NCBI RefSeq assembly: GCF_004217045.1
Contig: NZ_SGXM01000001.1
Coordinates: 1,488,001 to 1,552,000 of the forward strand
DNA: 64,000 bases
Direction: 5' to 3'
From: Cupriavidus agavae
GTDB lineage: Bacteria; Pseudomonadota; Gammaproteobacteria; Burkholderiales; Burkholderiaceae
This document shows, piece after piece, positions 1-64,000 of the stretch. Numbering within the stretch: the first letter of the stretch is position 1; every line of letters begins with the position of its first letter. The position numbers and the translations under genes are program-made. A model generated the notes under the pieces. That model had not been told where the DNA came from and searched no databases. It saw nothing but the letters and a program-made list of their open reading frames with translations.

Positions 1-143
1 ATCTTCTCGGCGTCCCGGAAGATCGTATCGGGCAGCAGCCGTCGCGCGTTGAGGTACACCAGCCCGTACGACGCGATGGCACCGGCAGCCACGGTACGGG
101 TCACGCCGGCGCTCAACGCCGGGCCCACGCTCAGGCTGCGCAT
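1..143 (-). CDS. Truncated gene of the exopolysaccharide operon, function not recognised
   Basis: An open minus-strand frame starts with ATG at 143 and runs off the left edge, so only 47 N-terminal residues are visible. They begin MRSLSVGPALSAGV and include a stretch rich in Ala, Gly, Val and Ile followed by LVYLNARRLLPDTIF. No family is recognisable from so little sequence. It starts 14 bp after the flippase stop and is the last visible gene of the tightly packed operon, so a polysaccharide assembly role (transferase, polymerase or modifying enzyme) is likely by context only. The frame is also open a little upstream of this ATG, so the start is not certain. Confidence 0.5.
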   Translation of the reverse strand, partial: MRSLSVGPALSAGVTRTVAAGAIASYGLVYLNARRLLPDTIFRDAEK

Positions 144-156
144 CGACGCCGTCCCG

Positions 157-1401
157 TCATGCCGTGGCGCATTCGCTGTCAGGCGCTGCGGGACAGCGCA
201 ATCTCCAGGCAATGGCAATCGCCAGCCACGCCAGCACGGCCGCGCTGAGCACCAAATGCGCCGACGCCGCCCCGAGCATGCCGTGCCCGGCGATCAGCAG
301 CCAGCTTACCGGCACGCCAGCCAGCACCACCGGCAGGAAGCCGCACAGCAGGAAGCCGCGCAGTTCGAGCGCAATCGCCGATACCCATAGCAAATCCGCC
401 AACGCCCGCAGCACAAACGAGCCCAGCAGGACCGCGAAAACGATGCGGTCGGCGGCGCTGGCGTGCCCGTTCGCCAGCGCCAGTACCGGGTCGAGCAGCA
501 GGAACAGTCCCACAGCCATGACCACCGTGGTGGCCAGCAGGCTCACAGACTGGCGCGCGAGCAGCCCCGCGAAGCGCCCCGGCGCCTGGCTGGCCGTGCG
601 CGCCAAGGCAGGGCCAGCCGTTGCCACCAGCCCCGCCTGAGCCAACGTCTGCACGGCATTGGCAATGGCCCACAGGAAGACGTACTGGCCCACGGCCACC
701 GCGTCGAGCCACGCCGAGGCGATGAAGCGCTCGGCGTACTGCGTGCCTGACAGCAAGACGGCGGCCAGATAGAAGCTGGCCCCCGCCCTCCAGATCACGG
801 CCAGCGGCAACGCCGCTTCGCGTGCGCGGACCGGGGGCGCCGCGTCGGCTTCCCGGGCGATGACCCACCAGCCGTGGGCGATCACGCCCAGATTGGCCGC
901 CACCCACAGGCCCAGCACTTCGACCATCGACGTCACCACGCCCGCCGCCAGCCCGGCCATCGCCGCCACGGCCCACAGGCCCGTGCGCACGAACAGCAGC
1001 CACGACGCAGCCCGCGTGCGATGCAGTGCGAACAGGTAGCTGTTGACCTCATAGGCCTGATGCTCGCTCACTACCAGCAGCGCAAGCACCACGGCCGCGC
1101 TGGCCGGCAGCCAGCCCGCCGGCACCAGCGCGAGGATGGCAAGGCAGACCACCGCGTACGCCATGCCATAGATCCGTTGCAGCCGGATTGCCTCGCGTAC
1201 CGCCGGCCCGGGCCCGCTGGCAAGCCGCCGGTTCATCTCGGCGCTGTACCCGAGCCCGAGCAGCTTCGTGCCGATGACCGCGGCGGCCAGCGCCAGTCCA
1301 TACTCGGCCATCGCGGCACCGCCGAGCACCCGCGCGATGGCCAGCGTCAGCGCGAACTTGGCGGCCAGTGCCACGGCCCGCAGCGCGAGCCGGATCAGCA
1401 T
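157..1401 (-). CDS. Polysaccharide flippase-like membrane protein (Wzx/MOP family)
   Basis: A 414-residue polytopic membrane protein with about a dozen hydrophobic segments separated by short Arg-rich loops, typical in length and texture of the MOP-superfamily flippases that move lipid-linked repeat units across the inner membrane. I start it at ATG 1401 (MLIRLALRAVALAAKF): this overlaps the upstream pyruvyl transferase by 7 bp, in keeping with the coupled starts elsewhere in the operon, and the open frame upstream of it is Arg-rich shadow sequence of the neighbour. An N-terminal motif like FALTLAIARVLG followed by AEYGLALAA resembles the first helices of Wzx proteins. The assignment is from hydropathy and context; substrate unknown. 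Confidence 0.75.
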   Translation of the reverse strand: MLIRLALRAVALAAKFALTLAIARVLGGAAMAEYGLALAAAVIGTKLLGLGYSAEMNRRLASGPGPAVREAIRLQRIYGMAYAVVCLAILALVPAGWLPASAAVVLALLVVSEHQAYEVNSYLFALHRTRAASWLLFVRTGLWAVAAMAGLAAGVVTSMVEVLGLWVAANLGVIAHGWWVIAREADAAPPVRAREAALPLAVIWRAGASFYLAAVLLSGTQYAERFIASAWLDAVAVGQYVFLWAIANAVQTLAQAGLVATAGPALARTASQAPGRFAGLLARQSVSLLATTVVMAVGLFLLLDPVLALANGHASAADRIVFAVLLGSFVLRALADLLWVSAIALELRGFLLCGFLPVVLAGVPVSWLLIAGHGMLGAASAHLVLSAAVLAWLAIAIAWRLRCPAAPDSECATA

Positions 1402-2585
1402 GGTCCTGCCCTCCTTGCGTGACCGCCACCGCTCACATCGCGGGCATGGCGCAGGGTGTCGACCAGCTCGCCCCAGGCCGCCTGGTGATGCGCCGTCCGT
1501 CGCCGCAAGCTCCGATGGAAGGCATCGGCGGCACCCGGCGCGAGCACGGTTTGCAGCACGGCCAGCGGATCGAAATCGTTTGCATTGGCCACCCACTCCG
1601 GCAGGCCAAGGTCTTCATAGGCGCCGAAACCCTTGCGCTCATAGCTCAGGTGGAACGCCGGCACGCCGGCCAGCACGGATTCCAAGGCACCGTGCAGCCG
1701 CACCGACACCACGGCGTCCGGGCGGTCGTTGCGCAGCAGATCGCGCAGCGTGCCAGCCGGCTCGATGCCGAGGCTGCGGTAGTACCGCGCGTCGTCATTG
1801 CCGCGCACGGCGCTCTGCACGGCGAAGCTGATGCGGCATTCGCGCCCGAGCAGGTCGATCAGCCGGCGGGTCTGGGCGCGGTACTCCTGCCGGCGCGCGG
1901 CGCCCCATGCCGGGGCCTCGCGCAGCACCATCGCCACGTGCCGCACCGTTGTCGGGGTGGCGTCCGGCGTCGCCGACGCCAGCTGGTTTCCCAGCGCGAG
2001 CACGGCGAGGTCCGGCGCGCGCCGGACGTTGCCAAGTCGCGCCAGCCACTCCAGCGACCGGCCATCGCGCACATGGACCCGGTGCAACCCGCCCAGATGG
2101 TGCGCCAGCGCGCCGGACAGCCCCGCCGCCAACGGTCCGAACGCCGCCAGCGCCGGCCCGATGCTCTGCGGCAGATAGACCGCCGGCACGCCGGACTCCG
2201 CCGCCGCGCCCAACTGGACCATATGCCCGGCGTGCAGCTTCAACGCCTCGATGTCGGTGCGCGCACGCAGGTACCCGCCGCCGACCCCGACGATCAGGTC
2301 GGAGCCACCCAGCAGGCGCCGCAGCGCCCGCACGTCTGCGGTGGGAATCGCCGCCAGCGTGGCACCGCAGGTCCACAGCCGGCGCCAGCCCGCGCTGGCG
2401 ATCACGGGGGCAGGCACCACCCGGCCGAAGTCGGCAAAAGACTGCGGGTCAGAGGCCACCAGCGTGATCTCGGCCTGCCCGCCCAGCGCCTCGCGGATCA
2501 GGCGCGCGGAAATGTCGACGAGCAGCCCGTCGCCGGAATTGCGGCGGCTGTAGGCGTGCAGCAGGGTCACACGGCTGCGGCTCAT
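1395..2585 (-). CDS. Polysaccharide pyruvyl transferase family protein
   Basis: A 396-residue protein with the features of the polysaccharide pyruvyl transferase family (PF04230): N-terminal RVTLLHAYSRRNSGDGLLV, central VYLPQSIGP, and a C-terminal SVRLHGALESVLAGVPAFHLSYERKG stretch with the conserved RLH and GVP elements. Such enzymes transfer pyruvate from phosphoenolpyruvate to a sugar as a ketal, adding negative charge to exopolysaccharides. The ATG at 2585 overlaps the stop of the upstream glycosyltransferase (ATGA), so translation is probably coupled. The sugar acceptor cannot be read from sequence. Confidence 0.82.
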   Translation of the reverse strand: MSRSRVTLLHAYSRRNSGDGLLVDISARLIREALGGQAEITLVASDPQSFADFGRVVPAPVIASAGWRRLWTCGATLAAIPTADVRALRRLLGGSDLIVGVGGGYLRARTDIEALKLHAGHMVQLGAAAESGVPAVYLPQSIGPALAAFGPLAAGLSGALAHHLGGLHRVHVRDGRSLEWLARLGNVRRAPDLAVLALGNQLASATPDATPTTVRHVAMVLREAPAWGAARRQEYRAQTRRLIDLLGRECRISFAVQSAVRGNDDARYYRSLGIEPAGTLRDLLRNDRPDAVVSVRLHGALESVLAGVPAFHLSYERKGFGAYEDLGLPEWVANANDFDPLAVLQTVLAPGAADAFHRSLRRRTAHHQAAWGELVDTLRHARDVSGGGHARRAGPC

Positions 2586-3763
2586 TGCATCGTCCCCTGG
2601 CGCCGGGGCGCCATCAGATCGTGGTAGAGCCGCATGACCCGGTGCACCATTGCCTCGACCGAATGGCGCTGGGCTGCCGCCGCGCAGTTCCGCCGCAGGC
2701 GCTCGCGCAACGCGGCATCGTCATGGACGCGTGCCAGCGCCGAGGCCAGCGGCCATGGATCGTCGGTATTGGTCACCACGAGGCCGATCTCTTCGGCATC
2801 GACCAGTTCGCTCGCGCCCGCCACCGCCGTGGTGACAATCGGCACGCCGGCCTGCATGGCTTCGAGATAGACGTATGGCAGGCCCTCGTAGCGGCTGGGC
2901 AGCAGCAGCGCGTCGAAGGCGCCGAGATAGCGCCGCGCCTGTGCCACGGCGCCCACCAGCCGCACGTTGGGCGGTACGGCGTCGGCCGGGCATCCCGCCA
3001 CGGCCGCGAAATCGCCCTGCCCGATTACCGCAATCTGCGCCGGACAGCCAAGCCGGCCACGCAGCAGGTCGGCCACGCCTATCAGGCGGTCGAGCCCTTT
3101 CTGGTACACCAGCCGGCCGATGAATCCCACCACGAAGCGGTCAGGATCGATCCCCAGCGTCCGGCGAGCCTCGGCGCGCGGCAGTGTATCGAAGCTCGGT
3201 ACGCCGTTGGGGATCGTGGTGATGCGCTGCCGTGCGATGCGCAGCGCCTCATGGGCATGGCTGGCTTCGGCGCCTGAGACCGCCACCAGCCGGTCGCAGG
3301 CATGGTTGCCGAGCAGCCGTTCGATGCCCCCGATCACGCGCCGCCGCAACGGCGACAGCGCCGGGTTCAGCGTGTAGAGCGCGTGGGGCGTGTAGACCTG
3401 CCGCCACGGCCCCCGGCAGCAACGCGCCAGCACGCCGGCCTTGGAACTGTGGCTGTGGACGATATCGGGCCGGATGCGCAACAGTTGCCGGTACACGGCC
3501 AGCCACGCCAGCGGATCGCGCCAGCCGATGCGGTGCGGCATCGGCACCTGCCCGATACTGGCGCACCGGTCGAGCACGCTGTCGTCGAAGATGGAGCGGT
3601 CGAGCCGCTCTCCGGCCGGCACCACGAGATGCGCCGCCACCCCTCCCGCGGAAAGCCCCCGGATCAGGTCGGCCACATGCATGGCCACCCCGCCGCTCAC
3701 TGCCTCGGCCACCAGCGCCACCCGCAGTTGGCCCTTCGTGTCTGGATTCACTGTCACTGTCAT
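2582..3763 (-). CDS. GT4-family glycosyltransferase
   Basis: A 393-residue GT-B glycosyltransferase. The N-terminal domain opens with LRVALVAEAVSGGVAMHV, has the HSHSSKAGVLAR element near residue 110, and the C-terminal nucleotide-sugar domain has VVGFIGRLVYQKGLDRL followed by the E-x7-E signature EGLPYVYLEAMQAG that defines family GT4 retaining enzymes. I start at ATG 3763 because it overlaps the Wzc-like gene's stop (ATGA); the longer open frame upstream reads through the antisense of that gene's Gly/Tyr-rich tail. It should act on the cytoplasmic face of the inner membrane, adding a sugar to the growing repeat unit. Donor and acceptor unknown. Confidence 0.87.
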   Translation of the reverse strand: MTVTVNPDTKGQLRVALVAEAVSGGVAMHVADLIRGLSAGGVAAHLVVPAGERLDRSIFDDSVLDRCASIGQVPMPHRIGWRDPLAWLAVYRQLLRIRPDIVHSHSSKAGVLARCCRGPWRQVYTPHALYTLNPALSPLRRRVIGGIERLLGNHACDRLVAVSGAEASHAHEALRIARQRITTIPNGVPSFDTLPRAEARRTLGIDPDRFVVGFIGRLVYQKGLDRLIGVADLLRGRLGCPAQIAVIGQGDFAAVAGCPADAVPPNVRLVGAVAQARRYLGAFDALLLPSRYEGLPYVYLEAMQAGVPIVTTAVAGASELVDAEEIGLVVTNTDDPWPLASALARVHDDAALRERLRRNCAAAAQRHSVEAMVHRVMRLYHDLMAPRRQGTMQ

Positions 3764-6015
3764 TGTCGGCGCCCTCCGCGCCAGAGACTTCTTAATCTTG
3801 CCGACCACGCGCCCAGGCGCCCCGGCGGTCGGCCGCCGGCACCGTAGCGGCCGTAGCCGCCGTACCCATAGGTGCCGTAGGCGCCGAAGCGCCCGCCGTA
3901 GCGTCCCAGGCGGGGCGTCACCCCATTGAGCACCGCGCAGTCCAGTTCGATGCCGCACAGGCGCAGGCGCCGTACCGACTCGCGCAGATCGCCCATGCGC
4001 GAATGGCCGTCCCGTGCCACCAGCAGGACGAGGTCCGCGTTGCGGGCAAACAGCACCGCGTTGGTGTTGGCCTGCACCGGCGGGGCGTCGATCACCACGG
4101 CGTCGTAGCTGAAACGCGCCTGCGCCAGGAATTCCGCGAGGCGGCCGCCCGCGAACGGCTCCACCCCGTCGCCCGGCGCCTGGCCCTGGGTCAGTACGTC
4201 GAGGCCCGGCGCCACGCCGCGATGCACGGCGGCATCGAGCGAGAGCGCGCCGTCCACGACCTCGCAGGTTCCCGGCGCGGCTGGCAGCCGGAATGCCTCA
4301 TGGACGCGCCCGCAGTGGGTGTCGATGTCCACCAGCAGTACGCGCAGGCCATCGGCCCCGAGCAACGCCGCCAGATTGGTGGCGATGAACGACTTGCCCG
4401 AGCCCGGCTCCGAGCCGGTGACCAGCACCACGCGGCGCTGCTGGTTCAGGCGCGTCAGGCGCAGCGCGGTCCGCAGGCTGCGCAGGCTTTCCACGGCGGG
4501 ATCGTCCGGGGCGACCCCTGACAACAGGCCCCCGCCCTCGCCACGGCTGATCTGCACGTCGAGCGCCCGCTGCCGCTCCGTGCGCGGCACCATCGCCAGC
4601 ACGCTGACGCCAAGCGCGGCCTCGATTTCCTCCGGTTCGCAAACGCCGCCGGCAAACCAGTCGCGGGCGAATGCCAGCCCCGCGCCCAGCACCAGGCCGC
4701 CCAGCAGGCCCATGCCGAGCGCCAGCGGCCATTTGGGCGCGATCGGCGTCTCGCCCGCTTCGGCCATGTCCACCACACGGGCGCCGGCCACCTGCCCGGC
4801 CTTCACGAGTTCGAGCTGCTGCGCGCTGCCCAGCAGCGCCATGTAGAGGTCGGTGGCCACGCGCACGTCGAGTGTGAGTTCGGCCACCTGCCGCTGCAGC
4901 GCCGGCAGGCCGCGCACGTTGCCCTCCACCTGCTGCAACTGGCGCCGCACGGCGTCCATCTGCCGGTCGATGGCGGTCACGCTGGCGTGGTGGCGCGTGA
5001 AACGCGTCACCAGTTCCTCGCGCTTCTGCGTCAGCCACAGCAACTGGGTGCGGGCCTCGGCGGCGGCCTTGAGCGCCAGGCGCGCCTCTTCGGCGAGGTC
5101 GGCAATGCCGTGCCGCTCGGTCATCGACGTGTAGCGCTCCTGCGCGGCCTCCAGCTGGCGCTTGAGGTCCGGCAACTGGCGGTCGAGAAACAGCAGGGAC
5201 TGGGCCGCCTCGGCCGAGCGCTGTTCGATGCTCTGGCGCACGTACTGGTCGCCGATCTCGCGCAGCAGCGCCGTCACGAGGGCGCGGTCGGTGCCCCGCA
5301 GCGTTGCCACGAGCACGCCGGACTGCCGCACCTTCTCCTGCACGTTGAACTGGTCGCGCGTGGCCGCCACCATGCTGAGCCGCGAGCGCCGCGTGACCGT
5401 GAACTGCGCGCCGGGCGCCGCGCCGCGATCGATCACCTTGATCCGCCAGGGCCCATCCACGGTTTCCATCGCATGTTCCACGCCCATGGCGGCCGTCACC
5501 GGGATGCCGAGGCCCGGTCCGTCGAGGCGCCAGTGCCGGCCGTCCGGCAGCACCGTCAGCCGGAACGCCTCGCCTTCGAACGGCGCCGGCACGTCGAACG
5601 CCTCGACCACCACCTCGTCCACCCGCTCGCCCAGCCAGCCGCGCAGCACCCCGAGCGCGGCCCAGCGGCCCGGCAGCACCTCGATGTGCAGCCGCAGGCG
5701 GGTCACCGCGCCGGCCAGCACGCGCCGCGACGCGAGGATCTGCGCCTCGGCGGCGGCGGTGGTTTTCACGTCGAACAGGTTTGCCATGTCGGCGGGCAGG
5801 CCCAGCGTGGTGGCGGCCGTGCCCGCGTCGTCAAGCTGGATCAGCATGTCGGCCTGCCACGTGGGCCGCACCAGCAGCATGAAGGCCATCCCGGCCAACA
5901 ATCCGGCCAGCACCATGGCCACCACCAGGCGACGGTGGCGGCTCAGCACGTCGAACAGGTGTAGCAGCGTTACCTCGTCGCGCGCAGCGGGCGCTCTGGC
6001 AGCGGCAGATGTCAT
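3760..6015 (-). CDS. wzc: Wzc-type polysaccharide co-polymerase and tyrosine autokinase
   Basis: A 751-residue fusion of a chain-length-determinant domain and a cytoplasmic BY-kinase. A first membrane segment (about residues 34-52) is followed by a large periplasmic region with coiled coil (QLPDLKRQLEAAQERY) and a second membrane segment near residue 435. The kinase domain has Walker A GSEPGSGKS, the A' element VLLVDIDTH and Walker B VVIDAPP. The C-terminal tail, about 35 residues before the end, is Gly/Tyr-rich with seven tyrosines (YGGRFGAYGTYGYGGYGRYG), matching the tyrosine cluster that BY-kinases autophosphorylate. The phosphatase gene lies 63 bp upstream, giving the usual Wza-Wzb-Wzc trio. 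No clear ribosome site precedes ATG 6015. Confidence 0.93.
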   Translation of the reverse strand: MTSAAARAPAARDEVTLLHLFDVLSRHRRLVVAMVLAGLLAGMAFMLLVRPTWQADMLIQLDDAGTAATTLGLPADMANLFDVKTTAAAEAQILASRRVLAGAVTRLRLHIEVLPGRWAALGVLRGWLGERVDEVVVEAFDVPAPFEGEAFRLTVLPDGRHWRLDGPGLGIPVTAAMGVEHAMETVDGPWRIKVIDRGAAPGAQFTVTRRSRLSMVAATRDQFNVQEKVRQSGVLVATLRGTDRALVTALLREIGDQYVRQSIEQRSAEAAQSLLFLDRQLPDLKRQLEAAQERYTSMTERHGIADLAEEARLALKAAAEARTQLLWLTQKREELVTRFTRHHASVTAIDRQMDAVRRQLQQVEGNVRGLPALQRQVAELTLDVRVATDLYMALLGSAQQLELVKAGQVAGARVVDMAEAGETPIAPKWPLALGMGLLGGLVLGAGLAFARDWFAGGVCEPEEIEAALGVSVLAMVPRTERQRALDVQISRGEGGGLLSGVAPDDPAVESLRSLRTALRLTRLNQQRRVVLVTGSEPGSGKSFIATNLAALLGADGLRVLLVDIDTHCGRVHEAFRLPAAPGTCEVVDGALSLDAAVHRGVAPGLDVLTQGQAPGDGVEPFAGGRLAEFLAQARFSYDAVVIDAPPVQANTNAVLFARNADLVLLVARDGHSRMGDLRESVRRLRLCGIELDCAVLNGVTPRLGRYGGRFGAYGTYGYGGYGRYGAGGRPPGRLGAWSARLRSLWRGGRRQ

Positions 6016-6078
6016 CGGAATCGCGGGATGGAAGTTCTTGATGGGGGTCGGGTCGGCAGCTCGGGAATCCGGCCGCCT

Positions 6079-6516
6079 CTAGTGCAGCGATCCGATGCGG
6101 GCGGTCCACTCGCGCACGCCTTGCCGGATCTGGGCCAAGGCACGCTCGAAGGCGGACCGGGGGTGGCCGTAAGGGTCCGGCACGCCGGGCCCGCCGTGCT
6201 GATCGATCAGGAAGACCTTGCCGGAGCCCGGCAGGTACAGTTGCTGGATCGCCGATTTCTGGACCGCGTCCATGACGAGCACGAGATCGGCCCGCATCAG
6301 ATGCGCCAGCGTCAGTCGCTGCGCGCGGTGTGCGGACAGATCGAGGCCCCTTTCCGCGCAGACTGCCGCCGCCAGCGCATCGGCCGGCGCGCCGGGAATG
6401 GCTTCAAGACCGGCCGACCACACCCGCCGCCCCGGCAGTGCCTCGCGCATGAGCCCCTCGGCCATGGGGCTGCGGCAGATGTTGCCGATGCAGACGACAA
6501 GAATGGCGCCGATCAT
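6079..6516 (-). CDS. wzb: Low-molecular-weight protein tyrosine phosphatase (Wzb type)
   Basis: A 145-residue LMW-PTP, full length for the family. The P-loop C9-x5-R15-S16 lies in VVCIGNICRSPMAEG at the N terminus, and the general-acid Asp is in DPYGHP near the C terminus. It should remove phosphate from the tyrosine-rich tail of the adjacent Wzc-like kinase, allowing the phosphorylation cycle that drives capsule or exopolysaccharide polymerisation. Its ATG overlaps the stop of the wza-like gene (ATGA at 6513-6516), so the two are translationally coupled. Confidence 0.95.
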   Translation of the reverse strand: MIGAILVVCIGNICRSPMAEGLMREALPGRRVWSAGLEAIPGAPADALAAAVCAERGLDLSAHRAQRLTLAHLMRADLVLVMDAVQKSAIQQLYLPGSGKVFLIDQHGGPGVPDPYGHPRSAFERALAQIRQGVREWTARIGSLH

Positions 6517-7715
6517 TTGAGGACGCTGGCGGTCGAGTTCAGATACTGGGCGCTCGGAATCAGCTGGTTGACGACCCGGGCCCAGCGCGTGATGTCGCCG
6601 GCATCGACGAACACCACGTCGCGCGGCTTCAGCGGGAAGCCCTCCGCCAGCGCCAGCGCCACCGGCGAGCGGGCGTCCAGATGAAACACTTCCGGGCCGC
6701 CCGTCTCGTGCTTGCGCACCACGTAGATATGCTGCGGATCGCTGGTCATCGGATTGACGCCGCCGGCTTCGCCCAGCGCCTCGTTGAGGCTCAGCCGGCC
6801 GTTGCGCGGCAGCACCACGGACGGCTTGTGCACTTCGCCGAGCACGAAAACCTTGCTGTCCTCGCGCTGCGCCACCCGCACGATGTCGCCGCTGCGCAGG
6901 CCGATGCCGGCAGGGTCCTGCCCCGCCCGCAGCAGTGCCGGCAAGTCGATGTCCCAGCGCCGGCCGTCGCGGTGTAGCGTGATGCGGCTGCTGTCGCCGC
7001 GCTCGGCATGTACACCGCCGGCCCGGTTCAGCGCCTCCACCAGCGTCATCGGCACGTCGTCGATGTATTGCGGCCCCGGCGTCCTGACCTCGCCATCGAG
7101 GTAGACCCGCTGGCTGCGGTAGGCCAGCACCCGCACCGTCACCTGCGGCTGCGCGATCACCCGGCCGATGCGGCGCGTCAGTTCGTCGCGCGCCTCGCCC
7201 ACCGTCATGCCCGCTACCCTGACGCGGCCCGCATAGGGAAACTGGATCTCGCCGGCCCGGTCGACCACGTAGCCCGGCACGGTCGAGGCACCGCCGTAGC
7301 CGGGCGCATCGTAGCCGATGCCTACCGAATAGGTCTGGTGGGGAAACATCAGCTCGGGGTGGTCCCAGACGACGATGGAGAGGATGTCGGCCGCGCCGAT
7401 CTGGTACGGGCCGGGGCGCGCCAGCAGCGCGCCGAGGTCGGCCGGGGGCGCCCCGGCATGGGCCTGAAGCGTGTTGACGAGGTCCCAGGAGATCGCGGTG
7501 ACGCCGGGTGCGCCGGGTGCGCCGGAGGGGTCGGCGGCAGGATCGCCGGCTTCCGCGGAATCAGAGGCTGTCGATGCGAACGACAGCGCGCCACGCATGC
7601 CCGGCGCCAGCATGCAGCCGTGCAGGGCAAGCGCTGCCAGCAGCATGGCGAGCATGCGCGCCACGCCAGTGCAGTACCGTCCGCCCGGGCCATCCGGCCG
7701 CCGCCTTCCGCTCAT
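6513..7715 (-). CDS. wza: Outer-membrane polysaccharide export lipoprotein (Wza type)
   Basis: A polysaccharide biosynthesis/export protein with SLBB repeats. Residues 1-33 form a lipoprotein signal peptide with lipobox LHGC (Cys34 when started at 7715). The export domain starts with YQIGAADILSIVVWDHPEL, and later RPRVYLDGEVRTPGPQY-like and KVFVLGEVHKP elements mark two SLBB domains. The C-terminal segment WARVVNQLIPSAQYLN would form the outer-membrane helix. Three in-frame starts are possible (7778, 7715, 7655); 7715 is chosen because it leaves a charged n-region and has a modest AGGCGG ahead of it. It is the first gene of the operon and the protein that forms the exit pore. Confidence 0.9.
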   Translation of the reverse strand: MSGRRRPDGPGGRYCTGVARMLAMLLAALALHGCMLAPGMRGALSFASTASDSAEAGDPAADPSGAPGAPGVTAISWDLVNTLQAHAGAPPADLGALLARPGPYQIGAADILSIVVWDHPELMFPHQTYSVGIGYDAPGYGGASTVPGYVVDRAGEIQFPYAGRVRVAGMTVGEARDELTRRIGRVIAQPQVTVRVLAYRSQRVYLDGEVRTPGPQYIDDVPMTLVEALNRAGGVHAERGDSSRITLHRDGRRWDIDLPALLRAGQDPAGIGLRSGDIVRVAQREDSKVFVLGEVHKPSVVLPRNGRLSLNEALGEAGGVNPMTSDPQHIYVVRKHETGGPEVFHLDARSPVALALAEGFPLKPRDVVFVDAGDITRWARVVNQLIPSAQYLNSTASVLK

Positions 7716-7907
7716 AGACCGCCTGTCAGGTGAAAAGAAACAGGCGGATCGTAACGACGGCGACCCACTGGTCACCATCGGATTTATCCTATTCTTTGCG
7801 GTGAATTCTTATGTCAGCGCATCACAGGTTTTCGCGTGTATTCTCGGGATGCGGCACTGCTGTGCCGTGGTCTTTCCCGCAACATCCTTGTTATTGCAAT
7901 ACCCACT
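7716..7907. promoter_or_regulatory. Divergent intergenic region between the exopolysaccharide operon and its putative regulator
   Basis: This AT-richer stretch separates the divergent wza-like gene and the response regulator gene, so both promoters should lie here. On the minus strand 7797-7783 reads AAAGAATAGGATAAA, whose AAGAATA half resembles the left half of the enteric RcsAB box; the right half does not match. No convincing complete sigma-70 promoter could be assigned. The regulatory role is inference from the arrangement. Confidence 0.35.
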
Positions 7908-8546
7908 GTGACCCGCATCATCCTCGCCGACGACCACACTCTGATCATTACTGGCCTGCGGGCATTGCTGGGCGGGAAAACCAATTGCGAGATCGTCGGT
8001 GAAGCGGCCAATCCCGAGGCCCTGCTGACGGTCTTGCAGGAACACCCCTGCGACGTGCTCGTCACGGACTTCCACATGCCCGACGAGCGCTGCGCCGACG
8101 GGCTGGTCATGCTCGGCATGATCCGGCGGCGCTTTCCGCAGGTACGCGTGATCGTGCTCACGGCGCTGGCCAATCCGGGGCTGGTCGGGAGCATGCTGCA
8201 GGAGGGCGTACGGGGCATCCTCGGCAAAGGCGGCAACATGAGCGAACTGCCGCTGGCCATCAAGGAAGTAATGAACGAACGAATCTACCTCTGCAAGTCG
8301 ATCCGCCGCGAGCTGGAGCGCTTCGACCGCAACGTCTTCGCCCAACAGCCGACCCGCGTGCTCAGCCCCAGCGAGCTGGAGGTGGTGCGGCTCTACGCCA
8401 GCGGCCTTAGCGTGACGAGCATTGCGGGCGTGCTCCATCGCAGCATCAAGACCATCAGCACCCACAAGCGCAATGCCATGATCAAGCTCGGCCTGGACAG
8501 CGACGCGGCGCTCTGCCAGTACGCGTCGCGCAACGGACTCAACTAG
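7908..8546 (+). CDS. LuxR-type response regulator (RcsB/BvgA-like)
   Basis: A two-domain response regulator of 212 residues when started at GTG 7908. The receiver domain has the acidic pair D8-D9 (ILADDH), the phosphoacceptor D54 (VLVTDFHMP) and a Lys in GILGKGG; the C-terminal LuxR helix-turn-helix reads LSPSELEVVRLYASGLSVTSIAGVLHRSIKTISTHK. An in-frame GTG at 7836 would add 24 residues, but the family usually begins a few residues before the acidic pair; neither start has a strong ribosome site. It diverges from the exopolysaccharide operon and is its likely regulator. No cognate histidine kinase is adjacent. The last 8 bp overlap the end of the convergent helicase gene. Confidence 0.85.
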   Translation: MTRIILADDHTLIITGLRALLGGKTNCEIVGEAANPEALLTVLQEHPCDVLVTDFHMPDERCADGLVMLGMIRRRFPQVRVIVLTALANPGLVGSMLQEGVRGILGKGGNMSELPLAIKEVMNERIYLCKSIRRELERFDRNVFAQQPTRVLSPSELEVVRLYASGLSVTSIAGVLHRSIKTISTHKRNAMIKLGLDSDAALCQYASRNGLN

Positions 8547-10764
8547 CGTCGCCGCTGGCGCCCGCATCCGCTTGGGGCAGTTCCGCAGACGCTGCCGAAC
8601 TGCCGTTCAGCCCTTCCAGGAAGCGGACCACCGTTTCGGACTCGCGCGTGCGCGTAAACGGCGGCAGGCTCTGCCAGATCTGGCGGCCGTAGGGTTTCTC
8701 CACGAGCCGGGTGTCGCAGATCACAAGAACGCCACGGTCCGACTCCGACCGGATCAGGCGCCCCGCGCCCTGTTTCAGCGTGATCACGGCGTGCGGCAGC
8801 TGGTGCACGGCAAACGGGCTCAGGCCCTTCTTCTGCAGCACCTCCATGCGCGCGGCCAGCACCGGATCGTCGGGCGGCGCGAACGGCAGCTTGTCGATGA
8901 TGACCAGCGAGAGCGCCTCACCGCGCACATCCACGCCCTCCCAGAAACTCTGGCTGCCCACCAGCACGGCGTTGCCGAGCTGGCGGAAGCGATCGAGCAG
9001 CTCGGTACGGCTGGCCTGGCCCTGCACCAGCAGTGGCAGGTTCAAGCCGCGCGCCGCGAACAGGTCGTAGAGCATGTCCGAGGCCTTCTGCACGGCGCGC
9101 AGCGTGGTGCAGAGCAGGAAGGTCCGCCCGCCGGCGGCCTCGATCAGCGGCAGCGCCTTTTCCACCACCGCTTCGGTGAATTGGGGCGAGTTGGGCGGCG
9201 GCATGTCGCGCGGCACGTAGAGCAGGCCCTGCTTCGCGTAGTCGAACGGGCTCGGCAGCGTCAGCGAGCGGTCCTTGTCGAGCCCGAGCTGCGCGGCGTA
9301 GTGCGTGAAGTTGCCCTTCACCGACAGCGTGGCCGACGTGAAGATCCAGGCGCGCGGATGGCCGGCGCGCTGGCGCGTGAAGATCGGCGCGATCGACAGC
9401 GGCGTGCGGTGCAGTTGCACGGTCTGCGAGAAGACCTCGACCCAGCGCACGGTGTCGGGGCCGAGTTGCAGCGGTTCGGGTGCCGCGGGTGCCGTGGATG
9501 CCGCGGCATCGGTCCCGTCAGCACCCTCCTGGGCGGCCGGGGCTTGCGGTGGCACGGCGGTGGCCACGCGGTCGTCGCGCCACGCCGCCAGGCGCTGCGC
9601 CAGTTCCACGGCGCGGCGGTGGCACTGCTCCAGCGTTTCGGCGCGCTCGGCCTGAGATTCCAGCGCCTCGACGAAATCCGACAAGGCGGTGTCCAGCGCG
9701 TCGAGTGTTTCCTGGAACGGTTCGCGCATGCGCGGATCGGCCTCGATCTGGCCCAGCGCCAGGCGCATGTTGTCGCGGCCGAAGGCCAGCCGCAGGTCGC
9801 GGGCGGCGCGCTCCAGCGGTGCGCCCAGCGCCACCCAGTCCACGGCGTCACGGGCGTGCGACAGGCCCTCGGCCACGGTATCGCGCGCCAGCTCCAGCAG
9901 TTGGCTGGTCGAAAGCGTCTCGCCGAAGAACAGCGTGGCCGTCTCGGGCAACTGGTGGGCTTCGTCGAAAATCACCGTGTTGGCGGCCGGCAGCAGTTCC
10001 GCCATGCCGGTATCGCGCAGCACCACATCGGCGAAGAACAGGTGGTGGTTGACCACCACCACGTCTGCCTGCTGCGCCTCCTTGCGCGCCCGCATCACGA
10101 AGCATTCCTTGTACTGCGGGCACTCGCTGCCCAGGCAGTTGTCGCGCGTTGAGGTCACCATCTGCCAGACCGGCGCGTTCTCGGGCACGGCGGCCAGTTC
10201 GGCCTTGTCGCCGGTGGCCGTGGTCTTGGCGAACTTGGCGATGTCGCGCAGCCAGGCCGCGTCCTGCTTCGACGCCAGCCGGCCGTTGGCCTGCGCGCGC
10301 TCCAGGTGGTAGTGGCACAGGTAGTTGGCGCGCCCCTTGAGCAGCGCCACCGACACCGGCACATTCAGCGCGTGGCGCACGGTGGGGATGTCGCGCAGGA
10401 ACAACTGGTCCTGCAGGTTCTTGGTGCCCGTGGACAGGATCACCTTGCCGCCCCACAGCATCGCCGGCACCAGATAGGCAAAGGTCTTGCCGGTGCCGGT
10501 GCCGGCCTCGACGATCACCGATTCGTTCTGCGCGATGGCGTCGGCCACGGCCTCGGCCATCTTGCGCTGCGAGGCACGCGGCCGGTAGCCGGGGATGGCG
10601 GTGGCCAGCGTGCCGGTCTCCGCGAACATCGTCGCCAGTTGCGCCTGCTGGGCAGCCAGCTCGCTGGCGGGGGCCGCCGCTACCGGCTGCGGGTCCGCCC
10701 CGCCATGTTCGGCAGCGGACTCGGGCGCGTGGGCGTGTTCGGAGAGGAGATCGGGCTGGGACAA
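8539..10764 (-). CDS. DinG/YoaA-family iron-sulfur DNA helicase
   Basis: A 741-residue XPD-like superfamily 2 helicase. It shows Walker A EAGTGTGKT (about residue 90), DEAH box VIFDEAHQ, and four cysteines placed like the Fe-S cluster ligands of DinG: one in NYLCHYHL and three in NCLGSECPQYKEC. Motif VI lies in LKQGAGRLIRSESDRG. An Ala/Glu-rich insertion near residues 395-430 separates the helicase halves. The start given is TTG 10764 and is weakly supported; a later ATG at residue 46 would still retain all motifs. These enzymes unwind forked DNA, R-loops or G-quadruplexes during repair. It is monocistronic and converges on the response regulator. Confidence 0.9.
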   Translation of the reverse strand: MSQPDLLSEHAHAPESAAEHGGADPQPVAAAPASELAAQQAQLATMFAETGTLATAIPGYRPRASQRKMAEAVADAIAQNESVIVEAGTGTGKTFAYLVPAMLWGGKVILSTGTKNLQDQLFLRDIPTVRHALNVPVSVALLKGRANYLCHYHLERAQANGRLASKQDAAWLRDIAKFAKTTATGDKAELAAVPENAPVWQMVTSTRDNCLGSECPQYKECFVMRARKEAQQADVVVVNHHLFFADVVLRDTGMAELLPAANTVIFDEAHQLPETATLFFGETLSTSQLLELARDTVAEGLSHARDAVDWVALGAPLERAARDLRLAFGRDNMRLALGQIEADPRMREPFQETLDALDTALSDFVEALESQAERAETLEQCHRRAVELAQRLAAWRDDRVATAVPPQAPAAQEGADGTDAAASTAPAAPEPLQLGPDTVRWVEVFSQTVQLHRTPLSIAPIFTRQRAGHPRAWIFTSATLSVKGNFTHYAAQLGLDKDRSLTLPSPFDYAKQGLLYVPRDMPPPNSPQFTEAVVEKALPLIEAAGGRTFLLCTTLRAVQKASDMLYDLFAARGLNLPLLVQGQASRTELLDRFRQLGNAVLVGSQSFWEGVDVRGEALSLVIIDKLPFAPPDDPVLAARMEVLQKKGLSPFAVHQLPHAVITLKQGAGRLIRSESDRGVLVICDTRLVEKPYGRQIWQSLPPFTRTRESETVVRFLEGLNGSSAASAELPQADAGASGDAS

Positions 10765-10858
10765 GGTGGGGTGTCTTCTGTGTGGCTGGCCGGGTGCGCC
10801 GGGAGCGACGCTGGCCGGGTACGGCGGCGGTACGGCGGGCGCCCGGCCGCCTGCTGCA

Positions 10859-11062
10859 TCAGGCCGGAACGTCGGGCTCGATATGCAGCTGCAGCAGCGT
10901 GATGGCGTCCTTCAGCTTGAGGCGGCGTTTCTTGAGCCGGCGCAGCTGCAGTTCGTCGTGCGTGGGATCTTCGGACAGGCGACCGATCAGGAAGTCGAGA
11001 TCGCGGTGTTCGATCTGCAATTCGATGACCTGCCGCTCCAGCGTATTCAGATGTTCATCCAT
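10859..11062 (-). CDS. Small DUF465 (YdcH-like) helical protein
   Basis: A 67-residue, almost entirely helical, highly charged protein of the DUF465/YdcH type (HRDLDFLIGRLSEDPTHDELQLRRLKKRRLKLKD). The ATG is preceded by AGGAAGG at good spacing. Members occur widely in proteobacteria, but their role is unknown; the heptad pattern suggests a helical hairpin or coiled-coil dimer. It lies 53 bp downstream of a secreted coiled-coil protein on the same strand. Confidence 0.85.
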   Translation of the reverse strand: MDEHLNTLERQVIELQIEHRDLDFLIGRLSEDPTHDELQLRRLKKRRLKLKDAITLLQLHIEPDVPA

Positions 11063-11115
11063 GATGCCTTCCTGCTGCGCGGGCGCGCCAGGCGTCCCGC
11101 GCGACCCGCCGGGCG

Positions 11116-11895
11116 TCAGAAGCCGAACGGGCTGGGCTGCTTCGACCCCTGCCCCTCGGACTTCTTTTCCTCGGCCTTGGCACGGCGTTCTTCCAGGTCC
11201 TTCTGGCGCTGCGCCGCGTCCTGCTGCTTCTGCTGGTAAGCCTTGACGTTCTCCTGCCGCTGGCGTGCCTGGTCGGCGCCCTTCTCGCGGGCCTCCTGCA
11301 GACGGGCGTCGAAATCGTCCTGCTTCTTCTGGTAGGCGGCGGCATTGGCCGCGCGCTCCGGCGCCTGGGCGCCGGCCTGCGCATCGCGCACGGCCTGCTC
11401 CTGCTGCTTGCGGTCGTAGGCGTCGCGGCTGGCCTGCTCGTTGGCGGCCCGGCCCGGCTGGCCCGCCTCGAACTCGGCGCGGCGAATGGCCTGGGAGCGG
11501 TCACGCTCGGCGGCCCGGAAAGCGCGCTCGGCATCGCCGACTTCCAGCTCCCTGGCGCGCAGCACATGCAACTCCGTGCGCTGCTGGTCCTTGGCCTTCT
11601 CGATGCAGCTGTTGACCAGGAACTTGCCGTAGCACTCGCGCTCGGCCACGGCGAAGCGGTAGCGGGTCCAGCTGCGCGAATCCTCGATGGCCTTGCGCTC
11701 GGCCTGGAAGTCGCGCGGGGCACCGCCCTGCGGCACCACGGCCGGGGCAGCGGCCGCAGCCGCGGTGGCGGGTGCCGGCGCCTGCGCATGCGCGGCGCGC
11801 GGCGGCGCGGCCAGCAGCAGCGCAGCCAGCGCAAGGGCGGAGAACGTGAGGGAAACCGGGTGAGCCATGACGGCCGCAGGGGGCTTGACGATCAT
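11116..11895 (-). CDS. Secreted charged coiled-coil protein, unknown function
   Basis: A 259-residue protein with an N-terminal signal peptide (hydrophobic LTFSALALAALLLAA, then AHAQ as likely cleavage site), an Ala/Pro linker, a region around residues 65-105 containing two cysteines (ERECYGKFLVNSCIEKAK) that could form a disulfide, and a long Lys/Glu/Gln/Arg-rich helix (AYQKKQQDAAQRQKDLEERRAKAEEK). It is probably periplasmic. A second ATG at 11868 would also keep the signal peptide; neither start has an obvious ribosome site, and a TAGAAT hexamer ends 6 bp before ATG 11895, which favours the inner start if it is a -10 box. No named family recognised. Confidence 0.75.
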   Translation of the reverse strand: MIVKPPAAVMAHPVSLTFSALALAALLLAAPPRAAHAQAPAPATAAAAAAPAVVPQGGAPRDFQAERKAIEDSRSWTRYRFAVAERECYGKFLVNSCIEKAKDQQRTELHVLRARELEVGDAERAFRAAERDRSQAIRRAEFEAGQPGRAANEQASRDAYDRKQQEQAVRDAQAGAQAPERAANAAAYQKKQDDFDARLQEAREKGADQARQRQENVKAYQQKQQDAAQRQKDLEERRAKAEEKKSEGQGSKQPSPFGF

Positions 11896-12050
11896 GGCGC
11901 GATTCTAGCATCCGGCACCACTTCGGGCCGCCCTGCCGGGCGGACATGCGGCCGCCCGGCGAAAAGGCGCCGTAAAAGGTGTCTTCCCGTCACCGGAACG
12001 GCGCCGGGCTTGTGGCACAATGCCCCGCTTTCGACTGACTCGTTTTTTCG

Positions 12051-14408
<2,358 letters not shown>

Positions 14409-14430
14409 ATCTACTTCCGCTGACGGGGTG

Positions 14431-14453
14431 CTCCCCTCTCCCGCACAGCGGGA
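14431..14453. repeat. Degenerate copy of the CTCCCCTCTCCCGC inverted repeat
   Basis: The left arm CTCCCCTCTCCCGC (14431-14444) is intact, but the right arm stops after GCGGGA (14448-14453), so only a 6-bp stem with an ACA loop remains. It belongs with the copies at 19313, 42624 and 61959. It sits between the tex stop and the terminator. Confidence 0.7.
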
Positions 14454-14460
14454 ACAAAGT

Positions 14461-14488
14461 AAAAAACCCCGCAATCGCGGGGTTTTTT
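14461..14488. terminator. Bidirectional intrinsic terminator between tex and kup
   Basis: A perfect hairpin: AAAAAACCCCGC, loop AATC, GCGGGGTTTTTT. Each strand ends in a run of six T, so it should stop both tex (plus) and kup (minus) transcripts. The kup stop lies 4 bp beyond it. Confidence 0.95.
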
Positions 14489-14491
14489 ACA

Positions 14492-16393
14492 TCAAATTTC
14501 CACCTTCGTCCCCAGCTCCACCACCCGGTTGGCCGGGATCGAGAAGAAGTCTGACGGCTTGGCGCCGTTCTGGTGCATCCAGGCGAACAGGTTCTCGCGC
14601 CACATCGACATGCCCGGCAGCTTCGACGGAATCACCGATTCCCGGGCGATGAAGAACGACGTCTCCATCAGTTCGAAGTGCATGTCGAGCTTGCGCTGGG
14701 CGAGGTCCAGCACGCGCTGCACGTCCGGGGTCTCCTTGAAGCCGTATTCCGACTCCAGGATGAACACGCCGCCGCCGAGATCCTTGCAGGTCAGGCGGTG
14801 GTCGTCATCCACGTACGGGATGTCGCGCGTGACAAAGCACAGGAACACCACGCGCTCGTGCAGCACCCGGTTGTGCTTGAGGTTGTGCAGCAGCGACACC
14901 GGCACCGACTCGGTATTACCGGTCAGGAACACGGCCGTACCCTCCACGCGATGCGGCGGATGCGCCAGCAGGCCGGCGATGAACGGCTCCAGCGGAATGC
15001 CGTCCTCCAGGCTGCGCGCACGCAGCAGCTTGCGGCCGCTGTGCCACGTCATCAGCAGGAAGAACGCCGTGGAGCCCATCAGCAGCGGGAACCAGCCGCC
15101 CTCGGCCACCTTGAGCAGGTTGGCCGAGAAGAACGACAGGTCGACGATCAGGAAAGTGGCGCCCAGCACCATGACCAGCACCCGGTTCCACTTCCAGAAG
15201 CGGCGCATCACGATCACGGCCAGGAAGGTGGTGATCAGCATCGTGGTGGTCACGGCAATGCCGTAGGCCGCCGCCAGGTTCTCGGACTTGCGGAACGACA
15301 GCACCACGGCAATCACCAGCACCAGCAGCGCCCAGTTGATCACCGGCAGGTAGATCTGGCCGATTTCGGCCGCCGAGGTGTAGCGGATGCGCATGCGCGG
15401 CAGGAAGCCGAGCTGGATCGCCTGGCTGGTCAGCGAGAACGCGCCCGAGATCACGGCCTGCGAGGCGATGACCGTGGCGGCCGTGGCCAGCAGCACCATC
15501 GGCAATTGCAACAGTTCTGGCACCATCAGGAAGAACGGATTGGCAATCGCGCCGGGATTGCCGAGCAGCATCGCGCCCTGCCCGAAATAGTTCAGCATCA
15601 GGCACGGCATGACCAGCACGAACCAGCCGTACCGGATGGGCCGGGCGCCGAAGTGGCCCATGTCGATGTAGAGCGCCTCGGCGCCGGTCAGCACCAGGAA
15701 CACGCTGCCAAGCACGATGAACGCCTGCAGCGAGTGGTCGAGCAGGAACGAGATGCCGTACCAGGGGTTGATGGCCTTGAGGATGTCCGGCGACTGCATC
15801 AGGTTGTAGATGCCCAGCGCGCCCAGCGCCAGGAACCACGCCACCATGATCGGCCCGAACAGCTTGCCCACGGCGGCCGTGCCATGGCGCTGGATCACGA
15901 ACAGCACGCAGAGGATCGACACCGTGATCGGGATCACGAAATGCGACAGCCCCGGCGCGGCAATCTCCAGCCCCTCCACGGCCGACAACACCGAAATGGC
16001 CGGCGTGATGACCGCATCGCCATAGAACATGCAGGCGCCGAAGATGGCCGACATCATGATGATCTTCGCCATGCGCGAGCGCGGCGCCGCCGTGCGCTGC
16101 GCCAGGGCCATCAGCGCCAGTACCCCGCCCTCGCCGTTATTGTCGGCGCGCATCACGAACAGCACGTACTTGATCGACACCACGACGATCATCGCCCAGA
16201 ACAGCAGCGAGATGATGCCGAGTACCGCTTCGGGGCTGAACGGAATGCCGTGGTCCTTGCTGAAGCATTCCTTGAGCGCGTACAGGGGGCTGGTGCCGAT
16301 GTCGCCGAAGACGACGCCGATCGCGCCGATCATCAGTGCACGCGTGCTCGGACTCTCGACGAAATAATGGCTGGTTGTGGACTGGGTGGTCAT
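14492..16393 (-). CDS. kup: Kup-type potassium uptake permease
   Basis: A 633-residue KUP/HAK/KT potassium-proton symporter. About twelve membrane segments fill residues 20-470, starting with [24 protein letters not shown], the family signature; later elements include [20 protein letters not shown]-like and [15 protein letters not shown]. The C-terminal cytoplasmic domain (from about residue 480) contains [25 protein letters not shown] 16393 gives [11 protein letters not shown]. The gene is monocistronic; its promoter must lie in the 358-bp gap upstream. Confidence 0.96.
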
Positions 16394-16751
16394 GGATTTG
16401 GGTCAGGTGGACCGGCCTGCGTCCTCAGCGCGTCAATATGACTTTACGCGCACAATTCTACTCACGCAGGCGGCGCCGGTCCCCGATGGGGCGCGTTGGC
16501 CTTCTCAATTTCTATTGCGTTGCACAAACGCGCGCATTCTAGAGGAAGTGCCCTGCGACGACCACTGTTGAAATTCCCGGGCAGCGGCGCGCAGGCGGCG
16601 GCGTGACCGAACAAGCATGGGAAAGAAGCGGGAGCGGGTCAAGGACCGATGCGTCGGGCGGCGCGCCGAGGGGCGGCCGCACCCGTTGCATGGGTACGAC
16701 AGACATGGCGAATGCATCACATCCGGTTAACCGCGTTCCGCACGCGCATGC
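16394..16751. other. Intergenic stretch upstream of kup and downstream of livF
   Basis: No gene with credible coding character was found here. The kup promoter should lie in the part nearest 16394, where two ATTCTA hexamers (minus-strand TAGAAT at 16455-16460 and near 16537) are possible -10 boxes, but neither has a convincing -35. No clear livF terminator hairpin with a T tract was seen. Confidence 0.5.
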
Positions 16752-17468
16752 TCAGACGCCGAGGTAGCGGTCCAGCGCCGCCGGCGCCGCGGCCAGCTCG
16801 GCGGCCGCGCCGGACATGGCCACCAGCCCCTTTTCGAGCACCACCACCCGCTCGGCATGGGCCAGCACCGCCCGGTAGTTGCGATCCACCACGATGCTGG
16901 CGATACCGGTGCCGCGCACCGTGGCAATCACGTTCCAGATCTCATGGACGATTTTCGGCGCCAGGCCCTCGGTGGCTTCGTCGAGGATCAGGCAGTCGGG
17001 GTTGGTCATCAGCGCCCGGCCGATCGACAGCATCTGCTGCTCGCCGCCCGACAGTTGCTGGCCGCCGTGGCCCAGCCGTTCCTTCAGGCGCGGGAACAGG
17101 TCGAGTACCCTGCCCTCGTCCCAGTCCCGGCGGCCGTTGCAGCCGGCGCGCGCCGCCATCAGCAGGTTCTCGCGCACAGTCAGATTCGGAAAAATGCCAC
17201 GTCCCTCGGGCACGTAGGCCACGCCCAGCCGGGCCACCTCGTGGGGTTTCGCGCGCGACATGTCGCGCCCGGCCACGTGGATCGCGCCCTCGCGCTCGCG
17301 CACGTGGCCCAGGATGGTCCGCAGCAGCGTGCTCTTGCCCATGCCGTTGCGGCCCAGCAAGCCCACGGTCTCGCCCTCGCCAACGCGGAAGTCGATGCCG
17401 CGCAGCACGTGGCTGGAGCCATACCAGGCGTTGACGCCGGCAATGTCGATGATCGCGGCGGCGCTCAT
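16752..17468 (-). CDS. livF: Branched-chain-amino-acid-type ABC transporter ATPase (LivF), probably for benzoate
   Basis: A 238-residue ATPase with Walker A GRNGMGKST (about residues 40-48), signature LSGGEQQM, Walker B CLILDEATEG and a C-terminal LivF-type end. Start at ATG 17468 overlaps the livG stop (ATGA); the open frame further upstream is an out-of-frame shadow of livG. The VPEGRGIFPNLTVREN element is characteristic of LivF. It is the last gene of a five-gene import cassette next to benzoate-CoA ligase, so an aromatic acid is a more likely substrate than a branched-chain amino acid. That substrate is inference from the neighbourhood. Confidence 0.93.
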   Translation of the reverse strand: MSAAAIIDIAGVNAWYGSSHVLRGIDFRVGEGETVGLLGRNGMGKSTLLRTILGHVREREGAIHVAGRDMSRAKPHEVARLGVAYVPEGRGIFPNLTVRENLLMAARAGCNGRRDWDEGRVLDLFPRLKERLGHGGQQLSGGEQQMLSIGRALMTNPDCLILDEATEGLAPKIVHEIWNVIATVRGTGIASIVVDRNYRAVLAHAERVVVLEKGLVAMSGAAAELAAAPAALDRYLGV

Positions 17469-18229
17469 GCCGGCTCCTCCTCGCCCAGGTAGGCCAGCTG
17501 TACCTCGCGGTTGGCACGGATCGCGGCCGGATCGCCCGAGGCGATGACGCTGCCGTTGACCATCACCGTGATGCGGTCGGCCACGGCGAAGACGGCTTCC
17601 ATGTCGTGCTCGACCAGAAGGATCGCGTGGCCGTCGCGCAGGCCGCGCAGCAGATCGAGCATGCGCGCTGATTCCTCGGCGCCCATGCCGGCCAGCGGTT
17701 CGTCCAGCAGCAGCGCCACGGGCTCGGTGGCCAGGCACATCGCCACTTCGAGCTGGCGTTTCTGCCCGTGCGCCAATTCGCTGGCCACGCGGTTGGCGTG
17801 GCGGGCCAGCCCTGCGCGCTCCAGCGCCTCGTCGGCCAGCGCCTGGCTGGTGCGGCAGCCCTGCGCCGGCTCCCAGATGCGCCACGCCCGCTGGGCGCGC
17901 GATTGCGCCGCCAGCCGGCAGTTCTCGCGCACGGTCAGCGGCAGGAAGATATTGTTGCGCTGATAGCTGCGCCCCACGCCCTGGCGCGCCAGCCGGGGCT
18001 GCGCCCAGCCGGTGACGTCCTGGCCCTGCAGGTCCAGCCGCCCCTCGCTGGGCGGCAGTTCGCCGGACATCAGGTTGATCAGCGTCGACTTGCCGGCGCC
18101 GTTGGTGCCGATCACGGCATGGATCTCGTGCAGATGCAGCGACAGGTCCACCCGGTTGACGGCGGTCAGCCCGCCAAAGCGGCGCGTCACGCCATGGGCC
18201 TGCATCACGGGTACGGGTGCGGTGGTCAT
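17465..18229 (-). CDS. livG: Branched-chain-amino-acid-type ABC transporter ATPase (LivG), probably for benzoate
   Basis: A 254-residue ATPase with Walker A GTNGAGKST, the LivG-type insertion containing RSYQRNNIFLPLTVRENC, a divergent signature LAHGQKRQLE in place of LSGGQ, and Walker B VALLLDEPLAGM. ATG 18229 overlaps the livM stop (ATGA) and its own stop overlaps livF, so livM-livG-livF are coupled. The LAHGQ signature is normal for LivG proteins, not a defect. Confidence 0.93.
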   Translation of the reverse strand: MTTAPVPVMQAHGVTRRFGGLTAVNRVDLSLHLHEIHAVIGTNGAGKSTLINLMSGELPPSEGRLDLQGQDVTGWAQPRLARQGVGRSYQRNNIFLPLTVRENCRLAAQSRAQRAWRIWEPAQGCRTSQALADEALERAGLARHANRVASELAHGQKRQLEVAMCLATEPVALLLDEPLAGMGAEESARMLDLLRGLRDGHAILLVEHDMEAVFAVADRITVMVNGSVIASGDPAAIRANREVQLAYLGEEEPA

Positions 18230-19296
18230 GCGGCCTCGCGGCTGTGGGTGGCGGCCTCGGAAGCCTCGGCGGCCGTGCGGGCGTGGCGGGGCGCGCGATG
18301 GCGCAACACGGCCGGCACGCTGACCAGCCCGCGCGGCAGCAGCGCCACGGCGGCGATGATGAAGCCGCCCATCAGCAGTTGCCAGTGCTTGGTCAGTGCG
18401 CCGAACCATTCGGCCAGCAGTACGAACGAGAACGCGCCCAGCACCGCGCCGGCCAGGCTGCCGACGCCGCCCAGGATCACCATCAGCATCGCGTTGCCCG
18501 ACTGGTGCCACGAGGCGATTTCCGGATTCACGAAACCGAACTGGATCGCGTAGAGAAAGCCGGCCAGCCCCGCCAGCATGCCGCCGGCCACGAAGGCGCC
18601 CAGCTGGTAGCGGTACGTGGCATAGCCGGCCGCCCGCATGCGCTGCTCGTTGTGCCGGATGCCCACCAGCGCATGGCCGAAGCGCGAGCGCAGCAGCAGC
18701 GCCAGCACGGCCACGGTCAGCACCAGCGCCGCCAGCACCAGCCAGTAGAACTGCACCGGTTCGTTGACGGTCAGCGGCTGTTCCGAGAACAGCCCGAACT
18801 CGGGCCGGAAGTAGATATAGGTGCCGTCGCTGCCCCCGGCGATCTTGGTGTCGTGGAACACGAAATACACCATCTGCGCGAAGGCCAGCGTCACCATGAT
18901 GAAGTAGATGCCGCGCGTGCGCAGCACCAGCGCCCCCACCACCAGCGCCAGCAGCCCCGCCGCGCCCATCGCGCCGAGCAGCAGCAGCCAGCCGTTGCCG
19001 GCGCCGCCCTGGGGCGCCAGCATGGCCGTGGCATAGGCCGCCATCGCAAAGTAGGCGGCATGGCCCAGGCTGACCAGCCCGGTGTAGCCGATCAGCAGTT
19101 GCAGCGACAGCGCGAAGATCGCCATGATCATCACCTTGCTGAGCAGCTCGACGTAGTACTTGTGGCTGTCGGCGGTCAGCACCAGCGGCGCGGCACAGAG
19201 CAGCGCCAGCGCGATGACCCAGCCGGCGGCGGCCAGCCACGTGGGGCGGCGGACTTCGAGTGGCGGCGGGGTTTCGGTGTTGGGTTGCATGTCCAT
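18226..19296 (-). CDS. livM: Branched-chain-amino-acid-type ABC permease (LivM)
   Basis: A 356-residue permease with about eight to ten membrane segments and the LivM motif LLIGYTGLVSLGHAAYFAMAAYATA near residues 68-92. The segment GIRHNEQRMRAAGYATYRYQLGAFVAGG is the conserved cytoplasmic coupling loop. It forms the membrane channel with LivH. An inverted repeat lies between it and livH. Confidence 0.93.
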   Translation of the reverse strand: MDMQPNTETPPPLEVRRPTWLAAAGWVIALALLCAAPLVLTADSHKYYVELLSKVMIMAIFALSLQLLIGYTGLVSLGHAAYFAMAAYATAMLAPQGGAGNGWLLLLGAMGAAGLLALVVGALVLRTRGIYFIMVTLAFAQMVYFVFHDTKIAGGSDGTYIYFRPEFGLFSEQPLTVNEPVQFYWLVLAALVLTVAVLALLLRSRFGHALVGIRHNEQRMRAAGYATYRYQLGAFVAGGMLAGLAGFLYAIQFGFVNPEIASWHQSGNAMLMVILGGVGSLAGAVLGAFSFVLLAEWFGALTKHWQLLMGGFIIAAVALLPRGLVSVPAVLRHRAPRHARTAAEASEAATHSREAA

Positions 19297-19312
19297 CTAG
19301 CTCGGTTATGCG

Positions 19313-19343
19313 CTCCCCTCTCCCGCACTGCGGGAGAGGGGAG
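19313..19343. repeat. Perfect inverted repeat, CTCCCCTCTCCCGC family, between livH and livM
   Basis: Two perfect 14-bp arms (19313-19326 and 19330-19343) flank the loop ACT; GAAAACAA follows. It lies inside an apparent operon, so it may work in mRNA processing or partial termination rather than as a full stop. Similar copies: 14431, 42624, 61959. Confidence 0.9.
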
Positions 19344-19377
19344 AAAACAATCAGCAAACAATCGGTACGACTTCGCC

Positions 19378-20244
19378 CTACCCCGCCTTGAACAACCCCT
19401 GCGGCTTCCACAGCAGCACCACCGCCATCAGCACGTAGACCAGCACGCCGGCGGCGTCCTGCCAGAACACCTTGCCGAAGGTGTCGACAAAGCCGATCAG
19501 CAGCGATGCCACGAGCGCGCCCTTGACCGAGCCGATGCCACCGATCACCACCACCACGAAGCAGATGATCAGCACCTGCCCGCCCATGCCCGGATAGACC
19601 GACGACACCGGCGCGGCGATCATCCCGGCCAGCACCGCCAGCGCCACGCCCAGCGCGAAGACAAAGCGGTACAGCACGTTCACGTTGACGCCGAGCGACT
19701 GCACCATCTCGCGGTTGGTGGCGCCGGCGCGGATCATCATGCCCACCCGCGTGCGGCGGATCACGTAGTACATCGCGCCGGCCACCAGCAGGCAGACCGC
19801 CGAGATGAACAGCCGGTAGACCGGATAGGTCATGTCATTGCCGATGGGCAGCGACCCGGCCAGCAGTTCTGGCACGGGCACGCCGTGCACGTCGTCGCCC
19901 ACCAGGATGCTGCGCAGTTCCTCGAAGACCAGGATCAGGCCGTAGGTCATCAGCACCTGCTGCAGGTGGTCGCGCTGGTACAGGTAGCTGAAGAACGCCC
20001 ATTCGAGCACGTAGCCAAAGGCCACCGCCAGCACGATGCCGAGCGGCAGCGCGATGAACAGGTTGCCGGTCAGGCTGGCCAGCGTGAACGCCAGGTAGGC
20101 GCCCAGCATGTAGAAGCTGCCATGGGCGAGGTTGATCACGCCCATGATGCCGAAGATCAGCGTCAGCCCGCTGGCCACCAGGAACAGCAGCAGCCCGTAC
20201 TGCACGCTGTTCAGGCACTGGATCAGGAAAGAGACGAGGTCCAT
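19378..20244 (-). CDS. livH: Branched-chain-amino-acid-type ABC permease (LivH)
   Basis: A 288-residue permease with about eight membrane segments. The N-terminal LLFLVASGLTLIFGIMGVINLAHGSFYMLGAYLAF is the LivH signature; the loop RRTRVGMMIRAGATNREMVQSLGVNVN and the late PVSSVYPGMGGQ element also fit. ATG 20244 lies 37 bp after the solute-binding-protein stop; its ribosome site is weak, hinting at coupling to the upstream gene. Confidence 0.93.
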   Translation of the reverse strand: MDLVSFLIQCLNSVQYGLLLFLVASGLTLIFGIMGVINLAHGSFYMLGAYLAFTLASLTGNLFIALPLGIVLAVAFGYVLEWAFFSYLYQRDHLQQVLMTYGLILVFEELRSILVGDDVHGVPVPELLAGSLPIGNDMTYPVYRLFISAVCLLVAGAMYYVIRRTRVGMMIRAGATNREMVQSLGVNVNVLYRFVFALGVALAVLAGMIAAPVSSVYPGMGGQVLIICFVVVVIGGIGSVKGALVASLLIGFVDTFGKVFWQDAAGVLVYVLMAVVLLWKPQGLFKAG

Positions 20245-20281
20245 GCGGGCTACCGGGGCACAAAAGGCATGACGGGACCGG

Positions 20282-21514
20282 TCACAGGCGGCAGCCGCGC
20301 GCCGGATCGGCCAGCGCCTTCACGGCCACGCTGCTGACCTTGTTCTCGCGGCCGTCCACCTTGCGCAGGTAGAAATCCTGCACCGGGTTGTGCGCCTTCG
20401 ACAGCGTGAAGGTGCCGCGCGGGCTGTCCACGCGGGCCGCCTCCATCGCCTTGATGACCTCGGGCTTGCGCGTCATGTCGCCCTTCACGGCGTTGGCCCC
20501 GGCCGCCAGCAGCTGGGCGGCGTCGTAGCCCTGCACCGCGTAGACATCGGGCTGCAGCTTGTAGAGCTTGGCGTAGTCGAGGCGGAACGCCTTGTCGCGG
20601 GCGTTGGTCAGGCCGTCGGCGTAGTGCAGCGTGGTTTCCAGCCCCTGGGCTGCCGCGCCCTGCGCTTCGAGCGTGCCGTCGGTCAGGAAGCCCGAACCAT
20701 ACAGCGGAATCTTGTCCTTGAGCCCGGCCGCCTGCCAGTCCTTGACGAACTTGACCGCCCCGCCGCCGGCGAAGAACACGAATACGGCGTCCGGCTTGAG
20801 CGACGCCACCTCGGTGATCAGCGCCTGGAACTCGACGTTCGGGAATGGCACGCTCAGTTCCTTGACCACCTTGCCGCCCTTGGCCTCGAACGCCTCCTTG
20901 AAGCCCTTGACCGACTGCTCGCCGGCCGCGTACTTCCAGGTCAGCGTGACCACCTTCTTCATGCCGCGCTCGGCCACCACCTGGCCCATCGCGTAACCGG
21001 GCTGCCAGTTCGAGAACGACGAGCGGAAGATGTTGGGGCCGCACAGCGGGCCGGTGGCCTCGTCGGCGCCGGCGTTCGGGATGATCAGCAGCGTGTTGTT
21101 TTCCTTGGCCACCTTGACGATGCCCATCTGCACGCCCGAGTGCACGGTGCCCACCACCACATCCACCTGGTCGCGCTTGATCAGCTTGGTGGCGTTCTCG
21201 GGAGCCTTGGCCGGATCCGATTCATCGTCGACCTTGAAATACTCCACGTCGCGTCCGCCCAGCTTGCCGCCCTGCTGCTGCACGTACATCCGGAAGCCGT
21301 TCTCGATGGCCGTGCCCAGCGCCGCGTAGGTGCCCGTGTAGGGCAGCATGAAACCCACCTTGACCTTGCCGCCCGCAGGCGCTGCCGCCGGGGCGGCGGT
21401 CTGGGCGACGGCCCCCGTGCCCGCCGCGAGCAGCGCGGCGGCGCCGAGCCAAAGGGACAACCGTGCCGACAAGGGACGAGCGTGGGGCGGCCTGCGCGAG
21501 GCATTGCGGTGCAT
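20282..21514 (-). CDS. Periplasmic solute-binding protein (LivJ/K family), probably aromatic-acid binding
   Basis: A 410-residue type I periplasmic binding protein. A signal peptide (LSLWLGAAALLAAGTGAVAQ) is followed by an Ala/Pro linker and KVGFMLPYTGTYAALGTAIENGFRMYVQQQGG, the LivJ/K N-terminal lobe; two cysteines occur, one in GPLCGPNIF and one in the final residues. ATG 21514 has a strong AGGAGGAG ribosome site. It is the first gene of the importer cassette, and members of this subfamily beside aromatic catabolic genes commonly bind benzoate or hydroxybenzoates. The ligand here is inferred from adjacent bclA and box genes. Confidence 0.9.
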   Translation of the reverse strand: MHRNASRRPPHARPLSARLSLWLGAAALLAAGTGAVAQTAAPAAAPAGGKVKVGFMLPYTGTYAALGTAIENGFRMYVQQQGGKLGGRDVEYFKVDDESDPAKAPENATKLIKRDQVDVVVGTVHSGVQMGIVKVAKENNTLLIIPNAGADEATGPLCGPNIFRSSFSNWQPGYAMGQVVAERGMKKVVTLTWKYAAGEQSVKGFKEAFEAKGGKVVKELSVPFPNVEFQALITEVASLKPDAVFVFFAGGGAVKFVKDWQAAGLKDKIPLYGSGFLTDGTLEAQGAAAQGLETTLHYADGLTNARDKAFRLDYAKLYKLQPDVYAVQGYDAAQLLAAGANAVKGDMTRKPEVIKAMEAARVDSPRGTFTLSKAHNPVQDFYLRKVDGRENKVSSVAVKALADPARGCRL

Positions 21515-21570
21515 GGAATCTCCTCCTGGTGGTCTGAAGCCCGGGCGCGGCGGTCGGCCCCGGTGAGACC

Positions 21571-21608
21571 CGGGAGCCGGGAGCCGGGAGCCGGGAGCCG
21601 GGAGCCGG
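21571..21608. repeat. Heptanucleotide tandem repeat (CGGGAGC x5)
   Basis: Five perfect copies of CGGGAGC in a row (21571-21605) followed by CGG. It lies between the alpha/beta hydrolase and the binding-protein gene, about 57 bp upstream of the latter's ATG, and thus probably in its promoter or leader. Not CRISPR: no spacers. Confidence 0.9.
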
Positions 21609-21617
21609 CCGCACCAA

Positions 21618-22433
21618 TTATTTTAGGATTGAAGTATGTGTGTTTATAAACGCCACGGTGGCCGCCGTCAATGCACCGGCCTGGTCGCGGTGCGGCGAAT
21701 GCCCACAGCGCGCGAGTTTAAGCAGCACCGTTTGCGGGGCATATCGATGGATACCCTCGATCTGGGCCATCGTGCCGTACTCGTCTTCCTCGCCCTGCAC
21801 CGCCAGCACCGGGCAACGCAGGTTGTCGAGCAGCGGGCGCAGGTCGAAGGCGCGGAAGGCCGGATCGAGCCAGATATCGTTCCAGCCCCAGAACGCCGAA
21901 TCCACGTCGTGGTGATGGCGTGCCAGCCTGGCGCGCAGGTCGGTGGTCAGGTAGGTCTCGCGCGTGACGGCGATGCTGCGCACCGACAGGTCCTCCACGA
22001 CGATATGCGGGGCCAGCACGGTCACGCCGTCCACGGCATCGGGAAAGCTCGCCGCGTGGATCAGCGCGATCGAGCCGCCGTCGCTGTGGCCCAGCAGCCA
22101 GGGCTTGCCGTGGCGGCGGCCGGGACCGATATCGAGTGCCGCGAACAGCGCCGGCAGTGCCTCGCGCGCCTGGCGGTGCATGAAATCGACGCCCCACTTC
22201 TCGTCATGCGGCCGGGGCGTCGATCCTCCATAGCCGTATCTTGAAAAAACCAGCCCGCGGAAATCGCCGGCCTCGCACAGCTTGCGCGGAAAATCGCGCC
22301 ACATGCTGACCGAGCCCAGCCCCTCGTGGAGGAACACCGCCAGCGGCCGCCGCACGCGCTCGGGCCGCAGCCATTGGTATTCGATCTCGATCTGGCGCCC
22401 GTCGAACGGAATCCGTACTGCCTCGCTGCTCAT
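21618..22433 (-). CDS. Alpha/beta-fold hydrolase of the benzoate locus
   Basis: A 271-residue alpha/beta hydrolase: oxyanion region FLHEGLGSVSMWRDFP near residue 35, nucleophile elbow LLGHSDGGS (Ser in GHSDGG, about residue 112), an acidic residue in GEEDEYG and a catalytic His in RCGHSPHRDQ near the C terminus. I start at ATG 22433 (MSSEAVRIPFDG), 34 bp after the benzoate-CoA ligase stop. Similar hydrolases accompany box genes in other Betaproteobacteria and have been proposed to act on a lactone or thioester side product; that role is unproven. Expression with bclA is expected. Confidence 0.85.
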   Translation of the reverse strand: MSSEAVRIPFDGRQIEIEYQWLRPERVRRPLAVFLHEGLGSVSMWRDFPRKLCEAGDFRGLVFSRYGYGGSTPRPHDEKWGVDFMHRQAREALPALFAALDIGPGRRHGKPWLLGHSDGGSIALIHAASFPDAVDGVTVLAPHIVVEDLSVRSIAVTRETYLTTDLRARLARHHHDVDSAFWGWNDIWLDPAFRAFDLRPLLDNLRCPVLAVQGEEDEYGTMAQIEGIHRYAPQTVLLKLARCGHSPHRDQAGALTAATVAFINTHTSILK

Positions 22434-22467
22434 GTCGTCACCTTGCCTTGCCCACCCCGCGCCCACC

Positions 22468-24090
22468 TCACACCGCCCGTGCCGCTTCCTCGCGCTGGCG
22501 CAGCCGGAACCGCTGGATCTTGCCCGTGGCCGTCTTAGGCAGTTCCGCCACGCATTCGATCTGGCGCGGATACTTGTACGGCGCCAGCTTCGACTTGACG
22601 AAGGCCTGCAGTTCCCCCGCCATGCCATCGTGCCATTGCTGGCCCGGCCGCAGCACCACGAACGCCTTGGGCTTGACCAGCTCGTCGGCGTCGGCCACGC
22701 CGATCACGGCGGCCTCCAGCACGGCCGGATGCTGCGACAGCGCCGCCTCCACCTCGAACGGCGAGACGTAGATGCCGCCCACCTTGAGCATGTCGTCGCT
22801 GCGGCCCGCGTAGGTGTAGTAGCCGTCGGCATCGCACACGTACTTGTCGCCGCTGCGCGTCCAGGCGCCCACGAAGGTATCGCGGCTCTTGTCGCGGTTG
22901 CACCAGTACATCAGCGCGGCCGAGGGCCCCTTGATATAGAGGTCGCCGATCTCGCCGGCCGCGCAGGGCTGGCCTTGCTCGTCGAGCAGCTTCAGTTCAT
23001 AGCCCGGCACCGGCTTGCCCGTGGTGCCGTAGCGCACCTCGCCGGGCCGGTTCGACAGGAAGATATGCAGCATCTCGGTGGAGCCGATGCCGTCGAGGAT
23101 GTCGCAGCCGAAATGCGCCAGGAAGCGGTCGCCGATATCGCGCGGCAGTGCCTCGCCGGCCGAGGTGCAGACCCGCAGCGCCACGCCGTCGCGGGCCGGC
23201 AGGTCGGCGGCGGCCAGCATGCCGGCGAACAGGGTCGGCACGCCGCAGAACACCGTGGGCCGGTGCGCGGTCAGCCGCTGGAACACCGCCTGCGGCGTGG
23301 GGCGTTCGGCCATCAGCACCGTCGTGGCGCCCACCGACATCGGGAAGGTCAGTGCATTGCCCAGCCCATAGGCAAAGAACAGCTTGGCCGCCGAGAAAAC
23401 CACGTCGTCCGCGCGGATGCCAAGCACCTGCCGGGCGTACAGGTCAGCGGTGTGGAACAGGTTGCCGTGGGTATGCACCGTGCCCTTGGGCCGGCCCGTC
23501 GAGCCCGACGAATACAGCCAGAAAGCGATGTCGTCCGGACCGCTCGCCACGGCCTGCGCCAGCGGCGCGGCGGCGGCAACCATGCCGGCCACGGTGTCCG
23601 GCCCGTCTCCGGCGCCGGCATGGGGGGCGGCCACGATCAACGCCGGGGCCATGGCGGCCTTGTCGATGGCGGCCAGCATCATCGGCCGCAGCGGCGCGGA
23701 CACCACCACGGCGCGCGCGCCGCTGTGCTCCAGCATGTACGCGTAGTCGTCGGCGGTCAGCAGCGTGTTGACCGCCACCGGCACCACGCCGGCCAGCAGG
23801 CAGCCCAGAAAGACCACGGGGAAGTCGATGGTGTCGAGCGCGCACAGCAGCACGCGCTCCTCGCGGCGGTAGCCCGACTGGCGCAGCGCCCCAGCAAAAC
23901 GCCGGCTGCGCGTGTCGAGTTCGGCATAGGTGATGGCGCCGCCGTCATCGATATAGGCCGGCTTGGCGCCGCGCCCGGCCTGAAGGTTGCGCGAGAGCAG
24001 ATCGTCGGCGGCGTTGTAGCGCGCGGGCAGCGCCTGCACGGCAGCGCCGGACGAACCGGCGCCGGCGGCAGCGGGGGTTGGGGGCGTCAT
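22468..24090 (-). CDS. bclA: Benzoate-CoA ligase
   Basis: A 540-residue ANL-superfamily aryl-CoA ligase. The AMP-binding P-loop is YSSGSTGRPKG (about residues 193-203); later motifs are IGSTEMLHIFLSN (acyl-pocket region typical of benzoate-CoA ligases), YGTTGKPVPGYELKLLD and the C-terminal catalytic Lys in PKTATGKIQR. It converts benzoate, ATP and CoA into benzoyl-CoA, the first step of the box pathway. ATG 24090 is preceded by AGGAG and GGAGAC. It is divergent from boxR across a 248-bp control region carrying TGCA motifs. Confidence 0.95.
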   Translation of the reverse strand: MTPPTPAAAGAGSSGAAVQALPARYNAADDLLSRNLQAGRGAKPAYIDDGGAITYAELDTRSRRFAGALRQSGYRREERVLLCALDTIDFPVVFLGCLLAGVVPVAVNTLLTADDYAYMLEHSGARAVVVSAPLRPMMLAAIDKAAMAPALIVAAPHAGAGDGPDTVAGMVAAAAPLAQAVASGPDDIAFWLYSSGSTGRPKGTVHTHGNLFHTADLYARQVLGIRADDVVFSAAKLFFAYGLGNALTFPMSVGATTVLMAERPTPQAVFQRLTAHRPTVFCGVPTLFAGMLAAADLPARDGVALRVCTSAGEALPRDIGDRFLAHFGCDILDGIGSTEMLHIFLSNRPGEVRYGTTGKPVPGYELKLLDEQGQPCAAGEIGDLYIKGPSAALMYWCNRDKSRDTFVGAWTRSGDKYVCDADGYYTYAGRSDDMLKVGGIYVSPFEVEAALSQHPAVLEAAVIGVADADELVKPKAFVVLRPGQQWHDGMAGELQAFVKSKLAPYKYPRQIECVAELPKTATGKIQRFRLRQREEAARAV

Positions 24091-24203
24091 GTCTCCACTC
24101 CTCTGGCCAGCCGGGTCGTAAAAAGTCCAAATGCGGCCCGCATGGCTGTCAGCAGTTTGTCTTCTTGTCCCGACAGCTGGCAGGGCCGCCGCCGGATATG
24201 CGA

Positions 24204-24247
24204 TGCATTTTATTTCACATCGACTATTATGCAAGCAAGGGTATGCA
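24204..24247 (-). promoter_or_regulatory. bclA promoter with TGCA-type BoxR operator motifs
   Basis: On the minus strand, -35 TTGCAT (24234-24229) and -10 TAAAAT (24212-24207) are 16 bp apart and lie upstream of bclA. TGCA words occur at 24204, 24230 and 24244, that is at both promoter elements and just upstream. The word at 24244 is part of TGCACTATAT, repeated exactly at 25339 before boxC. BzdR/BoxR-type regulators are known to recognise TGCA repeats. Confidence 0.65.
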
Positions 24248-24268
24248 CTATATAACCGAAGGTATGCC

Positions 24269-24296
24269 TTTGACGGCCGCCGGTGCCCCTTATAAT
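24269..24296 (+). promoter_or_regulatory. Candidate boxR promoter
   Basis: TTTGAC (24269-24274) and a perfect TATAAT (24291-24296) are 16 bp apart, 43 bp before the boxR ATG. It lies next to, but not overlapping, the TGCA words of the divergent bclA promoter. Confidence 0.6.
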
Positions 24297-24338
24297 GCGC
24301 GCGCCCCGTGACACCGATCATCCGTAACCGAATCCAGC

Positions 24339-25286
24339 ATGCGCCGAGACCCTGACTCGATCCTGACTGCGGACCACCGCGCCGAGCCACGCGGCGCCGG
24401 CGAGCGCGATCCCTACCTGACGCAGCTTGGCGAGCGCATCCGCTCGCTGCGGGCCGCGCGCGGCATGTCGCGCAAGGATCTGGCGCGGGGCGCCGAGGTG
24501 TCCGAACGCTACCTCGCCAATCTGGAGACCGGCACCGGCAATGCGTCGGTGCTGCTGCTGCGCCAGGTGGCGGCGGCGCTCGACGTACCGCTGCCGGTGG
24601 TGCTTGCCGAAGTGGACGGCCAGCTCGATGCGTCGGGCCAGCCCGGCCAACGCGCGACCGAGTTCTCGCAACTGGTGCAATGGCTCGCGCAGCTGCCTGC
24701 CGCCGATCTGGCCCGCGTGCGCGAGGCCGCGCGGCATGCCCTCTCACCGGCCGAATCGCGCGACGCGCGGCACCGGCGCATTGCACTGATCGGCCTGCGC
24801 GGGGCCGGCAAGTCCACCATCGGGCGTGCGCTCGCCGCCGCCGAAGGCATGCCGTTCGTCGAACTGAACACGGTGATCGAACGCGAAGCCGGCGCGAGCC
24901 TGTCCGAAATCCACTCGCTGTACGGCCAGGCAGCCTACCGCCGCTACGAAAACCGCGCGCTCGACCGTGTGCTGCGCGAGCACGACGCAATGGTGCTGGC
25001 CACGCCAGGCAGCCTGGTGTCGGAACCGGCCACGTTCAACCTGCTGCTGGCGCGCTGCTTCACGGTCTGGGTCAAGACCTCCCCCGAGGAACACATGGCG
25101 CGCGTGGTGGCCCAGGGCGACATGCGTCCGATGGAGGGCAACCGCGAGGCCATGGCCGACCTGCGCCGCATCCTGCAGGCCCGCACGCCGCTCTACTCGC
25201 GCGCCGACGTCTCGATCGACACCAGCGGCCAGGACGCCGCCACCTCGCTCACCGCCCTTCGCGCACTGCTGCCCGTCGCCCACTGA
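24339..25286 (+). CDS. boxR: BoxR transcriptional regulator (HTH fused to a shikimate-kinase-like domain)
   Basis: A 315-residue regulator of the BzdR/BoxR type. Residues about 27-85 form a Xre helix-turn-helix (LGERIRSLRAARGMSRKDLARGAEVSERYLANLETG); residues about 147-310 resemble shikimate kinase, with Walker A GLRGAGKST (152-160) and downstream FVELNTVIEREAG. In the family, benzoyl-CoA binds the kinase-like domain and releases the repressor from TGCA-containing operators. It lies between bclA and boxC, with candidate sites in both flanking control regions, including its own upstream region, so autoregulation is possible. Confidence 0.95.
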   Translation: MRRDPDSILTADHRAEPRGAGERDPYLTQLGERIRSLRAARGMSRKDLARGAEVSERYLANLETGTGNASVLLLRQVAAALDVPLPVVLAEVDGQLDASGQPGQRATEFSQLVQWLAQLPAADLARVREAARHALSPAESRDARHRRIALIGLRGAGKSTIGRALAAAEGMPFVELNTVIEREAGASLSEIHSLYGQAAYRRYENRALDRVLREHDAMVLATPGSLVSEPATFNLLLARCFTVWVKTSPEEHMARVVAQGDMRPMEGNREAMADLRRILQARTPLYSRADVSIDTSGQDAATSLTALRALLPVAH

Positions 25287-25320
25287 CCTGCGCCTCCCCG
25301 GCGTAGGGGTTCCACCGGCC

Positions 25321-25349
25321 TTGCACTGCCCGCATCGATGCACTATATT
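25321..25349 (+). promoter_or_regulatory. boxC promoter
   Basis: TTGCAC (25321-25326), a 17-bp spacer and TATATT (25344-25349) form a good sigma-70 promoter 48 bp before the boxC start. The -10 box lies inside a TGCA-N6-TGCA operator, so a bound repressor would block polymerase. Confidence 0.75.
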
Positions 25350-25379
25350 GCATCAACAAAGATACAGCACTATAGTGCA
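25339..25379. promoter_or_regulatory. Twin BoxR-type operators upstream of boxC
   Basis: Site 1 (25339-25352) is TGCACTATATTGCA, an exact TGCA-N6-TGCA. Site 2 (25366-25379) is AGCACTATAGTGCA, one base off the same pattern and containing the perfect 12-bp palindrome GCACTATAGTGC. Their left edges are 27 bp apart, between two and three helical turns. They cover the -10 box and the likely transcription start of the boxCBA operon. Confidence 0.7.
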
Positions 25380-25396
25380 CTGAAGGAGACGCCCCC

Positions 25397-27067
25397 ATGC
25401 CGACGGATCTCGCCGCGCCCGCCCCCGTGACCTTTGAGCGCGATCCCGCGCACTACCGCCACTGGAAACTCACTTTTGACGGACCGGTTGCCACGCTGGC
25501 GATGGATGTCGACGAGGAAGGCGGCCTGCGGCCCGGCTACGCGCTGAAGCTGAACTCCTACGATCTGGGCGTGGACATCGAACTGCACGATGCGCTGCAA
25601 CGCATCCGATTCGAGCATCCCGAAGTCCGCACGGTCGTGATCACCAGCGCCCGCGACCGCATCTTCTGCTCGGGGGCCAATATCTTCATGCTCGGCAAGT
25701 CCAGCCACGCCTGGAAGGTGAACTTCTGCAAGTTCACCAACGAGACCCGCAACGGCATCGAGGACGCCAGCCGCCATTCGGGCATCAAGTTCATCGCCGC
25801 CTGCAACGGCACCACGGCCGGTGGCGGATACGAACTGGCGCTGGCCTGCGACGAGATCGTGCTGGTGGACGACCGCTCGTCGGCCGTCAGCCTGCCCGAG
25901 GTGCCCCTGCTCGGCGTATTGCCCGGCACCGGTGGCCTGACGCGCGTCACAGACAAGCGCCGCGTGCGGCGCGACCACGCCGACATCTTCTGCCTGACCA
26001 CCGAAGGCGTGCGCGGCCAGCGTGCCCGCGACTGGCGCCTGGTGGACGAGGTGGTCAAGCCGGCCGCCTTCGCCGAGCACGTGCGCGAGCGGGCGCAGGC
26101 GCTGGCGGCGCAGAGCGACCGCCCCGCCGATGCCGCCGGCGTCAGGCTGACCCCGCTGGCCCGCGAAGCCGGCGATGGCGGCTACCAGTACAGTACGGTC
26201 CGGGTCGATCTCGACACCGGCAGCCGCCAGGCCACGATCACGGTTTCCGCCCCGTCGGGCACCCAGCCTGCCGACCTGCCCGCGATCCTCGATGCCGGCG
26301 CCCAGTGGTGGCCGCTGCGGATGGCGCGCGAACTCGATGACGCGATCCTGACACTGCGCGCCAACCACCTCGATATCGGCATGTGGGTCCTGAAGACCGA
26401 GGGCGACGCCGGCAAAGTGCTGGCCGCCGACGACCTGATCGAGGCCCACGCCGGCCACTGGTTCGTGCGCGAGACCGTGGGCATGCTGCGCCGGACGCTG
26501 GCGCGGCTCGATGTCTCGTCGCGCAGCCTGTTCGCGCTGATCGAGCCCGGTTCGTGCTTCGCCGGCACGCTGCTGGAACTGGCGCTGGCCGCGGACCGCA
26601 GCTACATGCTACAGGTCTCCGATGTGGCCGACGAGACGCCCACCGTACACGTCCACGCCGCTAATTTTGGCCGATATCCGATGCCGAACGGCCTGACCCG
26701 CCTCGCCGCCCGGTTCTACGAGGACGCGCAGGCCATCGGCGCCGTGCGCGAACACATCGGCCAGCCGCTCGACGGCGCGCAGGCCGAGGCGCTGGGGCTG
26801 GTCACGATGGCGCCGGACGATATCGACTGGAACGACGAGATCCGCATTGCACTCGAGGAACGCGCGAGCCTGTCGCCCGACGCGCTGACCGGCCTGGAGG
26901 CCAACCTGCGCTTCGGCGGCCACGAGACCATGGAAACCCGCATCTTCGGCCGCCTCACGGCCTGGCAGAACTGGATCTTCAACCGCCCCAACGCGGTAGG
27001 CGAGCACGGGGCCCTCAAGGTATTCGGCACGGGCAACAAGCCCCGCTTCGACTGGGACCGCGTCTGA
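25397..27067 (+). CDS. boxC: 2,3-Epoxybenzoyl-CoA dihydrolase (BoxC)
   Basis: A 556-residue enoyl-CoA-hydratase-superfamily enzyme, much longer than crotonases and typical of BoxC. The crotonase core shows SGANIFMLGKSSHAWK, the oxyanion-hole region ACNGTTAGGGYELALACDEI and SLPEVPLLGVLPGTGG. It opens the ring of 2,3-epoxybenzoyl-CoA hydrolytically, releasing formate and 3,4-dehydroadipyl-CoA semialdehyde. ATG 25397 has AAGGAG 8-9 bp ahead. It is first in the boxC-boxB-boxA operon, 42 bp before boxB. Confidence 0.96.
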   Translation: MPTDLAAPAPVTFERDPAHYRHWKLTFDGPVATLAMDVDEEGGLRPGYALKLNSYDLGVDIELHDALQRIRFEHPEVRTVVITSARDRIFCSGANIFMLGKSSHAWKVNFCKFTNETRNGIEDASRHSGIKFIAACNGTTAGGGYELALACDEIVLVDDRSSAVSLPEVPLLGVLPGTGGLTRVTDKRRVRRDHADIFCLTTEGVRGQRARDWRLVDEVVKPAAFAEHVRERAQALAAQSDRPADAAGVRLTPLAREAGDGGYQYSTVRVDLDTGSRQATITVSAPSGTQPADLPAILDAGAQWWPLRMARELDDAILTLRANHLDIGMWVLKTEGDAGKVLAADDLIEAHAGHWFVRETVGMLRRTLARLDVSSRSLFALIEPGSCFAGTLLELALAADRSYMLQVSDVADETPTVHVHAANFGRYPMPNGLTRLAARFYEDAQAIGAVREHIGQPLDGAQAEALGLVTMAPDDIDWNDEIRIALEERASLSPDALTGLEANLRFGGHETMETRIFGRLTAWQNWIFNRPNAVGEHGALKVFGTGNKPRFDWDRV

Positions 27068-27082
27068 CCCGGCCCTGCCCCC

Positions 27083-27096
27083 TATATATATATATA
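27083..27096. repeat. (TA)7 dinucleotide run in the boxC-boxB intergenic leader
   Basis: Seven TA units directly precede AGAGGAGA, the boxB ribosome site (ATG 27109). The run is striking in a GC-rich genome. It may keep the boxB ribosome site single-stranded, be an RNA cleavage target, or change length by slippage. Confidence 0.95.
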
Positions 27097-27108
27097 AGAG
27101 GAGACCCC

Positions 27109-28533
<1,425 letters not shown>

Positions 28534-28566
28534 GCCACCGACCCACCGCCTCACCGATTGCCAGCC

Positions 28567-29814
28567 ATGGGCGCCGCCGACCTCATCAAGCAACACCTGA
28601 TCGATCCGGAGATCTGCATTCGCTGCAACACCTGCGAAGACACCTGCCCGATCGACGCCATCACCCACGACGACCGCAACTACGTGGTCAAGGCCGATGT
28701 CTGCAACGCCTGCGGCGCCTGCCTGTCGCCGTGCCCCACGGGCGCCATCGACAACTGGCGCACCGTGCTCAAGGCCGACGCCTACCCGATCGAGGCCCAG
28801 CTGCTGTGGGACGAACTGCCGGCCGAGGCGCCGCCGTCCGAGGCCAGCATCGACGCCGCCGCGGCCGCCGGCCAGGCCCTGGAGGCCGCGGCCCAGCTTC
28901 CGGGCCAGCCCACGGTGCAGCAGGTGGAAACCAGCCGCCACACCTCGGCCCGCGCGCCGTGGTCGGCGGCACACCCCTACGTGAACCTGCACGGCCTGCG
29001 CGAGCCGGCTACCGCCACCGTGGCCGGCAACTACCGGCTGACCGAGGCCGATGCGTCGAGCGATATCCACCACATCGTGCTCGACTTCGGCAACCAGTTC
29101 TTTCCCGTCCTCGAAGGCCAGGCCATCGGCATCGTGCCGCCCGGCACCGATGCCTCGGGCAAGCCGCACTACATCCGCATGTACTCGGTGGCCAGCCCGC
29201 GCGATGGCGAGCGCCCCGGCTACAACAACCTGGCCCTGACCGTGAAGCGCGTGGAGACCGACCACGACGGCAATCCGGTGCGCGGCGTGGCGTCGAACTT
29301 CCTCTGCGATCTGGCCAAGGGCGAGACCGTGCAGGTAGTGGGGCCGTTCGGCAGCACCTTCCTGATGCCAAACCATGGCCAGGCCAGCGTGATGATGGTC
29401 TGCACCGGTACCGGTTCGGCGCCGATGCGCGCCATGACCGAGCGGATGCGCCGCAACATGGAGCACTTCACCGGCCGGCGCCAGTTGTTCTTCGGCGCCC
29501 GCAATCGCCGGGAACTGCCCTACTTCGGGCCGCTGCTGAAGCTGCCGGAGGATTTCCTCGACATCCACTTCGCGTTCTCGCGTGACCCCGACGTGCCCCG
29601 GCGCTATGTGCAGGATGCCATCCGCGAGGCCGCCCCCAGCGTGGCGGCGCTGCTTGGCGACCCGCACGGCCACGTCTATATCTGCGGGCTCAAGGGCATG
29701 GAGGAAGGCGTGCTGCAGGCGTTCGCGGATGTCTGCGAAGGCGCCGGACTGCACTGGAACGATCTTGAAGCGGCCCTGCGCGCCGAGGGACGGTTGCACA
29801 TCGAAACCTATTGA
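28567..29814 (+). CDS. boxA: Benzoyl-CoA epoxidase reductase subunit (BoxA)
   Basis: A 415-residue reductase. Two ferredoxin-like clusters are at the N terminus: C17-x2-C20-x2-C23-x3-C27 and C46-x2-C49-x2-C52-x3-C56. An Ala-rich linker follows, then a ferredoxin-NADP reductase module with FAD-binding [12 protein letters not shown] and nucleotide-binding [13 protein letters not shown]. It passes electrons from NADPH to BoxB. I use ATG 28567; an in-frame TTG at 28558 also exists, and neither has a good ribosome site, so translation may be coupled to boxB 33 bp upstream. Confidence 0.96.
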
Positions 29815-29872
29815 GGGTGGCCCCTGGCGCCGACGCCCGGAAAAACCGCCTTCCCTTCTGAAACCTGCTTCC

Positions 29873-29893
29873 TATAATGTTTCTCAAGAAACA
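29873..29893 (+). promoter_or_regulatory. Promoter -10 and palindromic operator of the Xre/RES pair
   Basis: A perfect TATAAT (29873-29878) is followed by the palindrome TGTTTCTCAAGAAACA (29878-29893), with 7-bp arms around CA. The palindrome would overlap the transcription start and is a natural operator for the Xre antitoxin. AGGAG follows directly as the ribosome site. The -35 is poorly defined. Confidence 0.7.
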
Positions 29894-29905
29894 GGAGCAG
29901 AGCGA

Positions 29906-30295
29906 ATGCAATCGAGGCAGATTCCGGAGGCAGGACCCGGCGGCAGCCCCGACCCCGGCGTGACGCTGACCAAGGCCGTCATGCGCGCGGCCGGCTTCCT
30001 GGGCATCAGCCAGGCCATCGTGGCCAGCGTGCTGGGCATCAGTACCGCTTCGGTATCGCGCATGGCTTCGGGCGGCTACGTACTCGACGTGCATCGCAAG
30101 GAATGGGAGTTTGCCGTGCTGTTCGTACGCCTGTTCCGCTCGCTCGACGCCATCCTGGGCCATGACGAGCAAGCGCGGCTGTGGCTGACACATGACAACC
30201 TCGCGCTCGGCGGCAAGCCGCTCGAACTGATCCGCACCACCGAAGGACTCGTCCGTGTCGTTCACTACCTGGACGCCACCCGCGGTCGCATCTGA
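29906..30295 (+). CDS. Xre/MbcA/ParS-type antitoxin of a RES system
   Basis: A 129-residue antitoxin. An N-terminal helical Xre-like region (AAGFLGISQAIVASVLGISTASVSRMASGG) is followed by the toxin-neutralising DUF2384 region (LFVRLFRSLDAILGHDEQARLWLTHDNLALGGKPLELI), where the NxxLxGxxP-type element near the C terminus reads DNLALGGKPLE. Start ATG 29906 has an AGGAG site. It ends 41 nt inside the RES toxin gene. Such antitoxins bind the toxin and repress their own promoter. Confidence 0.9.
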   Translation: MQSRQIPEAGPGGSPDPGVTLTKAVMRAAGFLGISQAIVASVLGISTASVSRMASGGYVLDVHRKEWEFAVLFVRLFRSLDAILGHDEQARLWLTHDNLALGGKPLELIRTTEGLVRVVHYLDATRGRI

Positions 30296-31028
30296 GCGCA
30301 AGCCGTTCGCGCTCGCGCTCTGGCGGGCCGTCGAGGCCCAGCATGTGGTCTCGACCATGCCGCTGGTGGACACCCTCGACGAACAGGCAGCGCTCGAAGC
30401 CGTACTCGACGCCGGCAAGCCAGCCATTCCGCCCGACGCGCGCCACCTCCACTACCTGATGTTTACGCCGTTCCGCTATCCACCCACCGAATGGGGTTCG
30501 CGCTTCCGGGGCGGGCAGGACCCCGGCGTGTTCTACGGCGCGCTGACCGTGCGCACCGCCTGCACCGAATTGGGCTACCGGCGCTGGCGCTTCCTCGAAG
30601 ACTGCCCCGCGTTGCCCCGCATCGACGCCCGCGCGCAGACCCTGTTCCAGGTTGGCATCCGTACCGAAGGCGTGGCGCTCGACGCCCCGCCGTTCGACCA
30701 GGACGCCGCGAGCTGGACCGATCCGGACCACTACGATGCCTGCCAGGCTTTTGCCCGCACCGCACGCGAGGCCCGCATCGGCCTGATCCGCTACCGCTCC
30801 GTCCGCGATACCGCGCCCGCCGAGCCTGGTGTCTGCGGTGCGGTCCTCACGCCACTTGCGTTCGCATCGCCCCAGCCGCTGGCCACCACCACGTGGATGC
30901 TGACCGTCCGCCACGATCGCGTGATCTGGCAGCGCGACGACTTGCAGCAACGCGACAGCTTCGAGTTCGAGAGTGCCCCCTGGCGAACCTCGCCGCATCG
31001 CACAAGCGAAAGTCCGCAATCAGCCTGA
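30255..31028 (+). CDS. RES-domain toxin (NAD-targeting)
   Basis: A 257-residue RES-domain protein, starting at GTG 30255 inside the 3' end of the antitoxin gene. The family's conserved Arg lies in ALWRAVEAQHVV, and the RES region runs from about residue 80 (EWGSRFRGGQDPGVFYGALTVRTACTELGYRR) with its candidate catalytic Arg, Tyr and Glu. Known RES toxins cleave NAD+ or ADP-ribosylate host proteins. The later LIRYRSVRD element also fits. The gene is longer than the minimal RES domain (about 150 residues), carrying an N-terminal helical extension. Confidence 0.88.
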   Translation: MSFTTWTPPAVASERKPFALALWRAVEAQHVVSTMPLVDTLDEQAALEAVLDAGKPAIPPDARHLHYLMFTPFRYPPTEWGSRFRGGQDPGVFYGALTVRTACTELGYRRWRFLEDCPALPRIDARAQTLFQVGIRTEGVALDAPPFDQDAASWTDPDHYDACQAFARTAREARIGLIRYRSVRDTAPAEPGVCGAVLTPLAFASPQPLATTTWMLTVRHDRVIWQRDDLQQRDSFEFESAPWRTSPHRTSESPQSA

Positions 31029-31105
31029 ACCCACCGTTGCCCACAGCGCTCCAACGACTATGGACACGGGTTTCACGTCCATTTGATGACGAGGCAAAGT
31101 TTCTG

Positions 31106-31134
31106 TTGCATTGCGCCAACACATTGCCTATAAT
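31106..31134 (+). promoter_or_regulatory. Promoter of the initiator tRNA gene
   Basis: TTGCAT (31106-31111), a 17-bp spacer and a perfect TATAAT (31129-31134) precede the tRNA 5' end by 16 bp. Confidence 0.8.
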
Positions 31135-31150
31135 CATCTTCTTCGACGGA

Positions 31151-31226
31151 CGCGGGGTGGAGCAGTTGGCAGCTCGTCGGGCTCATAACCCGAAGGTCGC
31201 AGGTTCAAGTCCTGCCCCCGCAACCA
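31151..31226 (+). tRNA. Initiator tRNA-Met (CAT)
   Basis: A complete 76-nt cloverleaf with encoded CCA. Acceptor arms CGCGGGG and CCCCGCA leave C1 facing A72 unpaired, and the anticodon stem has three G-C pairs (CGGG, loop CTCATAA, CCCG) next to the CAT anticodon. Both are hallmarks of tRNA-fMet. T arm GCAGG-TTCAAGT-CCTGC is intact. Confidence 0.97.
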
Positions 31227-31254
31227 ACCGATCGAACGCAGTATCGCTACGACA

Positions 31255-31280
31255 AACCCGCCAACTCAGGCGGGTTTTTT
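31255..31280 (+). terminator. Intrinsic terminator of the tRNA-fMet gene
   Basis: Stem AACCCGCC, loop AACTCA, GGCGGGTT, then a T-rich run (TTTTTTGTTTT). It begins 28 nt after the tRNA 3' end. Confidence 0.92.
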
Positions 31281-31469
31281 GTTTTCCGGCTCCCGCCTCG
31301 CGCGCCCCTCCCTGCCTCCCCACCCGCAATTTCTGCAGCCAGCCCCTGCGCATTCTTCAATCCGCATGCCTCATGAGGCACCTGGCGCCACCGTTTCGGG
31401 GCGGAACGACTTTTGCAGACCTACAGGCTCCTACGCAATGTTTCTTCAGTCCCTGAAAGGAGAATTGAA

Positions 31470-31943
31470 ATGACGATGCAAAAGACCATGGCAATCCTGG
31501 CCGCCTGCACGATGCTGGCAAGCGGCGCCGTTCTGGCACAAGGTTCGGGTGGCGGCGGAGCCGGTGGTGCAGGCGGTGGCGCGGGCGGCGGTAGCGCCGG
31601 CACCGGCGTCAGCGGCGGCGCGCCGGGCACGAGTACCAATCCGGGGCCGACCTCGACCAAACCGGGCAGTGCCACGGGCGCCTCGCCGCGCTCCGACGGT
31701 ACGGCTACCGGCTCGATCCACGATTCGGGACGCAACACGGACGGAACCCGGCGCGGCAACACGCGCAGCGGCAACGATGCCGGCAGTTCGCAACAGCGCA
31801 CCACGCCGGGCTCGTCATCCTCGACCGGCGGCACGGCACCGGGCACCGGCATGGGCACCAGCGGCAGCATGGGTACCGGTACGCCCGGCATGGGCACCGG
31901 CACGCCCGGCACCGGCACGGGCGCTCCGGGAAGCGGCCGATAA
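31470..31943 (+). CDS. Secreted Gly/Thr/Ser-rich low-complexity protein
   Basis: A 157-residue protein with a clear signal peptide (MQKTMAILAACTMLASGAVLAQ, cut after AQ) and then almost only Gly, Ser, Thr, Ala, Pro. Early GGAGGAGGGAGGG tracts give way to charged RGNTRSGNDAGSS and then GMGTGTPGTGTG repeats. ATG 31470 has an AAAGGAG site. No family can be claimed. It is preceded by the tRNA terminator and followed by a nudix gene on the same strand. It is most likely a flexible periplasmic or envelope-associated protein. Confidence 0.75.
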   Translation: MTMQKTMAILAACTMLASGAVLAQGSGGGGAGGAGGGAGGGSAGTGVSGGAPGTSTNPGPTSTKPGSATGASPRSDGTATGSIHDSGRNTDGTRRGNTRSGNDAGSSQQRTTPGSSSSTGGTAPGTGMGTSGSMGTGTPGMGTGTPGTGTGAPGSGR

Positions 31944-32037
31944 GGCAGCCGCGCAGGGGTTTTCCCACATGGGCACATAGGAGCGACGGGACGGGGCCGG
32001 TGTTACACTTGGCGCCATTCTTCCCGGACGCTCCTCC

Positions 32038-32622
32038 ATGAAATTCTGCTCGAACTGTGGTCATGCGGTGGTGCTGCGCGTGCCCCAAGGTGACAATCGT
32101 CCGCGCAGCGTTTGCGACGGCTGCGGCACGATCCATTACGTGAATCCCCGCAACGTGGTGGGTACCATCCCGGTCTGGGAAGACAAGATCCTGATCTGCA
32201 AGCGCGCCATCGAGCCCCGCTACGGCTTCTGGACGCTGCCCGCCGGCTTCATGGAAGTAGGCGAGACCACGGCCCAGGCCGCCGCGCGCGAGACGCTTGA
32301 AGAAGCCGGCGCCCGCGTGGAGGTGGGCGAGTTGTTCTCGATGCTGAATGTGCCGCACGTCCATCAGGTCCACCTGTTCTACCTGGCCAGACTGCAGGAC
32401 CTCGACATCGCGCCGGGCGAGGAAAGCCTCGAGGTCAAGCTGGTCACCGAAGCCGACGTGCCGTGGGACGACCTGGCCTTCCCCACCGTCATCCACACGC
32501 TGCGCAGCTTCTTTGCCGACCGCGCCTCCGGGCGGATCGCCGCCGGCGATTTCCGTCTGCACACCCTCGATATCGACAAGCCAATGCGGCCGCTGACCAG
32601 CCGCGCCACGGTCACGCCCTGA
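32038..32622 (+). CDS. NUDIX hydrolase with N-terminal zinc ribbon
   Basis: A 194-residue protein. C4-x2-C7 and C26-x2-C29 form a zinc ribbon; the Nudix box (G70-x5-E76-x7-R84-E85-x2-E88-E89-x-G91) lies in [20 protein letters not shown]. The layout (zinc ribbon plus Nudix, then [21 protein letters not shown]) is like NudC-related or ADP-ribose pyrophosphatases but without the NADH-pyrophosphatase C-terminal motif, so the substrate is uncertain. It is the first gene of a nudix-aat-bpt-pyrD group. Confidence 0.88.
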
Positions 32623-32653
32623 CGGCCACGGCCGCGCTCCGAACAGCCTGCGC

Positions 32654-33385
32654 ATGATCACCTGGCTTGACCCGCAAGACCCGTTTCCGCCAGTCGAGCA
32701 CGCGCTGGGAGCCGCCAGCGATGCCCCGGGACTGCTCGCCGCCAGCCGCGACCTGACCCCGCAACGGCTGCTGCTGGCGTACCGGCAAGGCATCTTCCCC
32801 TGGTATTCCGACGGGCAGCCCGTGCTGTGGTGGAGCACCGATCCGCGCATGGTGCTGGCGCCCGACGCCCTGAAGATCTCGGTTTCCTTCCGCAAGACCC
32901 TGCGCCGCGTGCTGCGCGACCCCGACTGGGAAATCCGCGTCGACGACAACTTCGTCGCCGTGATGCGGGCCTGTGCCATGGCGCCGCGCGACGGCCAGCT
33001 TGGCACCTGGATCACCGACGAGATCGTCTCGGCCTACGCCGCGCTGCACCGCGCGGGGCGCGCCCATTCCGTCGAGACCTGGTACCAGGGCGAACGGGTG
33101 GGCGGCCTCTACGGCGTGGCGCTGGGCCGCATGTTCTACGGCGAATCGATGTTCGCCCATCGTACCGATGCCTCGAAGATCGCACTGGCCGCGCTCTGCG
33201 GGTTCCTGTCGCAGCACGGCGTCGCCATGATCGACTGCCAGCAGGAAACCGACCACCTGGCCTCGCTCGGCGCCGCGCCCATCCCGCGGGCCGATTTCGT
33301 GGGCCATGTCAGGCAGGCCACCGCGGCGCCCGACCTCGACCCGTGGCGCTTCGACAAGTCGGCACTGGCACGCTGGACAGCCTGA
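32654..33385 (+). CDS. aat: Leucyl/phenylalanyl-tRNA-protein transferase
   Basis: A 243-residue L/F-transferase, full length. Family features: [58 protein letters not shown], then [25 protein letters not shown] and [21 protein letters not shown]. It moves Leu or Phe from tRNA to N-terminal Lys/Arg of proteins, marking them for ClpS-ClpAP. It starts 31 bp after the nudix stop and shares its strand, so an operon is likely. The companion transferase bpt lies 733 bp downstream beyond an opposed gene. Confidence 0.96.
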
Positions 33386-33388
33386 GCG

Positions 33389-33934
33389 TCAGCGGCGCTG
33401 CTCCAGCCGGCCTTCCAGCCTGCCGACCCGCCCATTCAGCGCACTGACCTCCTTCGAGACGCCCTCGACCCGCTGCTCGATCCGATCCGTGCGGGCATCG
33501 AGACGATCCAGCCGCCGATCCACGTTATCGAGCCGGGTAGATAGCCGTTTGTCCATTTCGTCGATCTTGCCCGTCAGCCGCTTGTCCACCTCATCGATCT
33601 TTCCCGTCAGCCGCTTGTCCATTTCATCGATCTTGACTTCCAGCGGTGCGATCGCTTGTCCGATGGCCTGCGGAAGCACGCGCTCGACCTCTTCCCGGAC
33701 CACCTGCGGCACCACCTTCCGCACCTCCTCGCGAACGGCCTTGCCGACCTCGATGCGCACGGTCTCCTGAATCATGCCCGTCTGCTTCTGCAGCATGCCG
33801 AACATGGAGCCGACCACGCCGAGGCCCACGGCCAGCACGGTAGCCATGTTGGCGTACCGGTTCCATTGCGCGCCGCCCTGCCCGCCCCCCACCGCTCCTG
33901 CGGCTGCCGTCGCCGGCATTGCCAGACCCACCAT
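33389..33934 (-). CDS. Membrane-anchored coiled-coil protein with 11-residue repeats
   Basis: A 181-residue protein lying antisense to its neighbours and converging on aat (3 bp apart). One membrane segment (about residues 30-48, MATVLAVGLGVVGSMFGML) is followed by a long amphipathic helix. In it, 11-residue units repeat in tandem: DEMDKRLTGKI, DEVDKRLTGKI, DEMDKRLSTRL, DNVDRRLDRLD, matching near-identical 33-bp DNA repeats around 33520-33640. Hendecad periodicity suggests a stalk or coiled-coil oligomer. ATG 33934 has an AAAGGAGA site; the longer open frame upstream was not used. No family recognised. Confidence 0.8.
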   Translation of the reverse strand: MVGLAMPATAAAGAVGGGQGGAQWNRYANMATVLAVGLGVVGSMFGMLQKQTGMIQETVRIEVGKAVREEVRKVVPQVVREEVERVLPQAIGQAIAPLEVKIDEMDKRLTGKIDEVDKRLTGKIDEMDKRLSTRLDNVDRRLDRLDARTDRIEQRVEGVSKEVSALNGRVGRLEGRLEQRR

Positions 33935-34117
33935 GACATTCTCCTTTTCATGTGCCAGATGCCCCACATGCTAGAGGTCCGTTTCGCAGAAGGATATGGG
34001 ACGAGTCTCAAAATGGCCCCGCCCTGCGCCGCGGGGCGGCACACCGTCCGCCATGGCGTCTGATAGACTGCCAATCACACCCCGTGAGCAGGCGACTGAT
34101 CCGCCCCCGTCGACGTC

Positions 34118-34918
34118 ATGAGCAAGCTGAAGGAACTCCCGCTATCCGCGCTGCAGTTTTATGCGACGGCGCCGTATGCTTGCAGCTACCTGGAAGGCCG
34201 CATGGCGCGCTCGCAGGTAGCCACGCCGGCGCACCTGATCAACGCCGATGTCTACTCGCGGCTGGTGCGCGCCGGCTTCCGCCGCAGCGGCATCTTCACG
34301 TACCGGCCCTATTGCGACGAATGCCGCGCCTGCACGCCGTGCCGCGTGGTGGTGGACCAGTTCCATCCGGACCGCAGCCAGCGCCGCGCGTGGCGCCAGC
34401 ACCAGGGGCTGCAGGCGCTGGTGGCGCCACTGACCTATGTCGAGGAACACTACGCGCTGTACCTGCAGTACCAGTCGATGCGCCACGCCGGTGGCGGCAT
34501 GGACCAGGACAGCCGCGACCAGTACGAGCAGTTCCTGCTGCAGAGCCGCGTCAACTCCCGGCTGGTGGAATTCCGCGAGCCGCCCGGGTCGGCCGAGGCC
34601 GGCAAGCTGCGCATGGTGAGCATGATCGACGTCCTGGACGACGGGCTTTCGTCGGTCTACACGTTCTATGATCCGCTGATCGAAGGGGCCAGCTACGGCA
34701 CCTACAACATCCTCTGGCAGATCGCCCAGACCCGCGAGCTGGGGCTGCCCCACCTCTACCTGGGCTACTGGATCGCCGAGAGCCGCAAGATGGCCTACAA
34801 GGCGCGCTTCCAGCCGCTGCAGATACTGACCGGCAACCAGTGGCACGCGTTCGACGAGGCCGCGCCGCCCGTGGCGCCCCAGCCCGCCCCGCGCGCACCG
34901 GGCCCGGCCCAGGAATAG
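34118..34918 (+). CDS. bpt: Aspartate/glutamate leucyltransferase (Bpt)
   Basis: A 266-residue ATE1-like transferase. The N-terminal region has [18 protein letters not shown], then the Cys-rich [15 protein letters not shown], and the core [20 protein letters not shown], with later [27 protein letters not shown]. Bpt transfers Leu from tRNA-Leu to N-terminal Asp or Glu, and so feeds the same N-degron pathway as Aat. It begins 184 bp from the start of the opposed coiled-coil gene, with pyrD 106 bp downstream. Confidence 0.95.
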
Positions 34919-35023
34919 CCGCCCGGCCACCTGCGCTCGCGCAACCTGCCGGAGCCGGCCCCGGAGCGGCTACAATGCCGCCCTGGTCCCGACTTCCCGC
35001 CGGCCGCCGGCCGCGCCCCGCCT

Positions 35024-36064
35024 GTGCTCAACGCGCTCTACCCCCTGTTTCGTCCCGCCCTGTTCTCGATGGATGCCGAGGACGCGCACCATTTCACGCT
35101 CAACAACCTGATGCGCGCCCAGCGCCTGGGGCTGGCCGGCTGCATCGGCAACAGCATCGCCAGCGATCCGCGCACCGTGATGGGCATCCGCTTTCCGAAC
35201 CCGGTGGGCCTGGCGGCCGGACTGGACAAGGACGGCGCCTATATCGACGGGCTGGCCGCCTTCGGCTTCGGCTTCATCGAGGTGGGCACGGTCACGCCGC
35301 GCGCCCAGCCCGGCAACCCGCGCCCGCGCATGTTCCGCCTGCCGCAGGCCGACGCGCTGATCAACCGGATGGGCTTCAACAACGGCGGCGTCGATGCCTT
35401 CGTACGCAACGTGCAGGCCTCGCGCTGGAAGGCCGAGGGCGGCGTGCTGGGGCTGAACATCGGCAAGAACGCCGACACGCCCATCGAACGCGCGGCCGAC
35501 GACTACCTGTACTGCCTGGAGCGCGTCTACCCGCACGCGAGCTATGTGACGGTCAACATCTCGTCGCCCAACACCAAGAACCTGCGCCAGCTGCAGGGCG
35601 CCAGCGAACTGGACAGCCTGCTGGCCACGCTCAAGGACGCCCAGCAGCGGCTGGCCGACCAGCACAGGCGCTACGTGCCGGTCACGCTGAAGATCGCGCC
35701 CGACCTCGACGACGACCAGATCCGCAACATCGGCGACGCGCTGGTGCGCCACCGCATCGATGGCGTGATCGCCACCAACACCACGATCTCGCGCGACGCG
35801 GTCAAGGGGCTGCCGCATGCCGAGGAAGCCGGCGGACTGTCCGGCCGGCCGGTGTTCGACGCCTCCACGCGCGTGGTGCGCGAACTGCGCCGCGTCATCG
35901 GCGACGCCCTGCCGATCATCGGCGTGGGCGGCATCTTCGATGGCGCCGGTGCGCGCGCCAAGATCGATGCCGGCGCCGAACTGGTGCAGGTCTACAGCGG
36001 CCTGATCTATCGCGGTCCCACGCTCGTGCGCGACTGCGCCGCCGCGCTCAGAGCGGCAGCGTAA
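35024..36064 (+). CDS. pyrD: Dihydroorotate dehydrogenase (quinone), class 2
   Basis: A 346-residue membrane-associated FMN enzyme, the usual length for class 2. The N-terminal [22 protein letters not shown] is the membrane-binding helix region; the core has [44 protein letters not shown] (catalytic Ser region) and [35 protein letters not shown]. It converts dihydroorotate to orotate with quinone. The start is GTG 35024. Its last 17 bp overlap a convergent histidine kinase gene. Confidence 0.97.
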
Positions 36065-37133
36065 GCCGGGCTTCGAGCCCGCCCTCGCTGCGATTGGCCA
36101 GGCGCAGGTCCGCGCGGATGGCCTGCGCGAGCCGCCGCGCAATGGCCAGGCCCAGCCCGCTGCCGGGCGCCCGTCCGGCGGTCTCTGGCGCCCGATACCA
36201 CGGCTGGAACACGGTCTCGAGCTGGGCCGGCGCGATGCCGGGCCCGGAATCGAGAACGGCCAGCGTCAGCCGCTGCGGCTCCACGTAAACCGCCAGCCGG
36301 ACATTCGAGCCATAGCGCAACGCGTTGTCGATCAGGTTGACCAGGATCCGGCGCAGCGCGTGCGGGCAGGTCAGCACCTGCTGGCCGATGTGGCCGTCGA
36401 GCGGGATCGGCCGCCCGGCATCCTTGTAGTTGTGGAGCAGCGCATCGAGCAGGTGGTCGGCATCGACCTGCCGCAGCGATTGCGGCCCGCTGCCCTGCAT
36501 CCGCGCGCAGGCCAGGCTGGCTTCGGCAAGCTCGCGCATTTCATCGAGATCGCGCTCGATCGCCCCGCGCAGCAGCGGCTCGTCGATCAGTTCCGCGCGC
36601 AGCATCAGCCGCGTCATCGGCGTGCGCAGGTCGTGCGCGTACGACGCCTGCACGGCCAGCAATTCCGCCTCGCGCTCGGTGCATCGTTGTTTCGCCAGAT
36701 TGATCGTCTGTACCAGTTGGCGAACGATGGCCGGCCCCTCCACGGGCAGGAACTGGCCCGCCTCGTCCGGCGCGGGTGGATCGTCGATCCGGGACGCCAG
36801 CTCCATGAGCGCCGCCTGCACCGCCAGCAGATGCGTGGCGCAGAGCGCCGCGACGATGGCCAGGCCCATCACGCAGGCCAGCAGCAGGAGCAGCGCAAGG
36901 TCCACGGAAGGCGGCACGTGCGCGATCAGCCTGTGCAGCCCGAGCCAGCCCAGCGCGGCAACCAGCGCCAGGATCACCGCAGACGCGCCAAGCCGCGCCC
37001 GGTCATGGCGGGCCAGCGTGGCGCCGCACCGCTGGAGCAGGCTGCGGGCCACGGGCGCCGGCGGCGGCGGGGTCGGCGCGGCCACGCGGGGCGTGCCGTG
37101 GGCCAGGTTGGTCAGGGTCGGCTGGATGGTCAT
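36048..37133 (-). CDS. Orphan sensor histidine kinase
   Basis: A 361-residue kinase. Two membrane segments (about residues 48-66 and 79-99) are close together, leaving almost no periplasmic sensor loop. The H box is [13 protein letters not shown], the N box [11 protein letters not shown]1 DSGPGIAP and G2 [14 protein letters not shown] Pro-rich N-terminal cytoplasmic segment (TPPPPAPVA) precedes the first membrane segment. No response regulator is adjacent, so its partner is unknown. It converges on pyrD and lies 157 bp downstream of the aldehyde dehydrogenase on the same strand. Confidence 0.9.
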
Positions 37134-37290
37134 GACGTTCTCCGGAGTGCCGCCTCACCGGACAGCTCGGCGCTATGACACCATGGGCTGAGCCAGGGCA
37201 CCATTGAACGTGAGTTCTCCCACCCTATACGTTGATTTACCTCCCCCTATGCGCGATGACGATTCCAGCGCACTCGCTGTTTCGCCAGTT

Positions 37291-38721
37291 TCAGCGCGCC
37301 GCCACCGTCTTGGGCTCAAGGTATGACACCAGCCCCGCCAGGCCAAATTCCCGGCCGAGCCCCGATTGCCGGACCCCGCCGAACGGCGCCAGCACCTCGG
37401 GATCGACGCGGTTGACCAGGATCGTGCCGGCCTGCATGCGCTCGGCAATGCCACGGGCGCGCTGCGCATCGGCGGAGAACACATAGCCGAACAGCCCGTA
37501 CGGCGAATCATTGGCAATCTCCACGGCATCGTCCTCGGTGTCATAGCCGATGATCGACAGCACCGGGCCGAAAATCTCTTCCCGGGCAATCTCCATGTCG
37601 TTGTGCACGCCCGCGAACACGGTCGGTTTGACGAAAAAGCCCCCGGCCAGGCGCTCGGGCAGCCCTTCCGGCTTGCCCTCGCCGCCCGCCACGAGCACGG
37701 CGCCCTGTTCCTGGCCACGCCGGATGAAGTGCTGCACGCGGTCGAACTGGGCCTGGCTCGCCAGCGGCCCGAGGGCGGTGGCCGGATCGCGCGGATCGCC
37801 CACCACGAGGGCGCCGACGATGGCCTGCACCCGCTCCACCACCTCGCCCATCAGCGCCTGCGGCACCAGCAGCCGCGTACCTGCCATGCACGCCTGCCCG
37901 TTGTTCAGGAAGGCGCCGCTGACCGCCATCGGCAGCACCCTGGCGAGATCGGCGTCGGCCGTGACGATCGACGCCGACTTGCCCGACAGCGCCAGCGTGA
38001 CGCGCTTCATCGTATCCACGGCCGACCGTGCGATGGTCTTGCCGGTCTGCGTCGAGCCCGTGAACGAGATGCGCGCCACGGCGGGATTGGCGCAGATTTC
38101 CGCGCCCACGTCGCCGCCCCGGCCCAGCAGCACGTTGAACACGCCCGGCGGCAGGCCAGCCTCGTGCAACGCCTCGCAGAGCACCTGGGTCTGGAGCGGG
38201 CTCAGTTCGCTGGGCTTGATGACCGTGGCGCAGCCGGCCGCCAGCGCCGACGCCAGCTTGCTGCACACCGTGCCCGCCGTGCTGTTCCAGGGGGCGATCA
38301 GCGCCGACACCCCTACCGGCTCCAGCAGCACCGTGGCCGTGCCCGCGCGGTATTCGAGCGGATACCCGGCCAGCGCGTCGGCCGAACTGGCAAAGCACTG
38401 CGACGCGTACTGGCTGACCCATTGGGCCCGGGCCACCGGCGCGCCGTATTCCTCGATGGTCGCGTCGCGGATGGCGTCGGTGTAGCGCAGCACGGCCGCC
38501 TGCAGGCTGCGCAGCATGTCGATACGCTCGGCCTTGCCGGTCTGCCGCAGCTGGACCTGCGCACTACGGGCGGCGGCGATCGCGCGCCGTGCGTCGGCGC
38601 GATTGGCCAGCGTTACCACGGCGAGCGGCGCGCCCGTGGTCGGGTTGACGATCTCGATCGTCTCCGCGCCCTGCACGCGCACGAATTCGCCATCGATATA
38701 GGCAGTGTTCAGGATTTGCAT
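37291..38721 (-). CDS. Aldehyde dehydrogenase-family protein lacking the usual catalytic Glu
   Basis: A 476-residue ALDH-superfamily protein with the cofactor and catalytic elements APWN (N146), VIKPSEL (K169), FTGSTQTGK, NNGQACMAG (C278) and EEIFGPVL. At the position of the general-base Glu, exactly 34 residues before the Cys, it has Ala: TLALSGKSA instead of the usual TLELGGKS (A244). This suggests reduced hydrolysis of the thioester intermediate and perhaps a different acyl acceptor, but that is inference. ATG 38721 has a GGAGAA site. It is divergent from a cytochrome P460 gene; the substrate is unknown. Confidence 0.9.
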   Translation of the reverse strand: MQILNTAYIDGEFVRVQGAETIEIVNPTTGAPLAVVTLANRADARRAIAAARSAQVQLRQTGKAERIDMLRSLQAAVLRYTDAIRDATIEEYGAPVARAQWVSQYASQCFASSADALAGYPLEYRAGTATVLLEPVGVSALIAPWNSTAGTVCSKLASALAAGCATVIKPSELSPLQTQVLCEALHEAGLPPGVFNVLLGRGGDVGAEICANPAVARISFTGSTQTGKTIARSAVDTMKRVTLALSGKSASIVTADADLARVLPMAVSGAFLNNGQACMAGTRLLVPQALMGEVVERVQAIVGALVVGDPRDPATALGPLASQAQFDRVQHFIRRGQEQGAVLVAGGEGKPEGLPERLAGGFFVKPTVFAGVHNDMEIAREEIFGPVLSIIGYDTEDDAVEIANDSPYGLFGYVFSADAQRARGIAERMQAGTILVNRVDPEVLAPFGGVRQSGLGREFGLAGLVSYLEPKTVAAR

Positions 38722-38959
38722 GAGGTTTCTCCAAAGGCACGGCAGCTCCCTGTCGTTGCTGCGTTGGAGACCACTCTAAGGCCGGGACGTATCGCATCCG
38801 TAGCCATCCGGTGGCCATTGTGTGAGCGGACGTATCGCGCCGGAACGCCGATACACGCCGATACAAGCCGCCCCCCGCGCCGACACAAACGCAATACACG
38901 GCCACGTCTCAATGGAGCCCGGAACACTCCCCATCCCCAACCCCGCCTGGAGAAGCCTC

Positions 38960-39484
38960 ATGAAGACCGTGCACGCCGCCGCCGTGGTGGCCGCAGCCGC
39001 CGCCACCCTGTGCGCCACGCTGTTCGCCGCCCATGCCATCGCCGCCGACAAGCCGGCCGCCAACCCCAATGCGTCGCCGATCTATGGCGTGACGATCCCC
39101 GAGGGGTATCGCAAGTGGGAACTGGTGGCGCCGGCGCTGGAACACGAGCCGCTCAACGAACTGCGCACCGTGGTGGGCAACCAGATCGCCATCGACGCCT
39201 ACAAGAGCGGCAAGCTGCCGTTCCCGGATGGCGCCGTGCTGGTCAAGCTGGCCTGGAAGTTCACGCAGTCGCCCGATTTCCCCTCGGCGCTGATCCCGGG
39301 CAAGGCCACCACGGTGCAGGTCATGGTCAAGGATTCGAAGAAGTACGCGGCGTCGGGCGGCTGGGGCTACGGGCGCTTCATCGACGGCAAGCCCGCCGAC
39401 CTGGCCCAGCACCAGACCTGCTTCGCCTGCCACAACTCGCTCGTGAAGGATCGGGACTATGTGTTTACCCGCCTTGCGCCGTGA
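38960..39484 (+). CDS. Cytochrome P460-family c-type haem protein
   Basis: A 174-residue exported protein. After a signal peptide (AAAVVAAAAATLCATLFAAHAIAA) comes a P460-type domain with YGVTIPEGYRKWELVAPA near the mature N terminus and a CxxCH haem-binding motif, CFACH, 18 residues before the end. P460 proteins bind haem crosslinked to a Lys and some oxidise hydroxylamine; whether this one does is not visible. ATG 38960 has a GGAGA site. Its 238-bp divergent neighbour is the unusual aldehyde dehydrogenase. Confidence 0.85.
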   Translation: MKTVHAAAVVAAAAATLCATLFAAHAIAADKPAANPNASPIYGVTIPEGYRKWELVAPALEHEPLNELRTVVGNQIAIDAYKSGKLPFPDGAVLVKLAWKFTQSPDFPSALIPGKATTVQVMVKDSKKYAASGGWGYGRFIDGKPADLAQHQTCFACHNSLVKDRDYVFTRLAP

Positions 39485-39845
39485 CGCAATTTGTAGAATC
39501 CGGCCCTCGCGGCCGGTGAGCGCAAACGCATGAAAATCGGCATTTCGGCGCAATTTATTGCGGCAGCCTTGTTTCCTGGAGACGTTTTACGGCAGGATAT
39601 GCCGCTCTGCAGCACTAAAAGCAAGCCACCCACCCCCTGAAAATGGTATCCTCGCAGGCTTCGCGCCGTCGCATCCGATGCGGCTACGCGCGCGCCTGCA
39701 CCTGCCGCCGGGCGCGCAGCGTTCGCCTCGAACCGCCGGGCCGTCATGCAGCACGCATTTCCGTGTACGTGGTCGCCCGGAGGACGGGCGCGCGTACCGC
39801 TTGCGGCTGACTGATAGCACCGATTCTTCGGGGGAGAACAATTAC
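39485..39845. other. Long leader between P460 gene and TrpX-type transporter
   Basis: No well-supported gene. A GC hairpin CCGGCC-CTCGC-GGCCGG (39500-39516) without T tract follows the P460 stop. A 36-codon frame starts at ATG 39530 and ends at 39640, but lacks a ribosome site and a recognisable product. The remaining sequence up to the GGGGGAGAACA ribosome site (39829-39839) is the probable leader of the transporter operon. Confidence 0.45.
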
Positions 39846-40826
39846 ATGCTGCGTCTCAAGGCATCCACCACCCAGACCATCCTCGGCAGCGCGGTAGCGC
39901 TGGCCCTGCTCTACGGCGGCGCCGTGCAGGCCCAGACGGCCACCGTGAAGGTCCTGTCGATCGTGGATCACCCGGCCCTCGACGCCATCCGCGACGGCGT
40001 GCGCGACGAGCTGAAGTCCGCCGGCTACGACGCCGACAAGAACCTGAAGTGGGAGTACCAGAGCGCCCAGGGCAACCCGGGCACGGCCGCCCAGATCGCC
40101 CGCAAGTTTGTGGGCGACCAGCCGAGCGCCATCGTCGCCATCGCCACGCCGTCGGCGCAGGCCGTGGTGGCCGCCACGAAGTCGGTGCCCGTGGTGTACT
40201 CGGGCGTGACCGATCCGGTGGCCGCCCAGCTGGTGAAGGGCTGGACCGCCACGGGCACCAACGTGACCGGCGTCTCGGACAAGCTGCCGCTGGACAAGCA
40301 AGTCACGCTGATCAAGCGCGTGGTGCCCAATGCCAAGACCGTCGGCATGGTCTACAACCCCGGCGAAGCCAACTCGGTGGTCGTGGTCAAGGAACTCAAG
40401 GAACTGCTGGCCAGGCAGGGCATGTCGCTCAAGGAGGCCGCCGCGCCCCGTACCGTCGACATCGGCCCGGCCGCCAAGAGCCTGATCGGCAAGGTCGACG
40501 TGATCTACACGAACACCGACAACAACGTGGTCTCGGCCTACGAATCGCTGGTCAAGGTGGCCAACGAGTCGAAGATCCCGCTGGTGGCCGCCGACACCGA
40601 CAGTGTCAAGCGTGGCGCCGTGGCCGCGCTCGGCATCAACTACGGCGACCTGGGCCACCAGACCGGCAAGGTCGTGGTGCGCATCCTGAAGGGCGAGAAG
40701 CCCGGCACGATTGCCTCGCAGACTTCCGACAACCTGGAACTGTTCGTCAACACCGCCGCTGCCGGCAAGCAGGGCGTGACGCTGGCGCCGGACCTGGTCA
40801 AGGAAGCCAAGACCGTCATCAAGTAA
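39846..40826 (+). CDS. ABC transporter substrate-binding protein (TrpX family, PF04392)
   Basis: A 326-residue periplasmic binding protein. Signal peptide LGSAVALALLYGGAVQAQ is followed by VKVLSIVDHPALDAIRDGVRDELKSAGY, the start of the TrpX-like fold, and later VVYSGVTDPVAAQLVKGW and VGMVYNPGEANSVVVVKELKELL. Family members bind tryptophan, tyrosine or phenylalanine. I start at ATG 39846, with a GGGGGAG site. It is followed by its permease and ATPase genes. Confidence 0.9.
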   Translation: MLRLKASTTQTILGSAVALALLYGGAVQAQTATVKVLSIVDHPALDAIRDGVRDELKSAGYDADKNLKWEYQSAQGNPGTAAQIARKFVGDQPSAIVAIATPSAQAVVAATKSVPVVYSGVTDPVAAQLVKGWTATGTNVTGVSDKLPLDKQVTLIKRVVPNAKTVGMVYNPGEANSVVVVKELKELLARQGMSLKEAAAPRTVDIGPAAKSLIGKVDVIYTNTDNNVVSAYESLVKVANESKIPLVAADTDSVKRGAVAALGINYGDLGHQTGKVVVRILKGEKPGTIASQTSDNLELFVNTAAAGKQGVTLAPDLVKEAKTVIK

Positions 40827-40923
40827 GACCCGCCGCGCCGCGCGCCCTACCCTGCGGCGCGCGGCGCCAAGCGCCCCCGTGGCCCTACCCGGGCCGCCGG
40901 ACGGCCTGCAAAGGATTCCCCCC

Positions 40924-41820
40924 ATGTCCCTGTTTTCCCTGCTGGGCGCCCTGGAGATCGGCCTGATCTTCAGCCTCGTGGCGCTCGGGGTGCTGATCTC
41001 GTTCCGCATCCTCAACTTCCCCGACCTGACCGTCGACGGCAGCTTCCCGCTGGGCGGCGCCGTGGCGGCCACGCTGATTTCCGCCGGCCAGGACCCGTTC
41101 CTCGCCACCGTGGTGGCGATCGTCGCCGGCGCCATGGCCGGCTTCGTCACGGGCTGGCTCAACGTGCGGCTCAAGATCATGGATCTGCTGGCCAGTATCC
41201 TGATGATGATCGCGCTGTACTCGGTCAACCTGCGCATCATGGGCCGGCCCAACGTGCCGCTGATCACCGAGCCGACGATCTTCACGATCCTGCAGCCCGA
41301 ATGGCTGCCCGACTACGTGCTGCGGCCGCTGATCCTGTTCGTGGTGGTGATCCTCGCCAAGCTGGCGCTGGACTGGTTCTTCTCGTCGCAGCTCGGCCTG
41401 GCCATGCGCGCGACCGGCGCCAACCCACGCATGGCGCGCGCCCAGGGCGTGCCCACGGGCCGCGCCACGCTGGCCGGCATGGCGCTGTCGAATGCGCTGG
41501 TGGCACTGGCCGGCGCCCTGTTCGCCCAGACCCAGGGCGGCTCCGATATCTCGATGGGCATCGGCACGATCGTGATCGGCCTGGCGGCCGTGATCATCGG
41601 CGAAACCATCATCCCGGCGCGCCGGCTGGTCTACGTGACGCTGGCGGTCGTGCTCGGCGCCATCCTCTACCGCTTCTTCATCGCGCTGGCGCTGAACTCC
41701 GATTTCATCGGCCTCAAGGCCCAGGATCTGAACCTGGTGACCGCCGCGCTGGTGACGCTGGCGCTGGTGCTGCCGGCCACGCGCAAGAAGCTGTTCGCCC
41801 GCAAGACCGGAGGTGCCTGA
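40924..41820 (+). CDS. ABC transporter permease (TrpY type)
   Basis: A 298-residue permease with about eight to nine membrane segments. It opens LFSLLGALEIGLIFSLVALGVLISFRILNFPDLTVDGSFPLGG, a signature of the LivH-like permeases paired with PF04392 binding proteins; GLAMRATGANPRMARAQGVPTG is the coupling loop. ATG 40924 begins 97 bp after the binding-protein stop; the stop overlaps nothing but lies 1 bp before the ATPase start. Confidence 0.9.
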   Translation: MSLFSLLGALEIGLIFSLVALGVLISFRILNFPDLTVDGSFPLGGAVAATLISAGQDPFLATVVAIVAGAMAGFVTGWLNVRLKIMDLLASILMMIALYSVNLRIMGRPNVPLITEPTIFTILQPEWLPDYVLRPLILFVVVILAKLALDWFFSSQLGLAMRATGANPRMARAQGVPTGRATLAGMALSNALVALAGALFAQTQGGSDISMGIGTIVIGLAAVIIGETIIPARRLVYVTLAVVLGAILYRFFIALALNSDFIGLKAQDLNLVTAALVTLALVLPATRKKLFARKTGGA

Positions 41821-41821
41821 G

Positions 41822-42616
41822 ATGTTGCGCGCTGAAAACCTGAAGCTCACGTTCAACCCGGGCACCCCGATCGAGAACCGCGCGCTGCGCGGCCTGAGCC
41901 TGGAGATCCCGGCCGGCCAGTTCGTGGCCGTGATCGGCTCGAACGGCGCCGGCAAGTCAACCTTCCTGAACGCCGTCAGCGGCGACACGATGGTCGACAG
42001 CGGCCGCATCCTGATCGACGACACCGATGTCACGCGCCAGCCGGCCTGGGATCGCGCCCACCTCGTGGCGCGCGTGTTCCAGGACCCGATGGCGGGCACC
42101 TGCGAGGCGCTGACGATCGAGGAAAACATGGCGCTGGCCATGGCGCGCGGCGCACGGCGCGGTTTCCGTCCGGCGCTGAACAAGGCGTCGCGCGAACTGT
42201 TCCGCGACAAGCTGCGGCTGCTGAACCTGGGCCTGGAAAACCGCCTGACCGACCGCATCGGCCTGCTCTCGGGCGGCCAGCGCCAGGCGGTGAGCCTGCT
42301 GATGGCATCGCTGCAGCCGTCGCGCATCCTGCTGCTCGACGAGCACACGGCCGCACTGGACCCCAAGACCGCCGCATTCGTGCTGGAACTGACCGCGCGC
42401 ATCGTCGAGGAAAGCCAGCTGACCACGATGATGGTGACGCACTCGATGCGCCAGGCGCTCGACTACGGCCAGCGCACGGTCATGCTGCACCAGGGCCAGG
42501 TCGTGCTCGACGTCTCGGGCGACCAGCGCAAGGGGCTCGACGTGCCCGATCTGCTGAAGATGTTCGAGCAGACCCGGCATGAGCAACTGGATGATGATGC
42601 GTTGCTGCTGAGCTGA
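41822..42616 (+). CDS. ABC transporter ATPase (TrpZ type)
   Basis: A 264-residue ATPase with Walker A GSNGAGKST, signature LSGGQRQAV and Walker B RILLLDEHTAALDPKT, followed by MVTHSMRQALDYG. Start ATG 41822 has GGAGGTG 8 bp upstream, within the end of the permease gene, so the two are coupled. The operon ends with an inverted repeat. Confidence 0.93.
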   Translation: MLRAENLKLTFNPGTPIENRALRGLSLEIPAGQFVAVIGSNGAGKSTFLNAVSGDTMVDSGRILIDDTDVTRQPAWDRAHLVARVFQDPMAGTCEALTIEENMALAMARGARRGFRPALNKASRELFRDKLRLLNLGLENRLTDRIGLLSGGQRQAVSLLMASLQPSRILLLDEHTAALDPKTAAFVLELTARIVEESQLTTMMVTHSMRQALDYGQRTVMLHQGQVVLDVSGDQRKGLDVPDLLKMFEQTRHEQLDDDALLLS

Positions 42617-42623
42617 AACTGCG

Positions 42624-42650
42624 CCCCTCTCCCGTCATGCGGGAGAGGGG
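42624..42650. repeat. Inverted repeat, CCCCTCTCCCG family, at the transporter operon end
   Basis: Arms CCCCTCTCCCG (42624-42634) and CGGGAGAGGGG (42640-42650) around TCATG, followed by AGAAAACC as at the livH-livM copy. It lies between the ATPase stop and the convergent lut-associated gene and may act as a bidirectional stop. Confidence 0.85.
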
Positions 42651-42678
42651 AGAAAACCGGCGGCACATTACATCTCTT

Positions 42679-42948
42679 TCAAGCTTTCCCCGCCTTCTCC
42701 AGCCACTTCCCCAACTGATCCGTCACTGCCGTGCTCGAGAACGAGCAGCTGTCTTGCGCGAACACCGCGGACATCTCCATCCGGCGTAGTAATTCCTCCA
42801 TCGCCTGCCCGAAGACCGGCGGCAGCGTCAGCGACGCCGCCGAGGCGCGCCACTGCGCGATCAGTTCGCCAACCGGCAACTGGCCGGCGACATGGGCATC
42901 CAGGGCCTGCCGCATGGCAGCCAGCGTAGTTTGATTGGCGCCCATCAA
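42679..42948 (-). CDS. Small unknown protein in the lut operon
   Basis: An 89-residue soluble, mostly helical protein (TLAAMRQALDAHVAGQLPVGELIAQWRASAASLTLPPVFGQAMEELLRRME). It has a single Cys (DSCSF), no signal peptide and no recognisable family. Its ATG overlaps the lutB stop (ATGA at 42945-42948), so it is translationally coupled to lutB and in the position where lutC would be expected. A role in lactate oxidation is a contextual guess only. Confidence 0.65.
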   Translation of the reverse strand: MMGANQTTLAAMRQALDAHVAGQLPVGELIAQWRASAASLTLPPVFGQAMEELLRRMEMSAVFAQDSCSFSSTAVTDQLGKWLEKAGKA

Positions 42949-44354
42949 CGCGCCCTCCTTTCTTTGTAAAGTTCTCGGAACGTGCGGCCGCTCGGGGCCG
43001 GCATGTCCCGCGTATCGGTCCAGCCGCGGCCGGCCATCGGCAATCGGGAGATCAGCTTGCCGCGTCCACCCATGCGCGCCATCAAGCGCGCTCCAAGGCG
43101 CGTGACGAATGCATAGAGATCAGGACGCCGTGCCACATAGCCCCAGACCTGCAGCGCCATGCGCTCCTGCCACGGACGCAGGCCGCGTTCCATCTGCTTC
43201 TCGCGCAGCTTGCGCAGCAGGTCGGACAGCGGGATCGACGCCGGGCAGACCCGATTGCATTCGCCGCACAGCGTGGCCGCCTGCGGCAGGTCCACGGCAT
43301 TGGCCAGCCCCACGTAGCTCGGCGTCAGCACGCTGCCCATCGGGCCGGGGTAGACCCAGCCATAGGCGTGCCCGCCGATCTTCTGGTACACCGGGCAATG
43401 GTTCATGCAGGCGCCGCAGCGGATGCAGCGCAGCATCTCCTGGAACTCGCCGCCGATCAGCCCGCTACGGCCGCCATCGACCAGCACGAAGTACATGTGC
43501 TCGGGGCCGTCCTGCTCCCCCGCGGCGCGCGGGCCGGTCAGCAGCGAGAAATAGTTCGAGATCGCCTGCCCCGTGGCAGAGCGCGGCAGCAGGCGCATCA
43601 CCGTGGCCAGATCCTCCAGCGTCGGCAGCACCTTCTCGATGCCGGTCACGGCCACGTGCACGCGCGGCATGATCGTGCACATGCCCTCGTTGCCTTCGTT
43701 GGTCACCACGGCCACCGAGCCGGTCTCGGCGATGATGAAATTGCCGCCCGTCACGCCCATGTCGGCGGACAGAAATTCCGGCCGCAGCACCTCGCGCGCC
43801 TCGCGCGTCATCTCGGGAATGTCGGTCAGGCGCGGCTTGTTGTGGACGCGGGCGAACAGGTCGGCAATCTCGTCCTTGTCCTTGTGGATCACCGGCGCAA
43901 TGATGTGCGACGGCGGCTCGGCGTCGTTGATCTGCAGGATGTACTCGCCGAGATCGGTCTCGATGCTCTGCACGCCCATCTCGCCCAGCACCTGGTTCAG
44001 GCGCATTTCCTCGGTCACCATCGACTTGCTCTTGATGACCTTCTTCACGCCGTGTTTCTGCGCGATCTCGCCCACCAGCCGGGCGGCGTCGGCGGTGGTC
44101 TCGGCGAACAGCACCGTGGCCCCCCGCTTCGTCGCATTTTCTTCAAATTTGGCAAGCCAGACGTCGAGGTTCTCCAGCGCGCGGTTGCGGCGCTCCTTGA
44201 GCGCGGCGCGCGTGGCATCGAAATCGATGTCGCGGATCGCGTCGGCGCGGGCCGTGACGAACTTGGTCGACAGCTTCTTGAGGTTCTGCTGCAGGCGCTG
44301 GTCGGCCAGCTTCTGGCCGGCGCGCGCCTTGAATTCCATGCTGTGGACTTGCAT
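42945..44354 (-). CDS. lutB: LutB/LldF-type iron-sulfur protein of L-lactate oxidation
   Basis: A 469-residue protein. The N-terminal LUD-type domain (about residues 30-290) contains KSKSMVTEEMRLNQVLGEMGVQSIETDLGEYI and GGNFIIAETGSVAVVTNEGN; two [4Fe-4S]-binding ferredoxin-like motifs follow, CIRCGACMNHCPVY and CGECNRVCPASIP; the C-terminal segment fits LutB. With LutA it forms a membrane-associated L-lactate dehydrogenase. The start at ATG 44354 has a modest GGAG site; ATG about 5 codons later is possible. Confidence 0.93.
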   Translation of the reverse strand: MQVHSMEFKARAGQKLADQRLQQNLKKLSTKFVTARADAIRDIDFDATRAALKERRNRALENLDVWLAKFEENATKRGATVLFAETTADAARLVGEIAQKHGVKKVIKSKSMVTEEMRLNQVLGEMGVQSIETDLGEYILQINDAEPPSHIIAPVIHKDKDEIADLFARVHNKPRLTDIPEMTREAREVLRPEFLSADMGVTGGNFIIAETGSVAVVTNEGNEGMCTIMPRVHVAVTGIEKVLPTLEDLATVMRLLPRSATGQAISNYFSLLTGPRAAGEQDGPEHMYFVLVDGGRSGLIGGEFQEMLRCIRCGACMNHCPVYQKIGGHAYGWVYPGPMGSVLTPSYVGLANAVDLPQAATLCGECNRVCPASIPLSDLLRKLREKQMERGLRPWQERMALQVWGYVARRPDLYAFVTRLGARLMARMGGRGKLISRLPMAGRGWTDTRDMPAPSGRTFRELYKERRAR

Positions 44355-44389
44355 CGTGGAGGCTCCGATGTGTAGACGGCGTGGCGGCG

Positions 44390-45115
44390 TCAGGCGTCGC
44401 CCGCCAGCACCTGCGCGATATGGAGCACGCGCGTGCGCGCATCGCCAGATCGCCGCAGGCGCCCTTCGATATTGAGGATGCAGCCCAGGTCGCCCAGCAC
44501 CACCGCATCGGCGCCGCTGGCCTGGATGTTGGCGCACTTCTCGTCGACGATGGCCGTCGAGATATTGCCGTACTTGACCGAAAATGTGCCGCCAAAGCCG
44601 CAACACGCCTCGCAATCCTTCATTTCGGTCAGTTGCACGCCCGGCAGCTTGCCCAGCAGCGCGCGCGGCTGCTGCTTGACGCCGAGTTCGCGCAGGCCCG
44701 AGCAGGAGTCGTGATAGGTCACGTGGCCGGTAAAGCCGGAGTCGAGGGCATCCACCTGCGCCACGTTGACCAGGAAATCGGTCAGCTCGAAGACCCGCTC
44801 GCGGAGGCGCTCGTAGCGGCCGTGCAGTTCGGGATCGTCGCGCAGCAGGTCGTGGTAGTGATGCAGAATCATGCCGCCGCAGGAACCCGACGGGATGACG
44901 ACGTAATCGAAGATCTCGAACTCGCGCAGGAATTTCTCGGCCAGGTCGCGCGAGACCGCGCGCTCGCCGGAGTTGTAGGCGGGCTGTCCGCAGCAGGTCT
45001 GCGCCTCGGGCACCATCACCTCGTACCCCGCCGATTCCAGCAGCTTGAGCACCGAGAACCCGATTTCGGGACGCATGAGGTCCACCAGACAGGTGGCGAA
45101 CAGTCCGATTCGCAT
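44390..45115 (-). CDS. lutA: LutA/LldE-type Cys-rich subunit of L-lactate oxidation
   Basis: A 241-residue protein with two CCG domains: TCCGQPAYNSG with SCGG in the first half, and DSCSGLRELG with ACCGFGGTF in the second. These cysteines bind the noncubane iron-sulfur cluster in the family. Start ATG 45115 has AAAGG; the open frame upstream is extra. It leads the lutA-lutB operon and is divergent from an IclR regulator. Confidence 0.94.
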   Translation of the reverse strand: MRIGLFATCLVDLMRPEIGFSVLKLLESAGYEVMVPEAQTCCGQPAYNSGERAVSRDLAEKFLREFEIFDYVVIPSGSCGGMILHHYHDLLRDDPELHGRYERLRERVFELTDFLVNVAQVDALDSGFTGHVTYHDSCSGLRELGVKQQPRALLGKLPGVQLTEMKDCEACCGFGGTFSVKYGNISTAIVDEKCANIQASGADAVVLGDLGCILNIEGRLRRSGDARTRVLHIAQVLAGDA

Positions 45116-45223
45116 CGTAGAACCTTTATTCCAGACCCGGAAACCTCGCAATTATGCCTGCCCCGCCGCCCGCTGCGGGCGTGTGTCTTCACGCATTGAC
45201 CGTACCGAAATACCGGGAATCGC

Positions 45224-45261
45224 ATTTCACCAGTTGAAATTTTCACAATGCGAGATAGAAT
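45224..45261 (+). promoter_or_regulatory. Promoter and palindromic operator between lutA and the IclR gene
   Basis: ATTTCACCAGTTGAAAT (45224-45240) is a near-perfect 17-bp palindrome (7 of 8 pairs). TTGAAA (45234-45239) within its right half and TAGAAT (45256-45261) are 16 bp apart, giving a sigma-70 promoter for the IclR gene overlapped by the palindrome. The palindrome is also positioned to act on the divergent lutA promoter. Confidence 0.6.
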
Positions 45262-45303
45262 CAGGCAAACGCTTAATTTTTGCCGCACGGCAACATTTCC
45301 CAT

Positions 45304-46089
45304 ATGGCAGAAGCAGACAAGACACCTGGCAAGACCTCGATCCAGGTGATCGAGCGCATGATGACCCTGCTGGACGCGCTGGCCCAGCACGCGGACCCCG
45401 TCAGCCTGAAGGAGCTGTCGCTGGCCACCGGCCTGCACCCTTCCACGGCCCACCGCATCCTCAACGATATGGTGGCGTGCCGTTTCGTCGACCGTTCCGA
45501 TCCGGGCAGCTACCGGCTCGGCATGCGGCTGCTGGAACTGGGCAACCTCGTGAAGGCACGGCTGTCGGTGCGCGATGCGGCGCTGGCGCCGATGCGCGCG
45601 CTGCACCGCGTCACCGGCCAGACCGTGAACCTGTCGGTACGCCAGGGCGACGAGATCGTCTATATCGAGCGCGCCTACAGCGAGCGTTCGGGCATGCAGG
45701 TGGTGCGCGCCATCGGTGGCCGCGCCCCGCTGCACCTGACCTCGGTGGGCAAGCTGTTCCTGGCCGCCGACGAGGCGCCGCGCGTGCGCAACTACGCCAC
45801 GCGCACCGGCCTGGCGGGCCACACGCGCACGTCGATCACCGAGATCGCGCGGCTGGAACGCGAGCTGAGCTGGGTGCGCTCGAACGGCTATGCGCGCGAC
45901 AACGAGGAACTGGAGTTGGGCGTGCGCTGCATCGCCGCCGGCATCTACGACGATTCGCGCCGGCTCGTGGCCGGACTGTCGCTCTCGGCCCCGGCCGACC
46001 GGCTGCAGGACAGCTGGCTGCAGAACCTCAAGGACACGGCGCTGCAGATCTCGCGCGGCATGGGCTACGTGCCCGAGACGGCGATCTGA
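45304..46089 (+). CDS. IclR-family transcriptional regulator
   Basis: A 261-residue IclR protein. Residues about 15-75 are the winged helix (SIQVIERMMTLLDALAQHADPVSLKELSLATGLHPSTAHRILNDM) and the rest is the ligand domain with RVTGQTVNLSVRQGDEIVYIERA, LHLTSVGKLFLA and a C-terminal GLSLSAP element. ATG 45304 was chosen over the upstream frame start because it fits the family length. It is divergent from lutA and is the probable local regulator of L-lactate use; more usually such operons have a GntR-type regulator. Confidence 0.9.
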   Translation: MAEADKTPGKTSIQVIERMMTLLDALAQHADPVSLKELSLATGLHPSTAHRILNDMVACRFVDRSDPGSYRLGMRLLELGNLVKARLSVRDAALAPMRALHRVTGQTVNLSVRQGDEIVYIERAYSERSGMQVVRAIGGRAPLHLTSVGKLFLAADEAPRVRNYATRTGLAGHTRTSITEIARLERELSWVRSNGYARDNEELELGVRCIAAGIYDDSRRLVAGLSLSAPADRLQDSWLQNLKDTALQISRGMGYVPETAI

Positions 46090-46115
46090 CCCGGCGCCGC
46101 GCTGCGGCGAGGCAC

Positions 46116-46154
46116 AAAAAAACGCGCCGGAGGCTCACCCTCCGGCGCGTTTTT
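46116..46154. terminator. Bidirectional terminator between the IclR gene and pbpG
   Basis: A 13-bp perfect stem, AACGCGCCGGAGG (46121-46133) with CCTCCGGCGCGTT (46139-46151), loop CTCAC. Runs of A and T flank it on both sides, so it can stop both convergent transcripts. Confidence 0.95.
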
Positions 46155-46172
46155 CATGGGCGCACGTTGCCT

Positions 46173-47375
46173 TCAGGTGCCGTGCGCGTGCGCCGACACC
46201 AGCATCGCCGTCGGCGATCTAGGACCCTGAGTAAGATTCGGCGTGGACGGAAAAGGGCGCGGTTGGCCCCCTGCCGTCGGGGGCTGGTGTTCGAGCCAGC
46301 TACGCACGCGCGTGGCATCGGCAAAGCGCGACAGCTTGCCCACCGAATCCAGGAAGACCATCACCACATTGCGATCGTTGACGCGCGTCTGCATCACCAG
46401 GCACTGGCCGGCCTCGGAGATATAGCCGGTCTTCTGCAGGCCGATCTCCCAGTTGCCGCCGCGCACCAGGCGGTTGGTGCTCACGTAATGCTGCGAGCGG
46501 CCCAGCACGTTGACTTCGTGCTCGGTCTGCGTGGAGAACTCGCGGATCGTGGGATTGCGGTAGGCGGCGTTGACCAGGCGGGCCAGGTCCATGGCGCTCG
46601 ACACATTGCTGCTCGACAGGCCGCTGGAATCGACGAAATGGCTGTCGTTCATGCCCAGTTCGCGCGCCTTCTTGTTCATGGCGCTGACAAACGACGGCAG
46701 GCCGCCCGGATAGCTGCGGCCCAGCACGGACGCCGCACGGTTCTCCGACGACATCAGCGCCAGCAGCAGCATTTCGTGGCGCGTCAGCGTGGTGCCGAAG
46801 CGCAGGCGCGAGCTGCTGTGCTTCTCGGTGTCGCGGTCATCCTCGGTCACCGTCAGCATCTCGTCCATCGGCAGGCGCGAGTCCATGACCACCAGCGCCG
46901 TCATCAGCTTGGTGATCGAGGCAATCGGCAGCACCGCCGTGGAATTCTTCTGGAACAGCACCTCGTTGGTGTTCTGGTCCATCACCAGGGCCACTGACGA
47001 ACGCAACGACAGGGCGTCGTCGGTATCGCGCAGGCCCATGGCCTCGCCCAGCGAAGGCTTGGACGGCACGAATGCCGCCCGCACTGGCGCGGCACGGCTG
47101 GCCACGACGGTGCGCTTGCCGTTCTTGACGACAATGACCTTCCTTGCCGAGGGCGCGGCCTTGGCCGCAGCCACCTTCTTTGATGGTTTGGCGGATTTAG
47201 ACGATTTTGCGACTTTTTCGGTCTTCTTGACCGAAGATTTCGCCGCAGTCGACTTCGTCGCTGCGTACGTAACCGGGGCGGTCATCAGGGCAACCGACAC
47301 CAGTGCCGTGGTGGCAAAGGCGCTCAGTTGAGGAAGGCCGAAGAGTCGGGACATAAAGGATTCGGTCCGGAACAT
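46173..47375 (-). CDS. pbpG: D-alanyl-D-alanine endopeptidase (PBP7/PbpG family)
   Basis: A 400-residue low-molecular-mass penicillin-binding protein. After a signal peptide and a Lys/Ala/Ser-rich linker (residues about 41-90) come the serine-peptidase motifs S153-I-T-K156, S-E-N in LMSSENRAAS, and K-T-G in LQKTGYISEAG. The C-terminal 30 residues are Pro/Gly-rich. It should act in the periplasm on peptidoglycan cross-links. Two starts, ATG 47375 and ATG 47354, both lack a clear ribosome site; the outer one is given. The Lys-rich linker is longer than in the E. coli enzyme. Confidence 0.92.
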   Translation of the reverse strand: MFRTESFMSRLFGLPQLSAFATTALVSVALMTAPVTYAATKSTAAKSSVKKTEKVAKSSKSAKPSKKVAAAKAAPSARKVIVVKNGKRTVVASRAAPVRAAFVPSKPSLGEAMGLRDTDDALSLRSSVALVMDQNTNEVLFQKNSTAVLPIASITKLMTALVVMDSRLPMDEMLTVTEDDRDTEKHSSSRLRFGTTLTRHEMLLLALMSSENRAASVLGRSYPGGLPSFVSAMNKKARELGMNDSHFVDSSGLSSSNVSSAMDLARLVNAAYRNPTIREFSTQTEHEVNVLGRSQHYVSTNRLVRGGNWEIGLQKTGYISEAGQCLVMQTRVNDRNVVMVFLDSVGKLSRFADATRVRSWLEHQPPTAGGQPRPFPSTPNLTQGPRSPTAMLVSAHAHGT

Positions 47376-47438
47376 TGTCTGCTCAGCGCGGGGCGGAATG
47401 GCGCTAGTTTAGAAAATTAAGAAATTCATAGCAAGATT

Positions 47439-47514
47439 AATGACTTACAACGGCTCGTTAAAGTTGAATTTGCAAACATTTCCACAATGTGGAAAAAGAG
47501 CCGTTTAAGTCATT
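47439..47514. repeat. Nested inverted repeat upstream of pbpG
   Basis: The outer arms are AATGACTTACAACGGCTC (47439-47456) and GAGCCGTTTAAGTCATT (47498-47514), complementary except for a one-base difference near TTAC. Within the 41-bp interior lies an inner perfect palindrome, TTTCCACAATGTGGAAA (47479-47495). The whole 76-bp element is AT-rich compared with the genome. It may be an operator array, a structured leader, or a small non-autonomous repeat. Confidence 0.8.
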
Positions 47515-47630
47515 CCTCCGCTACCTCAAATACAACAAATTACCTCGTCGTGCTGCCCGAAAACGCCTCAGCCAGCATATCGGTTGTCATTTGACTGTCG
47601 TTCGATACAAATGAGACGTTTGAGCAAGAA

Positions 47631-48335
47631 TCAGGCTAAAAATCGTGCAAATCGGCTCACCGGCTCGCGGTCGGTGGTCAACTGGTTGGCCGTGGCGCCG
47701 GGATCGGCATAGCCGAGCGACATGCCGCAGACCACCATTTCCTCATCGGTCAGCCGCAGCTGATCCTTGATGATGCGGTGAAACTGGGTGAAGGCAGCCT
47801 GCGGGCAGGTGTCGAGGCCACGCGCGCGGGCCGCCACCATGATGCTCTGCAGGAACATGCCGTAGTCGAGCCAGCTCCCCTGCTCCATGATCCGGTCGAT
47901 CGTGAAGATCAGGCCCACCGGCGCGTCGAAGAACCGGAAATTGCGCGCGTGCTGCTCGTGCATGCGCGCCTTGTCCTCGCGGCGGATGTCGAGCAGGCTG
48001 TACAGGTCCCAGCCCACCTTGCGGCGGCGCGACAGATACGGGTCGACCCACTCGCGCGGATAGTACGGATACTCCTCGCGGTACTTGGTGTCGCGCTCGG
48101 GATCGTCGTAGGCGGCCAGCACGTCGGCACAGAAGCGCGCCTTGGCGTCGCCCGACAGCACGTAGACCTTCCACGGCTGCGTATTGGTGCCCGATGGCGC
48201 GCGGCTGGCCACGGCCAGGATGTCCTCGATGGTCTCGCGCGGCACCGGCGTATCCAGGAACGCGCGCACCGAACGGCGGGTGGTGATGGCGCGATCGACG
48301 CAGGCTGCCTCGGCGGAATTCGGGGAAGTCGACAT
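47631..48335 (-). CDS. Nitroreductase-family flavoprotein
   Basis: A 234-residue nitroreductase-fold protein, with ITTRRSVRAFLDTPVPRETIEDILAVASRAPSGTNTQPWKVYVLSG at the N terminus (FMN phosphate-binding Arg residues and the SGTNTQPW motif) and a central insertion rich in Tyr/Arg (YREEYPYYPREWVDPYLSRRRK). The C-terminal MSLGYADP is also typical. Physiological substrate unknown. Start ATG 48335 has GAGGAGA upstream, in the end of the thioesterase gene; the two are likely cotranscribed, 14 bp apart. Confidence 0.88.
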   Translation of the reverse strand: MSTSPNSAEAACVDRAITTRRSVRAFLDTPVPRETIEDILAVASRAPSGTNTQPWKVYVLSGDAKARFCADVLAAYDDPERDTKYREEYPYYPREWVDPYLSRRRKVGWDLYSLLDIRREDKARMHEQHARNFRFFDAPVGLIFTIDRIMEQGSWLDYGMFLQSIMVAARARGLDTCPQAAFTQFHRIIKDQLRLTDEEMVVCGMSLGYADPGATANQLTTDREPVSRFARFLA

Positions 48336-48349
48336 GCCTGGCGGTCTCC

Positions 48350-48808
48350 TCAATGCTGGTTGATGGCTTCGGGCTGGCCCACGACCAGCTGCTCCAGCGC
48401 GTGGCGCAGCGCCTGCGGCAACGGCACGGGCCGGCGCGTCTCGCGGTCCACGTAGACGTGCACGAAATGGCCCTGCGCGGCGGCCGTCTCGTCGTCGTTG
48501 CTGAACAGCCCCACCTCGTAGCGCACGCTCGAATTGCCGAGCTTCGCCACGCGCAGCCCGGCCACGACCGTGTCAGGGAACGTCAGCGACGAGAAGTAGT
48601 TGCACTGCGTCTCGATGACCAGCCCGATGGTGCTGCCCGCCTCGATGTCGAGCACGCCCGCCTTGATCAGGTACGTGTTCACGACGGTATCGAAATAACT
48701 GTAGTAGACAACGTTGTTGACGTGGCCATAGACATCGTTATCCATCCAACGCGTGGTGATCGGCTGGAAATGCGCGTACGTGGAACGGTGAGCAGGTTCG
48801 GGCTTCAT
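48350..48808 (-). CDS. Hotdog-fold acyl-CoA thioesterase (YbgC/4HBT type)
   Basis: A 152-residue hotdog protein. The catalytic Asp lies in TRWMDNDVYGHVNNVVYYSYFDTVVNTYL, matching the D-x-D-x-x-G-H-V-N-N signature, with later FPDTVVAGLRVAKLGNSSVRYEVGLF. It should hydrolyse acyl-CoA or hydroxybenzoyl-CoA-type thioesters. Stop lies 14 bp before the nitroreductase start. No strong ribosome site is seen before ATG 48808. Confidence 0.9.
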   Translation of the reverse strand: MKPEPAHRSTYAHFQPITTRWMDNDVYGHVNNVVYYSYFDTVVNTYLIKAGVLDIEAGSTIGLVIETQCNYFSSLTFPDTVVAGLRVAKLGNSSVRYEVGLFSNDDETAAAQGHFVHVYVDRETRRPVPLPQALRHALEQLVVGQPEAINQH

Positions 48809-48939
48809 CGGGATGGGAATCGGTCAGACTGCAACGCCGGAAGCGGCGGGTTGATAGCGTTGCCGCCGCCACACGAGAGGTCGTATGAGCGCACGGTACG
48901 CCGCAAGGTTCCAAACTTTTTGAGATGAATGCAACAAAA

Positions 48940-49863
48940 TCATGACGCTTCGACCGAAAGCGAGGCCAGGCGACGGTGATACTGCGCGGCAAGCGTGACC
49001 GTTTGCGTGTGCACGGCCACGGTGTTTTCGATCTGGTTGCCGTAGCCGCCGGCCATCGCCACGGCGATCGGCAGCCGGCGCGCGGCGGCGAAATCGAACA
49101 CCATCGCGTCACGCCGCGCCAGCCCGGCCATGGTCAGGCGCAGCCGGCCGAGCCGGTCGTCCTCGTGCGGATCGGCGCCGGCCAGATAGATCAGCAGATC
49201 GGGGGCGAAGCGTGCCGCGAGCGTGTCGAGCGCCCCGGCCAGCGCGGCGGCGTAGGTGGCGTCGTCGCAGCCGTCGGGCAGGCCCACGTCGAGATCGCTC
49301 GCCTCCTTGCGGAACGGATAGTTCTTCTCGCCGTGCAGCGAGAGCGTGAAGATGCTCGGGTCGTCGCGCAGGATCGACGCGGTGCCGTTGCCCTGGTGCA
49401 CGTCGAGATCGATCACGGCCACGCGGCGCACGGCGCCATCGCGCTGCAGGCGCCGCGCCGCGATGGCCGCATCGTTGAACACGCAGAAGCCGCCGCCCTT
49501 GTCGGCATAGGCGTGATGGGTGCCGCCGGCCAGGTTCACGGCGATGCCCTGCGTCAGCGCCGCCTGGCACGCGGCAATCGTCGCCCCGGCGGAGCGCCGC
49601 GAACGCTCCACCATCTCGGGCGACCACGGAAATCCGATCTCCCGCTGGCGTGCCGCGTCGAGCTGACCTGACGAGACATCGGCGATGTAGGCCGCCGTAT
49701 GGGCCAGCGCCAGATCGCTGTCATCGGCGCGCGGCGCTTCGTGCAGCGTCAGCCCCGGCACCTCGCGCACCACGGCGTCGCGCAGCATGCTGTACTTGCG
49801 CATCGGAAACCGATGGCCAGCAGGCAGCGGCAAGACGAAATGGTCGGCGTAGAAGGCAAACAT
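48940..49863 (-). CDS. Histone-deacetylase-family zinc amidohydrolase
   Basis: A 307-residue HDAC-like deacetylase: [26 protein letters not shown] (catalytic His pair), [16 protein letters not shown] (zinc-binding Asp and His), and [19 protein letters not shown] (second zinc Asp) with GGYGN near the end. In bacteria such enzymes deacetylate acetoin-related, polyamine or protein substrates; which applies here is unknown. It is separated from the thioesterase gene by 131 bp. Confidence 0.92.
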
Positions 49864-50310
49864 GGAATCGGGGGCGTGATCGGGCAGCGCGGCCAGGGTG
49901 ACGCCTTCGCACCATTCCCCGACCGGGCAGTCAGCGATGGTAGCACCGTCGCGACGGGGCTGAGAATTTCCGCTTCAAACGGGTGTTTCTCCCGCATCGC
50001 ACCACGATGCCGACTCGGTATTTACCCTTGCCGGTCGCCCTTACGTGGAGCAACCTGCCCTTGCCAGCCCCTTCCATGGCCTATTTTTTGTGCGATGCAC
50101 AAAAACCGCTTGACACCCATCGTCGTTTTCTTAGAATTGGAATTGTTGCGGCGCATCAAAGCCCCGGACCGGAGCCCCGGCCGAAGGCGGTGCCGACAAA
50201 CATACGGATATACGCTCGGGCTAGCCAGGCTCCAATCAGTCATGGCTCTGACATCTGGGCGGCTTAATTTCTATTTGCTAGACCTTGAAGTTTCACCACT
50301 GGAGACCAGC
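49864..50310. other. Upstream region of phaP1 without a gene
   Basis: A 447-bp region between the HDAC-like gene (minus) and phaP1 (plus). No credible gene was found; the long frame extending into it from phaP1 reads Arg-rich, atypical sequence. It holds the phaP1 promoter (see separate entry). The 173 bp between the promoter and the ATG would be a long mRNA leader. Confidence 0.6.
50085..50137 (+). promoter_or_regulatory. phaP1 promoter with adjoining palindrome (candidate PhaR operator)
   Basis: TTGACA (50110-50115) and TAGAAT (50132-50137) are 16 bp apart, close to consensus. Just upstream, 50085-50105 is an inverted repeat with 9-bp arms TTTTTGTGC and GCACAAAAA around GAT. In C. necator the repressor PhaR is reported to bind near the -35 of phaP1 at GCA-rich, AT-tailed repeats; GCACAAAAACCG here is close to that form. 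The PhaR link is inference. Confidence 0.65.
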
Positions 50311-50889
50311 ATGATTCTGACCCCGGAACAAGTTGCAGCCGCACAAAAAGCCAACCTCGAGACCCTGTTCGGTCTGACCTCGAAAGCCTTCGAAGGCGTG
50401 GAGAAGCTGGTCGAGCTGAACCTGCAAGTGGTCAAGGCCACGTTCGCCGAGAACGTGGACAACGCCAAGAAGGCGCTGTCCGCCAAGGATGCCCAGGAAC
50501 TGCTGGCCATCCAGGCCACCCTGGTGCAACCGGTTGCCGAAAAGACCCTGGCCTACACCCGCCACCTGTATGAAATCGCTTCGGAAACCCAAAGCGAGTT
50601 CACCAAGGTAGCCGAAGCCCAACTGGCCGAAGGCACGAAGAACGTCCAGGCCCTGGTCGAGAACTTCGCCAAGAACGCCCCGGCCGGCTCGGAATCGACC
50701 GTCGCCATCGTGAAGTCGGCCATCTCGGCCGCCAACAACGCGTACGAGTCGGTCCAGAAGGCCACCAAGCAAGCCGTTGAAATGGCCGAAAGCAACTTCC
50801 AGGCTGCCGCCACGGCTGCTTCGAAGGCTGCCCAGCAAGCCAGCGCCACGGCTCGCACCGCCACCAAGAAGCCCACGGCCGCTGCCTAA
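50311..50889 (+). CDS. phaP1: PhaP1-type phasin (PHB granule surface protein)
   Basis: A 192-residue amphipathic helical phasin, the same length as C. necator PhaP1 and reading very like it: [20 protein letters not shown], then [13 protein letters not shown] and [20 protein letters not shown], with an Ala/Lys/Thr-rich end. It coats polyhydroxybutyrate granules and controls their number and size. ATG 50311 has GGAGA 6 bp upstream. The codon choice is strongly biased to GC-ending, high-expression codons, as expected for an abundant protein. Monocistronic. Confidence 0.97.
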
Positions 50890-51059
50890 GCTTCTGCACC
50901 CGTAGTACTCCAGCGCACCGGCTCCGGCCGGTCCGTTGGCCGAGCGCCCTCCCCCGTCGATCAGGACGCTCCGCCAACGGCGGCGACCCCCGCAGCACCC
51001 CTCTCGCCCGCACCGTACCGCTGTCTCCTCGGTGCCGATCCAAAAGGTATCGATTCAAA

Positions 51060-51094
51060 CCCGGCCCCTGCATGCAGGCAGCCGGGATTTTTTT
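51060..51094 (+). terminator. Probable phaP1 terminator
   Basis: CCCGGC (51060-51065), an inner CCTGCATGCAGG palindrome, and GCCGGG (51081-51086) are followed by ATTTTTTT. It lies 171 bp after the phaP1 stop. Confidence 0.75.
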
Positions 51095-51157
51095 CGTCCC
51101 GGCCTTCGCGGATGCGACAAAAGCACGGCGGTTAATTGAATTAATTCGAGGCAGAAG

Positions 51158-51181
51158 AAAACCCGCCAAGGGGCGGGTTTT
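51158..51181 (-). terminator. Terminator of the pyruvate dehydrogenase cluster
   Basis: A 10-bp stem, AAAACCCGCC and GGCGGGTTTT, with loop AAGG. On the minus strand it lies 23 bp beyond the lpdA stop, ending in TTTT. It is symmetrical and may also act on the plus strand. Confidence 0.88.
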
Positions 51182-51204
51182 CCAACGACACAAACCATCA
51201 AGGC

Positions 51205-52998
51205 TTATCGCTTGCGCGGCGGCGGCACGTCCGTGCACACCCCCTCGTAGATTTCGGCAGCCATGCCGATCGATTCGCCGAGCGTCGGGTGCGGGTGGAT
51301 GGTCTTGCCGATATCCACCGCGTCCGCGCCCATTTCGATCGCAAGGCAGACTTCGCTGATCAGGTCGCCGGCGTGGGTGCCGACGATGCCGCCGCCGATG
51401 ATCCGGTGCGTTTCCTCATCGAAAATCAGCTTGGTGAAGCCTTCGTCGCGGCCGTTGGCGATGGCGCGGCCCGACGCGGCCCACGGGAACGTGCCCTTCC
51501 CGTACTTGATGCCCTGTGCCTTGCACTGCTCTTCTGTCAGGCCGGCCCAAGCCACTTCCGGATCGGTGTAGGCCACCGACGGGATCTGCTTGACGTCGAA
51601 GTACGCCTTCTCGCCGTGGGCAGCTTCGGCGGCCACGTGGGCCTCATGCACAGCCTTGTGGGCCAGCATCGGCTGGCCGACGATGTCGCCGATGGCGAAG
51701 ATATGCGGCACGTTGGTGCGCAGTTGCTTGTCGACCTCGATGAAGCCACGGTCGGTCACGGCCACGCCGGCCTTCTCGGCGCCGATTTTCTTGCCGTTGG
51801 GCGTGCGGCCCACCGACACCAGCACCGCGTCGTAGCGCACCGGCTCGGCGGGAGCGCCCTCGCCTTCGAACTTGACGTAGATGCCGTCCGGCTTGGCTTC
51901 CACGCCAACCGTCTTGGTCTTGAGCATCACGTTGTCAAAGCGATGCTTGTTCATCTTGTCCCAGACCTTGACGAGGTCGCGGTCCGCGCCCTGCATCAGG
52001 CCGTCGAGCATTTCCACCACGTCGATGCGGGCGCCCAGCGTGCTGTACACCGTGGCCATTTCCAGGCCGATGATGCCGCCGCCGATGACCAGCATCTTGT
52101 TCGGGATATCGCGCAGTTCCAGCGCGCCCGTCGAGTCGAAAATGCGCGGATCTTCAGGGATGAACGGCAGCTTCACGGCCTGGCTGCCAGCCGCGATGAT
52201 CGCCTTTTCGAAGCGGATCACGGTCTTCTTGCCCGTGGTCGCCTTGGCATCGCCCTCGGTTTCCTGCACTTCGAGGTGGTTCGGGTCCAGGAACGTGCCG
52301 ATGCCGCGCACGGTCTGCACCTTGCGCGCCTTGGCCATGCCGGCCAGGCCGCCGGTCAGCTTGTTGACCACGCTTTCCTTGTAGTGGCGCAGGCCGTCCA
52401 GGTCGATCTTGGCTTCGCCGAACAGGATGCCGTGCGCGGCCAGCGCCTTGGCCTCGTCGATCACGGCCGCGTTGTGCAGCAGCGCCTTCGACGGGATGCA
52501 GCCCACGTTCAGGCAGACGCCGCCCAGCGTGCCGTAGCGCTCCACCAGCACCGTGTTCATGCCGAGATCGGCCGCGCGGAACGCCGCCGAGTAGCCGCCG
52601 GGGCCGGCGCCGAGCACGAGCATGTCGCACTGGATATCGGCCGACCCGCTGTGCTTGCCAGCGGCCGGTGCCGGGGCGGGAGCGGGGGCTGCCGCCGCCG
52701 GCGCCGCGGCCGGAGCCGGTGCTGCCGCAGGGGCAGGGGCCGGTGCCGGGGCAGCGGCCGCGCCGCCTTCCACCGTACAGATCACGGTGCCCTTGGCTAC
52801 CTTGTCCCCGACCTTGACCTTGACGTCCACGACCTTGCCGGCCGACGACGACGGCACTTCCATGCTGGCCTTGTCGCTCTCCAGCACGATCAGCGACTGC
52901 TCTTCCTCGACCGTATCGCCGGCCTTGACCAGCACTTCGATCACTTCCACCGCGTCGAAATCGCCGATATCCGGCACCTTGACTTCGATCACACTCAT
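51205..52998 (-). CDS. lpdA: Dihydrolipoamide dehydrogenase (E3) with an N-terminal lipoyl domain
   Basis: A 597-residue E3. Residues 1-80 form a lipoyl domain with its lipoyl-Lys K43 (ESDKAS); an Ala/Pro linker (about 80-113) leads to the flavoprotein domain with FAD motif GAGPGG (130-135), redox pair C162/C167 in [11 protein letters not shown], and the interface domain containing HPHPTLGE near the C terminus, with the active-site His. The lipoyl-E3 fusion is known from Cupriavidus PdhL. ATG 52998 has AGGAGG upstream. It is the last gene of the aceE-aceF-BPH-lpdA group. Confidence 0.97.
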
Positions 52999-53037
52999 GC
53001 TTTCCTCCTGGGATGCGCGCCCTGCCCGCCTCGGGGT

Positions 53038-53667
53038 TCAGGCCGCGCCGTCGTTGTTGGTTGCCGAGCCATCCGGCTGCCGGGGCTGCTGGAATTCCGT
53101 CTGGAGCTTCACCGTATGCACGTCGATCGGGCCTGCCGAGCTTTTGTCGAACTCGATGCCGGCATCCACCCCCACCCGCGCGATCTCGCCGGCATCCATG
53201 CCCGGCAGGTCATAGACCGCGTGCATCGCGCCCAGCGCATAGTTGCGCCCCGAGCCGATACCCCAGAAACGGTCGAACGAAAACACCTCGCGGTAGGAAT
53301 AGACGCCATAGATGCCGCCCGGATTGGCGATCAGGCAGACGATCTGCGATGACTCGTAGGGGTCGTCGTCGTCTTCCTTGGTGTTGATGAAATACTCGTT
53401 CTTGAGCTTTTCATGGACCTTGAGGAAGGTTCGGAACACCTCGTCGCGGGTCATCAGCCGGCACTCTTCGCCCATGCCCGTCAGCAGCGCGCGCATGACC
53501 GGAAAATGGGCCGTGGTGCCCGCCAGCGCGACAAAGCTCTCGCCCACGGGAATCACCTTCTGGTTGCGCTCGTAGGCACGCGACAGCCGCGTATCGCCGA
53601 ACGTCACCAGCGCATCGGCTGCGATCGCCACCTCGTCACCCTTACGTACGACAACGCAGGTCGTCAT
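53038..53667 (-). CDS. Betaproteobacterial proteasome homologue (BPH), Ntn-hydrolase peptidase
   Basis: A 209-residue Ntn-hydrolase of the proteasome beta-subunit/HslV fold. After Met removal the N terminus is T1-T2-C3-V; D17 (AIAADAL) and a Lys in ERNQKVI (K36, shifted by three from HslV K33) complete the catalytic set. The core SFVALAGTTAHF and ALGAMHAVYDLPGMDAGEIARVGVDAGIEF fit the BPH subclass known from Betaproteobacteria, including Cupriavidus. It assembles into double rings in studied cases. No ATPase partner gene is adjacent. A ribosome site GGAGG precedes ATG 53667, and the gene is inside the pdh cluster between aceF and lpdA. Confidence 0.9.
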   Translation of the reverse strand: MTTCVVVRKGDEVAIAADALVTFGDTRLSRAYERNQKVIPVGESFVALAGTTAHFPVMRALLTGMGEECRLMTRDEVFRTFLKVHEKLKNEYFINTKEDDDDPYESSQIVCLIANPGGIYGVYSYREVFSFDRFWGIGSGRNYALGAMHAVYDLPGMDAGEIARVGVDAGIEFDKSSAGPIDVHTVKLQTEFQQPRQPDGSATNNDGAA

Positions 53668-53727
53668 GGCTCGCCTCCGTTACTTTGCTTCTCGGCGCCC
53701 CGGCATGCCGGGGCGCGTTGCGGTTGC

Positions 53728-55386
53728 TTAGAGCAGGATGCGGCGGAAGTCCGCCAGCAGCGCCGCAAAGTACGTGTTGAAGCGCGCAGCCTCGGCGCCG
53801 TCGATCACGCGGTGATCCCACGACAGCGACAGCGGCAGCGTCAGGCGCGGCGCAAACTGCTTGCCGTCCCAGACCGGCTTCATGTACGACTTGCACACGC
53901 CCATGATGGCCACTTCCGGCGCATTGATGATCGGCGTGAAGTACGTGCCGCCGATGCCGCCCAGCGACGAGATCGAGAAGCAGCCGCCCTGCATCTGGTC
54001 CGGCTTCAGCTTGCCGTCGCGGGCCAGCTTGGCCAGTTCGCCCATTTCCTGGCTGATCTCCAGCACGCCCTTCTTGTCGGCGTCCTTGATGACCGGCACG
54101 ACCAGGCCGTTCGGGGTGTCGGCGGCAAAGCCGATGTTGAAGTACTTCTTCAGCACCAGGTTGTCGCCGTCCAGCGAGGCGTTGAAGTTCGGGAACTTCT
54201 TGAGCGCCGCCACGGTGGCCTTGATCATGAATGCCAGCATCGTGATCTTGATGCCGGCCTTCTCGTTTTCCTTGTTCATCTGCACGCGGAAGGCTTCCAG
54301 CTCGGTGATGTCCGCCTCGTCGCAGTTGGTGACGTGGGGGATCAGCACCCAGTTGCGGTGCAGGTTGGCGCCCGAGATCTTCTTGATGCGCGACAGCGGC
54401 TTGGACTCCACCTCGCCGAAGCGCGTGAAATCGACCTTCGGCCACGGCAGCAGGTCCAGGCCCACGCCCGAACCGCCACCAGCGGCGGCGGCCGGCGCGG
54501 CGCTCTGGCCGCTCATCACGCCCTTGACGAAGCCCTGCACGTCCTGCTGGGTGATGCGGCCCTTCGGACCGGTACCGGGCACGCGCGCCACATCGACGCC
54601 GAGTTCGCGGGCGAACTTGCGCACGGACGGGCTGGCGTGGGCGGCCTTGCCGGTCACGCCCTGGGCCGGCGCGGCGGCCGGGGCCGCGGCGGGAGCCGGT
54701 GCCGGGGCGGCGGGAGCGGGAGCCGGGGCGGCGGGGGCAGGAGCCGGGGCGGCCGGCGCGGGGGCCGGTGCGGAAGCGGCGGCGGCACCTGCGGCGCCGG
54801 CAGCTTCCAGAATCAGGATCAGCGTACCCTGGGCCACGTTGTCGCCCACCTTGACCTTGACTTCCTTGACCGTGCCGCCCTGCGGCGCGGGCACGTCCAT
54901 CGTGGCCTTGTCCGATTCCAGCGTCACCAGCGCGTCTTCGGCGTTGATGGTGTCGCCCGGCTTCACGTGGACTTCGATGACGGGTACGGCGTCGTAGTCG
55001 CCGATATCGGGGACCTTGACCTCGACGGTGCCGCCACCAGCAGGCGCGGCAGCCGGCGCGGGCGCTGGTGCAGCAGCAGCCGGAGCCGGAGCCGCCGCGG
55101 CAGGCGCCGGGGCGGGAGCGGCAGCGGGCGCCGGGGCGCTGGCGCCAGCGGGCTCCAGCATCACGAGGATCGAGCCCTCGGCCACGTTGTCGCCTACCTT
55201 GACCTTGACTTCCTTGACCGTGCCGCCCTGCGGCGACGGCACGTCCATCGTGGCCTTGTCCGATTCCAGCGTCACCAGCGCGTCTTCCGCGTTGATGGTA
55301 TCGCCCGGCTTCACATGCACTTCGATGACGGGAACGGCGTCATAGTCGCCGATATCCGGCACCTTGATTTCAATCGCTTGACTCAT
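53728..55386 (-). CDS. aceF: Dihydrolipoamide acetyltransferase (E2) of pyruvate dehydrogenase
   Basis: A 552-residue E2. Two lipoyl domains at about 1-80 and 118-195 carry lipoyl lysines K44 and K160, both in [10 protein letters not shown]. Ala/Pro linkers join them to the E1/E3-binding peripheral domain ([33 protein letters not shown]) and the acyltransferase domain, with the catalytic His and Asp in [16 protein letters not shown]. The two lipoyl domains are almost identical in protein and about 90% identical in DNA. ATG 55386 has AGGAGAG. The stop is 61 bp before the BPH start. Confidence 0.97.
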
Positions 55387-55594
55387 TCAGTGTCTCTCCT
55401 GGGCAGCCGGCACCCTGGTTGTTGGCGACGTGGCGACAAACGGACAAACGCAATCGGCGAGGTTACTCCGGCCTCACGCATCTGTCACGCTGCCGCGCAT
55501 CACCAGCGGCCGCGGGCGCCGCCGGACCAGCCGGGGGCACCCGCGGCACGGCGGCATGCCGTGCTGCGGGGGGTTCAGTCGTGCAAGTCCGGGG

Positions 55595-58282
55595 TCAGAC
55601 CGACATCGGGTTCGGCTTGTTCGGGTCGAGGTTGTACTTCTTGATGGCTTCCGCCACCTTCTCGCGGCCGATCGCGCCCTCGTCGGCCAGCGCCTTCAGC
55701 GCGGCCACCGTCACCCAGTTGCGGTCCACTTCGAAGAAGTGGCGCAGCTTCTCGCGGGTGTCCGAGCGGCCGAAGCCGTCGGTACCCAGCACCACGTAGC
55801 GGCGCGGCACGAACGGACGGATCTGTTCGGCGAACGCGCGCACGTAGTCGGTCGAGGCAATCACCGGACCGCGCACGCCCTTGAGCTTCTGGGCGACGAA
55901 CGATTCGCGCGGCGTCTCGGTCGGGTGCAGCAGGTTGAAGCGCTCGGTGGCCTGGCCTTCGCGGGCCAGTTCGGTGAAGCTCGGGCAGCTCCAGATGTCC
56001 GATTCCACGCCCCAGTCCTTCTTGAGCATGTCGGCGGCGGCAATCACCTCGCGGAAGATCGTGCCCGAACCCAGCAGCTGCACGCGCGGGGCGTTGCTGT
56101 TTTCCACGCCCTTGCGGAACTGGTACATGCCCTTGACGATATCCTTCTCCGAGCCGGCCGGCATTTCCGGGTGCTCGTAGTTCTCGTTCATCACCGTCAG
56201 GTAGTAGTACACGTCTTCCTGCTCCGCGTACATGCGGCGCAGGCCGTCCTGCATGATCACGGCCAGTTCGTACTGGAACGTCGGGTCGTACGAGATGCAG
56301 TTCGGGATGGCGGCGTGGAACACATGCGAGTGGCCGTCCTCGTGCTGCAGGCCCTCGCCGTTCAGCGTGGTCCGGCCCGAGGTACCGCCCAGCAGGAAGC
56401 CGCGCGAGCGCATGTCGGCGGCGGCCCAGCACAGGTCGCCGATACGCTGGATACCGAACATCGAGTAGTAGATGTAGAACGGGATCATCTGCACGCCGTG
56501 CGTCGAGTACGACGTGGCGGCGGCGATCCAGTCACACATGGCGCCGGCTTCGTTGATGCCTTCCTGCAGCACCTGGCCAGTCTGCGATTCCTTGTAGAAC
56601 ATCAGCTGGTCGTGGTCTTCCGGCACGTACTTCTGGCCCTGCTGGTTCCAGATGCCGACCTGGCGGAACAGCCCTTCCATGCCGAAGGTGCGCGACTCGT
56701 CCGGGACGATGGGCACCACGTGCTTGCCAACCTGCTTGTCCTTGAGCAGCGTGTTCAGGATCCGGACGAAGGCCATCGTGGTGGACACTTCGCGGCCCTC
56801 GCCGGTGGCCTTGAGCAGCGCGTCGAACGCCGACAGCTCGGGCACCTTGAGCGCCTCGGCCTTCTGGCGGCGCGTGGGCAGGTAGCCGCCCAGGTTCATG
56901 CGCGCCTGGCGCATGTATTCCAGTTCCTTCGAGCCTTCCTCGAAGGTCAGGTACGGCACTTCCTCGAGCTTGTCGTCCGGCACCGGGATGCTGAACTGGT
57001 CGCGGAACGCGCGGATGGCGTCCACCGGCATCTTCTTCTGCTGGTGGGCCACGTTCATGGCCTGGCCGGCATCGCCCATGCCATAGCCCTTGATGGTCTT
57101 GGCCAGGATCAGCGTCGGCTGGCCCTTGTGCTCGCTGGCGGCCTTGTACGCGGCGTAGACCTTGTGCGGATCATGGCCGCCGCGGTTCAGGCGCCAGATG
57201 TCGTCGTCGGACCAGTCGGCCACCATGGCCTTCAGTTCCGGGGTGTTGAAGAAGTGCTCGCGCACGTAGGCGCCGTCCTTGGCCTTGAAGGTCTGGTATT
57301 CGCCGTCCACGGCGTCCATCATCCGCTTCATCAGCAGGCCCTTGGTGTCGCGCGCCAGCAGCTGGTCCCAGCGGCTGCCCCACACCACCTTGATCACGTT
57401 CCAGCCCGAGCCGCGGAATTCCGATTCCAGCTCCTGGATGATCTTGCCGTTGCCGCGCACCGGGCCGTCCAGGCGCTGCAGGTTGCAGTTGATCACGAAG
57501 ACCAGGTTGTCCAGCTTCTCGCGGCCGGCCATGCCGATCGCGCCCAGCGATTCCGGTTCGTCGGTCTCGCCGTCGCCCAGGAACGCCCAGACCTTGCGGT
57601 CGCCGGCCTTGACCAGGCCGCGGCTGTCCAGGTACTTCATGAAGCGGGCCTGGTAGATGGCCATGATCGGGCCCAGGCCCATCGACACGGTCGGGAACTG
57701 CCAGAAATCCGGCATCAGCCACGGGTGCGGGTACGACGAGATGCCCTTGCCGTCCACCTCCTGGCGGAAGTTGTCCAGTTGCTCGGGCGTCAGGCGGCCC
57801 AGCAGGAAGGCGCGCGAGTACACGCCCGGAGCCGAATGGCCCTGCACGAAGACCAGGTCGCCGCCGCTCTGTTCCGACGGGGCGCGCCAGAAGTGGTTGT
57901 AGCCCACGTCATAGAGCGTGGCCGCCGAGGCGAACGACGAGATATGGCCGCCCACGTTGGTGTGCTTGTTGGCGCGCAGCACCATGGCCATGGCGTTCCA
58001 GCGCGTGTACGAGCGGATGCGGTGCTCCACGTCCTGGTCGCCGGGAATGCGGGCCTGCTGCTCCACCGGAATCGTGTTGATGTACGGCGTCTCGGCGTGG
58101 AACGGCTGCGTCACGCCATTCACGCGTGCGTATTCGATCTGCTTGTCGATCAGGAAGGCCGCGCGCTCGGCGCCTTCGGCGTTCAGGACGCCCTGCAGGG
58201 CATCCAGCCACTCGTGGGTTTCCTGGGGATCGGCGTCGTTGGCGCTGCTGGCGCCGAGAATCTGCTCTGGTACAGCGGACAT
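55595..58282 (-). CDS. aceE: Pyruvate dehydrogenase E1 component (homodimeric)
   Basis: An 895-residue homodimeric E1 typical of Gammaproteobacteria and Betaproteobacteria. The thiamine diphosphate motif starts WAFLGDGETDEPESLGAIGMAGREKLDNLVFVINCNLQRLDGPVRGNGKIIQ, and DQLMFYKESQTGQ, DGEGLQHEDGHSHVFHAAIPNCISYDPTF and the terminal YNLDPNKPNPMSV also fit AceE. ATG 58282 has AGGAGA at 6 bp. It is followed by aceF, BPH and lpdA, with a 208-bp gap before aceF. It lies divergent from a PAS histidine kinase. Confidence 0.98.
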   Translation of the reverse strand: MSAVPEQILGASSANDADPQETHEWLDALQGVLNAEGAERAAFLIDKQIEYARVNGVTQPFHAETPYINTIPVEQQARIPGDQDVEHRIRSYTRWNAMAMVLRANKHTNVGGHISSFASAATLYDVGYNHFWRAPSEQSGGDLVFVQGHSAPGVYSRAFLLGRLTPEQLDNFRQEVDGKGISSYPHPWLMPDFWQFPTVSMGLGPIMAIYQARFMKYLDSRGLVKAGDRKVWAFLGDGETDEPESLGAIGMAGREKLDNLVFVINCNLQRLDGPVRGNGKIIQELESEFRGSGWNVIKVVWGSRWDQLLARDTKGLLMKRMMDAVDGEYQTFKAKDGAYVREHFFNTPELKAMVADWSDDDIWRLNRGGHDPHKVYAAYKAASEHKGQPTLILAKTIKGYGMGDAGQAMNVAHQQKKMPVDAIRAFRDQFSIPVPDDKLEEVPYLTFEEGSKELEYMRQARMNLGGYLPTRRQKAEALKVPELSAFDALLKATGEGREVSTTMAFVRILNTLLKDKQVGKHVVPIVPDESRTFGMEGLFRQVGIWNQQGQKYVPEDHDQLMFYKESQTGQVLQEGINEAGAMCDWIAAATSYSTHGVQMIPFYIYYSMFGIQRIGDLCWAAADMRSRGFLLGGTSGRTTLNGEGLQHEDGHSHVFHAAIPNCISYDPTFQYELAVIMQDGLRRMYAEQEDVYYYLTVMNENYEHPEMPAGSEKDIVKGMYQFRKGVENSNAPRVQLLGSGTIFREVIAAADMLKKDWGVESDIWSCPSFTELAREGQATERFNLLHPTETPRESFVAQKLKGVRGPVIASTDYVRAFAEQIRPFVPRRYVVLGTDGFGRSDTREKLRHFFEVDRNWVTVAALKALADEGAIGREKVAEAIKKYNLDPNKPNPMSV

Positions 58283-58352
58283 GGACTGTCTCCTGGTGAA
58301 TTCCGGTGGCGGCAAACGCGTGGCGCCCGCCCGCACTCTTTCGGTCGAAGCG

Positions 58353-58382
58353 ATTCTATGGAAGCACAGCAACGGCTGACAA
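58353..58382 (-). promoter_or_regulatory. Candidate aceE promoter
   Basis: On the minus strand, TTGTCA (58382-58377), an 18-bp spacer and TAGAAT (58358-58353) lie 71 bp before the aceE ATG. On the plus strand a TATAAT at 58413-58418 could serve the divergent kinase gene, though its -35 is weak. Confidence 0.55.
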
Positions 58383-58572
58383 GCGAAATTTTCAGATTAC
58401 GAATTCCTTTTTTATAATGCGGAATATTGCGGCAGTGCACCAGAAACGGCGCCGCACGCGGGGTTCCGCGCCGGCCCGGCCTGCCGCCAAGCCCTTGTGG
58501 CGTATAGGCGGTTTCCCCAAGCGACGCACCGCAATAAAGCCGATACACTGCCCGGTCAGTCGTCAATCCCTT

Positions 58573-61164
58573 ATGCAGTTCTTCGAACGAATCCTCTCCG
58601 GCCTGCGCTCGGCCATTTTGCCCCCTGATGCCGCCAGCACCGTGAGCGAGCCCGCCCGGCCCGCCCACGCCGCCCGCATGGGCGGCGCGCCCGCCGATCA
58701 TGGCGACCCCGGCGAGCACGTGGACGCCATCGAGACGCTGGCCCCGGCGCCGCGCCGGCTGTGGATCCTGCGCTGGCGCAACCTGGTGGCGACGAGCTGG
58801 TTCATGTTCATCCCGCTGGTGGCCATCGTGCTGTTCACGGTGGCGATGGGCGTCATCCTGTGGTCGCTGCACGAGACCGAGCGCCAGCAGCAGCGCGACG
58901 CGCTATACCGCGACGCCGCCTGGGCGCAGCAGCGCGTGCGGCTCTCGCTGCTCAGCAACCAGGACCAGATGGCCTCACTGGCGCGCGACATTGCCGCCGC
59001 GCAGCTCGACCAGGGCGCCTACCGCACCGCCGCCCAGGAAATCCTGCGCGAGAACCCGGAAATCGTCTTCATCAACTGGCTCGATGCCACGCGCAAGGGC
59101 CGGTGGTCGCTGCCGTCCACCTCCGAGTTTGCCGGCCGCCTGCGGGAAATGGTGGACAAGCCGCTGGAACCGGAAGTTCTCGACACCTTCGACGCCGCCC
59201 GCGAGACCCAGCGCGTGGTCTATTCCCGCCCGCTGACCAACGACCGCGGCGACAGCTTCATGCTGATGGAAGTGCCGATCGTGCGCGACAACGAGTTCCT
59301 GGGCACGCTCGGCGCGCTGTACTCGATCAACGGCATCCTGACCCACCTGCTGCCGCCCGAGCTGACCGAGCGCTACCGCTTCTCGCTGATCGACAAGAAC
59401 AACCAGACCCGCGCCAGCACGTCGGTGCGGCCGGTGCCGGGCAATGCGCTGTCCTACGAAGTGCTGCTTGATCCACCTGGCCACTCGCTCTCGCTGCGCG
59501 CCGACGCCTATCCGCCGCCGTCGAACCTGCCCAACAACATGCTGCTGTGGCTGGTGGTGGGGCTGTCGTGCTTCCTGCTCTGGAGCCTGTGGAGCATGTG
59601 GCGGCACACCAGCCGCCGCTCCGAGGCGCAGCGCGCGCTGCTGGCCGAGACATCGTTCCGGCGCGCGATGGAAAACTCGATGCTGATCGGCCTGCGGGCG
59701 CTCGATCTGAACGGCCGCATCACCTATGTGAACCCGGCCTTCTGCCGCATGACGGGTTGGTCCGAGGCCGAGCTGGTGGGCCGGGTGCCGCCCTTCCCCT
59801 ACTGGCCGCCCAACGACCAGCAGGAGATGCAGAAGCAGATCGACCTGACGCTGCAGGGCAAATCGCCGGCCACCGGCTATGAAATGCGCGTGATGCGCCG
59901 CGACGGCAGCAGCTTCTTCGCGCGGATGTACGTCTCGCCGCTGGTCGACAGCCGGGGCCGCCACACGGGCTGGATGAGTTCGATGACGGACATCACCGAG
60001 CCCAAGCGCGCCCGCGAGGAACTGGCCGCCGCCCACGACCGCTTCACCACGGTGCTGGAAAGCCTGGACGCCGCCGTGTCCGTGCTGGCCACCGACAAGG
60101 CCGAACTGCTGTTCGCCAACCGCTACTACCGCCAGTTGTTCGGCTGGGAGGCGGAGGGCCACCTGAAGCTGGCCGGCGACGATTTCGACAAGGACCAGAT
60201 GTCGAGCGACAACACCGACTTCGTCGATGCCTACGCCGGCCTGCCCGCCTCGGAACTGATGCCGTACGCGTCTGACGCGCGCGAGGTGTTCGTGCCGGAC
60301 ATGCAGAAATGGTTCGAAGTGCGCCGCCGCTACATCCAGTGGGTGGACGGGCATCTGGCGCAGATGCAGATCGCCACCGACATCACCGTCCGCAAGGCGG
60401 CCGAGGAAATGGCGCGCCAGCACGAGGAGCGCATCCAGTTCACGAGCCGGCTGACCACGATGGGCGAAATGGCGTCGTCGCTGGCCCACGAGCTGAACCA
60501 GCCGCTGGCCGCCATCAACAACTACTGCATGGGCGCCGTGGCGCGCCTGCACTCGGGCCGCAGCACGCCCGAAGACCTGATTCCGGTACTGGAGAAGACC
60601 TCGGCGCAGGCCGTGCGCGCCGGCACCATCATCAGCCGGATCCGCGGCTTCGTGAAGCGCAGCCAGCCGCAGCGCCGGGAAGCCGCGCTGCACGACATCG
60701 TGGCCGACGCCGTGGGCCTGGCCGACCTGGAGGCCACGCGCCGCCGCGTGACCATCCTGACGCGCCTGCCGGCACCGCCGGTCATGCTCTACGTCGATCC
60801 GGTGCTGATCGAACAGGTGCTGGTCAACCTGCTCAAGAACGCCGTGGAGGCCATGGCCGGCCTGCCCGCGATGCGCGCCACGGGCGTGGTACGGCTGCAT
60901 GCCCGCATCGAAAACGTTGAGTTCGGTCAATGTTGCTGCATCGACGTGATCGACCAGGGCCCGGGCGTGGACGAGGCCACCAAGGAGCGGCTGTTCGAGC
61001 CGTTCTTCAGTACCAAGTCCGACGGCATGGGCATGGGCCTGAACATCTGCCGCTCCATCATCGAATCGCACCAGGGCCGGCTCTGGGTCGAAAACAATGT
61101 GGACGGGATCGGCTGTACGTTTAAAATCACCCTGCCGCTGCAGCCGGCGCTGCCCGAACAGTAA
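58573..61164 (+). CDS. PAS-domain sensor histidine kinase (FixL/TodS-like), partner of the FixJ-type regulator
   Basis: An 863-residue kinase. Two membrane segments (FIPLVAIVLFTVAMGVILW near residue 80 and MLLWLVVGLSCFLLWSLWSMW near residue 325) enclose a periplasmic sensing region of about 225 residues with no domain I can name. Two PAS domains follow (about 360-480 and 485-600, the first with ITYVNPAFCRMTGW), then the H box MASSLAHELNQPLAAINNYC, N box LLKNAVEAM, G1 DQGPGVDE and G2 GMGMGLNICRSIIE. ATG 58573 was chosen because the upstream frame is low-quality. The response regulator starts 138 bp downstream. Divergent from aceE. Confidence 0.92.
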   Translation: MQFFERILSGLRSAILPPDAASTVSEPARPAHAARMGGAPADHGDPGEHVDAIETLAPAPRRLWILRWRNLVATSWFMFIPLVAIVLFTVAMGVILWSLHETERQQQRDALYRDAAWAQQRVRLSLLSNQDQMASLARDIAAAQLDQGAYRTAAQEILRENPEIVFINWLDATRKGRWSLPSTSEFAGRLREMVDKPLEPEVLDTFDAARETQRVVYSRPLTNDRGDSFMLMEVPIVRDNEFLGTLGALYSINGILTHLLPPELTERYRFSLIDKNNQTRASTSVRPVPGNALSYEVLLDPPGHSLSLRADAYPPPSNLPNNMLLWLVVGLSCFLLWSLWSMWRHTSRRSEAQRALLAETSFRRAMENSMLIGLRALDLNGRITYVNPAFCRMTGWSEAELVGRVPPFPYWPPNDQQEMQKQIDLTLQGKSPATGYEMRVMRRDGSSFFARMYVSPLVDSRGRHTGWMSSMTDITEPKRAREELAAAHDRFTTVLESLDAAVSVLATDKAELLFANRYYRQLFGWEAEGHLKLAGDDFDKDQMSSDNTDFVDAYAGLPASELMPYASDAREVFVPDMQKWFEVRRRYIQWVDGHLAQMQIATDITVRKAAEEMARQHEERIQFTSRLTTMGEMASSLAHELNQPLAAINNYCMGAVARLHSGRSTPEDLIPVLEKTSAQAVRAGTIISRIRGFVKRSQPQRREAALHDIVADAVGLADLEATRRRVTILTRLPAPPVMLYVDPVLIEQVLVNLLKNAVEAMAGLPAMRATGVVRLHARIENVEFGQCCCIDVIDQGPGVDEATKERLFEPFFSTKSDGMGMGLNICRSIIESHQGRLWVENNVDGIGCTFKITLPLQPALPEQ

Positions 61165-61302
61165 CGGGAGCACCCCTGGCATGCCGGGCCTACCTCTGCC
61201 GCGGGGCATCGGGAGGGCGCCCGGACATCCACCCCCGGGGGTGTTGCGCGCCGCCGCATGCAGTTACACTTCGTTGCAAACGACTTTGCCCCAGGAGACT
61301 TC

Positions 61303-61935
61303 ATGACCGCAACGCCCAGCCCAACGCCGCATCGTGGCGAGACCGTCTACATCGTCGACGACGATGAGGCGATGCGCGACTCGCTGACCTGGCTGCTAGA
61401 GGGCAACGGCTACCAGGTGCGCAGCTTCAACAGCGCCGAGCAGTTCCTCTCCGCCTACGACACCAGCACGGTGTCCTGCCTGATCCTCGACGTGCGCATG
61501 CCCGGCATGAGCGGCCCCGAGCTGCAGGAACGCATGATTGCCGAGAACATCGACATCCCGATCGTCTTCATCACCGGCCACGGCGACGTGCCGATGGCGG
61601 TCTCCACGATGAAGCGCGGCGCCATCGACTTCATCGAGAAGCCGTTCGACGAGTCCGAACTGCGCTCGCTGGTGGAGCGCATGCTCCAGAAGGCCCGCAC
61701 CGACCACTCCACGGCCCGCGAGCAACGCGCCGCCAAGGACCTGCTCGGCAAGCTGACCACGCGCGAGCAGCAGGTGCTGGAGCGCATCGTGGCCGGCCGG
61801 CTGAACAAGCAGATCGCCGACGACCTGGGCATTTCCATCAAGACCGTGGAGGCGCACCGCGCCAACATCATGGAAAAGCTCAACGTGAACACCGTGGCCG
61901 ACCTGCTGAGGCTGGCGCTGTCGCGGAACGCCTGA
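61303..61935 (+). CDS. FixJ-family response regulator
   Basis: A 210-residue regulator: receiver domain with DDD (residues 19-21), phosphoacceptor D63 (CLILDVRMPGMSG) and a Lys in FIEKPF, then a LuxR-type helix-turn-helix (LTTREQQVLERIVAGRLNKQIADDLGISIKTVEAHRANIMEKLNVNTVADLLRLAL). ATG 61303 has AGGAGA at 6 bp. It pairs with the upstream PAS kinase. The target genes are unknown; the neighbouring pdh genes are candidates. Confidence 0.93.
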   Translation: MTATPSPTPHRGETVYIVDDDEAMRDSLTWLLEGNGYQVRSFNSAEQFLSAYDTSTVSCLILDVRMPGMSGPELQERMIAENIDIPIVFITGHGDVPMAVSTMKRGAIDFIEKPFDESELRSLVERMLQKARTDHSTAREQRAAKDLLGKLTTREQQVLERIVAGRLNKQIADDLGISIKTVEAHRANIMEKLNVNTVADLLRLALSRNA

Positions 61936-61958
61936 GGTTGTCCGCTGCCTCCGGGCCA

Positions 61959-61988
61959 GCACCCTCTCCCGCCACGCGGGAGGGGTGC
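61959..61988. repeat. Inverted repeat, CCTCTCCCGC family, between the FixJ-like gene and the efflux gene
   Basis: GCACCCTCTCCCGC (61959-61972), loop CAC, GCGGGAGGGGTGC (61976-61988); one A is missing in the right arm. It lies between two convergent genes and may help terminate both. Confidence 0.8.
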
Positions 61989-61993
61989 AAGCT

Positions 61994-63358
61994 TCACCCT
62001 CCCCCCAGCGCCTGATACAACATCATCCGCACCCGTAGCCGGTTCAGCCGGTTGCGTTCCACCGCCGCCTGCGCCGTGCGCAGCGCCTGCCGGTCCTCCA
62101 GCCAGAACCGGATGGTCTGCTTGCCGGCCCGATAGCGGGCCGCGCCAGCCTTTTCCGCCGCCTGCGCCGCCCGGCGGGCATCGAGCAGTGGCGCCGCTTC
62201 GCGCAGCAGGCTTTCGCGCTGGCCCAGCGCTTCGCTGACCTCGGCGAACGCCTGATACAGCGTCTTGCGATACAGCACGACCGATTCCTCGTACTCCGTG
62301 CGCGAGATTCCCACGTTCAGCCGCACCGTATTCCACTGCAGGAACGGCAGCGCCAGGCCCGCCCCGAGCGTGCCGATCGGGTTGGTCAGCACGTGGCCGA
62401 GATCGCGGTGCGCGGTGCCGACCGTGCCGGTCAGCGACAGCGTCGGAAAAAATCCGGCCTTGCTGGCATCGTGCGCCGCCAGGCTGGCACGGATGCGCGC
62501 CTGCGCGGCGGCCACGTCGGGCCGGGCCTGCAGCACGCTGGCGGGCAGGCCGGGCCGGACGTCCGGCTCGGGCCCGTCGGGCAGGACAAACCCGGCGATC
62601 TCGTCGAGCGGCACGGCTTCGTCGAGCAGCGTCGTCAGCGTCCTGCGCTGCGCTTCGCGCTGCTGCAGCAACTGCTCGTAGGCGGCCTCGTTTCCGGCCA
62701 TCGCACGGCGGGCCAGCGCCAGTTCGGCCATCCCGTCCGCGCCGGCCCGGTAGCGTGCCGCCACGAGCGCCTCGATGCGGCGGGCGTCGCGGATATCGGC
62801 CTGCGCATCGGCAAGCCGGGCGTTCAGCTCGGCAATCGTCCAGTACGTCGACGCCGTGGCGCCGATCAGCGACAGCCGCGCGCTGTCCAGGTCGAAACGC
62901 GACGCTTCCGACGCCCAGGCCGCCGCATCGCGGGTCCGCGCCAGCTTGCCCCACAGGTCCAGTTCGTAGCCAAGCTGGAAGGTCAGGCCGTACTCGCGCT
63001 GGCTCGGATTGTCGTGCCGCAGCGCCTTGCTGACCGATGACTGGCCGCCCAGGCTGGCGTCGGGCGTCAGGTTGGTGTCCGCCAGTCCCGCCTGCATGCG
63101 CGCCCGTTCGAGCCGGATGGCGGCAAGCGCCAGATCGGCATTGCGCGCGAGCGCCCGGTCGATCAGGCTGTCCAGCCGCGCGTCGCCGAACGCCTGCCAC
63201 CAGTGGTCGGCTTCGCCCTCGCTGGCCGCGCTGCCGCCGCGTGCCTCCCAGGCGTCCGGGAGTTCGACCTCCGGTGCCCGATACGGGGTTTCGAGCAGCG
63301 CGCCGCAGCCGGCCAGACTGGCGAGCGCGGCGGCGAGCAGGCAGTTTCGGATCGTCAT
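61994..63358 (-). CDS. Outer-membrane efflux lipoprotein (NodT/OprM family)
   Basis: A 454-residue outer-membrane factor. The signal peptide ends in lipobox LAGC (15-18). Two repeated TolC-like halves follow: LDSLIDRALARNADLALAAIRLERARMQAGLADTNLTPDASL in the first and ARPDVAAAQARIRASLAAHDASKAGFFPTLSLTGTVG in the second; SEALGQRESLL and a C-terminal LNRLRVRMMLYQALGGG close it. ATG 63358 starts 5 bp after the stop of the MacB-type permease, so the two form one export operon. The substrate is not visible. Confidence 0.93.
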   Translation of the reverse strand: MTIRNCLLAAALASLAGCGALLETPYRAPEVELPDAWEARGGSAASEGEADHWWQAFGDARLDSLIDRALARNADLALAAIRLERARMQAGLADTNLTPDASLGGQSSVSKALRHDNPSQREYGLTFQLGYELDLWGKLARTRDAAAWASEASRFDLDSARLSLIGATASTYWTIAELNARLADAQADIRDARRIEALVAARYRAGADGMAELALARRAMAGNEAAYEQLLQQREAQRRTLTTLLDEAVPLDEIAGFVLPDGPEPDVRPGLPASVLQARPDVAAAQARIRASLAAHDASKAGFFPTLSLTGTVGTAHRDLGHVLTNPIGTLGAGLALPFLQWNTVRLNVGISRTEYEESVVLYRKTLYQAFAEVSEALGQRESLLREAAPLLDARRAAQAAEKAGAARYRAGKQTIRFWLEDRQALRTAQAAVERNRLNRLRVRMMLYQALGGG

Positions 63359-63363
63359 CGTCG

Positions 63364-64000
63364 TCACCCTCGCGCCAGCGCCGCCACCGGATCGAGCTTC
63401 GACGCATTGCGCGCCGGCACGAAGCCGAAGCCGATGCCCGTGGCAGCGGCGGTCGCGCAGGCGCCCAGCACGGCCAGCGGCGAGAGGTACATGGCAATGG
63501 CGTCCTGCAGCCAGCCGAACACGATCCCGATGGCCCACGCCATGACCACGCCGAGCACCCCGCCCACCAGGCAGATCAGCACCGCCTCGATCAGGAACTG
63601 CTGGCGGATATCCGATGGCCGGGCGCCCACGGCCATGCGGATGCCGATCTCCCGGGTGCGCTCGCTGACCGACACCAGCATGATGTTCATCACGCCGACC
63701 CCGCCCACCACCAGCGACACCACGGCAATGGCCGACACCATCAGCGTCAGCGCATTGGCGGTGCCCTCGATACTGCGGATGAAGCTGTCGTTGGTCGTGA
63801 CGAAGAAGTCCTTGCGGCCATGGCGCCTGGCCAGCAGCCGCTCCACGTCGGCCACCTGCCACGCCCCGCCGCCCGGCTTGAGCCGGAGCTTGATGCCCTG
63901 GAAGTAGTCCTGCGGCGCCAGCCGCGACATGTGCGTGGTGTAAGGCAGCCAGATCCAGAGCGTATCGTCGCCATCCAGTAGCGACTTGCGCGAAACCGCC
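63364..64000 (-). CDS. MacB-type export permease, C-terminal part (cut by window edge)
   Basis: The frame is open to the right edge, giving about 211 C-terminal residues. It shows LWIWLPYTTHMSRL at the visible start, an extracytoplasmic stretch with FVTTNDSFIRSIEG, and then the FtsX-like permease domain (ALTLMVSAIAVVSLVVGGVGVMNIMLVSVSERTREIGIRMAVGARPSDIRQQFL) with three remaining membrane segments, ending GFVPARNASKLDPVAALARG. The N-terminal ATPase part lies outside the window. With the downstream outer-membrane factor it likely forms a MacAB-TolC-like exporter. Confidence 0.93.
   Translation of the reverse strand, partial: AVSRKSLLDGDDTLWIWLPYTTHMSRLAPQDYFQGIKLRLKPGGGAWQVADVERLLARRHGRKDFFVTTNDSFIRSIEGTANALTLMVSAIAVVSLVVGGVGVMNIMLVSVSERTREIGIRMAVGARPSDIRQQFLIEAVLICLVGGVLGVVMAWAIGIVFGWLQDAIAMYLSPLAVLGACATAAATGIGFGFVPARNASKLDPVAALARG

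Follow-up and report, generated by a model that had tools for sequence, protein, structure and literature searches.

The window analysed here, the whole 64,000-nucleotide stretch of Cupriavidus agavae DNA, carries on its minus strand a pyruvate dehydrogenase (pdh) cluster in which the third gene encodes a betaproteobacterial proteasome homologue (BPH) of 209 residues, a protein reportedly first named in a 2008 paper. The BPH gene (53038..53667) is an intact ORF with an ATG start. Upstream lie aceE for pyruvate dehydrogenase E1 (55595..58282; TIGR00759 over cut-off; the start at 58282 is our choice, the listed ORF starting at 58372) and aceF for dihydrolipoyllysine acetyltransferase, E2 (53728..55386; TIGR01348 over cut-off). 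Downstream is lpdA for dihydrolipoyl dehydrogenase, E3 (51205..52998; TIGR01350 over cut-off on residues 124–582), the product of which has an N-terminal lipoyl domain, with residues 2–123 matching the lipoyl part of TIGR01348. The gaps are 60 nt between aceF and BPH and 39 nt between BPH and lpdA, and Shine-Dalgarno-like sequences precede the ATG of both BPH (GGAGG, 53674..53678) and lpdA (AGGAGG, 53004..53009), all on the minus strand. This is the arrangement that an earlier sequence-only reading had described, with BPH between aceF and lpdA on the same strand, at short distances and with good ribosome sites, and the present analysis confirms it. There is no ATPase gene beside BPH, the same-strand neighbours in the cluster being aceE, aceF, and lpdA, and hslU is not found among the genes adjacent to 53038–53667.

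A consensus scan of 50900–58700 gave one minus-strand promoter candidate, a sigma-70-like site upstream of aceE (58353..58382, 10 of 12 consensus positions), and neither promoter nor terminator candidates on that strand between aceE and lpdA. Scans of this kind are not evidence of function (three promoter-like sites on both strands together against 0.9 expected, S.D. 1.2; three terminator-like sites, none on the minus strand, against 5.5 expected); nothing in them speaks against a single transcript, and we infer that BPH would be co-transcribed with the pdh genes. Plus-strand promoter-like sites at 58389–58418 lie next to the aceE promoter candidate, and the gene of a large PAS-domain sensor histidine kinase (58306–61164, plus strand; PAS and HATPase_c over cut-off) diverges from aceE. 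Convergent to lpdA is a phasin gene (49699–50889, plus strand; PF09361 on residues 210–308 of the listed ORF), the true start of which is probably well within that ORF; the minus-strand ORF opposite to it (50293–50838) had no match in the NCBIfam scan.

The protein matches Pfam PF00227 above cut-off and no NCBIfam model at E ≤ 1e-10. When searched against the PDB with phmmer, its nearest match is a solved BPH, ahead of HslV, Anbu or 20S. The best hit, 5ovu (8.6e-115; by our count 170 identities over 190 aligned residues), is the BPH of Cupriavidus metallidurans (Rmet_1198), which is alike in sequence, active-site residues, and acidic pore loop and is stated, in the portion of PMC5777263 drawn on here, to lie in the same operon with three PDC genes; it comes from another species, and the C-terminal tail of the window protein past residue 191 falls outside the alignment. 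The BPH of Thiobacillus denitrificans (Tbd_1847; 5ovs/5ovt, 1.5e-36) shares family, active site, and acidic pore loop but matches at 128.9 bits as against 384.4 for 5ovu and, unlike the window gene, stands beside argG (PMC5777263, in part). One more sequence, an HslV-type chain (8e-06), completes the three distinct ones matched at E ≤ 0.001. The source genome has just two PF00227 matches, BPH and an HslV-type gene elsewhere (G000:C3:283871-284389), the latter matching the family better. Both are of the proteasome family, yet the HslV, with a mature N terminus of TT, is a separate gene, whereas BPH, without hslU alongside, has a long acidic pore loop; the residues through which HslV contacts HslU are reportedly not conserved in BPH (PMC5777263, same portion).

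The window protein has an N-terminal Thr without a propeptide, Asp17, Lys at mature position 36 (36/37), and the oxyanion-hole Gly, with residue roles (Thr as nucleophile, Asp17, Lys, and the Gly) taken from the text of PMC5777263 available to us. These residues were compared across 225 BPH sequences, of which 145 come from the order survey described below and 80 are named ones, the best 80 of 186 relatives (216 distinct in all). Every sequence has Asp17, Lys36, and Gly49; position 1 carries Thr in 222 and Ser in three, and at the active-site position 138 there is Ser in 216, Ala in seven, and Thr in two. Together with the 5ovu and PF00227 matches, this comparison bears out the earlier identification of a 209-residue BPH with Thr1, Asp17, and a conserved Lys. 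The elongated acidic pore loop is present (EYFINTKEDDDDPYESSQ; NTKEDDDD in the window protein), and the corresponding 18-residue stretch has a mean of 5.94 Asp/Glu over the 16 loci of the order survey at which pdh genes flank BPH. Three genes within Burkholderiales (L204, L206, and L207) start ATG-Ser, and therefore Ser would serve as nucleophile there; L204 lies in the arginine-gene context, and L206 and L207, outside it, are each the second BPH copy of their genome (G115 and G148). Ser1 has been described for BPH proteins outside Betaproteobacteria (PMC5777263, in part). By the NG86 method, the window compared with 12 hand-picked relatives gave a median dN/dS of 0.156 for BPH (11 of 12 yielding a value) and of 0.138, 0.126, and 0.100 for lpdA, aceF, and aceE (12 of 12 each), so BPH is under constraint, though a little less so than its neighbours.

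To place the locus in a wider frame, 399 Burkholderiales genomes of at least 90% completeness were surveyed, and BPH was matched in 143 of them at 145 loci (142 of 392 when contamination was also held to at most 5%). Neighbourhoods were taken at all 145 loci with about 7 kb per side where the contig allows (about 1.5 kb only at 10 of the 16 pdh loci); neighbours were clustered without bias, and one representative per main cluster was named by Pfam or NCBIfam. PDH genes flank BPH at 16 of the 145 loci and other contexts account for 129. Within three genes of BPH, hslO (Hsp33) is found at 52 loci, argG at 44, yajQ alone at one, and none of these at 32. Fifteen of those 32 have an Hsp15 (hslR)-like gene for an S4-domain protein, the representative of which scores below the NCBIfam cut-off (93.1 versus 148 bits). 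An hslO and/or hslR-like gene thus lies within three genes at 67 of 145 loci (L113–L242), the commonest context, and at 46 loci hslO is directly downstream of BPH on the same strand. Seventeen loci have some other context, or 18 with the yajQ-alone locus added; these small counts are rough, as the gene caller was home-made, and seven of the 17 other plus yajQ loci are bounded by contig ends or by the fetched stretch.

The arginine-type loci (L180–L227) run argD-argF-argG-(ppnP)-BPH-yajQ, with yajQ (DUF520) usually after BPH and ppnP often before it; ArgD and YajQ are the names that we take to belong to their Pfam families. At 38 loci argG and yajQ occur together. The pairing of BPH with Hsp33 is on record for Laribacter hongkongensis (PMC5777263, in part).

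The pdh arrangement itself is conserved. In a second set, the best 80 of 186 relatives and hence biased to near kin (73 distinct proteins, mostly from Cupriavidus, Ralstonia, Pandoraea, Collimonas, and Noviherbaspirillum), aceF and lpdA adjoin BPH at 80 of 80 loci. When these are pooled with the 16 pdh loci from the survey across Burkholderiales (one protein being common to both sets), the order aceF-BPH-lpdA holds at 96 of 96 loci, including those best 80 of 186, with gaps of −4 to 178 nt between aceF and BPH and of −10 to 105 nt between BPH and lpdA. It is kept across seven family codes and at BPH identities to the window as low as 51–55%. A search by tblastn for a mobile origin gave no match in phage (E ≤ 1e-3) or plasmid (E ≤ 1e-5) collections.

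Two trees describe how these contexts are distributed. In a quick tree of the 145 BPH rows with one wrong-frame HslV row, one change is needed for pdh, seven for hslO, three for arg, and 11 for all groups together. In a careful tree of 60 of the 145 rows (all 16 pdh rows, every third of the rest, and the Ser1 rows) with HslV, the pdh loci form one side of a single branch (one change, support 96/94), as do the arg loci (one change, 100/99); the heat-shock-locus label takes two changes. The HslV branch has length 10 in this tree; contexts were read without a root, and none is taken as ancestral. Loci of one clade largely share their context, clades differ in it, and the pdh placement fits one event that would have been inherited vertically over the seven family codes.

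Some members of the genus have the operon without BPH. BPH is matched in 50 of 60 genomes of the window's genus, or in 46 of the 54 with completeness of at least 90% and contamination of no more than 5%. In six of the eight unmatched ones (G462, G470, G524, G538, G614, and G616) aceF is followed directly by lpdA at 24–64 nt from its stop, and BPH had no match at E ≤ 0.001 in those six. The other two, G453 and G486, were not scored as losses, their contigs breaking within lpdA, and neither were G611 and G613, which are 78 and 54% complete and in which lpdA is unmatched too. G612 (L268) shows frame changes in both BPH and lpdA at high identity, which are more likely a sequencing fault than decay, and was counted as a match. 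A quick tree of LpdA puts five of the seven BPH-less genus rows, representing six genomes, in one group (support 84), with the other two placed beside them without resolution, and gathers the 31 BPH-bearing Cupriavidus-type rows into another (98). The tree would allow a single loss in the genus; since the absences may trace to one event, they speak for dispensability only within a single subclade. Across the wider family BPH is matched in 55 of 200 genomes, or 54 without G522, the weak match of which (33%, residues 79–149) was not counted as BPH. In three BPH-less genomes of the same family (loci L252, L253, and L254) the aceF-lpdA gap is about 255–303 nt and holds inverted-repeat-like sequence, CTTTTCTTTG ... 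CAAAGAAAAG.

The placement of BPH inside a pdh operon is already in print, in Fuchs et al. (PMC5777263), where both the observation and a first test of its interpretation as a PDH link are found in the portion that we use. Of other papers, as far as the sections available extend, PMC8665760 reports no function-suggesting genomic context for its new homologues, and PMC8138137 and PMC6213913 merely cite BPH. The PDH genes of C. necator H16 carry the tags H16_A1374, A1375, and A1377 and are highly induced in the growth phase (PMC3734047, in part), and neither H16_A1376 nor a proteasome is mentioned in the main text, to the extent available, of PMC3734047, PMC4008487 or PMC9166356. The skipped number would fit a gene between E2 and E3, and this gene may well be BPH, induced together with its neighbours; such co-induction sits uneasily with a heading in PMC5777263, as available, that terms BPH genes constitutively expressed.

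What, then, does the barrel do at this site? Fuchs et al. (PMC5777263, in part) proposed that BPH is a stress protease of general scope, corresponding, as an ATP-independent enzyme, to the free 20S proteasome; its hslO/hslR, arg, and pdh sites would all be stress-linked. The heat-shock genes near 67 of 145 loci, with hslO so often directly downstream, agree with this proposal, but the pdh and arg operons are chiefly housekeeping metabolism, and in the same portion of that paper carbonylation patterns of extracts were unaltered on incubation with BPH, and BPH did not make up for the proteases that a multi-protease E. coli mutant lacks. We regard this explanation as possible but doubtful.

A narrower role, in which BPH in this clade is a quality-control peptidase dedicated to PDH, degrading damaged or unassembled E2/E3 or lipoyl-domain fragments with its dose matched by co-transcription, would suit the invariant order and short gaps at the 96 pdh loci (including the best 80 of 186 relatives). 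It is close to the suggestion of the sequence-only reading that BPH is linked with how lipoylated PDH subunits are assembled or turned over, and it fares poorly. In pull-downs from C. metallidurans neither PDC subunits nor HslU bound (given as "data not shown" in PMC5777263, in part), and the unaltered carbonylation tells against it as well. The catalytic residues and an indel-free acidic pore-loop region are common to the hslO, arg, and other contexts; 129 of the 145 loci in the sampled order lie away from pdh genes; and six genomes of the same genus have an unbroken aceF-lpdA junction without BPH. Of the observations named beforehand as counting against the link, unrelated contexts in most genomes are what the survey found, and a promoter of BPH's own is not, the consensus scan giving none here. 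We consider a dedicated role improbable. Slightly less probable again is a variant in which the pdh-captured BPH would be a peptidase that clears PDH fragments or lipoyl peptides at a matched dose, with contacts too transient for pull-down, while other clades would couple the barrel to Hsp33/Hsp15 or to arginine synthesis. That the ORF is a chance or decayed one, as the longer opposite-strand ORFs overlapping it in the window might hint, has next to no likelihood and is refuted by the strong homology to solved structures, Asp17 and Lys36 in 225 of 225 sequences, and the median dN/dS of BPH.

The reading that we favour, and think probable, is that of a known BPH as third gene of an aceE-aceF-BPH-lpdA operon, whose pdh site is an old insertion and not a PDH-specific partnership. 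The window protein is the orthologue of the characterized C. metallidurans BPH and, by analogy with the solved proteins, most likely an ATP-independent, self-compartmentalizing threonine peptidase. Like them it would form a homo-tetradecameric double ring (7+7) with Thr1 sites inside, no propeptide, and an acidic pore loop; 14-mers in solution are reported for BPH, the tetradecameric double ring for the C. metallidurans and T. denitrificans proteins, and Met removal for the former (PMC5777263, in part). Removal of Met would expose Thr1, the ring would, without an ATPase, admit only small or unfolded polypeptides, and cleavage would follow the proteasome mechanism with Thr1 as nucleophile together with Lys36 and Asp17. 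In the available portion of PMC5777263, BPH bound epoxomicin and MG132 and showed no activity on casein or the peptides tried; because no protein-substrate activity was seen there, the peptidase role is drawn from inhibitor binding and the active site, and BPH may serve in clearing peptides.

The gene most likely entered an actively expressed housekeeping operon once, long ago, and has been inherited vertically since; such a site would supply co-expression and imply no PDH-specific partnership. Taken together, the clade-bound contexts, shared residues and loop, BPH-less operons, and lack of PDC binding make co-expression without a dedicated partnership the most economical account; BPH would then work independently of PDH, and a PDH-specific role is unlikely. 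Against this, the pdh order kept over deep divergence could reflect functional coupling, and the pull-downs, cited as data not shown in the portion used, could have missed transient protease-substrate contacts. The arg and hslO contexts are likewise kept over long spans, and every context might be meaningful.

The observation at this locus is thus correct and already known, and the functional link to PDH is unsupported. Both the tally of contexts and the BPH-less genomes within the genus argue against PDH as the starting point for understanding BPH function. They show where to look: at the hslO/hslR-like neighbours, a context that is perhaps a better lead to BPH function than PDH, and at naturally BPH-less strains.
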